This document shows positions 1 through 40,942 of a stretch of 40,942 nt of DNA, piece after piece. Below the pieces are notes generated by a model. It was not told the DNA's origin, did no database searches, and saw only the letters and a program-made list of their open reading frames with translations. Source of the stretch: Neptunomonas sp. (lineage in GTDB: Bacteria > Pseudomonadota > Gammaproteobacteria > Pseudomonadales > Balneatricaceae); the NCBI RefSeq assembly GCF_016744175.1, contig NZ_JADGEV010000027.1:1-40942 (forward strand), read 5' to 3'. Made by a program: the position numbers and the translations under genes. How positions within the stretch are numbered: position 1 is the first letter of the stretch; every line of letters begins with the position of its first letter.

Positions 1-29
1 AAAAAACGTAAACGTTTTTATTGTTAGAA
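1..29 (+). other. Possible end of a preceding attC site
   Basis: The string GTTAGAA at 23-29 resembles the 3' core GTTRRRY of an attC site apart from its last base. It stands where the left boundary of the first cassette should be. Just before it, AAAAACGT (2-9) and ACGTTTTT (12-19) form a short inverted repeat. The rest of the putative site is cut off by the window edge, so this is only a suggestion. Confidence 0.3.
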
Positions 30-159
30 GAAAATAATCGAGTTAGAGTATTTTCATTATTTGATTTTAATGTAAGCGAGTTATTCTACAGGCTCGTTAG
101 GTTTATGAAGAAAAGAAGGTCAGGTTTTATAGATTTTGATTTCAGTAATTGAGGAGCAT

Positions 160-828
160 ATGAAAAATCAAATTATTGCTGGTGTAATTTCAGCACTACT
201 AGCATCGTTAGTAACTTTTATCGTTATTAAAATTGATGCTAGCTATGAAAAATACGAGTTAAAAAGTATTGCACAAAAGATTGCGAAAAACCCAGTGTTT
301 GTCGATTTATTAATTGAGGAATTCAGCACAGACAAGAGGTTTAAAGGCAAAAATGGTATAGATTTGGCCATCGGAACAATAATAATTTCGTATGGTTCTT
401 CAGAGCAATCTGAAAAAATAGGTGATCACTTCTTACTTTGTAATGGCCAGGAAATAAAAAAAGATGCCTATCCTGAGTTATTCGCACATCTGGTAAAAAT
501 TAATCCAGAATCACAAATAAGTAACGGCAGGGCAAAAGTTCCGAATTTAGTAGATAAATTCATTATGGGATCAAACCTTGAATCTACAGGGGATTCAGCT
601 GGTGAGTCTACTGTCACATTAGGTGTAAAACACATCCCGGAACATATTCATACTGTAGGTGGTACAGTTAATTGGGAGAAGAAGGCTGGAAGTATTGGAG
701 ATGGAAACTTATCATCTTGGGTTTATGTCAAATCAAGTAAAACCAATATTGATATTAATCGAAAACCTGAACCCCATAATAATATTCCACCTTATGTGAA
801 AGCCAATTTTTATATAAAAGCAAAATAA
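160..828 (+). CDS. Cassette-encoded membrane-anchored protein with phage tail collar domain
   Basis: Predicted 222-residue protein. Start chosen at ATG 160 because a strong GAGGAG ribosome site sits at 151-156; a TTG further upstream (136) is less likely. Residues about 3-25 form one hydrophobic segment (AGVISALLASLVTFIVI), followed by a short helical linker. From about residue 75 the sequence has tail collar (PF07484-like) features: IGTIIISYG, then FLLCNGQEI, then YPELFAHL, with the family's usual C-terminal NNIPPYVKANFYI. Collar domains occur in phage tail fibres and in stray bacterial proteins. Fusion to a membrane anchor is unusual and no phage genes are nearby. The gene is AT-rich and is followed six bases after its stop by an attC site, so it is the body of an integron cassette. 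Function unknown. Confidence 0.75.
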   Translation: MKNQIIAGVISALLASLVTFIVIKIDASYEKYELKSIAQKIAKNPVFVDLLIEEFSTDKRFKGKNGIDLAIGTIIISYGSSEQSEKIGDHFLLCNGQEIKKDAYPELFAHLVKINPESQISNGRAKVPNLVDKFIMGSNLESTGDSAGESTVTLGVKHIPEHIHTVGGTVNWEKKAGSIGDGNLSSWVYVKSSKTNIDINRKPEPHNNIPPYVKANFYIKAK

Positions 829-833
829 AATTA

Positions 834-964
834 ATCTAACAAAATGCTCAATAAGGATTGCTGTCAGGCTACGAATCCGTTCTTAAAATCTTTCGTGAAT
901 ATCAAAGGTAATTAGATTTTGGATGCTTCACGGCTGCCAGCAACTTGTTAGCTCCACGTTAGAT
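834..964 (+). repeat. attC recombination site (long type) of cassette 1
   Basis: The 5' core ATCTAAC (834-840) matches RYYYAAC and the 3' core GTTAGAT (958-964) matches GTTRRRY. Between them are extended imperfect inverted arms: GCTCAATAAGGATTGCTGTC near the left end pairs, with a few bulges, with the complement of CTGCCAGCAACTTGTTAGC near the right end. Farther in, ATCC (875-878) and AAAATC (885-890) pair with GATTTT (915-920) and GGAT (921-924). The length of about 131 bp is near the upper end of known attC sites. The expected recombination point is between 958 and 959. Confidence 0.82.
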
Positions 965-983
965 CCCATATGGAAATCACACT

Positions 984-1694
984 ATGAACGATGAACAAAT
1001 TCTCATGGAGCTGGAAGACTTATTGAGAACAATGCCTTCACACCAAACTATTACTCAACAAATACCTGAGAATTTTAGCTGGTTGGGCCGCGCTGCTGCT
1101 GCACTCGAAGCTTGGAACAATGTTAAGGGTAGTATGGCAAAAATCGATATAGATAATATTCAAAGCCCTCGCCTCCAACTACACGCTGAAGGCCTTCGGA
1201 GAACTCAGACGATTATTCATCAGGCCATTCATGAGCTTCGTATGAAAACCACGGGGCCGCTAAGCGTTGCAGTCGAGAGGGGTGGTGTATTTGACTATTT
1301 TGATGAGATTAGGAAGATTCTTGAATCTGCCACTAGTGATGTTCTATTTATTGATCCATATTTAGACGCCGAATTTGTTTCTCGCTACTTGCCGAATATA
1401 AAAGATGGCGTGAAAGTTAGATTGCTCGGCGGAGCCAAGTTAAAAACACTGCTGCCAGCGGTTGAAGCATATTCAGCTCAGAATAATCATTCAATTGAGG
1501 TAAGGTCAGCGCAAGGGTTTCACGATCGGTATATTTTTATAGATCAAGGGCGCTGCTATCAGTCTGGTGCATCCTTCAAGGATGGGGCAAAAAACGGCCC
1601 TACGACCCTAACTCAAATAACCGATGCATTTACGGCAATGCAAGGCACATATGAAGAAATCTGGAGCAATGGAAAAATTGAATTCAGCAACTGA
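984..1694 (+). CDS. Cassette-encoded PLD-like (HDR-type) protein
   Basis: 236-residue protein with no signal peptide or membrane segment. Residues 1-95 are helical and unassigned. The C-terminal half resembles a single phospholipase-D-like domain: DVLFIDPYLD (about 118-127), a GVKVRLLGG strand, then FHDRYIFID (about 178-186) and YQSGASFKDGAKN. The usual HxK is replaced by H-D-R, as in other bacterial HDR-type PLD-like proteins; whether it cleaves nucleic acid is unknown. A weak GGAA lies 8 nt before the ATG. The upstream ATG at 970 opens a five-codon ORF that overlaps this start as ATGA. The stop codon runs directly into the next attC, so this is a second integron cassette. Defence roles are often proposed for such cassette genes, but that is inference here. 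Confidence 0.75.
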   Translation: MNDEQILMELEDLLRTMPSHQTITQQIPENFSWLGRAAAALEAWNNVKGSMAKIDIDNIQSPRLQLHAEGLRRTQTIIHQAIHELRMKTTGPLSVAVERGGVFDYFDEIRKILESATSDVLFIDPYLDAEFVSRYLPNIKDGVKVRLLGGAKLKTLLPAVEAYSAQNNHSIEVRSAQGFHDRYIFIDQGRCYQSGASFKDGAKNGPTTLTQITDAFTAMQGTYEEIWSNGKIEFSN

Positions 1695-1749
1695 TCTAAC
1701 AAGGCAAGCAGTCTGACGGCTTCGCCGTCAGCTGCTTTTGGCGTTAGCT
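1694..1749 (+). repeat. attC recombination site (short type) of cassette 2
   Basis: A compact, near-textbook attC of 56 bp. It has the 5' core ATCTAAC (1694-1700) and 3' core GTTAGCT (1743-1749). A perfect 8-bp stem CTGACGGC/GCCGTCAG closes on a TTC loop, flanked by the AAGCAG/CTGCTT arm. The unpaired T between GCAG and CTGACGG is the extrahelical base expected for folded-strand recognition by IntI. It starts on the last base of the preceding gene's stop codon, as is common in cassettes. Confidence 0.9.
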
Positions 1750-1839
1750 TGAATGCGGTATAAGTCGATTTTGGATGATGAATGCTTTTATACAAACTTA
1801 TATGGATTTTATGCAGACTTATGCTGGAAACAACACATT

Positions 1840-1880
1840 AAAAAAACCATAACATACCGGCCACTGAGTCGGTTTTTTAT
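1840..1880 (+). terminator. Possible intrinsic terminator after the cassette array
   Basis: AAAAAACC (1841-1848) can pair with GGTTTTTT (1871-1878), and inside that ACCG (1856-1859) pairs with CGGT (1870-1873). The T-run follows on the plus strand. It lies between the last attC and the integrase gene and could isolate integrase expression from the cassettes. The stem is short, so confidence is limited. Confidence 0.4.
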
Positions 1881-1892
1881 TGTGGGGACGAT

Positions 1893-3059
1893 ATGGCAGA
1901 CGGTTACGAGATACGCGGCAACACGGTGCGGGTTTACTTTAGGTTTGATGGCGAGCTCTGCAGAGAGAAAATAGGGGCCGCCACCGATAAGAACACCGAA
2001 CATGCCAAACGCCTGGCACAAATCATCAATTATGAGATCGACGCGGGAACGTTCGACTACGCCAGGCATTTTCCCGACTCGCCCAGGGTTAAAAACTCCA
2101 CCTTTGGTTATTACCTGGATCTATTGCTTTCCATCAAGAAAAACCAACTGGCCGCCAGCAGCTACCGTGGCGAAGAGCAAAAATCCCGTGCGCACATTCG
2201 CCCTAAATGGGGCAGTCTCACCATTGATAAAATCGACCATATCGAGGTGCAGCAGTGGGTACAAGATGAACTCAGCGTAAAGCTTGGCAACAAAACCATA
2301 AAAGATATTATCAGCATCATGCGCCAAACGTTTGATCTGTACAGCACCCGCAATAAAACCGCATTCAACCCCACAACGGGCATCAAAATAAAACTACCCG
2401 ACACACCAGACCCTGAGCCATTTACTCTGCAGGAGATGCAGAAAATATTCAGCACGCCCACCGATCGCATCCAGGAACTAAACCTAATGAAATTTATGAT
2501 CTGGGACGGCCCACGGGTAAGTGAAGCGCTGGCGTTAGCCTGGGAGGATGTTGTAAGTGTCGAAAAGGGCATAATTCGCTACCAGCGCGCCAAAGTGCTG
2601 GGCAAGTACAAAATAACAAAAACGAGGCGTTCCACACGTACACACACGCTCCTAAAACCGGCCCGTGAGGCGTTGCAGGCACAATTCAGGCTAACAGGCC
2701 AACTGCCATCGATAGAGGTTGATATAACCGACAGAGACAACCGCACGGTGCGTAAACAAAAGATAAGGCCGGTGTTTCTGAACTCACAATCATTAAAGCC
2801 CCATGATGGTGACCAGAACATAAGAGAACGATTCTGGCAAACCCACCTAAAAAACGCGGCGGTACCATATCGCGCACCCAGCCAGGCACGCCATACATTC
2901 ATAAGCCAAATGCTATCAACCGGAGTCGTGCCGCTGCACTGGATAGCACAGCACGTTGGCCACACCACAACAGACATGATTCAGAAGACATACGGAAAAT
3001 GGATAAAATCAGACGGCGCAGATATGCACGCAACGATAGAATCAATATTTAAGCTGTAA
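1893..3059 (+). CDS. Tyrosine recombinase (phage/island integrase)
   Basis: 388-residue site-specific recombinase. Order of domains: an N-terminal arm-binding-like region (about 1-45, starting GYEIRGNTVRVYFRF, as in phage integrases with a DUF3596-type N-terminus), a SAM-like core-binding domain (about 65-170) and the catalytic domain (about 185-385). Visible catalytic residues are Arg in GPRVSEAL, Arg-His in ARHTF, His in QHVGH and the nucleophilic Tyr in TYGKW. The usual first His of HxxR is Ser here (SQARH). It is too long and lacks the features of integron integrases, so it probably moves the island rather than the cassettes. GGGGA (1884-1888) precedes the ATG. The gene ends about 210 bp from the 3' end of tRNA-Ser. 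Its codon use is more C/G-rich than that of the cassettes. Confidence 0.9.
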   Translation: MADGYEIRGNTVRVYFRFDGELCREKIGAATDKNTEHAKRLAQIINYEIDAGTFDYARHFPDSPRVKNSTFGYYLDLLLSIKKNQLAASSYRGEEQKSRAHIRPKWGSLTIDKIDHIEVQQWVQDELSVKLGNKTIKDIISIMRQTFDLYSTRNKTAFNPTTGIKIKLPDTPDPEPFTLQEMQKIFSTPTDRIQELNLMKFMIWDGPRVSEALALAWEDVVSVEKGIIRYQRAKVLGKYKITKTRRSTRTHTLLKPAREALQAQFRLTGQLPSIEVDITDRDNRTVRKQKIRPVFLNSQSLKPHDGDQNIRERFWQTHLKNAAVPYRAPSQARHTFISQMLSTGVVPLHWIAQHVGHTTTDMIQKTYGKWIKSDGADMHATIESIFKL

Positions 3060-3185
3060 AGGCGGTACGGAGAGTGCAGCTAATACGGTAATGCCCCTGC
3101 CAAAAACAAACAGCAGCACTGTACGCGCGAAGAAATAAAGCAAATCGAGTGATAGACGCTAGATAACGCATCTCAACCCATTATC

Positions 3186-3216
3186 ATTCCCAGAACTGTT
3201 CCCAATAGCGTTCCCA
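3186..3216 (+). repeat. Three RTTCCCA direct repeats, candidate integrase arm sites
   Basis: ATTCCCA (3186-3192), GTTCCCA (3198-3204) and GTTCCCA (3210-3216) repeat with an exact 12-bp period between the integrase stop codon and the tRNA. Iterated short sites next to the core site are typical of arm-type binding sites for integrases with an N-terminal arm-binding domain. The assignment is inferred from position and periodicity only. Confidence 0.45.
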
Positions 3217-3272
3217 AAATACATAAACCTAGAAAACGAAACTGTAACTCATTGTTTCTAAAAGAATAATAA

Positions 3273-3360
3273 TGGCGGTCAGGGAGGGATTCGAACCCTC
3301 GATACCTTGCGGTATACACACTTTCCAGGCGTGCTCCTTCGGCCACTCGGACACCTGACC
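3273..3360 (-). tRNA. tRNA-Ser (anticodon GGA)
   Basis: An 88-nt class II tRNA on the minus strand. The acceptor stem GGTCAGG/CCTGACC, discriminator G and encoded CCA (complement of 3273-3275) are visible. So are a long variable arm (TATACCGCAAGGTA), a T-loop GGTTCGAATCC and an anticodon loop CTGGAAA reading GGA for serine UCC/UCU codons. Its 3' end faces the island integrase, so it is the probable attachment site, regenerated by the island after insertion. Confidence 0.95.
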
Positions 3361-3374
3361 GTTCTGAGGCGCGA

Positions 3375-3402
3375 ATTCTACCATAAGTCCCTATTAGTGC
3401 AA
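3375..3402 (-). promoter_or_regulatory. Sigma-70 promoter of tRNA-Ser
   Basis: On the minus strand TTGCAC (3397-3402) and TAGAAT (3375-3380) are separated by 16 bp. They are followed by a GC-rich discriminator (GCGCCTC), as is common for stringently controlled stable-RNA promoters. The -10 box ends 14 nt before the mature tRNA 5' end. Confidence 0.75.
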
Positions 3403-3544
3403 GATGTTTTCTGATTTTAGATACCAAATGAGAGTTATTTTTAAAGTGTTCGTTTATGCATTAAGGTTTACTCATATTCTCCAGTTAAGGAGGCTAGAGA
3501 TCTATTAATGAGTAAATTTTAGTATTAGATTTAAAGCTATTCAT

Positions 3545-3567
3545 AAGGTATATTAAAAATACATTTT
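3545..3567 (+). promoter_or_regulatory. Candidate NsrR-type operator upstream of hemerythrin gene
   Basis: The 23-bp string 3545-3567 runs AAGGTATATTA, A, AAATACATTTT. It agrees at most positions with the 11-1-11 NsrR motif AAGATGYATTTNAAATRCATCTT as I recall it, and lies just upstream of the ribosome site of a hemerythrin gene. NsrR represses nitric-oxide-responsive genes, including di-iron proteins. The region is AT-rich, so a chance match is possible. Confidence 0.42.
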
Positions 3568-3581
3568 AAATGAGGTGTTTC

Positions 3582-3962
3582 ATGAAACGATCTCTAGTTC
3601 TTCAGCCTTTAAGCCGAGAGCACCATCAAGCGTTAGTGTTTAGTAAACGATTAAGAGCGCTAGCTGGCTTGCCTATGTTGAACCAGCAGCAACAGTGGCA
3701 AGAGTTTAGGGTGGCATTAGGTGAAGCTCTCCTGCCGCACTTTGAGGAGGAGGAGCGCTATTTTTTGAAAGAGCTTGGCGTAACCGCTGATAATGACCTG
3801 ATCAAACACATGCTTAACGACCATCAGGCGATGCGCGCTTACATTCGCTCAGATGAGACAGGTCAATTACTCCATTTTGCAGAGTTACTTAAAGCACATG
3901 TAAGGTTTGAGGAGCGTGAGTTGTTCCCGTGGCTAGAACAAGAGTTCTCTCTAAGCGATTAG
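3582..3962 (+). CDS. Hemerythrin HHE domain protein
   Basis: 126-residue soluble four-helix protein. Metal-ligand-like residues occur in the expected order: His in LSREHHQAL, HFEEEE, His in MLNDHQAM and HVRFEERE, which suit a non-haem di-iron site binding O2 or NO. The start is ATG 3582, supported by GAGGTG 5-10 nt upstream; the in-frame ATG at 3570 overlaps that ribosome site and is less likely. The gene is monocistronic, between tRNA-Ser (divergent) and a convergent diguanylate cyclase. A candidate NsrR box lies immediately upstream, which would suggest a role in nitrosative stress. That link is inference; single-domain hemerythrins also act in oxygen sensing or iron handling. Confidence 0.85.
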   Translation: MKRSLVLQPLSREHHQALVFSKRLRALAGLPMLNQQQQWQEFRVALGEALLPHFEEEERYFLKELGVTADNDLIKHMLNDHQAMRAYIRSDETGQLLHFAELLKAHVRFEERELFPWLEQEFSLSD

Positions 3963-4005
3963 CTGAAGATTAAACTTTCCTTCTTTGGGTGGGAAGTAAG
4001 TGTTT

Positions 4006-5166
4006 TTAGTGTTCGGCGACGACTTGGTTACGGCCCGTTCTTTTGGCAAGGTAAAGAGCCTGATCAGCTTTTTGATAAATACTATCTAGTGAGTGTTGGT
4101 TGTTGGCAGTAGAGTAAATCCCACAGCTAACGGTGCATTTTATAGATTCGTTTTGATACTTAATACTTTCAGTTCCTATTTTTTTGCATATGCGTTTAGC
4201 TATTTTCTTAGCATCATTTGACGATGTTTTTAGCATGATAATCGCAAATTCTTCTCCGCCAATTCGTCCAATAATATCGAAAGTCCGAATGCCTTTTAGG
4301 GTACTGTTAACGACTTGGCGGATAACTTCATCGCCTGCTGGATGGCCAAAGGTATCGTTTATTCTTTTAAAGTGGTCGATATCTAATATAGCGAAGCTGA
4401 GGGTATCTGAAAAACGTTGGTGTTTTTCCCATTCTAATTCTGCGCTTTCCCAAAATGCTCCGCGATTGAGTATGCCTGTTAGGCTATCGATTTTTGCGGT
4501 TGTTATCAGCTGTTCTTGAAGTGCTTGGCGTGCTTCAATTTCTTTTTTTAGCTTAATGTGCTCGCGGTCTAAACGAAGGTTTCTTTGATGGCTTTCTTGG
4601 CGGTAAAACGCACGCGAGTATTCAAACCAACTAGAAAGAACGACACACATGCCATAGATGATTAAGAATCTTATTTGAAAGTCGGGAGAATAGTTATAAC
4701 GTTCAACTAGCTGAGCGATAGGAGAGTTATAGGCAATTAGGGTGACAACAAGTAGTAATATTGACCATAAGCTGCCTTCGATATAGCCAAATAGAAAGCA
4801 GCTAATCAATGGCCATGTGAAAGACCATAATGCTTTGGATCCATCTTCACCGCCAATCATTATCATATAGGTAAGAAGTGACATATAAACGATGGCGTTT
4901 ATTCGGTAGACCCATGTCCCATCTTTTAGGGAACGTATTATAAAGATGCCTGCTAGCAAAGCTAAGGCAGAAGGAAGAATGATAAGTGCTAGTGTGGTAT
5001 TGCCTTTATAAAAGCTGTAAAGCCCAAACAGCACCATGGTTGGGAAGCCCAACACTAAAAAAATCACATAATGCTGCAGGCGTGTTTTAGCCTCCTTCGA
5101 AATGGGGGCTTTATCAGAAAAAAGGGCGATCTTTTTTGCCATGTTGTTAAAAAAATCAACAATCAC
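4006..5166 (-). CDS. Membrane-bound diguanylate cyclase (GGDEF)
   Basis: 386-residue predicted inner-membrane enzyme making cyclic di-GMP from two GTP. Residues about 30-195 contain five or six hydrophobic segments forming an unassigned membrane sensor. A short coiled-coil linker (about 200-225, KLKKEIEARQALQEQL) leads to a GGDEF domain (about 228-384). The active-site motif is GGEEF, and RTFD stands five residues before it as an intact inhibitory I-site, so activity is probably product-inhibited. Substrate-pocket motifs DSLTGILNRGAF and DIDHFKRINDTFGHPAGD are normal. There is no EAL domain. The start is GTG 5166 with a poor ribosome site; ATG 5142 (eight codons in) is an alternative. The gene converges with the hemerythrin gene and stands alone. 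Confidence 0.93.
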   Translation of the reverse strand: MIVDFFNNMAKKIALFSDKAPISKEAKTRLQHYVIFLVLGFPTMVLFGLYSFYKGNTTLALIILPSALALLAGIFIIRSLKDGTWVYRINAIVYMSLLTYMIMIGGEDGSKALWSFTWPLISCFLFGYIEGSLWSILLLVVTLIAYNSPIAQLVERYNYSPDFQIRFLIIYGMCVVLSSWFEYSRAFYRQESHQRNLRLDREHIKLKKEIEARQALQEQLITTAKIDSLTGILNRGAFWESAELEWEKHQRFSDTLSFAILDIDHFKRINDTFGHPAGDEVIRQVVNSTLKGIRTFDIIGRIGGEEFAIIMLKTSSNDAKKIAKRICKKIGTESIKYQNESIKCTVSCGIYSTANNQHSLDSIYQKADQALYLAKRTGRNQVVAEH

Positions 5167-5246
5167 AATGACTTACTCTATTAGTGTCTAATAATAAGTA
5201 TAGACGAAAGATCACGTTAGATGAGCTGTTAACTTCTATTTAAACC

Positions 5247-6587
5247 TTATGTGAGATTTTGCGCTATTTGGTAATATCTACGCTGTTCTTCTTTAGGCAC
5301 CATGCTACCGCCAGTAGCCCAGCTAATGTGTGTGGCATGCTCCATTTTATCCTTCAGATTGTGTTGTTCTAAGTAAGCTTTTCCTTTTGATAGCAGGTTC
5401 ACAATACCTGGTAAGCTGGCTAATGCAGAAGGTTCCAAAGAGAGCTGCTCAGTATCTTTTAACAGTTTTAGTAGCCGATACATGTTGTCATCATTGATGG
5501 TGTAGATTCCGCTTAGCAGCGGTTCCATGAACTTACCAACAAAGGCAGAAGGGCGGCCGACGGCGAGCCCGTCGGCACAGGTTTTATTTTCAATACCAAT
5601 ATCTTGCACGCAAATATCATCATGTAAGCCTGTGTACATACCTAACAACATGCAGGGTGATTGTGTGGGTTCTGCGAAGAAACAATGTACATTATTGCCA
5701 AATACTTGCTTTAACCCAAACGCAACACCGCCTGGCCCGCCCCCAACACCACATGGAAGGTAAACAAATAATGGGTGATCTGCATCGACAGTGATTTTGT
5801 TCTCGTCTAATTGTCTCTGTAAACGTAACGCTGCAACACTGTAACCTAGAAATAGATCCTGAGAATTCTCATCATCGATAAAATGCGCGCGTGGCGTTTT
5901 TTTTGCTTGTTCTCGCCCTTCTTCGACTGCTTTACTGTAATCATCAGCATGCTCTACAACAGAGACTCCTTTGCTACGTAATAAGTCTTTTTTCCATTGG
6001 CGGGCATCTGCTGACATATGTACGCTCACTTGAAAACCCAGTTTTGCGCTCATAATGCCTATGCTTAATCCAAGGTTGCCCGTAGATCCCACAATGATGC
6101 TGTGTTGTGCAAAAAAGCCGCGTAATTTAGGCGTGTTTAGCGCGCGGTAATCGGCGTCTGTATTTAACAGCCCTGCTTCAATTGTGAGTGTTTCGGCATG
6201 TTTAAGAACTTCATAAATACCGCCACGTGCTTTGATTGATCCGGATACGGGTAAGTGGCTGTCGCATTTCATCCAAAGCTTACCCGGTAGCTCCTGTGCT
6301 GCTAGTGTAGAGAGTGCCTGTTGGGCATTTGGGATGGCTCGTAAAGGAGATTCGATTAACCCGTTGCTTTTCGCTGTTTCTGGGAATACGTCAGCTATAT
6401 AAACAGCAAACCTATCTAAGCGATCGGCAGCATCTTTAATGTCTGAGCCATTTAATACAAGGTGCTCTTTCACCTCTGAAAAATTCTGTAATAAAGGGTT
6501 TTCCCAAAAAAGCTCAAGCTGTTCTTTAAGGTGAGAGATCAGAGGAAGGGTATTAAGTAATGCTTGCTGGTCTGTTGTTAGGTTCAT
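5247..6587 (-). CDS. dsdA: D-serine dehydratase (PLP-dependent)
   Basis: 446 residues, close to the usual DsdA length. It deaminates D-serine to pyruvate and ammonia in the cytoplasm. The fold-type II PLP signature is present: SGSIKARGG carries the Schiff-base lysine, GSTGNLGLS the substrate loop, and [14 protein letters not shown] the glycine-rich phosphate-binding loop. ATG 6587 (MNLTTDQQ) is chosen as the family-like start; the frame stays open about 52 codons further upstream, but that stretch is not conserved-looking. A modest GAG motif precedes the ATG. No dsdC or dsdX homologue is adjacent, so regulation is not evident. It is separated from icd by a strong terminator, hence a separate transcription unit. 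Confidence 0.93.
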
Positions 6588-6727
6588 GATATCTCGATAC
6601 AAAATCAGAAGGTGGTTTGCGACTCGGGGGCCTAAAAGTTGTTGTGTCTGAAAAATGGGCAAATAAATTATGGGTATCCCTAAGTGAATGTTCGAGTATA
6701 AATGAGTCCGAGGGGTTTTTTGAAGCA

Positions 6728-6762
6728 ATAAAAAAGCCCACAAGACTGGATCTTGTGGGCTT
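6728..6762 (-). terminator. Intrinsic terminator of icd
   Basis: GCCCACAAGA (6736-6745) and TCTTGTGGGC (6751-6760) form a perfect 10-bp stem with a 5-nt loop. On the minus strand it is followed by TTTTTTAT. It lies about 40 bp after the icd stop codon and separates icd from dsdA. Confidence 0.92.
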
Positions 6763-6800
6763 GTCTGTTGTTACTTCAGTGCGAAATAACGAGTACCAGC

Positions 6801-9032
6801 TTACTGATGAACAGAAGCAAGTGCGCTATTTAATGTAGCACTTGGGCGCATTACGCGTTTAACTGTATCGCGTTGAGCATGGTAGTAACCGTCTAAGTCA
6901 GCAGGCGTGCCTTGTACAGCGCTAAGCTCAGCTACAATAGTTGCTTCATTGTCAGCGAGTGTTTTAGCCAACGGTGCAAACAAAGTTGCCAGCTCTTTAT
7001 CTTCAGTTTGTGCTGCAACGGCTTGAGCCCAGTACATACCTAGATAGAAATGGCTACCACGGTTATCTAGCTCACCCGTTTTGCGTGAAGGAGACTTGTT
7101 GTTTTCTAGAAGCTTGCCTGTTGCTTGGTCAAGGGTCTTAGATAGCGTTGTAGCACGTGGGTTATCATTTTTGATACCCATATCTTCTAGAGATACTGCT
7201 AGTGCCATAAATTCGCCGAGTGAATCCCAACGCAAGTGATTTTCTTCTTCTACCTGCTGCACGTGTTTAGGTGCTGAACCGCCAGCACCCGTTTCGTACA
7301 TACCGCCGCCTTTAAGCATGGGTACGATAGAAAGCATTTTAGCTGATGTACCTAATTCCATAATCGGGAATAGGTCAGTCAGGTAATCACGTAGTACGTT
7401 ACCTGTTACTGAAATAGTGTCTTGGCTACGGATCTGGCGTTCCATAGAAACACGAATCGCTTCGTCGTAAGACATGATGCGAATATCCAGACCATTTGTG
7501 TCGTGGTCTTGCAGATAAACACGTACTTTTTTAGCCAGTTCCATGTCATGAGCACGCTCAGGATCTAACCAGAAAAGAGCAGGAGTGTCGGATTGGCGAG
7601 CACGCGTTACAGCAAGTTTTACCCAGTCACGTACAGGCTCATCTTTGGTCTGACATGCGCGCCAGATATCACCTTTTTCTACTTCGTGTTGCGTCAGTAC
7701 GTTACCTGCAGTATCAACAATACGCATGATACCGTCTTCAGCTAGCTCAAACGTTTTATCGTGAGAACCATACTCTTCTGCTTTCTTAGCCATCAAACCA
7801 ACGTTAGGTACAGTACCCATTGTTGTTGGATCAAATGCACCGTTAGTTTTACAGAAGTTGATCATTTCTTGGTAGATGCGAGAGTACGTGCTTTCTGGCA
7901 TAACCGCTTTAGTATCTTTTTGCTTACCATCTGGCCCCCACATCTGACCAGAATTACGGATCATGGCTGGCATAGAGGCATCAACGATAACGTCACTAGG
8001 CACGTGTAGGTTAGAGATCCCTTTTACGGAATCAACCATCGCCATTTCAGGACGAGTTGCGTAGCAAGCTTGAATATCTTCTTCGATCTCTTCGCGCTTA
8101 GAGCGTGGTAGGCTAGCAATTTTATCGTAAACACTGCCTAAACCATTGTTTGGGTTAACTTCAAGTCTTGCAAATAGCTCAGCGTGCTTTTCAAAAAGAT
8201 CTTTATAGAAAACCGTAACTGCATGTCCAAATACGATAGGGTGAGAAACTTTCATCATGGTAGCTTTAACGTGTAAAGACCACATAACACCCGTTTCTTT
8301 TGCATCGTTTAGGCTGTTTTCAAAGAATTCACGAAGTGCTTTGCAGCTCATGAACATGCCGTCTATGATTTCGTTTTGTTCAAGACGCAGTTCTTTTTTG
8401 ATTTCTACAGAGCCGTCTTTCGATACAAATTCAATACGGATATCTGTTTCTTTATCTACAGTAGTAGACTGCTCGCTCGAGAAGAAATCACCGCCATTCA
8501 TATAGTCAGCGTGTGTACGTGATGCTTTGCTCCATTTACCCATTCTGTGTGGGAATTTACGAACAAAGGCTTTTACAGCAGCAGGAGCGCGACGATCTGA
8601 GTTACCTTCACGCAGTACTGGGTTTACAGCACTACCAAGAAGTTTACCAAAGCGTGTTTGAGTCGTTTGCTCTTCATCGCTATGCGCCACTTCAGGATAG
8701 TTAGGGATATCATATCCCTGAGCCTGTAATTCAGCGATACAAGCTTTTAACTGAGGAATTGAAGCACTGATATTAGGAAGCTTAATAATATTTGCAGAAG
8801 GATCTTGAGTCAGCTTGCCTAGAAAAGAAAGGCCATCTGCTACTTGCTGATCGTCAGTAAGTTTTTCGGGAAAAGCAGAAAGAATACGGCCTGCTAATGA
8901 AATGTCACTAATTTTAACATCGATGTCTGCAGCTGCTGTAAATGTTCTTACGATAGGTAATAAAGAACAGGTAGCCAGTGATGGAGCTTCGTCAGTAAGG
9001 GTGTAATAAATCGTTTGTTTCTTGGTAGTCAT
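6801..9032 (-). CDS. icd: Isocitrate dehydrogenase, NADP-dependent, monomeric type
   Basis: 743 residues, the typical size of the monomeric (type II, about 740 aa) IDH, which is unrelated in size to the 416-aa dimeric enzyme. It oxidises isocitrate to 2-oxoglutarate with NADP+ in the TCA cycle. Recognisable conserved stretches include [14 protein letters not shown], the [10 protein letters not shown] segment, [12 protein letters not shown] near the N-terminus, and [12 protein letters not shown] with LRWDSLGEF in the C-terminal half. The ATG at 9030-9032 follows a GGATGAG sequence. The gene has its own promoter and terminator, so it is monocistronic. Confidence 0.96.
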
Positions 9033-9140
9033 TTCTCATCCCCGAGTAGTTTAGCTGGATCGCAACAGGCTTGAAGTAAGCTGACTTTTGGTCTGGTTAC
9101 TTCACTGGTCCAAGCCTTTCTTCTATGTTTAGCGAGCGGA

Positions 9141-9168
9141 ATTATACCGGAAGAGTAATAGCTGTTAT
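9141..9168 (-). promoter_or_regulatory. Probable icd sigma-70 promoter
   Basis: On the minus strand a perfect TATAAT (9141-9146) is preceded, 16 bp upstream, by ATAACA (9163-9168), a 4/6 match to the -35 consensus. This would give a leader of roughly 100 nt before the icd ATG. Confidence 0.55.
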
Positions 9169-9467
9169 ACGGTTGGACTATGCACTTAAGGATAATAAAA
9201 CGATTTTTTTGTAAAAAATCTACAAAAACAGGGGCGACCTAATACTTAGGTTTCACAATCTATCGTCTGTATTTGAGTGGCTAAGCCATTTTTTTTAAAA
9301 AATAAGAAAATTAGAATTACGTGAGAGTATTTGACCGAATAATTCATGTCGCTACATGCATTATGACGGTAGCCGGCTGTTTGTTATAGGGTGCCGGCTC
9401 CGCCTAGTAAAGTCGCTATATTACATGGATGCATTAACGAGCAGTCGATTCGTGTGCTTCTCCATTT
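9169..9467. other. Non-coding stretch between ccoG and icd
   Basis: With the icd promoter and leader to its left, the icd-ccoG gap is about 435 bp and holds no convincing gene. AGCCGGC and GCCGGCT (around 9371-9400) form a 7-bp stem with a 15-nt loop that could mark the ccoG transcript end, but no T-run follows on either strand. A short TGGC-TAA-GCCA followed by a T-run near 9277-9296 is too small to call a terminator. Confidence 0.4.
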
Positions 9468-10826
9468 TTAACGATTAATAGCTATAAAGGTCGTGTTTTT
9501 AGTGAGTTTGAAGCCATTATTCTGGAAATTTATACTTACCTCACTACGTGGGGGAAGTGGTTTCAAAGCACAAATTCTATAGGGAAGCCATTGCCCAAAA
9601 CTCTCTTGTTTGATCGTTTTGTTACCTTCAAGCGTAGCGGTTGGTAGCCCCGAAATACTTAAATGAAACTGCTGACGTTCCGATCTGAAATTTTCTAGTT
9701 TAAACAAGTATCTATTACAAATTGTTTCTTCGTTAAGCTGATGAAATAGTGCGCCGCGGTCACGACGGATCTCGACTAATAACTCTGTTTTTCCACTAAA
9801 TCCGTAAACTACAGCAGCACAGGTTGTCAGTAAGACGAGTAAGTAACCGACAAGGCGGGGGCGCCAAAGTGGGCTACTGCGCTTTTCCAGTTGGTCTTCA
9901 GAGCAAAAGCGAATCAAGCCTTTAGGGCGTTGTATTTTTTCCATAACGGTATCGCAGGCGTCAATACAAGCACCGCAATCGATACAGGCTGCTTGAAGGC
10001 CGTTTCGAATATCAATCCCAGTAGGACAGACTTGTACACAGAGTCCACAGTCTACACAGTCCCCGCTGCTACCATCAGATGAGCGCTTGCTACTACGAGG
10101 CTCTCCTCTGTTTTTATCGTAACTAACAGTGCGGGTTTGATCATCAAACATGACACCCTGAAAACGAGAGTATGGACACGCATGTAAACAGATTTTTTCT
10201 CTTACAAGACCTGCATTAAGATAGGTTAGAACAGCCATGCAGGTTAACCAACCTAGGGTTCCTGCGCCTGCTTGCCAAGTAAATAGGTCTGAAACGAGTT
10301 CACGAATAGGAATAAAGTAGCCTGTAAAAGTTACCGCTGTAAAAATAGAAAAGCTAACCCACAAAAGGTGTTTGCTTATACGGCGTAGCAGTAGTGAGCC
10401 ATTCAAAGGTTGATTTTCTTGGCGGGCTCTAATATTGGCGCGTCCTTCAGTCCATTGCTCTATACGGATAAAGACCCATGTCCAAATACTTTGTGGGCAG
10501 GCAAAACCACACCAAACACGCCCCCAGCCCACGGCCATAAAGAATAATAAGCTAGTACCCGCAATCATGATGCCTGCCAACAATGGCAAGTCATGCCAAG
10601 AGAGTGACGTTCCAAAAAGTAGTATTCGGCGTTGGCTAAAATCAAATAATAGCCAAGGTTGCCCATCAACCTGTAACCACACTAAAGCAAAGTAGATACA
10701 CAGGAGTGGCCAACTAATAAGACGACGAAGATGTTGAAAAAAACCTTCGGTCAAGCGAACGTGGATTTTGCTATCAACGGCAAACGTAGAAGCATCGATA
10801 ATTTGGACAGGAATTTTTTGCATCAT
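9468..10826 (-). CDS. ccoG: Cytochrome c oxidase accessory protein CcoG (FixG/RdxA family)
   Basis: 452-residue membrane ferredoxin-like protein involved in copper handling for assembly of cbb3 oxidases. Hydrophobic segments occur at about 38-55, 85-105, 155-175, 195-210 and 335-355. A cytoplasmic ferredoxin domain carries CVDCGLCVQVCP and CIDCGACIDACD, two 4Fe-4S motifs. Further cysteines in WCGFACPQ and CLHACPYSRFQ are the family's conserved pairs. The C-terminal 100 residues form the periplasmic Ig-like FixG domain. Two adjacent ATGs (10826, 10823) are possible starts. The gene usually sits beside ccoNOPQ or ccoHIS; none is in this window, so it is an orphan copy or a detached part of that system. 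Confidence 0.93.
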   Translation of the reverse strand: MMQKIPVQIIDASTFAVDSKIHVRLTEGFFQHLRRLISWPLLCIYFALVWLQVDGQPWLLFDFSQRRILLFGTSLSWHDLPLLAGIMIAGTSLLFFMAVGWGRVWCGFACPQSIWTWVFIRIEQWTEGRANIRARQENQPLNGSLLLRRISKHLLWVSFSIFTAVTFTGYFIPIRELVSDLFTWQAGAGTLGWLTCMAVLTYLNAGLVREKICLHACPYSRFQGVMFDDQTRTVSYDKNRGEPRSSKRSSDGSSGDCVDCGLCVQVCPTGIDIRNGLQAACIDCGACIDACDTVMEKIQRPKGLIRFCSEDQLEKRSSPLWRPRLVGYLLVLLTTCAAVVYGFSGKTELLVEIRRDRGALFHQLNEETICNRYLFKLENFRSERQQFHLSISGLPTATLEGNKTIKQESFGQWLPYRICALKPLPPRSEVSINFQNNGFKLTKNTTFIAINR

Positions 10827-10974
10827 TCACAACTTCGCTAATGAGACTTGGGAGGGTCAAAGCATATAGAAGAAGTGAAAATAGGATCAGGGATAAAAAA
10901 ATAAAACTATTGCGGTACAGATTGCGTTGATAGTGTTTAATAGGGCTATGCACGCGAGCAAGGCTGAAAACAAA

Positions 10975-12426
10975 ATGAGTAGAGAATACCGGTATCAACA
11001 ATTAGAAACATGGCTGCTCGAAGGTATTGCGGGGCAGCGCTGGGGGGTAGGAGAGAGACTGCCTTCTGTGCGCGATATGTGCCTAGAGCAACAACTTTCT
11101 AAAGCGACGGTGTTGCATGCTTATCAGAGGTTAGAAGCCCGAGGGCTGGTGGAAGCACGTCCTAAATCGGGATACTTTGTGCTGCCAAGTATAGCGAGCA
11201 GAGCTGCACCGTTGATTGATACAAGTGCTGTCGTGGCACCTTCCCCGGTAACCGTTAGCGACGTTGTTATGGATATTATGTCCAGAGGTGCTGCGTTTGA
11301 TATCTTATCTGGATTACAAAATGAGCGCTTACCTGCACATAAAAATACAGAGAGTCGTTACCTTGAAGCAAATAACGCCGGAATAACTGCGTTGAACCGT
11401 AGTATCGGTCGTGCTTTGCGTAGCCAAACTGGCAGTGCACATCAATACTATGATGAACCAGCAGGAGACAGTGAATTACGAGAGCAGTTAGCGCAGCGAT
11501 ATCGACGATATGGATGTGAGCGCAGCGCTGAAGATTATTGTATTACCGCAGGTTGCCAGCAGTCCCTTTTTTTAGCTTTGATGGCCTCTTGTCAGCGCGG
11601 TGATATTGTTGCTGTTGAATCTCCTGGCTTTTACGGAGTTTTGCAGTTGCTTGAACAACTGGGTTTGCAGGTTGTTGAAATTCCATCATCATCGGTAGCA
11701 GGTTTAGATGCTGATGCGCTAGAAAGTGCATTACAACAATGGAATATTCGCGCGTGTGTTGTTACGCCCGCTTATGCAACCCCCACCGGTGCTAACTTAC
11801 CCTTAGCAACACGTAAAAAACTCCTTGTATTAGCAGAGCAGTATGATCTGGCATTGATCGAAGATGACATATACGGGGAGCTTGGCTTTTTAGGGCGACC
11901 AGATCCTTTAAAAGCAGAAGATAAATCCGGTCGGGTTATTCTTTGTAGTTCTTTTTCTAAGAGCCTTTCTCGTGATTTACGAATTGGCTGGATAGATGCA
12001 GGTCGTTGGCATCATCAAGTGAAGCGACTAAAACTAGTGACCTTGTTAGCGAGCAGTCGCTTTGTGCAGCAAGGGCTTGCTAGTTTTTTAAAAGATGGTG
12101 GTTACGACACGTATCTGCGTCGCCAGAGAGAGCAGCTACGACAGCAGCGAGATCAGTTAGTTGAATTTTTGGATAAGCATTGGCTCGCAGACGTTCGCTT
12201 TAGTGTGCCTGAAGGTGGGGTTGCAATGTGGTTACAATTGTCTGAAGAGGTTGATACGCTTTCGGCATATGGCGTTGCGCTCAGTAAAGGAGTTGTTATA
12301 ACACCAGGGTCGCTGTTTTCTTCAACTGATAACTACCGGAATTGCTTACGGTTGAGCTTTTTACATCCGTTAACCACTACGCGAAAAGATGCTTTGAAAA
12401 CATTAATGGGAGTGATTTCCCATTAA
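10975..12426 (+). CDS. MocR/PdxR-type GntR regulator with aminotransferase-like domain
   Basis: About 483 residues from ATG 10975 (MSREYRYQ). An in-frame ATG at 10948 preceded by TAGGG is an alternative. N-terminal winged-helix GntR domain (about 5-75: GERLPSVRDMCLEQQLSKATV with YQRLEARGLVEARPKSGYFV), linker, then a fold-type I aminotransferase-like domain. This contains TAGCQQSLFL, TPAYATPTGANLP, the IEDDIYGEL aspartate and the PLP lysine in SSFSKSLS. Members sense PLP or an amino-acid/PLP adduct and control neighbouring genes. It diverges from ccoG across about 150 bp and converges with the cupin gene. No vitamin B6 synthesis genes are near, so the target is unknown. Confidence 0.9.
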   Translation: MSREYRYQQLETWLLEGIAGQRWGVGERLPSVRDMCLEQQLSKATVLHAYQRLEARGLVEARPKSGYFVLPSIASRAAPLIDTSAVVAPSPVTVSDVVMDIMSRGAAFDILSGLQNERLPAHKNTESRYLEANNAGITALNRSIGRALRSQTGSAHQYYDEPAGDSELREQLAQRYRRYGCERSAEDYCITAGCQQSLFLALMASCQRGDIVAVESPGFYGVLQLLEQLGLQVVEIPSSSVAGLDADALESALQQWNIRACVVTPAYATPTGANLPLATRKKLLVLAEQYDLALIEDDIYGELGFLGRPDPLKAEDKSGRVILCSSFSKSLSRDLRIGWIDAGRWHHQVKRLKLVTLLASSRFVQQGLASFLKDGGYDTYLRRQREQLRQQRDQLVEFLDKHWLADVRFSVPEGGVAMWLQLSEEVDTLSAYGVALSKGVVITPGSLFSSTDNYRNCLRLSFLHPLTTTRKDALKTLMGVISH

Positions 12427-12466
12427 TGTTGTTTAAGTATGCAGGCCACATTAAGTAAGCAATGAG

Positions 12467-13195
12467 TTAATTTACTTTATTACTGAGGGATGCTTCATCA
12501 ACTAAACGTGCTAGATGGCCCACTTTAACGAGAATTAAGCATCCATCGTTACTAAAAGGCTGGTGCTTACTGTCATGGGGTGAGCGTATCCAAGTGCCTG
12601 TGGGGTATTGCCCAAATTCATCTTCGAAAGTCCCCTCTATAACGAGGATCTCTTCACCGCCCATGTGTCTGTGGGTGCTGAAGTGTGTGCCTGTTTGCCA
12701 GCGCACGAGAGCAGTATGCTCGGCAGTGTTTTGCGATGCAAATTCGTGCAGTGGCATAACGCTTAGACCGTCAACTAAACCGGGAAGCCAGTCAGTTTCA
12801 TGTGTATTTAATACAATTGTTTCTTGGTCGTTCATATCAAACATATTGAGTTTTACGAGTAACTCACAACCAACGGTACTACCTGGCGTATGACTAGAAC
12901 CCGGGGGATTACGTAAATATGTTCCCGCAGGATAGCTGCCGTTTTCATCTTCAAAAACACCGCTTAAAACAAAAATTTCTTCTCCTTGAGGGTGCGTGTG
13001 CTCGGGGAAAAACGTTCCTGGTTCATATCGTACAATACTGGTGACTTGGCCTTGCTCAGCACTTTCACGCTCCAAGGGTTTTCGCCAAACGCCTTGGGCC
13101 GGAGAGGGGAGCCATTCATTACTTGTTGTTTCAATAATACAGCGTTGCAAACGGTCCATATTTATGGGTGCGAAGTTGCTTGTTGTGGCTGTCAT
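12467..13195 (-). CDS. Tandem ChrR-type cupin domain protein
   Basis: 242 residues comprising two ChrR-like cupin domains in tandem (about 20-120 and 125-232). Each has the metal-binding pattern: FFPEHTHPQGEEIFVLSGVFEDE in the first, THRHMGGEEILVIEGTFEDE in the second, with G(S/T)Y-L/I-R-P-H-type second motifs (NPPGSSHTP, SPHDSKHQP). There is no zinc-binding anti-sigma N-terminal domain, so it is a stand-alone cupin, possibly an acetylacetone- or quercetin-dioxygenase-like enzyme or a small-molecule binder. GGGAG precedes the ATG. It lies 43 bp downstream of the SDR gene on the same strand, so the two are probably cotranscribed. Confidence 0.85.
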   Translation of the reverse strand: MTATTSNFAPINMDRLQRCIIETTSNEWLPSPAQGVWRKPLERESAEQGQVTSIVRYEPGTFFPEHTHPQGEEIFVLSGVFEDENGSYPAGTYLRNPPGSSHTPGSTVGCELLVKLNMFDMNDQETIVLNTHETDWLPGLVDGLSVMPLHEFASQNTAEHTALVRWQTGTHFSTHRHMGGEEILVIEGTFEDEFGQYPTGTWIRSPHDSKHQPFSNDGCLILVKVGHLARLVDEASLSNKVN

Positions 13196-13238
13196 TTTAT
13201 GGCTCCCGGGTATACTTCTATAAATGTGTTTGTGGGTG

Positions 13239-14006
13239 TTAATTGCGTCCAGCCATCACACCACCATCAATATTCCAAATTGCCCCTGTCACCCAATCTG
13301 CTTTATCCGAGAGCAAGAATGTAATGGTGTTAGCAATATCCGCTACTGTACCAATCCGGCCTATGGGATGGAAAGCATTGAATCCTGCAAGAGCTTGATC
13401 TAGCTCACTAGGATCGATAAAGGTTTCATAGATAGGCGTTTTAACAACAGCAGGAGAAACAGCATTTACCCGAATGTTTGAGTCAGCTAGTTCCATCGCT
13501 AAATGTTGGGTAAAAGCGTGTAAGCCCGCTTTTGCCATTGAGTAAGCAGAAGAGGGTGTTGCTTTAATGGCTTGGTGCGCCCACATAGAACCGATATTGA
13601 CAATTTCACCACCGTTGTGAACTTGCATATTTTTAACCACGGCCTGAGTAACAAGGAAAATAGATCGGTTGAGGCCCATATATAGTTCATAGTCATCAAC
13701 GCTATGATCAATAAATGGTTTCGGATTAAAGTAGCCCGCAGCGTTGACCAATTGTTTAATATGACCGTCAAAGTTGTTTATGCGAGTAATCAGGTGCTCG
13801 ACTGCTTCAGGCTCGTATAAGTCTTCTTGCCAAGTCAGTACGCTAGAAAACTGTTCCAGTTTGGCTTTTACACGTGCGAGTTTTTCAGGATTACGGCCAA
13901 CAACGATTATGGAATGTCCCTGCTTTGCTAGTTGTTCTGCTGTAGCTAATCCCATACCACTGGAACCACCGATAATTAAGCTATATACATTATTAGACGT
14001 TGTCAT
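13239..14006 (-). CDS. Short-chain dehydrogenase/reductase
   Basis: 255-residue classical SDR using NAD(P). The cofactor motif GGSSGMG (about 13-19), the NAAG motif, the catalytic Ser in NIGSMW, and Tyr-Lys in YSMAK (about 157-161) are all intact, as is the C-terminal [21 protein letters not shown] and WNIDGG typical of the family. VGRNPEK after the second strand suggests NADP preference (Arg after beta-2). The substrate cannot be told from sequence. AGGAG lies 8 nt before the ATG. It forms a two-gene unit with the downstream cupin gene and is divergent from an HxlR-family regulator, which probably controls it. Confidence 0.92.
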
Positions 14007-14121
14007 TGTGTTGATCTCCTGAATAGTGTTTTATTCAATTGAAGATAAAAGGCACTATAAAATTAGTTACATGAGTGAGTTGTGAGATAATCATATGAAG
14101 ACGCTTACTGTTTGAAAACTA

Positions 14122-14155
14122 AGTACAAATGAGTGGGGTAGGTACTTTTTAGTAC
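14122..14155. promoter_or_regulatory. Candidate HxlR-family operator
   Basis: GTACT-TTTT-AGTAC (14142-14155) is a perfect dyad, and a further half site AGTAC stands at 14122-14126. TACT/AGTA dyads resemble YodB-class HxlR-family operators. The dyad ends 6 bp before the hxlR-like start codon, which suggests autoregulation, and lies within the intergenic region shared with the SDR gene. Confidence 0.5.
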
Positions 14156-14161
14156 ATCTTT

Positions 14162-14539
14162 ATGAAAACTAATGAGAAAAAAATTCTGCGCCGAACCGCA
14201 CCGGTTCAAGCAACGCGGATGGTTGAAGCAATCTTTGGCTGTAAATGGTCATTAACGGTGTTTACGCTATTAACGGATGGAGTGAACCGGCCGGGCGAAA
14301 TGGTGCGAAGCGTTGAGGGCTTAAGCACAAAAGTACTAAATGAGTGCTTACGTAGGCATATTGAGTTTGGTATTTTGCAGAAAACTTCATTCGCAGAAAT
14401 ACCACCTCGCGTAGAATATGAGTTCACGCCCTTTGGCAGGAAGTTCTTGAAAGTGGTGGGTGATATTGAACAGCTTCAACAAGATATTGGTGAAGCTAAG
14501 CATGTGCCTGTCTCAGAGGGTAGAGCTAGTGAAAGCTAG
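14162..14539 (+). CDS. HxlR-family transcriptional regulator
   Basis: 125-residue winged-helix protein of the HxlR (DUF24) family. The family pattern GCKWSLTVFTLL (about 26-37), RPGEMVRSVEGLSTKVLNE and the wing ending VEYEFTPFGR are present. The Cys-Pro that often precedes the GGKW motif is absent; one cysteine lies within FGCKW and another near CLRRH, so redox sensing is possible but not shown. The ATG has no good ribosome site and may be read from a very short leader. It diverges from the SDR-cupin pair, its likely target, and its last four bases overlap the convergent TauE gene. Confidence 0.88.
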   Translation: MKTNEKKILRRTAPVQATRMVEAIFGCKWSLTVFTLLTDGVNRPGEMVRSVEGLSTKVLNECLRRHIEFGILQKTSFAEIPPRVEYEFTPFGRKFLKVVGDIEQLQQDIGEAKHVPVSEGRASES

Positions 14540-15309
14540 CCCGCATAAACATCAAAAAAGAAGTAAAGTGTCGTAGCAATACTCGCGATAATGACAAAAT
14601 TTCTAACCTGTTGCTGAGGTAGTTTGCGTGACACATGCGCAGCGACATAACCGCCCGCTAACGTACCAAATAACACAATAGTACCCTCATACCAAGCAAT
14701 CACGTCGTTATAAATAAAGAGAACAATGGCAATGAGTGACACCGACGAGGACACTAATAGCTTCAAGCCATTCATGGCGTTGATATTGGTATAACCTGCC
14801 AATGCTAAATAGCTCAGGCTGATAATGCCTAAGCCTGCATTAAAGAAACCACCGTATGTTGCCACCCCTAAAAGCAAAAGAGATAACAGTATCCCGCCAA
14901 TTGATGAAGCATGGCGGTGACGAGACGCCAGTTTCTTTAGCCCTGCATTAATGTGCCCGCCAAAGATAAAGAGAACCGTAGCAAAAAGTAGCAGCCACGG
15001 AATCGCCTCTTCAAAAACTGTTTCGGGTGTTTGCAACAATAGCCATGCACCTAAAATACCACCCAGTAAGCTGATAACAATAATGCGCACCAACTGATCT
15101 TTATGCTGAGCAATCTCTTTTCGAAATGCATAAGTGCCACTCAGATAGCCAGCACACGATGCAAAAGTGTTAGTTGCGTTGGCTGTGATAGGCGGAATAC
15201 CCGCAAAGATGAGTGCCGGAAAAGTAATAAAACTTCCGCCGCCAGCAATAGAGTTGAGAACTCCTCCAAAGAAGCCTGCAAGGAACAGAATGACTAATTC
15301 AAATGACAT
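14536..15309 (-). CDS. TauE/SafE family sulfite/organosulfur exporter-like permease
   Basis: About 257 residues from ATG 15309 (MSFELVIL); a GTG at 15333 adds eight residues. The protein has seven or eight hydrophobic helices in two related halves, with the family's glycine-rich GGVLNSIAGGGSFITFPAL near the N-terminus and GGFFNAGLGI in the second half, followed by NGLKLLVSS. The family moves sulfite, sulfoacetate or related anions out of the cell. No sulfur-metabolism gene is adjacent, so the substrate is open. It is monocistronic by its surroundings. Confidence 0.9.
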   Translation of the reverse strand: MSFELVILFLAGFFGGVLNSIAGGGSFITFPALIFAGIPPITANATNTFASCAGYLSGTYAFRKEIAQHKDQLVRIIVISLLGGILGAWLLLQTPETVFEEAIPWLLLFATVLFIFGGHINAGLKKLASRHRHASSIGGILLSLLLLGVATYGGFFNAGLGIISLSYLALAGYTNINAMNGLKLLVSSSVSLIAIVLFIYNDVIAWYEGTIVLFGTLAGGYVAAHVSRKLPQQQVRNFVIIASIATTLYFFFDVYAG

Positions 15310-15485
15310 AATTAATGACAGACCTGTGACCACTAAAAAGAGCTAGACGATAGCACAGTCACTGTTCGCTCAAATAGATACAGATAGTGCATAAATTAAC
15401 CCGTTCAGATATTTAACTTTATAGATGTTTTTTTTCTGGCAAACTGGGCAGATATTGAAAAAAGCACCTGTGAGAATTGACTGTT

Positions 15486-16679
15486 ATGACTAATGCAAAA
15501 TTTGCAAATGATGCTGAAATAATTGAATTCGTACTTATCCATACTGAGCTTTTTAGCGATTCATCTGCTTTACGTGTTGAAGAGATTGGCGACGGTAATA
15601 TTAACTTTGTATACCGAGTTACTAATGGCCAGCAGAGTGTCATTGTTAAGCAAGCGCTTCCGTATGTGCGCATTATTGGTGAAGGTTGGCCATTATCGCT
15701 AGATCGTATTCGTATTGAAGCACAGTGCCTCAAAGAACAAGGGACTTGGGCTGCTGAGTATGTGCCTGTTGTTTACTATTTTGATAAAGCACGTTCTGCG
15801 TTCATTATGGAAGATATTGGAGACCACGAAAACTTGCGCCATGCATTGATTGCACGCCGCCCAATACCGGAACTAGGGCATCATTTAGGTGAGTTTCTAG
15901 CTGAGTCTTTGTTCCACACGTCTGATTTTTATCTAGACACCTATCAGAAGAAAGCCACCGTAGCCGACTATATTAATCCTGATTTATGCAAAATATCGGA
16001 AGAGCTGTTCTTCTGGGATCCGTTCTGTGATCACGAACGTAATAGTGTTAATCCCCCACTACAAGAAACCGCGCAAGCACTGTGGAAGGATGATCAACTT
16101 AAAGCAGAGGCCGCTAAACTCAAATATCATTTTATGAATGATGCTCAGGCTTTGCTTCATGCCGATTTGCATGCAGGGTCTGTATTTGTAAAAGCTAACG
16201 GCACTAAAGTGATTGATCCAGAATTCGCTTTTTATGGCCCTATGAGTTTTGATATTGGCTCTATTCTGGGTAATTTACTGATCAACTTTGCCGGTCAATT
16301 AGGGCTGGAAGGTGATGCAGAAGAGAGGCAGAAATATCGTGAGTTTCTGCTAACGACGATAGATGATTTATGGAACACTTTTTCTTTACGCTTCAAGAGA
16401 TTAGTTAGCGAAAAATGTAAAGACCCTGTCTTTGTTGATGCATCTTTTGTTGATGCATTTATCGCACATACGTGGCATGAAAGCATGGGATATGCAGGTA
16501 CTGAAATAATTCGCCGCACCATTGGGTTAGCTCATGTGGCAGATTTGGATTCAATTGAAGATATAAATACACGTGCCGTGTCCGAAAAATTTGCTTTGGA
16601 TTTAGGCTGTGCACTGATAAAACAGCGCCAGGACATTAAATCACCTCAGGTCCTAAAAGCATTGGTCCAAGCAATATAA
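15486..16679 (+). CDS. mtnK: S-methyl-5-thioribose kinase
   Basis: 397 residues, the usual MtnK length. It phosphorylates 5-methylthioribose with ATP in methionine salvage. It has an aminoglycoside-phosphotransferase-like kinase fold: EEIGDGNINFVYRV (ATP loop), IVKQALPYVR with the lysine, MEDIGDHENLR (hinge), the catalytic HADLHAGSVFV, and DPEFAFYGPMSFDIGSILGN with the metal-binding Asp. The C-terminal ARG-rich FIAHTW and GTEIIRRTIGLAHV match the family. ATG 15486 is preferred; a TTG at 15477 is in frame. No mtnA or mtnB is adjacent, so the rest of the pathway must be elsewhere. Confidence 0.93.
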   Translation: MTNAKFANDAEIIEFVLIHTELFSDSSALRVEEIGDGNINFVYRVTNGQQSVIVKQALPYVRIIGEGWPLSLDRIRIEAQCLKEQGTWAAEYVPVVYYFDKARSAFIMEDIGDHENLRHALIARRPIPELGHHLGEFLAESLFHTSDFYLDTYQKKATVADYINPDLCKISEELFFWDPFCDHERNSVNPPLQETAQALWKDDQLKAEAAKLKYHFMNDAQALLHADLHAGSVFVKANGTKVIDPEFAFYGPMSFDIGSILGNLLINFAGQLGLEGDAEERQKYREFLLTTIDDLWNTFSLRFKRLVSEKCKDPVFVDASFVDAFIAHTWHESMGYAGTEIIRRTIGLAHVADLDSIEDINTRAVSEKFALDLGCALIKQRQDIKSPQVLKALVQAI

Positions 16680-16721
16680 TCTAGCATGCTGATCTTGTAA
16701 GGATGGCAAAGGAAGAGAAGA

Positions 16722-17771
16722 GTGACAGATAACCGCAAACAAATTTTATCTTGGGCAGAGCAGGGGCTTATTCAAGGCGATGTTGAAGAAGCGCTAGCGG
16801 TAACCCATTCTCGTCCAACTGAACATGACTGGTTTGGTTTTATTAGCCAGTTTTTGATGTGGGCGGGAGGGGCTGCTATTGCGGTTGGTATGACTTTCTT
16901 TTTTGCTTTTAATTGGGATGTGATGGGGCGCTTTGCAAAATTTGGCTTGCTCGAAGCTATTATGCTGGTTGCTGCATTTATCTATTCACGCTTGGAGCAT
17001 CAACGTACCTCTTCTACGGTTTCTTTATTAGGCATGGCCTTGTTAACGGGGGCATTATTAGCGTTAACCGGACAAACTTATCAAACGGGCGCGGATCCTT
17101 GGCAGCTATTTGCAGTGTGGGCAGCATTAATTACGCCATGGGCGGCCATTGGTCGATCGAGCACACTATGGATTCTCTGGATCGGTTTAGTAAACTTATC
17201 GATGATGCTATATCTGAATACTTTTCGTGAAATGTTTGGTTTTCTCTTTCGTGAGGAGGAGTGGTTGTGGATATTTCTTGTCGTGAATACTGCCTTTTTA
17301 GTATTTTTTGAAGTGCTTGCGTGTTTTGGCAGTCTTCATAAAAGTGCTGTTGATAAAGTTAACAGCCTGGTTTTATCCGTTGCTTTAGCGAACAGGCAAG
17401 CAGCGCAGGTGTCGGCAATAATTTCTGGAGTGACAGTAACCTGGCTTGCCATTATCGCCATTTTTGATGGTCACGATTCAATCTGGGGGTTACCGATTTA
17501 TGTAGTCTGGATGGCTGCTGTTTTTTACTTGTACAGATATATAGTATTGGATCTCGTATTGTTATCTGGCTGTGTGTTAAGTGGCATTTTGGTGGTCACA
17601 TTCTCTATGGGTTGGATGTTTGAAGATGCCTTGGATGAAGGTGCATTTTTGTTGATTAGTATGGCTATTATCGGCTTATCTGCTGCGGGCGGTATTTGGT
17701 TAAAAAAGCTGGCTAGGCAACAGAAGCAACCCGTTTATGTACAAAAAGAGCAAACAAGTGAGGAGGCTTAA
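16722..17771 (+). CDS. DUF2157 family multi-pass membrane protein
   Basis: 349 residues starting at GTG 16722 behind GGAAGAGAAG. The N-terminus (about 1-40, KQILSWAEQGLI with VEEAL) matches the cytoplasmic start of DUF2157 proteins, followed by about nine hydrophobic segments; QTYQTGADPWQLFAVWA is the family's conserved stretch. The function is unknown. The gene ends one base before the next start (TAATATG), so translation of the pair is probably coupled. DUF2157 and DUF4401/GDYXXLXY genes commonly occur together, suggesting one membrane complex. Confidence 0.82.
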   Translation: MTDNRKQILSWAEQGLIQGDVEEALAVTHSRPTEHDWFGFISQFLMWAGGAAIAVGMTFFFAFNWDVMGRFAKFGLLEAIMLVAAFIYSRLEHQRTSSTVSLLGMALLTGALLALTGQTYQTGADPWQLFAVWAALITPWAAIGRSSTLWILWIGLVNLSMMLYLNTFREMFGFLFREEEWLWIFLVVNTAFLVFFEVLACFGSLHKSAVDKVNSLVLSVALANRQAAQVSAIISGVTVTWLAIIAIFDGHDSIWGLPIYVVWMAAVFYLYRYIVLDLVLLSGCVLSGILVVTFSMGWMFEDALDEGAFLLISMAIIGLSAAGGIWLKKLARQQKQPVYVQKEQTSEEA

Positions 17772-17772
17772 T

Positions 17773-19422
17773 ATGGACTCTTCAATAAATGCTCTATGGA
17801 CCACGCTTAAAAACCAGCAGTTAGTTTCTGGGGAGCTGCCCGCGACTGCGGATGGTTCTAGGGATGATAGTACTCCTTGGTATATTGCTTTAATGCAAGG
17901 CTTTGCTGGCTGGGTTGCTGCATTCTTTATGTTGGGCTTTGTTGGTTCTGTGTTTGGTTTTTTGTTTCGTTTTGATAATGAAATAGCGCTTATCGCGTCA
18001 GGACTCATCTGTTGTACGGCGGCTTATGTTTTGTTTCGTACTCAGAAAAAAAGCATTTTTGTTGGTCAGTTAGGATTAGTGTTTAGCTTAACTGGGCAGG
18101 TGATGGTGGCATGGGGGATTTTTGACTGGGTATCGTATAAGTCCTCAATAGCGTTTTTTGTGTTAGCTGGGTTCCAGTTAACAATAACCGTGTTGATGCC
18201 ACATTTCATACATCGGATTTTAAGCTGCTGGTTTGCAATGATAGCGCTCTTTTTAGGCCTTAATCAATTAGGGATATACGGCTTAGGAGCCGCCTGCTGT
18301 GGTGTGCTATTTACGCTAGTCTGGATAAATGAAAACCATTGGAAACGTTTTTATTCTCTGTGGGAACCTGTCGGTTTCGGGTTAGCGTTAGCGCTGGTAC
18401 AGTTTAATGGACACATCCTTTTTAGTGATGATTTGTTGTCTTTTTATGGTAGGTCAGGTGCTAATGGTTGGTGGGCAATAGCGCCTTGGGTTACGTCAGC
18501 ACTGGTTGCTGTTTCATTTGCCTTACTGCTCAAAAAGATTTTTCTGCAATATCAGCTCTCGTTATCATCGATGTCGGGACGGTTGGTGATTCTAGGAGGT
18601 ATTTTTCTGGTAGCGTCTGGGTTTATTGCCTTGGGTACCAGTAGTGCATTACTCATTTTGCTGGTGGGCTTCGCGTACCAGAGAACGAGTTTAAAAGCTC
18701 TAGGTTTACTCGCATTGCTGTCGTTTCTCTCTTGGTATTATTACAGCCTCGATACCACTTTATTGGTTAAATCATTTATCTTAGTAGGTACTGGTGTTGT
18801 CTTATTAGTGGGGCAACTAGTGGTGCGCGCGCTTTTAAACATTAGCTCAAATCCCAGTGACAGTACGAAAGAAAACACACAAGAAAGCATTTTCTTACTG
18901 TCGCGTTTATTAAAGCGTTCGGGTATGAACCGCGCTAAATGGATTAGCGTGGGCATGATGTGTTTGGTTCTGGGAGCGGTAAACCTCACCATTTTTAAGA
19001 AAGAACAGGTCTTGGACTCTGGCAAACTAGTCTTGCTGCCACTTGCTCCGGTTGACCCTCGCTCGCTCATGCAAGGAGATTACATGCGCTTGCGCTTTGC
19101 TTTGCAAAGGGAAGCATTCAGAGATAAATCTGCAGAGAGTGAAGAAGGCTTTATTCTCGTCAAGCTAGATGAAAACAGTGTGGGTCAGTTTACTGGCTTT
19201 TATCAAGGTGAAATACTGGCAGATAATCAAGTTAAAATGCAGTATCGCGTACGAGATGGAAAAGTTAAATTTGCTACCAATGCTTTCTTTTTCCAGGAGG
19301 GGACAGCTAACGATTATAGCCAGGCTCGATACGGCGAATTTCGAGTAGCCAGCAATGGTGAACTTTTATTGAATAATTTACGCGATAAAGACTATAAAAT
19401 TTTAGGGTATAACCAGCCTTAA
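17773..19422 (+). CDS. DUF4401 membrane protein fused to GDYXXLXY domain
   Basis: 549 residues. ATG 17773 is chosen because GAGGAGG lies 6 nt upstream and the preceding gene ends at 17771. Residues about 35-365 hold ten or so membrane helices (DUF4401-like). Another hydrophobic segment at about 400-420 anchors a C-terminal soluble domain, with the diagnostic QGDYMRLRF (GDYxxLxY) at about 435. In many genomes these two parts are separate proteins; here they form one chain. The soluble domain should lie outside the cytoplasmic membrane. The function is unknown. It is tightly linked to the DUF2157 gene before it and 30 bp before dgkA. Confidence 0.82.
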   Translation: MDSSINALWTTLKNQQLVSGELPATADGSRDDSTPWYIALMQGFAGWVAAFFMLGFVGSVFGFLFRFDNEIALIASGLICCTAAYVLFRTQKKSIFVGQLGLVFSLTGQVMVAWGIFDWVSYKSSIAFFVLAGFQLTITVLMPHFIHRILSCWFAMIALFLGLNQLGIYGLGAACCGVLFTLVWINENHWKRFYSLWEPVGFGLALALVQFNGHILFSDDLLSFYGRSGANGWWAIAPWVTSALVAVSFALLLKKIFLQYQLSLSSMSGRLVILGGIFLVASGFIALGTSSALLILLVGFAYQRTSLKALGLLALLSFLSWYYYSLDTTLLVKSFILVGTGVVLLVGQLVVRALLNISSNPSDSTKENTQESIFLLSRLLKRSGMNRAKWISVGMMCLVLGAVNLTIFKKEQVLDSGKLVLLPLAPVDPRSLMQGDYMRLRFALQREAFRDKSAESEEGFILVKLDENSVGQFTGFYQGEILADNQVKMQYRVRDGKVKFATNAFFFQEGTANDYSQARYGEFRVASNGELLLNNLRDKDYKILGYNQP

Positions 19423-19452
19423 TTTGACGATACACAGAGTAAGGGATAACTA

Positions 19453-19824
19453 ATGTCAAAGGTAACAGGCTTAGCACGATTCTATTATGCAACTAAGTAT
19501 TCAATTAAAGGAATAAAAGCTGCATTTAAACATGAGCCTGCATTTCAATATGAGGTGTATGGGTTTGCAGTGTTATTTCCGGCATCGTTTTGGGTAGCAC
19601 AAACCGCAACACAGTGGGCTCTGTTAGTCAGTAGCTGTTTGTTAGTACTTATTCTAGAGTTAGTAAACTCGGCAATTGAAGCTGTAGTTGATAGGGCTGG
19701 TAGTGAGTTTAATGAACTGGCAGGCCGTGCTAAAGATTTGGGATCGGCCACTGTTCTGTTTAGCTTGTTGATTACAGCGGCCGTTTGGGGAGGAATTATC
19801 TGGGATAATGGCGATCTTTTTTAG
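19453..19824 (+). CDS. dgkA: Diacylglycerol kinase, prokaryotic membrane type
   Basis: 123 residues with three membrane helices, matching DgkA in size. It phosphorylates diacylglycerol with ATP at the inner membrane and recycles lipid released by periplasmic glucan synthesis. The signature ELVNSAIEAVVDR (catalytic and metal-binding Glu) and GRAKDLGSATV are intact, as is the amphipathic N-terminus with GIKAAFKHEPAF. AAGGGA precedes the ATG. It lies 30 bp after the DUF4401/GDYXXLXY gene and may be cotranscribed with it. Confidence 0.95.
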   Translation: MSKVTGLARFYYATKYSIKGIKAAFKHEPAFQYEVYGFAVLFPASFWVAQTATQWALLVSSCLLVLILELVNSAIEAVVDRAGSEFNELAGRAKDLGSATVLFSLLITAAVWGGIIWDNGDLF

Positions 19825-19947
19825 ACCGCTTTGTGTAATTGAATCAGTGAGACGTTGCAGTACGGTTATCATTAATACGTTAACAAGACGTTTTTACCAG
19901 TGCTATCAAACGATATAGCGGCGTATACGCGCACTTAGCGAAACCTA

Positions 19948-20310
19948 CTACTTAATTCCCTCTTTTTGAAAGCGACGGTATCCCAAAAGGCCTCCATTAA
20001 TGTACTTGGCATTGTCATACCCCATGTTTCTTAATGCATTAGCTGATAAAGCTCCACGGTTAACCGCATTGCAATAGCACAAAATAACAGTGTCTAAATT
20101 ATCTACTTTAGCTTCGATAATCATTTCCAACTTTCCTCGGCTTATATTGAGCGAGCCTACAATATGGCCTGCATCGTGTTCTTCTTTATCACGGATATCC
20201 AATGCAATTGCTCCGAGTGCTATCAAGGCATCAACTTGTTCAGGTAATACTCCTTCAACACGTGAACATGCATCATCGGCTAATGTTTGGAATTTCTTTG
20301 TATATGCCAT
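19948..20310 (-). CDS. Single-domain rhodanese-like protein
   Basis: 120 residues forming one rhodanese domain. LDIRDKEEHDAGHIVGSLNI is the N-terminal CH2A-like motif. The active-site loop CNAVNRGAL carries the persulfide cysteine and the arginine six residues on, and is followed by LRNMGYDNAKYINGGLLGY. It probably carries sulfane sulfur in the cytoplasm. An AGAGA motif precedes the ATG. It converges with dgkA and has no functional partner nearby. Confidence 0.88.
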   Translation of the reverse strand: MAYTKKFQTLADDACSRVEGVLPEQVDALIALGAIALDIRDKEEHDAGHIVGSLNISRGKLEMIIEAKVDNLDTVILCYCNAVNRGALSANALRNMGYDNAKYINGGLLGYRRFQKEGIK

Positions 20311-21176
20311 TGATATGTCTCTTATATTCTATTAATTGATTAACTACGATTTAGCGGACAACAGTTCAAAGATAAATCATGCTTCTTCTTTAAACTTAAT
20401 AGTGTCATTTCGGGTGTGAAAGCTCTGTTTTTAGCCATTGATGTTGGTTTAACTATTTGAGATGACAGAGCTACATAGCTGACACCAGCTTGCCAATGAA
20501 TGTATAGCCTTAGTTCAAACAGCTATAGACCCAGCCAGAACTTTTTATGTGGATCCAAGGCAAAGCATTTTAGAGAAAATAAGCATATACAAAAACTATC
20601 TAGAGGCCCTTAGATTAAACGCAGGAAGGTAATTGCTCTAACTGCCAGACCATTAATGCCTTTACGTGCACTCATAAATATAATGAATGCAAAAATATCA
20701 ATTACTCAGATGCAGTCTGCCGATGGTATGGCGGCGACAGTTGTTTTAAATCAAGCCGTCTGCAGCTGTGGACAATAGGCTTTTAAAAGATGAGGTTATT
20801 ACAACGGGAACATTAACGTCAGCATTTTCCATAAGTTCAGGACAAGTGTGGCGTGCCAGTTTAGACGGTATTTTGTTACCGGATCTGAAGATTAATTTTG
20901 AAATATAGATAAGACTCTAACAAAACATATAAATGGACAAGGCGTTGAAGTTGTTTGATTAGTACCGTAGTTCTTGGTTTTCGAACGACCTCTCAGTTAA
21001 GGAGAACATGAACAAGTATCCAGCCATTCGATAATCATTCACTCTTCTCTGCTTAGTAAGATGAGATCTACACAGAGAGCAGCCACATTACAAAATTATA
21101 TCGTGCTCGAAGAAGCCTTTTGCTATTAATTCGAGAATAATAAGGGGTGATGAGGCGAACTACCTGCTTCAACTTA
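20311..21176. other. Gene-poor stretch of about 860 bp with decayed coding sequence
   Basis: No intact gene is visible. Next to the rhodanese gene TTGAAC and TAGTTA, 17 bp apart on the minus strand, could be its promoter. Around 20520-20630 a plus-strand frame reads DPARTFYVDPRQS then NYLEALRLNAGR before a stop, like the tail of an unidentified protein. Near 20780-20908 is a hydratase-like C-terminus (separate entry). From 20909 to 21176, downstream of nasA, I see nothing. Confidence 0.6.
20780..20908 (+). pseudogene. Remnant of a 2-keto-4-pentenoate hydratase-like gene (C-terminal fragment)
   Basis: The plus-strand frame here reads LLKDEVITTGTLTSAFSI, then GQVWRASLDGILLPDLKINFEI and a stop. 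This matches the C-terminal end of the 2-keto-4-pentenoate hydratase/FAH superfamily, where the GD-VTTGT-T, G-W-A and GLPLPGL-V-F pattern is characteristic. No start codon, ribosome site or upstream two-thirds of the gene is recognisable in any frame, so it is a fragment. Confidence 0.55.
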
Positions 21177-23858
21177 TTAGCTTATACACTCAAGGCTATG
21201 GTCATCTACTAGTGTTCTTAACTCAGGGATACATGAACCACAATTACTACCGCACTTTAGAGTAGTGCCTAAGCTTTCAATACAGCTTGCTTTACCGTTT
21301 TGTAAAGCATTGATAATGGTTTTTTCGCCTACTTGATAACAAGCGCAAATCGTTTTTCCTGTTTGTAATGAGGGGTCGCAAGGAAACCCCGAAAGTAGCC
21401 GTAACCGGTCTTGAACAGTTGAGAACTCCGTTCCAACTTGATTTGCTAACCACGCTTTATCGTACTCGGGTAGTTCTGGTCCGCTAAGCAAAACTACGTG
21501 TAGTCGGTTATTGATAAAACCAGCAGCACTTAAATATCTCTGTTCTGAGTCTGTTAAGTGTACCCATTGATCAACTTTTGGGTATGCAGTGGTTAGCCAT
21601 TTTAATGAAGGCGACTTTTTAAGATCAATCAGCTCCCACAACGTGCAGTTGGCTAATGGAGTTTTAAACCACTCCATTTTTTCATCAGGCACAAAGTCAG
21701 AAGTGGTCAGTAATACACCCTGCCAATGAGGCGTTAGCGGTGTGATAGTCACAGGGCTGTGCTTAAATTCAGGTTGTCCAGAAAGCGTATCTTGAATGGG
21801 GCGAACTAAGCTATTTGCCCTTGCATGGCTGGCGAATGCGTCACTCCAGTGCATCGGCACAAAAACGGAATCCTTACGTTGTGAGTCGCTGATACTCGCG
21901 CGTGCAATATACTTAATTCCCCGGTCTTGTAGAGAGACAAGAGAGTTATTTTTGATCACCAGCTTGGCTGCCGTGTCAGGATGAATTTCAATCTGTGGCG
22001 TTGCAATATGCTCCAATAAGCGGTGTGCTTTCCCAGTACGTGTCATGGTATGCCACTGATCTCTGATGCGGCCTGTATTAAGGATTAACCGGTCACCGTT
22101 TGCAGCATAGGTAGGTAAGCGTGGCGTGATAGAAATAAGGTTTGCTTTGTTAGACGGGGTATAGAAGTGCCCATCATCAAAGAAGCGTTTTCTGCCTTGA
22201 GGATAGGCTCTATTAACAGGCCACTGAATCGGCTCAAGGTTTTGGTATTCCAGATCACTGATATCTGCAAGCCCAGAAATATCAAAGTCACGTTCACTGC
22301 CACCGGTAGCGCCGTTAACACTTTTGTTTTCAAAACCAGAAAGTGCTGCATGTTCACGAAATATCTCGGCGCTAGATGCAAAATTGAAGGCATCTTTAAA
22401 GCCCATCCGCTTTGCCACTTCACAGATGATTTTCCAGTCATCTTGCGCTTTAGCAGGAGGACATAGAAAACGCCGCTGCCTCGAAATGCGTCGTTCCGAA
22501 TTCGTTGTTGTTCCGTCTTTCTCCCCCCAGGTGGTTGCCGGCAAGCACACATCTGCAAATTGTAGTGTATCGGTCGAGTCGCTTGAATCAGATACGATGA
22601 CTAAATCACAATGAGCGAGTGTTTGCTTGATTTTGTTGGCATCCGGCATAGAAACAACAGGGTTTGTTGCTATTATCCATATCGCTTTTATGTGTCCAGT
22701 TTTCACAGCATCAAACATGTCTACTGCTTTAAAACCTTCTGTTTTCACTCTATTAGGTGTGTCCCAAAACCGCTGAACGGCATCAAGACTATTCGGGTTC
22801 GTAAGTTCCATATGTGCAGCGAGTTGATTGGCTAAACCGCCGACTTCACGTCCACCCATTGCATTGGGTTGGCCTGTTATAGAAAAGGGAGCAGCACCTT
22901 GTTTACCAATTTTCCCTGTGATTAGGTGGCAATTGATAATGGCATTACCTTTATCAACACCACTGGATGATTGGTTAATTCCTTGTGAAAAAAGAGTAAC
23001 GACACGTTCATTATCGCCAAACCAGTGATAGAGCATTTTCAGCGCTGTTTCTGATACATCACAATCAAGTGCAGTTTGCTCAAGAGTCTGATTTCTAACA
23101 TTATGAGATAAGCTGTCAAACCCCTCACAATGCTGATCAATAAATGTTTGGTCTAGTTTTTTATTGGCTATTAGATGGTGTGTTAAACCATTGAATAGAA
23201 AACCATCGCTACCCGGCTTTAATGGCAAATGCAGATCAGCAATATCACAGCTGGCTGTTTTACGCGGATCAATGACAACAATCTTCATGTCAGGGCGTTC
23301 AACTTTGGCTTTGGCTAAACGTTGATAAACAATAGGGTGTGCCCAGGCTAGATTAGAGCCTGTTAGAATGACGACATCCGCTAAATCAAGGTCTTCATAA
23401 CAACCCGGAACAGTGTCACTACCAAAAGCTCGTTTATGCGCTGATACAGCGGAGGACATGCATAAACGGGAATTCGTATCGATATTGGCGGTGCCGATAA
23501 AACCTTTCATGAGTTTATTGGCGACATAGTAATCTTCAGTTAGGATCTGTCCAGAGACGTACATAGCCACAGCATCAGGGCCGTGTTTTTCGATAATATC
23601 AGATAGCTTTTGAGCAACATGAGAATAAGCAGTTTCTGGATCGACAGTTTTACCTGCAATTTTAGCTGAAAGCATTCGTCCTTGGTGGCTAACGGTTTCA
23701 TCTAAAGCCGAGCCTTTAACGCAGAGCTTACCTTGGTTGGCTGGGTGTTCTGTCGAGCCACTCACAGCTATCAAGTTTCCCAGCTGAACTTTGGCATCTA
23801 TACCGCAACCAACGCCACAATATGGGCAAGTCGTTTTAATAGTCTCTGTTGTGGTCAT
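21177..23858 (-). CDS. nasA: Assimilatory nitrate reductase catalytic subunit
   Basis: 893 residues. It is a cytoplasmic molybdopterin enzyme reducing nitrate to nitrite for assimilation. The N-terminal 4Fe-4S motif is TCPYCGVGCG with GKLCVKG. NSRLCMSSAV carries the likely molybdenum-ligating cysteine, and SRQRRFLCPP and INTGRIRDQWHTMTR-type stretches follow in the Mo-bisMGD domains. The C-terminal 65 residues add a BFD-like 2Fe-2S domain (ICACYQVG with CGSNCGSCIPEL), as in NasA rather than periplasmic NapA; there is no Tat signal. ATG 23858 is preceded by GGGA; a TTG at 23870 is less likely. Its promoter and leader point to nitrogen control. nirBD lies 15 kb away on the same strand. Confidence 0.95.
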   Translation of the reverse strand: MTTTETIKTTCPYCGVGCGIDAKVQLGNLIAVSGSTEHPANQGKLCVKGSALDETVSHQGRMLSAKIAGKTVDPETAYSHVAQKLSDIIEKHGPDAVAMYVSGQILTEDYYVANKLMKGFIGTANIDTNSRLCMSSAVSAHKRAFGSDTVPGCYEDLDLADVVILTGSNLAWAHPIVYQRLAKAKVERPDMKIVVIDPRKTASCDIADLHLPLKPGSDGFLFNGLTHHLIANKKLDQTFIDQHCEGFDSLSHNVRNQTLEQTALDCDVSETALKMLYHWFGDNERVVTLFSQGINQSSSGVDKGNAIINCHLITGKIGKQGAAPFSITGQPNAMGGREVGGLANQLAAHMELTNPNSLDAVQRFWDTPNRVKTEGFKAVDMFDAVKTGHIKAIWIIATNPVVSMPDANKIKQTLAHCDLVIVSDSSDSTDTLQFADVCLPATTWGEKDGTTTNSERRISRQRRFLCPPAKAQDDWKIICEVAKRMGFKDAFNFASSAEIFREHAALSGFENKSVNGATGGSERDFDISGLADISDLEYQNLEPIQWPVNRAYPQGRKRFFDDGHFYTPSNKANLISITPRLPTYAANGDRLILNTGRIRDQWHTMTRTGKAHRLLEHIATPQIEIHPDTAAKLVIKNNSLVSLQDRGIKYIARASISDSQRKDSVFVPMHWSDAFASHARANSLVRPIQDTLSGQPEFKHSPVTITPLTPHWQGVLLTTSDFVPDEKMEWFKTPLANCTLWELIDLKKSPSLKWLTTAYPKVDQWVHLTDSEQRYLSAAGFINNRLHVVLLSGPELPEYDKAWLANQVGTEFSTVQDRLRLLSGFPCDPSLQTGKTICACYQVGEKTIINALQNGKASCIESLGTTLKCGSNCGSCIPELRTLVDDHSLECIS

Positions 23859-23868
23859 CTTTTTTCCC

Positions 23869-23908
23869 AAAAAAAGGCGCCAAACAGGAGCAATCCTGAA
23901 TCAGCGCC
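23869..23908 (-). terminator. Leader terminator (attenuator) just upstream of nasA
   Basis: On the minus strand GGCGC-TGATT-CAGGA-TTGC-TCCTG-TTT-GGCGCC is followed by seven T residues. The stem has two paired blocks (GGCGC with GCGCC, and CAGGA with TCCTG) around a 4-nt loop. The T-run ends 10 nt before the nasA start codon, downstream of the only good promoter, so most transcripts must read through it. This arrangement fits antitermination of NasR/NasT type. Confidence 0.8.
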
Positions 23909-23919
23909 ATTGTCAACAT

Positions 23920-23961
23920 TTCTCAATACTGAGAACAAATATTTGTACGTAACTCACGTAC
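23920..23961 (-). promoter_or_regulatory. Two leader RNA hairpins upstream of nasA terminator
   Basis: In the nasA leader (minus strand) two perfect 6-bp hairpins precede the terminator: GTACGT-GAGTT-ACGTAC (23945-23961) and TTCTCA-GTAT-TGAGAA (23920-23935). Tandem hairpins ahead of a terminator are the layout bound by ANTAR antiterminators such as NasT. The loops do not clearly show the A1/G4 hexaloop pattern (the second could open to AGUAUU), so the ANTAR assignment is tentative. Confidence 0.5.
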
Positions 23962-23995
23962 ATGTCTAACTAAGTAATGCTTACCAAATAGGTAA

Positions 23996-24012
23996 TGCAT
24001 GATTGATGCCAA
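23996..24012 (-). promoter_or_regulatory. Sigma-54 promoter of nasA
   Basis: On the minus strand TTGGCATCAATCATGCA has the -24 GG and -12 GC separated by exactly 10 bp, close to the TTGGCACN(6)TTGCA consensus. Transcription would start near 23985, giving a leader of about 127 nt that contains the two hairpins and the terminator. Confidence 0.72.
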
Positions 24013-24120
24013 GGAATAATTCATTGCTGCTATGCTCTGTATCTCATTGTTATAAAATAACTTTTCTTATATTTGTGGAGAAAATTAATATATTTCTCTA
24101 GTAAAAGATGTTCTTGATGG

Positions 24121-24154
24121 TGCACCAAAATGGAAATTGCACCTTTGTGGTACG
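24121..24154. promoter_or_regulatory. Two tandem NtrC-like enhancer boxes
   Basis: TGCACCA-AAA-TGG (24121-24133) and TGCACCT-TTG-TGGT (24138-24151) both follow the NtrC pattern TGCACCANNNTGGTGCA, with the right half weaker in each. They lie about 145-160 bp upstream of the predicted sigma-54 start of nasA, a normal enhancer distance. Confidence 0.62.
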
Positions 24155-24240
24155 TAACATGTTGTAATACGGATAGATTTTAGTGAATGAGCTTTGCTAA
24201 CAATAAGCGGAACTGTATAGCAGGATACGTAGAGGTTTTT

Positions 24241-25278
24241 ATGGATAGTTTGATTGATAAGGTTACTTATTTAGCGCCGTCACTGGCGATCAGTGTGGTG
24301 GTGATTGCGTTGCTATTAACAGCGAATTGGGCTTTGTTGGGACGCCACCCTGAATTAGGTAATGAGAAAAAACTTCCAAGGCAGCTCACTTTGCTTGCGC
24401 TAACACTTATTGGTTTTGTCGTGATTACTTTTGCGCTGCCCGTGAGTGATACCGCGCGTAACCAAGTTATAACGCTTGTTGGTGTATTGCTATCAGGGAT
24501 TGTTGCATTCTCATCGACAACCTTTGTAGCCAACTTTATGGCAGGGATTATGTTACGTATGAATAGACCATTTAAAACCGGTGATTTTATACGGGTAGAA
24601 GATTACTTTGGGCGCGTATCTGAGCGTGGCTTATTTGATACTGAAATTCAGAGCGAGCATCGTGCGCTTATTACCTTGCCTAATCTATACCTTGTGTCTC
24701 GTCCGGTAGAAGTTATTAGTAAGTCGGGTGCGATTATTTCGAGTACTTTAACCTTGGGCTATGACATCCACTATTCGCGGATTGAGTCATTGTTGATCTT
24801 GGCAGCAAAAGCGACAGATCTAAAGGATCCTTTTGTTCAGGTAATTGAGCTAGGTAATGATGCCGTCACCTACCGGGTGAGTGGGTTATTAGTCGATGTA
24901 AAAAGCATGCTAACGACCCGCTCTCAATTACATCGAGCAATGTTGGATGCATTGCATGATGGTGCTGTAGAGATAATATCCCCTACCTTTGTTAATCAAC
25001 GACGTTTGGATGATCATTTAAAAATAGTACCGGGTGCTGGGATTAGGGAGTCTGTAAAAGCTTCTACAACGCCTGAAGAAATCGTGTTCGATAAAGCTGA
25101 AAAAGCAGAGCAGCAAGAAGCGGCCCAAGATCGCTTAAAAAAGGAACTTCAAGTTTTAGGTGATCAATTGAATGCGTCTAGTGGTGATGAAAAAGCTAAA
25201 ATTGAGCTCCATATAGAACAAATACGACAACAGCTTGAGAACGTTAGCGAGCAAAGAAAGAAGGCAAAACAAGAGTAA
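24241..25278 (+). CDS. MscS-family mechanosensitive ion channel
   Basis: 345 residues from ATG 24241, supported by GAGG 5-9 nt upstream; an in-frame ATG at 24187 lacks this. Three hydrophobic segments (about 10-30, 45-65, 75-110) end in the pore-lining, Gly/Ala-rich helix (LSGIVAFSSTTFVANFMAGIMLR). The MscS beta domain follows (PFKTGDFIRVEDYFGRVSERGLFDTEI, with NLYLVSRPV) and then an alpha/beta domain. The last 70 residues are a charged coiled coil rich in K/E/Q, longer than in minimal MscS. It probably releases solutes on hypo-osmotic shock. It diverges from nasA but no regulatory link is evident. Confidence 0.92.
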   Translation: MDSLIDKVTYLAPSLAISVVVIALLLTANWALLGRHPELGNEKKLPRQLTLLALTLIGFVVITFALPVSDTARNQVITLVGVLLSGIVAFSSTTFVANFMAGIMLRMNRPFKTGDFIRVEDYFGRVSERGLFDTEIQSEHRALITLPNLYLVSRPVEVISKSGAIISSTLTLGYDIHYSRIESLLILAAKATDLKDPFVQVIELGNDAVTYRVSGLLVDVKSMLTTRSQLHRAMLDALHDGAVEIISPTFVNQRRLDDHLKIVPGAGIRESVKASTTPEEIVFDKAEKAEQQEAAQDRLKKELQVLGDQLNASSGDEKAKIELHIEQIRQQLENVSEQRKKAKQE

Positions 25279-25378
25279 CACTTGATTAGAAAACTGAAGT
25301 GGATCGTTGATTCGGACATGATTTTTGGCTTGGTGGTACTCGCGAAGTGGGCATGCATAAAATAAAAAGATAACGCTA
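25279..25378. other. Spacer between mscS-like gene and sRNA promoter
   Basis: No gene is seen. The last 25 bases (ATAAAATAAAAAGATAAC, around 25357-25374) are A-rich and could act as an UP element for the promoter that follows. Confidence 0.35.
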
Positions 25379-25407
25379 TTGATTCTGATTATCATTTGCG
25401 TTAATAT
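25379..25407 (+). promoter_or_regulatory. Sigma-70 promoter overlapped by a Fur box
   Basis: TTGATT (25379-25384) and TAATAT (25402-25407) are exactly 17 bp apart. Between and over them lies GATTCT-GATTAT-C-ATTTGC (25381-25399), matching 14 of 19 positions of the Fur consensus GATAATGATAATCATTATC. Fur bound with iron would block RNA polymerase here. Transcription would start near 25413. Confidence 0.75.
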
Positions 25408-25412
25408 GGTTT

Positions 25413-25532
25413 TGCTTAACGAGTTAAGTCAGGTCCCACCTCTGATTTGCTTCATCTTCCTTTGTTGGTGCAGGCCACAAAGGAACACGGTTCTTGTCAT
25501 TTACAGGGTAACCTTCGGGTTACCCTTTTTTT
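25413..25532 (+). ncRNA. Candidate Fur-regulated small RNA (RyhB/PrrF-like in logic)
   Basis: A roughly 120-nt transcript is predicted between a well-spaced promoter with a Fur box and an intrinsic terminator. It contains a strong hairpin, TTCCTTTG (25457-25464) with CAAAGGAA (25478-25485), extended by TGG/CCA around a TGCAGG loop; GAAC/GTTC just after it offers an alternative pairing. Ahead of the hairpin is an unpaired C/U-rich stretch (CCCACCTCTGATTTGCTTCATC) suited to pair with ribosome sites. The ORF across the region has no ribosome site and crosses the terminator. Iron-repressed sRNAs such as RyhB, PrrF and NrrF have this arrangement; I do not recognise its primary sequence as any of them. 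Confidence 0.65.
25506..25532 (+). terminator. Intrinsic terminator with UUCG loop
   Basis: GGGTAACC (25506-25513), TTCG loop and GGTTACCC (25518-25525) form a perfect 8-bp stem, followed by seven T residues on the plus strand only. It lies 230 bp after the MscS-type gene, so it more likely ends the candidate sRNA. Confidence 0.93.
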
Positions 25533-25912
25533 ATGTTCTCATTTAACTGTATTCATTCGTGAATATTGGTTTGTCTATTTTATTGTGATTGATGCACTGC
25601 CATGTATCAATAAAGGCAGCCATAAGCTTGAGTGAGGATAATAGTCATTTTTTTGCGTATTCCAATGAAATTCCTTGCCATTGTTATGGTTAAAAAGGAA
25701 TCCCCGCAGAGTCATTTCATACAATTCTTATAGTCATAACCTCTCAATAAGGACTAATAATTCCGAAGGAGGCTGTGGGGACTTCTGATCTGGCATAGAC
25801 AGAAATTAAAATAAGATGAATGGTGATTTGTCTTTTGTAGTGTTGCTAACGTGGGGTTTGTTATCCTGATTAAGTAGCTACAAAGAAAGCTCCATGATAA
25901 CCAAAGGCATTG
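25533..25912. other. Non-coding stretch before the diaminopropionate ammonia-lyase gene
   Basis: About 380 bp without a convincing gene. A GAAGGAGG sequence near 25764 is not followed by a usable ORF. The promoter of the downstream gene must lie here but no clear -35/-10 pair stands out. Confidence 0.4.
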
Positions 25913-27109
25913 ATGATTATGTTAAAACTGAACGGGACTCTGACCCATTTTTCAAACCCTGTAGCTAACAGTAAAAATGTATATTCTGATGCACAGCGAG
26001 ATGTGATCAGTATTGCCAAAGCGGCTAATGCGATTTCAGATATCAAAACGTGGCCGGCGTACTCCGAAACCCCTTTGCATTCATTAGCAGCCATGGCAAA
26101 AGATGCGGGTTTGGGTGCGCTTTGGTATAAAGATGAGTCGCAACGTTTTGGTTTAAAAAGCTTTAAAGCATTAGGCGGCGCATATGCTGTGGCTTGCCAG
26201 TTGCAAAATGTTTTACAAGCTCAGCTGGGTAAGCGTCCAAGCATTGCTGAATTATTAGATGGACAACTAAAAGACGCCTTATCTGAGATAGTAGTAAGCT
26301 GTGCAACCGATGGTAATCATGGTCGTTCTGTTGCTTGGGGCGCGCAAATGTTTGGTTGTGGCTGTGTTATTTATATTCATCGAGATGTGTCTGAAGGCCG
26401 TAAACAAGCCATGCAAGCATTTGATGCTGAAGTGATTCGTATCACGGGTAACTATGATGAATCCGTACGTCAAGCAGACCTAGATGCTAAAGCGAATGGG
26501 CGTATCATTGTTTCTGATACTAGCTATGAGGGTTACATGGAAGTGCCTAAAGATGTTGCTTTAGGTTATACCGTCATGCTGGCTGAAATTGTTGAGCAGC
26601 TAGAAGGTGAAATCCCAACTCACGTGTTCATTCAAGGCGGTGTGGGTGGTTTGGCTTCAGCGGTAGCGGGTTATTTCTGGGATCTTTGGGGAGAGCGACG
26701 TCCGCGTTTTGTTGTTGTTGAACCTGTTGAGGCAAACTGCCTGCAGCTTAGTGCTAAAGCAGGTAAGCCGGTAGTCGTTGATGGTGACTTGAATACCTTA
26801 ATGGCAGGCTTGGCGTGTGGAGAAGTATCTGCGCTTGCATGGGAGATTCTATCTAATGGTGCTGATGACTTTATGACCCTAAGTGAAGAAGCCGTTGCTG
26901 AAACAATGCGAATGCTGGCGACAGGTTATAAAAGTGACCCTGCAATTGAGGCAGGTGAGTCAGCGGTACCTGGTTTGGCTGCAGTGGTTATCGGAGCCCA
27001 GCAAGTTGAGTTTTCGAGTGCTCTAAATTTGAATGCTCAAAGTAAAGTGCTTGTTATAGGTACCGAAGGCGCTACAGATCCTGAACTCTATAAGCAACTG
27101 GTTGGCTAA
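25913..27109 (+). CDS. dpaL: Diaminopropionate ammonia-lyase
   Basis: About 398 residues, the usual length. This PLP enzyme converts D- or L-2,3-diaminopropionate to pyruvate and two ammonia. The fold-type II motifs are intact: RFGLKSFKALGGAYA with the PLP lysine, TDGNHGRSVAWGA, the long QGGVGGLASA phosphate loop, and the acidic DTSYEGYMEVP of this subfamily. AAAGG is 5 nt before ATG 25913; ATG 25919 is also possible. It ends in its own terminator, and the next gene on the minus strand is an Lrp-type regulator. Together with the M20 hydrolase downstream this recalls the E. coli ygeX-ygeY pairing. Confidence 0.93.
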   Translation: MIMLKLNGTLTHFSNPVANSKNVYSDAQRDVISIAKAANAISDIKTWPAYSETPLHSLAAMAKDAGLGALWYKDESQRFGLKSFKALGGAYAVACQLQNVLQAQLGKRPSIAELLDGQLKDALSEIVVSCATDGNHGRSVAWGAQMFGCGCVIYIHRDVSEGRKQAMQAFDAEVIRITGNYDESVRQADLDAKANGRIIVSDTSYEGYMEVPKDVALGYTVMLAEIVEQLEGEIPTHVFIQGGVGGLASAVAGYFWDLWGERRPRFVVVEPVEANCLQLSAKAGKPVVVDGDLNTLMAGLACGEVSALAWEILSNGADDFMTLSEEAVAETMRMLATGYKSDPAIEAGESAVPGLAAVVIGAQQVEFSSALNLNAQSKVLVIGTEGATDPELYKQLVG

Positions 27110-27132
27110 ATAGTTGCTGCATGCTTTATACC

Positions 27133-27158
27133 AAGCCTCGTAACGACGAGGCTTTTTT
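27133..27158 (+). terminator. Intrinsic terminator after dpaL
   Basis: AAGCCTCG (27133-27140) and CGAGGCTT (27147-27154) form an 8-bp stem with a 6-nt loop, leading into a run of six T residues (27153-27158), 24 bp after the stop codon. Confidence 0.92.
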
Positions 27159-27209
27159 ATGCCTAATATTTATGAAAAAGTGATTAGAAAATATCATCGT
27201 TAGCGGTGT

Positions 27210-27701
27210 TTAACTCTCTTCTAAAATAACGGGTACTGAAAGTCCCACTTTAACGGAGTCCATCACAACATTGGTTAAGAAATTACGAATGTTGCGGTTA
27301 TCGAAAAACACCTCGCGAGTGAAGGCTTCGTAATCTTCCATATCTGTTGCAGTCACCACCAAAATGAAGTCGGCGCTACCTGTTACGTAATAGCATTGCT
27401 GAACAGCAGGATTTGCCTTCATCTCTTTTTTGAAGGTATCAATTAGATCTGCACGCTCACGCTCAAGTGTTACCTGTACTAACAAAGTGACTGGCCGGCC
27501 CGTCAGTTTAGGGTTAACGACGGCAATGTCTGCCTGAATAATGTTTTGTTCGCGCATACGTTTAATTCGACGTTGCACGGCGGCAGGAGATAAGCCTACC
27601 TGCTCGGCTATTTGGTCTGAGGTAGTTCTATTTGAGCACTGAATTATCGCAAGAATTTTCCGATCAAAACCGTCAATGCTTGTTGTTTGAGAATTATTCA
27701 T
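27210..27701 (-). CDS. Lrp/AsnC family transcriptional regulator
   Basis: 163 residues. N-terminal helix-turn-helix (about 10-58: DGFDRKILAII, TTSDQIAEQVGLSPAAVQRRIKRM) and C-terminal RAM ligand-binding domain (about 70-155: CYYVTGSADFILVV). AAGGG precedes the ATG. It is divergent from the racemase-like gene across 246 bp and converges with dpaL, so it probably controls the surrounding catabolic genes in response to an amino-acid-like effector. Ectoine and diamino-acid catabolic clusters often include such an AsnC/DoeX-type regulator; the effector here is unknown. Confidence 0.92.
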   Translation of the reverse strand: MNNSQTTSIDGFDRKILAIIQCSNRTTSDQIAEQVGLSPAAVQRRIKRMREQNIIQADIAVVNPKLTGRPVTLLVQVTLERERADLIDTFKKEMKANPAVQQCYYVTGSADFILVVTATDMEDYEAFTREVFFDNRNIRNFLTNVVMDSVKVGLSVPVILEES

Positions 27702-27914
27702 AATGGGCCCTTTTCTCTATCTTGCCACATGATCCTAAGGTTATAAGGCTCTTCTGTAAAGAAATGGATGCTGTTTAGAAGTTGTGATGAATTTATGCAT
27801 ATTTTCAATTTTTTTGCGGTTAATCATCAGCAAGTGATCGTTATTACACGAATATCCGCAGATCAACGCCGTAACATTAACTCATAACTTATTCACCATC
27901 GAACAATAAAAACA

Positions 27915-27936
27915 GCACATGGCTATAGTCATGTGC
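27915..27936 (+). promoter_or_regulatory. Inverted repeat at the racemase-like gene ribosome site
   Basis: GCACATG (27915-27921) and CATGTGC (27930-27936) are perfect 7-bp inverted repeats 8 bp apart, ending immediately before the AAGGA ribosome site. It could be an operator for the divergent Lrp-type regulator or an mRNA hairpin protecting the 5' end. Confidence 0.4.
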
Positions 27937-27947
27937 AAAGGAATATG

Positions 27948-28736
27948 ATGATGAAACTGACTACGGTTCAGCACAATCAACCTTTGGAGCATCTCGCTCC
28001 AGCGGGTCGTATTGGCGTTATCTCTTTAGCAACAGATTTTAATATTGAAGCAGATCTACACCGCATCTTTCCAAGTGATGTGCAGTTTTTTACCAGTCGT
28101 GTAAAGAATGTAAACCCACTGACTATTGAGAATTTACGCACGATGGCACCGGGTATTAGCATGACAGCGGATACTATTCTGCCAGGTGTCGAGTTGGATG
28201 CCATTATCTATGCCTGTACCTCCGGTACGATTGCTATTGGTGTTGAGCGTGTAACTCAGCTGATTAATGAGGTGCGCCCTGGTGTCCCTGTGACTAATCC
28301 GGTGACCGCTGCACTTTCTGCATTCGAATGCTTTGGTGCAAAACGGATCTCAATTCTTACGCCCTATACCGAGACTGTTAATCAAGAAGTTGCCCAGTTC
28401 TTCATTTCACAGGGTTACGAAGTCCTGAGCATTGCGGGTTTTGGATTTGAAGACGACACCGCGATGACCTACCTCACGCCGCAAGATATTACTGATGCCG
28501 CCATTGCCTGCTGTGACTCAAATGCAGAGTTAATGTTTATCTCCTGCACTGCATTACGGGCATCCTTGGTACTTGAAGATATTGAGCAGAGCCTAGGTAT
28601 TCCTGTTGTTAGTAGTAACCAAGCATTGGCATGGCACAGCCTTTCGTTAGTGAAATATCCCGTTTCGGTCAATGGATTTGGTGCATTGCTACGCGAGCAT
28701 CTGACGACTGATATCGTATCCGGTGAACTTGTTTAA
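27948..28736 (+). CDS. Asp/Glu racemase superfamily protein (maleate isomerase/EutA-like)
   Basis: About 262 residues. It belongs to the superfamily with paired catalytic cysteines, seen here as YACTSGTIAIG (about 87-97) and ISCTALRA (about 205-212). This is the maleate cis-trans isomerase/arylmalonate decarboxylase branch, which also includes EutA of ectoine-utilisation clusters. AAGGA lies 5 nt before ATG 27948; 27945 and 27951 are alternatives. It is the first gene of a likely operon with the M20 hydrolase 23 bp downstream and the TRAP genes after it. The true reaction (racemisation or isomerisation) cannot be settled from sequence. Confidence 0.82.
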   Translation: MMKLTTVQHNQPLEHLAPAGRIGVISLATDFNIEADLHRIFPSDVQFFTSRVKNVNPLTIENLRTMAPGISMTADTILPGVELDAIIYACTSGTIAIGVERVTQLINEVRPGVPVTNPVTAALSAFECFGAKRISILTPYTETVNQEVAQFFISQGYEVLSIAGFGFEDDTAMTYLTPQDITDAAIACCDSNAELMFISCTALRASLVLEDIEQSLGIPVVSSNQALAWHSLSLVKYPVSVNGFGALLREHLTTDIVSGELV

Positions 28737-28759
28737 TTAGTATTATTGGAGATTGATCC

Positions 28760-29920
28760 ATGATCATAACCCCGCAATTGATTACCCAGATGACAGAGTG
28801 GCGTCGTCACATGCATCGTTTCCCTGAGTGTGGATTTGATTTGCCATTGACCGCTGATTTTATAGCCGAAAAACTAGAAAGCTTTGGTATAGAAGTAACG
28901 CGTCATATCGGGCAGCAAGGCATTGTTGGTGTATTACGGTGTGGGAATGGTGACGCAAGTATTGGTTTGCGGGCTGATATGGATGCGCTTTTTATTCAGG
29001 AAGGCAATAGCTTTGAACATCGCTCCCGACATGATGGGAAAATGCATGCGTGTGGCCATGATGGGCATTCCGCGATGTTGCTGGGCGCGGCTTGTTATTT
29101 GGCGAAGACAAAAAGTTTTGATGGTACGGTGCACTTTATTTTTCAACCAGATGAAGAGCACGGGCAGGGCGCGCAGGCGATGATTGATGACGGCTTATTT
29201 GAGCGCTTTCGTATTGACTCTATATACGGGCTGCACAATATGCCGGGCTTACCTGAAGGGCAGTTTATGGTTCGTCCAGGCTCTTTAATGGCCAGTGAAA
29301 GCAGTTTTGAAATTGTTATTAATGGCGTTGGTGGTCATGCTGCTATGCCGCACCGGGGCATTGACCCAATTGTTGTCGGATCGCAAGTTATCTTGGGTCT
29401 GCAAACTATTGTATCTCGTAACCTCAGTGCCATTGAAGAAACCGCAGTAGTCTCAGCAACAGAGTTTGTCACTAATGGAACGGTGAACGTTATACCTTCT
29501 CAGGTGACGATTAAAGGCGATTGTCGCTGCTTTACTGAAGACAGTTTAGCGAAGATAGAACAGTGTATGGAGCGGATCGTTGCCGGTATTTGCCAGGCAG
29601 CCGGTGCTCAATACAACTTCACGTTTACGAACACATTTTACCCCACGGTAAATAATCCGTTACAGACAGAGCATGCCATCTGTGCGGCTATCGCCGTGTT
29701 GGGTGAAAGTAATGTCGAAACAAACTGTTTACCTCTCACTATATCAGAAGATTTTTCCAGCATGTTGCGCGTCAAGCCTGGCTGTTATGCCCTTATGGGC
29801 AATGGCGTGGAGTCTGTTGGTGGCTGTGCTTTGCATAATCCTGAATACGATTTTAACGACCGTATTCTTGAGCATGGAGCGCATTATTGGGTGCAGCTAG
29901 TCTGTGATCAATTGAAATAA
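28760..29920 (+). CDS. M20 family amidohydrolase (N-acyl amino acid hydrolase type)
   Basis: 386 residues, the standard size of the hippurate hydrolase/N-acyl-L-amino-acid amidohydrolase branch. Metal-ligand and catalytic motifs are intact: LRADMDAL, MHACGHDGHSAM, FQPDEEHGQGA (catalytic Glu pair), IYGLHNMPG, the dimerisation-domain GVGGHAAMPHRGIDP and the C-terminal LHNPEYDFND. It is predicted to be cytoplasmic with two metal ions, cleaving an amide to release an amino acid. GGAG lies 8 nt before the ATG. Its place between a racemase-like gene and a TRAP transporter suggests it acts on the imported compound or its first product. Confidence 0.92.
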   Translation: MIITPQLITQMTEWRRHMHRFPECGFDLPLTADFIAEKLESFGIEVTRHIGQQGIVGVLRCGNGDASIGLRADMDALFIQEGNSFEHRSRHDGKMHACGHDGHSAMLLGAACYLAKTKSFDGTVHFIFQPDEEHGQGAQAMIDDGLFERFRIDSIYGLHNMPGLPEGQFMVRPGSLMASESSFEIVINGVGGHAAMPHRGIDPIVVGSQVILGLQTIVSRNLSAIEETAVVSATEFVTNGTVNVIPSQVTIKGDCRCFTEDSLAKIEQCMERIVAGICQAAGAQYNFTFTNTFYPTVNNPLQTEHAICAAIAVLGESNVETNCLPLTISEDFSSMLRVKPGCYALMGNGVESVGGCALHNPEYDFNDRILEHGAHYWVQLVCDQLK

Positions 29921-29968
29921 CCTTAAACCGAAAATTAACCTTAACTACAATCTAAAAAATAACCTTAA
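29919..29968 (+). repeat. Three AACCTTAA repeats upstream of dctP-like gene
   Basis: AACCTTAA occurs at 29919-29926, 29937-29944 and 29961-29968 in an A-rich spacer, with steps of 18 and 24 bp. It may be duplication debris or a set of binding sites; no known consensus is recognised. Confidence 0.5.
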
Positions 29969-29996
29969 TTCTAAAAATAAAATTTGAGGAAGACCC

Positions 29997-31031
29997 ATGA
30001 AAACACTATTAACCACTGTATTAGCTCTAGGTATCAGCTTTGGCGTAAGCGCCGAAACATGGAAGTTTGCCTCTGAAGAAGACAAAAAGGATGTACAGGA
30101 TATTTTTGCGCAATCTTTTGCTGAAACTATCAAAAAAGAATCGGGCGGGGATATTCGCGTTAAGGTTTATTACTACGGCCAGTTAGGTACTGAGAACGAT
30201 ATTGTCGAACTTGCGGCAAAAGGAACCATACAGTTTGTTTCAGTTGGAACCGGACATTTGGGCTCTTACGTACCGGAAGTTCAAGCACTCAGTGTTCCTT
30301 ACGTATTAGGCACTGAGACTGATGTTGTACGTAAAGTGCTGACAGGCAGCAAGACTATTTATAATGATTTGGCTGATCGTTTTGAAAGTGTAAACCTTAA
30401 GCTACTTACTATGATTTCAGAAGGCGAAATGGCATGGGGAGCAAACAAAGCTATCCGTACACCTGAAGATTTTTCAGGGCAAAAAATAAGGACCTTCACT
30501 TCAACTATCCCAGTAGAAACGTACAAAGCTTTTGGTGCAACACCAACACCTTTGTCTTGGGGGGAAGTGTATGGCGCACTTCAGTTAAAAACGATTAACG
30601 GCATGGTTAACCCAATCTACTTTGTATACAACGCTAAGTGGCATGAAGTTCAAGACTATCTGATGTTCCCTGGGCAGCAGCCTTATGTAGGTACCGTATC
30701 TACTAATAGTAAATGGTTTAAGGAATTGTCATCTGAGAAGCAAGCGATGGTAAGTAAAGCGATTACTGTTGCTGAGCAAGCGGCACATGATTATCAACTA
30801 CGTATCAACTCAGAAAACATGGATAAAATCATGGCTGAACGCCCTAATATGCAGATCGTGACCTTGACTGCTGAGGAGCGCGCACGCTTTAAAGAGCTAA
30901 GCCTGTCTTTGCATGAAACTTACTATGACGTAGTAGAAAATGCTTACGATAACGCAGAAAAAGCCGCTGCACGTAAGGGAGCACAAAAGATTCTTGGCAA
31001 CTTGATCCAAGAAGTTAAGGACGCATCTTAA
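29997..31031 (+). CDS. TRAP transporter substrate-binding protein (DctP family)
   Basis: 344 residues with a signal peptide (MKTLLTTVLALGISFGVSA, cleavage near residue 19), so periplasmic. DctP-type features include DIFAQSFAETIKKESGGDIRVKVYYYGQLGTENDIVELAAKG at the N-terminal lobe and ANKAIRTPEDFSGQKIRTF, where the family's conserved substrate-anchoring Arg lies, followed by GATPTPLSWGEVYGALQLKTING. GAGGA lies 7 nt before the ATG. It binds a carboxylate-containing solute and delivers it to the DctQM membrane part encoded next. The ligand should be the substrate of the surrounding hydrolases. Confidence 0.93.
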   Translation: MKTLLTTVLALGISFGVSAETWKFASEEDKKDVQDIFAQSFAETIKKESGGDIRVKVYYYGQLGTENDIVELAAKGTIQFVSVGTGHLGSYVPEVQALSVPYVLGTETDVVRKVLTGSKTIYNDLADRFESVNLKLLTMISEGEMAWGANKAIRTPEDFSGQKIRTFTSTIPVETYKAFGATPTPLSWGEVYGALQLKTINGMVNPIYFVYNAKWHEVQDYLMFPGQQPYVGTVSTNSKWFKELSSEKQAMVSKAITVAEQAAHDYQLRINSENMDKIMAERPNMQIVTLTAEERARFKELSLSLHETYYDVVENAYDNAEKAAARKGAQKILGNLIQEVKDAS

Positions 31032-31050
31032 TCCTGGATGATTATCAGGT

Positions 31051-31085
31051 AGCGTGGAGCTTATCAATTAGATAAGCCTCACGCT
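31051..31085 (+). repeat. Intercistronic hairpin between dctP- and dctQ-like genes
   Basis: AGCGTGGAGCTTATC and GATAAGCCTCACGCT form a 15-bp stem with two mismatches around an AATTA loop. No T-run follows, so it is not a terminator. Such hairpins often stabilise the 3' end of the binding-protein message so that it exceeds that of the permease. Confidence 0.7.
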
Positions 31086-31148
31086 AATTGATTCATTAAT
31101 GTGTCAGTTAGCTACAAGTGGGTTGTACTGCTTGTAAGGTGTGTTCTT

Positions 31149-31664
31149 ATGAAAAAGATATTCCTCCAGATTAGCAACGTTACTGAGTGGATAGAAAAGT
31201 TTGTTGTTATCTCCTCGATTCTACTCATGATGGCTAATTCAACTGCCAATGCCATCGGGCGATATGTTTTCGGTAAGAGCCTATTTTTCTCAGAAGAGTT
31301 AAATCAGTTTTTGATCGTGGCAATCACCTTTATCGGCTTCGCCTATGCCGTGCGCAAAGGCCGTAATATCCGAATGACTGCTGTGTATGACTCTTTGGGA
31401 TATACCGCGAAGAAAACAGTATCGATTTTGATAGCGATGATTACCGGCGTACTAATGCTTTATTTGTCTTATAAAGCGGTATTTTACGTCATTGAATTAA
31501 AAGACCTTAATCGATTAAGTCCAGCTTTGCAGTTTCCGGTATATATCATTTACGCCATTATCCCCGTGGGGTTATTTGTGGCGGGTATCCAGTATCTGAT
31601 TACTTTCTTTATGAACATTACCCATAAAGAGATCTACTTATCGTTTGAAGTAATTGATAGATAA
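31149..31664 (+). CDS. TRAP transporter small permease (DctQ family)
   Basis: 171 residues from ATG 31149, supported by AAGGTG 7-12 nt upstream; a GTG at 31101 is less likely. Four membrane helices with the DctQ signature: NAIGRYVFGKSLFFSEELNQFLIVAITFIGFAYAVRKGRNIRM between the first and second pair. It forms the membrane complex with DctM, driving import by the sodium gradient. It lies between the binding-protein gene and the large permease, in the usual P-Q-M order. Confidence 0.93.
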   Translation: MKKIFLQISNVTEWIEKFVVISSILLMMANSTANAIGRYVFGKSLFFSEELNQFLIVAITFIGFAYAVRKGRNIRMTAVYDSLGYTAKKTVSILIAMITGVLMLYLSYKAVFYVIELKDLNRLSPALQFPVYIIYAIIPVGLFVAGIQYLITFFMNITHKEIYLSFEVIDR

Positions 31665-31689
31665 TCGATAGTGTTGTGGGTGAAATATT

Positions 31690-33036
31690 ATGAGTTCATT
31701 TTTTGAGTTTTTATCAGATGTTGTAGCGGGTGAGCTCGATACTTACGTGATTACTTTCGCGCTCGTCGTAACAATGATTGTTTTATTGTTCCTTAGTTTT
31801 CCTATGGTTGTGCCTTTAGCTGTTGGTGCATTGCTAGGGTTAGTACATTTTTCAGGAATAGATACCGGCGTGATTATTCAGCAAATGGTCACTGGGATCT
31901 CGCCCAATGCATTGATTGCTGTGCCGATGTTTATTTTGGCCGCCGATATTATGACGCGCGGCCATACCGCGCATAATCTTCTTGGTTTGATTGAGGCATT
32001 TGTGGGGCACCTTCGCGGAGGCTTACCTATTACGGCGTGTATTAGCTGTACTTTATTTGGTTCTGTATCAGGCTCTACTCAAGCGACGGTAGTTTCTGTT
32101 GGGCAGATCATGCGGCCTAAGTTATTGCAGGCAGGGTATAAAGATAGCTTTGTCATGGCGCTCATCATTAATGCGAGTGATATAGCCTTTTTGATCCCTC
32201 CAAGTATTGGTTTGATCCTCTACGGAACATTGGCAAACACCAGTGTGGGTGAGCTGTTTATTGCAGGGATTGGTCCTGGAATATTATTGGCCATTATGTT
32301 TTCTGTGTATTGCTATGTGTATAGCGTTTACCAAGGAGACAGCATTGCGTTGGTTGAAAAAACATCCAACAAACAAAAGCTGCTGGCCATTAAAAAAGCA
32401 CTGCTGCCTCTGGGGTTTCCTGCCTTGATTGTAGGTGGAATTTATTCTGGAGCCGTTACGCCAACTGAAGCAGCATCTTTTTCAGTGCTCTACGCCATTA
32501 TTGTTGAGTGCATTATCTATAGAGAGCTGAAATACAAAGATATTGTTGATGCAGCACTCAGTACGGGGTTAATTACCGCCGTGGTGTTTATTCTTGTGGG
32601 GATGGGGCAGGCGTTTTCTTGGTATATCTCGTTTGAACAGATTCCGCAGGACTTATTAGCACCGCTGAATCTTGAAGGTGCATCTCAAGAATACATTCTG
32701 TTTGTTATTGCTTTGAGCTTCTTTGTAGGGTGCATGTTTGTTGATTCACTGGTGGTATTGGTTATTTTAACGCCAATATTTGTACCTATTGTTGCGGCTG
32801 TTGGACTTGACCCTGTACTTGTCGGCGTGATGATTACATTACAGATGGCTATTGGTTCGGCAACGCCACCGTTTGGTTGCGATATTTTTACTGCGATAGC
32901 TATTTTTAATAAACCGTATCTGGAAGTGATAAGCGGTACTTTGCCGTTTATTCTGATTCTATTCTTTATGTCTGCATTGTTGATCTTTTTCCCGAGTATA
33001 TCTCTGCTCTTGCGTGATTTGGCATTTGGGAACTAA
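31690..33036 (+). CDS. TRAP transporter large permease (DctM family)
   Basis: 448 residues with about twelve hydrophobic segments. DctM-type motifs are visible: MVTGISPNALIAVPMFILAADIMTRG, LFGSVSGSTQATVVSVG, LIINASDIAFLIPPSIGLILYG, TPTEAASFSVLYA and MITLQMAIGSATPPFGCDIF, the last two lining the predicted substrate/sodium sites. GGGTGA lies 8-13 nt before the ATG. It is the transport subunit of a tripartite importer; its substrate is not predictable from sequence but the neighbours suggest an amino-acid derivative. Confidence 0.94.
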   Translation: MSSFFEFLSDVVAGELDTYVITFALVVTMIVLLFLSFPMVVPLAVGALLGLVHFSGIDTGVIIQQMVTGISPNALIAVPMFILAADIMTRGHTAHNLLGLIEAFVGHLRGGLPITACISCTLFGSVSGSTQATVVSVGQIMRPKLLQAGYKDSFVMALIINASDIAFLIPPSIGLILYGTLANTSVGELFIAGIGPGILLAIMFSVYCYVYSVYQGDSIALVEKTSNKQKLLAIKKALLPLGFPALIVGGIYSGAVTPTEAASFSVLYAIIVECIIYRELKYKDIVDAALSTGLITAVVFILVGMGQAFSWYISFEQIPQDLLAPLNLEGASQEYILFVIALSFFVGCMFVDSLVVLVILTPIFVPIVAAVGLDPVLVGVMITLQMAIGSATPPFGCDIFTAIAIFNKPYLEVISGTLPFILILFFMSALLIFFPSISLLLRDLAFGN

Positions 33037-33082
33037 ACAGGCCGCACGACAATGCAAATAAAAATAAAAGTTGAGTAACTCT

Positions 33083-34264
33083 ATGACAAATATACTGACT
33101 GCTCCATCGCGTGGCTTTGAGCATAGCGAATTTGAAATACGCACTGAGATACTGCAAAGCCGTATGGCAGCACAACAAATAGATGCTGTCTTTTTTACAA
33201 CTGAGCCTGAGTTTCGCTACTTCAGTGGCTTTAAATCGCAGTTTTGGGAAAGCCCGACGCGACCTTGGTTTTTGGTTGTTCCTGCCAAAGGGAAGCCGAT
33301 TGCCGTCGTACCAGAAATTGGTGTGGCTGGCTTTGAACAAACTTGGGTCGATGATGTTCGCAGTTGGCCATCTCCAAGGCCGATGGATGATGGAATAAGC
33401 CTGCTTGCTGATACCATAAAAAGTGTTGCTAATGGATCGCATAACGTTGGTGCGATGCTGGGCCCTGAAACACATTTACGTATGCCTGCAGCTAACTACC
33501 AGACTTTGCTAGAGCACTTGAGTTCACACCAAATGGTGGATGTGAGTGAGATAATACGAGACCTGCGTAGTGTTAAATCTGCCGCTGAAATAGACAAGCT
33601 ACGTTTTGCCTGTGATGTGACGGCTGCGGGTTTTGATTATCTGCTACACAACTTAAATGCAGGTATGACTGAGCGCGAAGCCTGCAAAGCCATGCATTTG
33701 GAAATGCTGCGCTTAGGTGCTGATTCATGTCCGTATTTGATCTCAGCATCGGGACAGGGGGGGTACGACAACATCATTATGGGGCCAACAGATCGTAAGC
33801 TTATTCAAGGTGATGTTTTGATCATTGATACGGGCGCAAACTTTGACGGCTATTTTAGTGATTATGATCGTAATTTTGCTTTTGGTGACGTTGATCGAGC
33901 AACCCATGATGCGTATGAGGCTGTGTATGCTTCTACTGAAGCCGGTTTGAATATTGCAGCTCCAGGGCGCACTACAGGGGATGTATGGCAAGCCATGTGG
34001 TCAGTTTTGGAAAATGCCGGTGCATTAGGCAATGATGTCGGCCGTATGGGGCATGGTCTGGGTATGCAGTTAACAGAATGGCCATCAAATGTGGAGGGTG
34101 GCAATGTGATTTTACAGGCGGGGATGATAATGACACTAGAGCCTGGAATGACATTTGCTGCTGGGAAAATGATGGTTCATGAAGAAAATATTCTGATTAC
34201 TGATAATGGCTGTGAAATGCTGCATAAACGCGCATGGTCAACGCTTCCTGTCATAAATCGCTAA
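33083..34264 (+). CDS. M24 family metallohydrolase (Xaa-Pro dipeptidase-like)
   Basis: About 393 residues from ATG 33083. N-terminal creatinase-like domain (about 20-155), C-terminal pita-bread domain with all five metal ligands: Asp in IIDTGANFDGYF, Asp in SDYDRNF, His in GHGLGMQLTE, Glu in TLEPGM and Glu in MVHEENIL. This separates it from metal-free creatinase and fits a two-metal hydrolase. M24 relatives include DoeA/EutD, which open the ectoine ring, but the N-terminal domain here lacks sequences I associate with those, so the substrate is left open. It lies 46 bp after dctM and ends the operon at a terminator. Confidence 0.88.
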   Translation: MTNILTAPSRGFEHSEFEIRTEILQSRMAAQQIDAVFFTTEPEFRYFSGFKSQFWESPTRPWFLVVPAKGKPIAVVPEIGVAGFEQTWVDDVRSWPSPRPMDDGISLLADTIKSVANGSHNVGAMLGPETHLRMPAANYQTLLEHLSSHQMVDVSEIIRDLRSVKSAAEIDKLRFACDVTAAGFDYLLHNLNAGMTEREACKAMHLEMLRLGADSCPYLISASGQGGYDNIIMGPTDRKLIQGDVLIIDTGANFDGYFSDYDRNFAFGDVDRATHDAYEAVYASTEAGLNIAAPGRTTGDVWQAMWSVLENAGALGNDVGRMGHGLGMQLTEWPSNVEGGNVILQAGMIMTLEPGMTFAAGKMMVHEENILITDNGCEMLHKRAWSTLPVINR

Positions 34265-34298
34265 CAATACTGTCTATTCTTAACTGCCTGCACCTAAC

Positions 34299-34327
34299 AA
34301 TGGCTTTGCATAAACAGAGCCATTTTT
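34299..34327 (+). terminator. Intrinsic terminator after the M24 gene
   Basis: AATGGCTTTG (34299-34308) pairs with CAGAGCCATT (34315-34324), 10 bp with one G-T pair, around a 6-nt loop, and leads into five T residues. It ends the TRAP-hydrolase operon. Confidence 0.85.
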
Positions 34328-34388
34328 AGTCATGCTCAATGGTAGGCCTTTTGAAAACATCAACCGCTTATATTCTGCAAGGTTTCCT

Positions 34389-35276
34389 ATGAGCACAAAC
34401 CAAGAGGGGGCTAGTGGCCGCTCGACTGGCATGTTGTACAGCTTAGTCGGAGCGCTTTTGTTAACTCCCGACGCTGTGGTTTTACGTTGGATCAGCATTG
34501 AACATGCTGAAGTATTATTATGGCGTGGTGTTTTTTTTACGTTAGGTTTTTCTCTCATAGTGCTAATGCGTCGTCGCTCAAAGGTATTCTCAGCTATAAG
34601 GCTGGCTGGTTGGCCGGGAGTGTTTTGTGGTTTGTTTTTTGCGCTCAATACTTATTTTTATACGCAGGCATTACTGCAAACAAGTGCGGCTGCCGCCATG
34701 ATGATTATCAGCACTGCGCCCATATTTGCTGCGCTGATAGGGTGGTTTTGGTTGCGAGAACGGTTAAGTCTTAGTGTCGGTTTAACGATTGTTGTAACCA
34801 TGATTGGTATGGCTATTATCGTCAGTGATGAAGGAGGACAAAACAGCTTATTTGGCAACCTTATGGCCGTTGGGTGTGCGGCTTTTATGGCCATTAATTT
34901 TAATTGGGCGCGCCGCTATGCGCCTCGTGATATATCGCCTGGTCTTATATTTGGTGGGGTGTTCGTTTTCATTTTTGGTTGGTTAGAAACAGGAGTAATA
35001 CAGGCACGCCCTGGTGAGCTGGGAGCTATGTTTTTGTCAGCAGCGATTGCTATGCCCATTGGTTTTGTACTGCTACAAATTGCGCCGCGCTATATCAGTG
35101 CAACGAAAGTGAGCTTGTTTTTATTATTGGAATCAATCTTCGCGCCTGTTTGGGTGTGGCTAGTGTTAGATGAAGCACCTAGCATCACTACAATGGTTGG
35201 CAGTGCTGTTGTTGTTTTTGCTTTGTTACTTTATAGCTATCAGATGCTTAAGAGGTCAGGCGCGTTTAAGCCTTAG
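34389..35276 (+). CDS. EamA/DMT superfamily transporter
   Basis: 295 residues from ATG 34389 (AAGG 7 nt upstream; in-frame ATG at 34332 lies too close to the terminator and lacks a ribosome site). Ten predicted membrane helices in two EamA repeats: GALLLTPDAVVLRWI and LNTYFYTQALLQTSAAAAMMIISTAPIFAALIGWFWLRERLS in the first, the ISATKVSLFLLLESIFAPVWVWLVLDE stretch in the second. DMT proteins export amino acids or metabolites. It follows the catabolic operon but after a terminator, so it may be separately expressed; a role in overflow export is only inference. Confidence 0.9.
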   Translation: MSTNQEGASGRSTGMLYSLVGALLLTPDAVVLRWISIEHAEVLLWRGVFFTLGFSLIVLMRRRSKVFSAIRLAGWPGVFCGLFFALNTYFYTQALLQTSAAAAMMIISTAPIFAALIGWFWLRERLSLSVGLTIVVTMIGMAIIVSDEGGQNSLFGNLMAVGCAAFMAINFNWARRYAPRDISPGLIFGGVFVFIFGWLETGVIQARPGELGAMFLSAAIAMPIGFVLLQIAPRYISATKVSLFLLLESIFAPVWVWLVLDEAPSITTMVGSAVVVFALLLYSYQMLKRSGAFKP

Positions 35277-35399
35277 GTAATTGTATTTTTTGGTTTAATT
35301 ATCAACACATCTTTTAAACTCTTTATAACTCTAAGGCGTATATATCCTTTTATAGAAGAACTACTATCAGATTAACTTACCTGTTTATGAGTCTAAAAA

Positions 35400-35993
35400 A
35401 TGATTAAAAAAATACAGTATTACTTCGTTTTAAATTCTCCTTGGAGTTATTTTTCGGGTGCTCGCCTAGCTGAAATAGCTAAAGAACAGGATGCTTCAAT
35501 AGACTTAAAGCCGGTAGTGCTTAAGGAGCTATTTCCTCGCACGGGTGGCCAACCTTTAAAGCAACGTTCTGAGCAGCGCCAAGCTTATCGATTGATAGAG
35601 TTACAGCGTTGGAGTCGGGAGCTAGCCTTGCCTATTCATCTTGAACCAACATTTTTCCCTGTTGATGAAAATCTTGCCGTACATACCGTGCTTGCTGCTA
35701 TTGAAGGTAAACACGATGCCCTTAAGCTTGTAATTGCATTGGGGGCTGCGCTGTGGAGAGATAACCTGAACTTGGCAGATGAGCAAGTCATAAGGGATGT
35801 ATTGGCTGCGCTACATTTACCAGTATCACTCCTGAATAAAGCGAAAGAGGCAGAGGGGTATTCTCAATTATTGAGTGAGAATACGGAGGACGCTATTTCC
35901 CAAGGTGTATTTGGAGTGCCATCGTTTGTTGTTGAATCTGAGATTTTTTGGGGACAAGACAGGTTAGCATTTCTTGAGAAGGCGTTGGCTTAA
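35400..35993 (+). CDS. 2-hydroxychromene-2-carboxylate isomerase family protein (DsbA fold)
   Basis: 197 residues, close to family length. DsbA-fold, kappa-class GST-like protein with SPWSYFSGARL (about 13-23) carrying the active-site serine in place of cysteine, ARTGG-type FPRTGGQPLKQRS in the middle and the cis-proline segment GVFGVPSFVVESEIFWGQDRLAFL near the C-terminus. NahD, the type enzyme, isomerises a naphthalene-pathway intermediate using glutathione. No aromatic-degradation genes are nearby, so the real substrate is unknown. The gene stands alone. Confidence 0.88.
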   Translation: MIKKIQYYFVLNSPWSYFSGARLAEIAKEQDASIDLKPVVLKELFPRTGGQPLKQRSEQRQAYRLIELQRWSRELALPIHLEPTFFPVDENLAVHTVLAAIEGKHDALKLVIALGAALWRDNLNLADEQVIRDVLAALHLPVSLLNKAKEAEGYSQLLSENTEDAISQGVFGVPSFVVESEIFWGQDRLAFLEKALA

Positions 35994-36004
35994 CCGTCTA
36001 AAGA

Positions 36005-36026
36005 GACCCTTAAAAAGGGACTTTTA
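36005..36026 (+). terminator. Weak terminator-like hairpin
   Basis: CCCTT (36007-36011) and AAGGG (36015-36019) enclose a 3-nt loop, followed by ACTTTT. It lies just after the isomerase gene stop. The stem is short. Confidence 0.4.
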
Positions 36027-36149
36027 AAAAACAACAGCCGAGTAAATTGCTTTCAACGAGAACTAAAGCTAAAGTTTAATTGAATCTCATGGCAAATTGG
36101 TATGACCAATTTTCTTTAAGTCAAAATTAAAATAATAATTGAGTACGTT

Positions 36150-38033
36150 ATGCCCAAACTCTCCTTTAAGCAAAAACTGATAGCGTTGATACTTATTACG
36201 CTTGTCGGGATTATCTGTATAAGTGTTGTTGCATTTAATACGCTATACACGCTCAATAGCGCAGCCTCACGTGTGTCACAACTGACTTCAGTTAGCGATA
36301 CATTATCCAGTGTGCAGTTGGATATGATTACAACCGAGAATAATTTAGCTCGACTCAGTGATAAAAATGTTAAAGGATTTACAGAGAGTGCTGCAGCGCT
36401 TGCTAGTGAATATCAGCCTATTCTTCAGGAATATGCTAACCAAACTGATTCCTCGCGATTAAAAGAAGCATTACAGAATACAGAGAGTGCATTTCTTAAA
36501 TACCAGACATCTATTGTTTCTCAAATAGAGTCAATTAAGAAACTAGGGTTCGATAATACTTCCGGTGTGATGCTTTCATTGCAGACAACTGCATTAAAGC
36601 TTAATAGCCAACTTTCAACATTCAGCACATTCCATAAGCTGTTTATAATCGCGCGCCAATTAGAGAAAGAGTATCTCATTGACCCTAATGATGCAGCCGC
36701 CGCAAAGTTGTTTAAGCAAATAGATTTGGTAGCAACAAGCATAAAAGAAGCAGAGTTCTACGATGCTTTTGGAAAAGACATTGAGGCTTATCAAGCGTCG
36801 CTTAAGCAAGTGACTGCTGCTGCTTCCATTAAGAGTACAACTCAACAACAGATGCTAAATGCTAGAGCTGAGTTTAGTAACATCAGCCAACGTACCCAAA
36901 AATTGGTAAAGACTGACTTACTAATAAGTGCACAGTCAAAAGCGGAAAAAGCGACTAGCAAAGCGGAGTGGACTTTAGGTTTAGTGAGTATTGGGGTTGG
37001 TATTATAGTAACGTTTATTTTGATTATGATTAGCCTGAAAACAACCCGAACATTAAAGCGAATCATTCATCACCTTCATGCTATTGCTCATGGAGAGCTT
37101 AACCAAACTATTCCTGTAAATGCTACGCATCAAGATGAGTTTGATCAGGTATCGTCTGCTGTGAACACGACAGCTAATGATTTAAGAACATTGATTGGGC
37201 AGGTTATTGGTAGCCAAAAAATGCTTAATCAACAAGCAGCAGAATTAAGTGCTTCTGTGCAAACTATTGCAGAAAATAACAGCATAGTGTCGGATCAATC
37301 TAATACCCTTGCTGCTGCAACAGAGCAGATCAGCGTTACTGCTAACCATGTGGCTGATAGTATCAAGAGTCTTAATAGTGAAACAGATAACGCGCACGGT
37401 GCTGCGGTTAATGGTGGTAATACAATACAACTAGCCATGCAAGCACTGACCAGCACCTCTGATATTGTTGAGCAGTCGTCTCAGCAGTTAGCTCAGCTGC
37501 AAAAAGACTCTCAGAAGATCGATAGTGTACTCGAAATTATTAACGGGCTAGCCGATCAAACCAATTTGCTGGCACTCAATGCTGCTATTGAAGCCGCGCG
37601 GGCAGGTGATGCCGGAAGAGGCTTCTCTGTTGTTGCAGATGAAGTGAGGTCGCTAGCTGAAAGAACCGTATCGGCCACGGGTGAAATAACGAAAACAGTG
37701 AGAGCGATACAAAAACAAACGGACGATGTAATCACGACCATGGAGCAAAGTCAGAGTAGTATCGATAATGTCAAAAAACAAAGCGATGATGCTCAAACTG
37801 CAGTAAGGCAGATAGAAGAGCAAACGCGACAAGCATCTCTCACGAGTAATGATATATACGACTCTATAGCTGAGGTTGCGAGAACCACAAGTGAAATGGC
37901 TTCAAGTATGGACAGCATCGCACATGTAATTGAAGACAATAAAGAAGCGTCTCAGGCTATCGTAGTATCGAGTGATAGTTTGCTGAGCAGTGCTGCCGAT
38001 ATGGGGCAGATGACCAGTAAATTTACTTTATAG
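36150..38033 (+). CDS. Methyl-accepting chemotaxis protein with HBM-type sensor
   Basis: 627 residues. One helix at about 10-30, an all-helical periplasmic sensor of about 240 residues, resembling the HBM bimodular domain (as in McpS-type receptors for TCA intermediates or acetate), and a second helix at about 275-297. Then HAMP (about 298-350) and the cytoplasmic signalling domain, with the highly conserved tip [41 protein letters not shown]. There is no C-terminal CheR-tether pentapeptide; it ends SKFTL. The ligand is unknown, but the position beside the TRAP catabolic genes makes the same solute worth testing. No che genes are in the window. Confidence 0.94.
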
Positions 38034-38045
38034 GTTTAACTTAGC

Positions 38046-38071
38046 CAGCTCCGCATGAATATGTGGAGCTG
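38046..38071 (+). repeat. Inverted repeat after the chemoreceptor gene
   Basis: CAGCTCC (38046-38052) and GGAGCTG (38065-38071) form a 7-bp stem with a 12-nt loop, followed by CAATTCTTT. It may mark the transcript end, though the T content after it is weak. Confidence 0.45.
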
Positions 38072-38197
38072 CAATTCTTTATGACGCAGTAACCCCCCGC
38101 CACACACTGGAATCTGGCAGAACTGGGAAGTCGATCTATACTGCAAAGCAGCTCATTATTTTATGGGTTATTTTGCTTTCATTTCTCAGGGTAATGT

Positions 38198-39100
38198 ATG
38201 AGCTTATTCAATGATATAAGTCGATTTCTTGGTAGTAGTACTGCGCAGAAACAGAACTTTCAGGAAGATTTATTACGCAGTTTATTAGTCATGGCGTGGA
38301 TGGTTGAGGCGCGTGATCCCTATACGGGTGGACATCTTTGGCGGGTCTCTCGTTTTTCGCATTTATTAGCGAGTGCGTCAGGTTTACCTGACGCAGATAT
38401 CGCTCGTATTGCGTTAGGTGGTTTTTTACATGACTTAGGAAAAATTGGTGTGCCTGATCATATCTTGAATAAGACCGACAGACTTACTGAAGAAGAATAC
38501 GCTGTGATTAAAACTCACCCTGAAGTTGGCTGGCGCACGTTGGCGGGGCATCCTCTGGCTTGGTTGGCTGAGGCGGCTATTCGGTCTCATCATGAGATGC
38601 CCAACGGTAAAGGTTACCCTAATGGTTTATCGGGAGATGATATTCCGGTAGATGCACGAATAGTGGGTATTTGTGATGCCTTTGATGCAATGACAAGCAC
38701 CCGGCCATATCGTCGTGAAATGCCCATAAAAAAAGCACTTTCTATTATTGAAGAAAATCTCGGCGGACAGTTTGATCGAGCCTTTGGTGAGCGTTTTTTG
38801 GCGCTAGGTGCTGCGGGCAAGCTTGATCATATTGTGGGGCACAGCGATGAAGGAATACCTTTACATGAGTGTTTAATGTGTGGGCCGACATTGGTGTTGC
38901 GCAAGGAACAAGCCGCCGGTGAGCATATTTATTGCAGAAATTGCACAGGTGAATATCTAGTACAAGAACAAGGTGGAATGCTAGTCACAACGCCAACAAA
39001 AAGATCTGGCAGTGCTAAAGACCTAGAGCCCGACGTTGATAATGCTTTAATCGCACGGGTTATTCACGAATCGGCCAGTGCGCTGTTGTTGAGAAGTTAA
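38198..39100 (+). CDS. HD-GYP domain protein with C-terminal CxxC pair
   Basis: 300 residues. The HD-GYP domain (about 30-195) is intact: GGHLWRVSRFSHLLA, HDLGKIGVPDHIL with the HD pair, KTHPEVG, HHEMPNGKGYPNGL with the GYP motif, and DAFDAMTSTRPYR. It probably hydrolyses cyclic di-GMP, opposing the GGDEF protein in this window. No receiver or membrane domain precedes it. The C-terminal region (about 220-260) has ECLMCG and YCRNCTG about 27 residues apart, which look like a zinc-ribbon or metal-binding tail of unknown role. TCAGGG lies upstream of the ATG. The gene stands alone and converges with nirD. Confidence 0.9.
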   Translation: MSLFNDISRFLGSSTAQKQNFQEDLLRSLLVMAWMVEARDPYTGGHLWRVSRFSHLLASASGLPDADIARIALGGFLHDLGKIGVPDHILNKTDRLTEEEYAVIKTHPEVGWRTLAGHPLAWLAEAAIRSHHEMPNGKGYPNGLSGDDIPVDARIVGICDAFDAMTSTRPYRREMPIKKALSIIEENLGGQFDRAFGERFLALGAAGKLDHIVGHSDEGIPLHECLMCGPTLVLRKEQAAGEHIYCRNCTGEYLVQEQGGMLVTTPTKRSGSAKDLEPDVDNALIARVIHESASALLLRS

Positions 39101-39126
39101 TCTCCCTGCTATATGTACTCACTATT

Positions 39127-39157
39127 CGCCCATCTATGCTTCAGTGCTAGATGGGCG
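39127..39157. terminator. Stem-loop between convergent HD-GYP gene and nirD
   Basis: CGCCCATCTA (39127-39136) and TAGATGGGCG (39148-39157) form a perfect 10-bp stem with an 11-nt loop in the 70-bp gap between convergent stop codons. Neither strand has a proper T-run, so it may be a bidirectional 3'-end structure rather than a classical terminator. Confidence 0.6.
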
Positions 39158-39170
39158 AGGTCTGTTGTGT

Positions 39171-39509
39171 TTACGCAGTATGAATCATCACTCGCTCGTT
39201 AATTATTCGTGTTTCCCAAACAGGTAAGCTAACCGCGTCATCCTCTAAACAACGTCCATCCTCAAGCAAAAAATGCTGTTTATACAGTGGAGAAGCCACA
39301 AACAGCTTTCCCTGTTTTGAGCCAATGATACCGCGTGACATCACATTAGCATTACCAAAGGGGTCGTACTGGCCAACGGCATATACTTTTTGCTCGCTAG
39401 GAAGGTAGAAAAGGGCGACTTGCTCTTTTTTTAATAGTGCACAGACTCCACTGTTAGCAACTAAATCACGGGTGCTGCACAGGTCGAACCATTCATTTTT
39501 AGTAGTCAT
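39171..39509 (-). CDS. nirD: Nitrite reductase small subunit NirD
   Basis: 112 residues, the usual NirD length, with a Rieske-like fold lacking the iron-sulfur ligands. Recognisable stretches are VCALLKKEQVALFYLP, QYDPFGNANVMSRGIIG and FVASPLYKQHFLLEDGRCLEDD. It partners NirB in the NADH-dependent cytoplasmic reduction of nitrite to ammonium. GAGGAG lies before the ATG and the start is 10 nt after the nirB stop, so the two are in one operon. No nasA gene follows; it lies 15 kb further on the same strand. Confidence 0.95.
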   Translation of the reverse strand: MTTKNEWFDLCSTRDLVANSGVCALLKKEQVALFYLPSEQKVYAVGQYDPFGNANVMSRGIIGSKQGKLFVASPLYKQHFLLEDGRCLEDDAVSLPVWETRIINERVMIHTA

Positions 39510-39519
39510 TTTCTGCTCC

Positions 39520-40942
39520 TCATACCATCATTTTGATGGGTTCAGCGGTTGTTTTTTCTACTTCGTTAGCGGGACGAATTTGACCGCGATCTTCAATAAA
39601 GACAATATTATTGTCAGCTTTTTCGCTGTTAACGAAGGTTCGGAAGCGCTTTAATGCGTCTTCGTCGTCGAGAGTTCGCTTCCATTCACATTGGTAGGCG
39701 TCAATCACATGGTTCATTTGGCTTTCAAGTGCATCGTTCAAACCTAAGTGGTCGCCAATAACTACTTTTCTTAGGTAATCCAAACCTCCCTCAAGGTTTT
39801 CCATCCAGACAGATGTACGTTGTAGGCGCTTGCCTGTTTTAATATAAAACATTAGAAAGCGATCAATGTATTTCACCAGTGTCTCTTTATCCAGGTCGGT
39901 AGCAAATAGATCTCCGTGGCGCGGCTTCATTCCACCATTACCACACAGATAGAGGTTCCAGCCTTTTTCCGTTGCGATAATACCAACATCTTTGCTCTGC
40001 GCTTCGGCACACTCACGGGTACAACCTGATACACCAAATTTGAACTTATGTGGTGCTCGCAAACCTTTGTAACGATTCTCAAGTTCTATAGCGAGACCGA
40101 CACTATCGTCCACGCCGTAACGACACCAAGTACTACCAACGCAAGATTTCACAGTACGAAGGGACTTTCCGTAAGCGTGTCCGGTTTCCATTCCAGCGTC
40201 AATGAGCTCTTTCCATATAGCAGGGAGTTGTTCAAGACGCGCGCCAAACAAGTCAATACGCTGCCCCCCTGTTACTTTGGCATAGAGGTTATATTTTTTA
40301 CCAACTTGTCCAATGGTAATCAGTTGGTCGGGTGTGATTTCACCACCGGGAACACGAGGAACAACCGAATAAGTCCCATCTTTTTGCATGTTCGCCATAA
40401 AAGTATCGTTAGTGTCTTGCAGGCCAACGTGTGGCGTATCAAGAATGTACTCATTCCAGCATGATGCTAATAGAGAGCCGATTAACGGTTTGCAGATCTC
40501 ACAGCCATGACCATGGCCATGTGTGCTCAGTAGGCTATCAAAGGTCTTGATCTCTTCAATACGAATGATGTTATATAGGTCTTCGCGGGTATAAGCGAAG
40601 TGCTCACAGATGTCAGTACATACTTCAACACCACGTTGCTCTAATTCGTAATTAACAAGGTCGGTTAATAGCTGGTTACATCCACCGCACCCTGATGCCG
40701 CTTTAGTGTCCGCTTTTACGTCGCACACGGTTTTTGCCCCACCTTCTATTGAACAAAAAATGGCCCCTTTTGTTACATCATGACATGAGCATATATGTGC
40801 AGTGTCAGGAAGTGCGCTGACACCTAAACCGGTTTCAGCGTCATCTCCCCCAAAGTTAGGCACGATTAACGTTTCTGGGTTGGAAGGTAACTTAATACCG
40901 TTGAGCGCATACTGTAGCAAGGTTCCATAATCATTGGCCTCA
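39520..40942 (-). CDS. nirB: Nitrite reductase large subunit NirB (partial, N-terminal part beyond window)
   Basis: The last 473 or so residues of NirB are present; the frame runs open through the right edge, so the FAD/NADH-binding N-terminal part is missing only because of the window limit. Visible are a BFD-like 2Fe-2S region (CSCHDVTKGAI with CGGCNQLL), a further CEICKPLIGSLLASCWNEY, the nitrite/sulfite reductase ferredoxin-like half domain (GQVGKKYNLYAKVTGGQRIDLFGA) and the siroheme/4Fe-4S site (SCVGSTWCRYG and SGCTRECAEAQ). It catalyses six-electron reduction of nitrite to ammonium with NADH. The stop is 10 nt before nirD. Confidence 0.96.
   Translation of the reverse strand, partial: EANDYGTLLQYALNGIKLPSNPETLIVPNFGGDDAETGLGVSALPDTAHICSCHDVTKGAIFCSIEGGAKTVCDVKADTKAASGCGGCNQLLTDLVNYELEQRGVEVCTDICEHFAYTREDLYNIIRIEEIKTFDSLLSTHGHGHGCEICKPLIGSLLASCWNEYILDTPHVGLQDTNDTFMANMQKDGTYSVVPRVPGGEITPDQLITIGQVGKKYNLYAKVTGGQRIDLFGARLEQLPAIWKELIDAGMETGHAYGKSLRTVKSCVGSTWCRYGVDDSVGLAIELENRYKGLRAPHKFKFGVSGCTRECAEAQSKDVGIIATEKGWNLYLCGNGGMKPRHGDLFATDLDKETLVKYIDRFLMFYIKTGKRLQRTSVWMENLEGGLDYLRKVVIGDHLGLNDALESQMNHVIDAYQCEWKRTLDDEDALKRFRTFVNSEKADNNIVFIEDRGQIRPANEVEKTTAEPIKMMV

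Follow-up and report, generated by a model that had tools for sequence, protein, structure and literature searches.

A candidate Fur-controlled small RNA with complementarity to sdhC and gltA in Neptunomonas and related marine bacteria

Locus and architecture of the candidate RNA

The window, as the whole analysed stretch of 40,942 nucleotides is called here, comes from a 4.2 Mb genome of the genus Neptunomonas, which NCBI places in the Oceanospirillaceae (related MAG records use Nitrincolaceae). The candidate, at 25379-25532, lies between a gene for an mscS-like channel (24241-25278) and a PLP-enzyme gene with a Pfam PALP match (25913-27109), which we take to be dpaL-like, all on the plus strand. 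The order mscS-RNA-dpaL is kept in N. japonica (G003) and N. antarctica (G001), and the copy in G004 adjoins dpaL, the fetched stretch containing no mscS; neither a dpaL nor an mscS match was found beside copies L007, L008, L020, L026, L027, L029, L031, L097 and L098. Two short, mechanically called ORFs (55 and 62 aa) overlap the region on the plus strand. Relatives with 95% mean identity are separated by single-base indels, which makes coding unlikely and agrees with the initial annotation, in which no ORF explained the region. Elsewhere in the window, a phage-integrase gene (1893-3059) lies beside a minus-strand tRNA gene (3276-3360), and a tail-collar-like match, below the cut-off, falls at 160-828; the segment 160-3360 may be one end of an integrated element.

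The sigma-70-like promoter on the plus strand at 25379-25407 (-35 TTGATT, 25379-25384; -10 TAATAT, 25402-25407) has the 17-base spacer initially annotated and agrees with the consensus at 8/12 bases; it is absent from the list of our consensus promoter scan, which needs at least 9/12. An identical promoter precedes the three closest copies (L003, the first L004 copy and L005), and the second L004 copy has a changed -10. A putative Fur box covers the promoter (25375-25394), with a 7-1-7 core, TGATTCTGATTATCA, at 25380-25394. Scored against what we take to be the 19-base Fur consensus, the match of 14/19 at 25375-25393, overlapping the promoter, was recovered as first described (15/19 on the other strand), and the match of 12/14 to TGATAATnATTATCA at 25380-25394 is not equalled anywhere else in the window. 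The genome contains 82 sites with at most two mismatches to the Fur pattern, versus 42 for a reversed control pattern, so the box in isolation is weak evidence; its conservation makes the case.

A small RNA of about 120 nt is predicted on the plus strand from 25414 (start placed from the -10) to 25532 (end placed from the T run), on the basis of fold and conservation. Folding of the 121 nt that start at 25414 gives -38.5 kcal/mol, versus -25.6 for shuffled sequences (z -4.0; 0/200 shuffles as good), and three predicted hairpins, for each of which a mean z was obtained over 22 copies. Hairpin 1, at the 5' end (25421-25453, mean z -2.4), is variable in sequence and ends in a CUUCA motif (25450-25454) that is conserved in alignment A1 and reads CUUCAC in many relatives. 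Hairpin 2 (25457-25485, mean z -3.5) is the strong internal hairpin already noticed, and shows one C-G/U-A double change within Neptunomonas. On its 3' side lies a conserved seed, CACGGUUCUUGUCAUUU (25486-25502), with complementarity to sdhC and gltA; it is predicted to be unpaired in the window copy, within an unpaired conserved stretch at 25486-25504. The intrinsic terminator (25505-25532, mean z -4.1) bears out the UUCG terminator proposed about 120 nt from the promoter: its stem, AGGGTAACC-TTCG-GGTTACCCT, forms 9 pairs at 25505-25526, followed by T to 25532. The segment that the initial annotation had put forward for target prediction, 25430-25456, is not the conserved seed, and most of it falls within predicted hairpin 1.

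The hairpins diverge in sequence yet keep folding. Among the 22 copies of A1 folded in parts, z was below -1 in 19 for hairpin 1, 20 for hairpin 2 and 21 for the terminator; the window and L029 rows were mis-split in this comparison with shuffles, which lowers their hairpin-2 score. RNAalifold returned zero consensus pairs on the MAFFT alignment A1, in our opinion because the variable hairpins are misaligned in it. Over five Neptunomonas rows, pair counting detected a single double change, not clearly in excess of shuffles (95/500). The unpaired probability of the seed was 0.87 in the window copy, with a mean of 0.62 over 31 of the 36 copies (five g7 copies left out) and values of 0.33-0.48 in the nine g7 and g11 copies folded.

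Distribution and conservation of the copies

We read 36 copies, distributed over four genera of one family: Neptunomonas (8), g16 (14), g7 (8) and g11 (6). Genus g16 appears to consist of Osedax symbionts and related MAGs, with copies identical in sequence, and in G110 also in position, to those of Osedax symbiont Rs2. Copies were present in 7/8 Neptunomonas genomes, 7/7 of g16, 4/4 of g7 and 6/11 of g11; the set leaves out a third copy in G114, and the remaining genomes of the family were covered less deeply. A DNA search detected full-length copies in four of the eight genomes of the genus, with a tandem pair in N. japonica, and the reading of loci L007, L008 and L020 added three further Neptunomonas genomes; in the eighth, G007, two sites were counted with up to two mismatches. 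Across the 116 genomes of the family search, the 3' part and terminator turned up in 7/7 g16 genomes, with up to three matches each, and several of these genomes carry two or three copies. Pattern searches and fetched stretches added g7, whose four genomes each have a tandem pair, as well as g11, for which L033 was included. One copy was found in the window genome, together with four further sites with up to two seed mismatches. The seeds of tandem copies (L004/L108 in N. japonica and L142-L145 in g7) are separated by 234 to 790 nt, and a PrrH-like read-through transcript would be possible from such copies. A scan of 390 genomes of the order with model R1 (8 candidates scored in each) yielded three weak matches outside the genus, none of which has a seed followed by a terminator; they were dropped.

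The copies of Neptunomonas and g16 share a common plan of Fur box and promoter, hairpin 1, CUUCAC or CUUCAU, hairpin 2, CACGGUUCUUGUCAUU and terminator, and most of them have a 5' GGCUCGYAAG. In g7 and g11, the middle part is longer and different, and the seed is GGCUCUUGUCAUU. A Fur-like box lies upstream at a score of at least 11/14 in 32/36 copies and at least 12/14 in 26/36 (two at 13, 24 at 12, six at 11, two at 10 and two, L044 and L047, at 9), counts that do not represent 36 separate tests, as the copies are related by kinship. Among random stretches of 180 bases from the longer loci, 27/2158 scored 11/14 and 0/2158 scored higher. The g16 copy L044 (G114 C45, at about 99.9 kb) combines its weak Fur box with a damaged terminator and a changed base in the seed, and is probably decaying.

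An exact-pattern scan (CTTCA, gap, seed) of one genome per species, across 84,980 species, returned 50 sites in 47 stretches, 18 of them in the family of Neptunomonas and 32 elsewhere; the seed pattern was exact, and more diverged relatives would escape it. A Fur-like box of at least 11/14 accompanied 15/18 family sites and 0/32 of the others, and a T run 18/18 and 2/32, respectively. Relatives conserve the promoter, Fur-like box, hairpins and terminator as a set, the comparison by which the initial annotation had proposed to check its candidate.

Complementarity of the seed to translation starts

The sdhC gene has a GUG start in a RAGAGCCGUG-like or UGAGCCGUG context in 15/15 genomes, and pairing of the seed with this start region was predicted in all 15, at -17.1 to -23.1 kcal/mol (one seed per genus, G007 included). 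In the window genome, seed positions 25486-25497 give 12 contiguous pairs across the start codon, or 15 around one bulged base. Where the seed differs from genus to genus, the pairing is mostly retained by G-C or G-U; in the AACGG copies of g7, the outermost pair is lost. Per 1000 shuffled seeds, 38 were as good in G000, 0 in G005 (N. marina), 4 in G045, 1 in G066 and 65 in G109, the pairing being only moderately better than shuffles in the window genome and weak in G109, a g16 genome. As sdhC leaders are conserved, the pairings are not independent across species.

The divergently transcribed neighbour of sdhC is gltA, the start of which is preceded by AAUGAUAGGAGCC. Seed positions 25489-25502 form 14 contiguous pairs with its ribosome site in the window genome. 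Fourteen contiguous pairs were found in five genomes of the Neptunomonas genus, G066 and G076, and 11-13 in G002, G005, G006 and G042. Shuffles were as good in 0/300 cases in G000, G001, G003 and G004, and also in G007 (with the G000 seed) and G076; the corresponding counts were 10 for G002, 4 for G005, 2 for G006, 3 for G042 and 1 for G066, and the pairing energy in G045 was -19.9. The match is missing in three g16 genomes (53/300 shuffles as good in G112 and 49/300 in G114; energy of -12.0 in G109), although the g16 seed is unchanged. The stretch AUAGGAGCC and its flanks before gltA (L252, G000 C11 and orthologous leaders) are kept in Neptunomonas, g7 and g11, with 11-14 bases fitting the seed, and the stretch is replaced in the three g16 genomes examined.

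The seed was ranked against a sample of 350 genes, about 10% of the genome, which included the window and, deliberately, the sdhC region; sdhC ranked 2nd and gltA 3rd, the top rank going to a 112-aa frame. The gltA match emerged post hoc, unpredicted, in the stretch sampled for sdhC. This sample replaced an earlier background of 543 translation starts, which was discarded as it contained loci fetched for the seed pattern. The start region of a gene for a [2Fe-2S] thioredoxin-like subunit (L244 7939-8430; Pfam PF01257) also pairs well (6th of 350), and this gene is a possible further iron-protein target. The iron-using proteins encoded in the window, which the initial annotation had put forward as targets, are not favoured: ccoG ranked 46th, the nasA-like gene 146th and hemerythrin 180th of 350, and the start of nirB lies beyond the window; nirD, ranked in addition, came 158th. 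The segment 25430-25456, suggested earlier as the target-binding stretch, displays no clear excess of pairing (shuffles as good: sdhC 58/500, sodB 268/500, gltA 432/500). With the seed, sodB ranked 38th of 351 in the window genome, with 235/1000 shuffles as good, and was rejected there as a main target, the pairing being unremarkable. It pairs well in g7 (3/1000 shuffles as good in G045; -20.4 in G042), where it may be a target; an Fe/Mn superoxide dismutase match was present in the 12 other genomes tested and in none of the g16 genomes G109, G112 and G114. A scan of 12 genomes for near-perfect complements of the seed found 11 sites besides the sRNA copies, with no recurring target.

Interpretation and relation to known iron-responsive RNAs

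Gene anatomy, conservation, Fur-like box, folding, seed-target complementarity and the presence of hfq in the genome were all obtained by computation. They point, with good probability, to a trans-acting, Fur-repressed, iron-sparing small RNA at 25379-25532, acting on sdhC and gltA. By its sequence, the candidate would belong to the functional class of Fur-controlled iron-sparing sRNAs, having a Fur-box promoter, a non-coding RNA that ends at a terminator and complementarity to an iron-enzyme start. We infer the steps of transcription, Fur binding, Hfq binding and repression as follows. When iron is plentiful, Fe-Fur would cover the promoter; when it is scarce, Fur would be lifted and the RNA of about 120 nt made, ending at the UUCG terminator. 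The seed (25486-25502), near the terminator, would then pair, probably with the help of Hfq, over the GUG start region of sdhC and at the ribosome site of gltA, the divergently transcribed gene for citrate synthase; in some species sodB would be a further target. This pairing would block ribosome entry, such that the targets are not translated. Succinate dehydrogenase, to which SdhC belongs, contains iron-sulphur and haem, and the predicted outcome is that iron is saved and the citrate cycle slowed. The initial proposal of a Fur-controlled sRNA that lowers iron-using enzymes is supported by the joint conservation of the elements and by the seed complementarity to the sdhC start.

The RNA could instead act in cis, as leader or attenuator for the dpaL-like gene (25913-27109), or prolong the 3' end of the mscS-like gene (24241-25278), a reading suggested by the shared plus-strand orientation of the three, by the gene order kept in N. 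japonica and N. antarctica and by dpaL beside the G004 copy. We consider it highly improbable: the same RNA has other neighbours at nine copies, it has its own promoter and Fur box, and its terminator ends about 380 nt upstream of dpaL. There is equally little likelihood that the RNA responds to another signal and has its Fur box by chance. In the genome, such boxes outnumber the control pattern only about twofold (82 versus 42), but a Fur-like box is kept before 32/36 copies in four genera, amid changing surroundings, and is missing at all 32 unrelated seed matches.

Compatible with a trans-acting iron-sparing RNA, and a little better supported than its denial, is the idea that the RNA is a true but diverged member of the PrrF family by common descent; descent from a PrrF-like RNA is plausible, if unproven. 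Below the 90-bit gathering cut-off of Rfam PrrF (RF00444), tandem matches were obtained in G103, of the same family (51.2 and 39.2 bits), and in G116, of the same order (84.4 and 68.3 bits), with a further match in G121, also of the order (62.4 bits). Copies of the PrrF type in these three genomes have CACGGUU just before the terminator, except for one G116 copy, and can pair with their own sdhC starts at -17.8 to -18.0 (shuffles as good per 1000: 54 in G103, 66 in G116 and 10 in G121). An RNA in G046 (29.2 bits) seems to join a GCUUCAC-hairpin with UAAUCACGG and looks intermediate, and the tandem copies of N. japonica and g7 recall the PrrF arrangement. Against common descent, the PrrF model gave no match in the window at E values up to 10, and none in 30 of the remaining 35 copies at E values up to 1 or 5; its match to the G006 copy (17.6 bits, E 3.1) is at chance level. 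Of the PrrF core in the Rfam consensus, CUCAUCAGGCUAAUCACGG, only CACGGUU is common to the window RNA. The PrrF-type RNAs have no excess gltA pairing (66, 134 and 53 of 300 shuffles as good), and a common sdhC target could yield the same short seed by convergence. Model R1 also misses the PrrF-type copies, which says little, since all g7 and most g11 copies were missed too. As Rfam defines PrrF, the window RNA falls outside it.

Sequence drift makes iron-sparing sRNAs difficult to trace. More tentatively, and at somewhat less than even chances, the RNA may represent a separate iron-sparing family belonging to one marine family, Neptunomonas and its kin, with three copies in a bone-worm symbiont and a 17-nt seed held in place by the divergent sdhC and gltA; PrrF and this RNA would have kept the same CACGGU-sdhC contact while the rest drifted. 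Iron starvation would then shut citrate-cycle entry and the succinate step together. PrrF-like copies (in G103) and the new form (in four other genera) seem to occur within a single bacterial family, and both retain the sdhC-pairing motif, such that the shared descent of iron-sparing sRNAs, and their retention by their targets, can be asked about directly. The copies are unannotated candidate regulators in Neptunomonas and Osedax symbionts.

The kind of regulator is already well known; what would be new is an undescribed, probably Fur-controlled sRNA in marine bacteria. The suggestion that it was undescribed holds for Rfam, with which no iron sRNA was found on the window and the 30 copies scanned at gathering and permissive thresholds; scores for MicX, MicC and Xoo8 were far below the cut-off, and these identities were rejected. 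In the open-licence literature, we found no published sRNA work on Neptunomonas or Osedax symbionts, no RyhB in Marinobacterium and no Oceanospirillales paper among those listed. RyhB of enterobacteria (RF00057) resembles the window RNA in its role, as a Fur-repressed RNA lowering iron-using enzymes, but its Rfam model gives no match. NrrF of Neisseria, likened to the window RNA by description, is reportedly an iron-sparing sRNA with sdhC among its targets. The same applies, again by description, to BrrF of Burkholderia, as presented in the available text of PMC7377471, where BrrF differs in lying downstream of hemP and ending without a stem-loop. PrrF1 and PrrF2 of Pseudomonas differ from the window RNA in its lack of an Rfam match and of the CUCAUCAGGCUAAUCACGG core, its seed extended to CACGGUUCUUGUCAUU and the single copy found in the window genome. 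They resemble it in the Fur box over the promoter, a length of about 110-150 nt, the intrinsic terminator, CACGGUU shortly before the terminator and complementarity to the sdhC start, and their tandem or multiple siblings have counterparts in the copies of N. japonica, g7 and several g16 genomes. In P. aeruginosa, the PrrF siblings are arranged in tandem (PMC4211561, available portion), sdhC is an experimentally validated PrrF target and gltA a predicted one with supporting iron responses (PMC8534726, available portion). The window RNA is likely to work as PrrF does.
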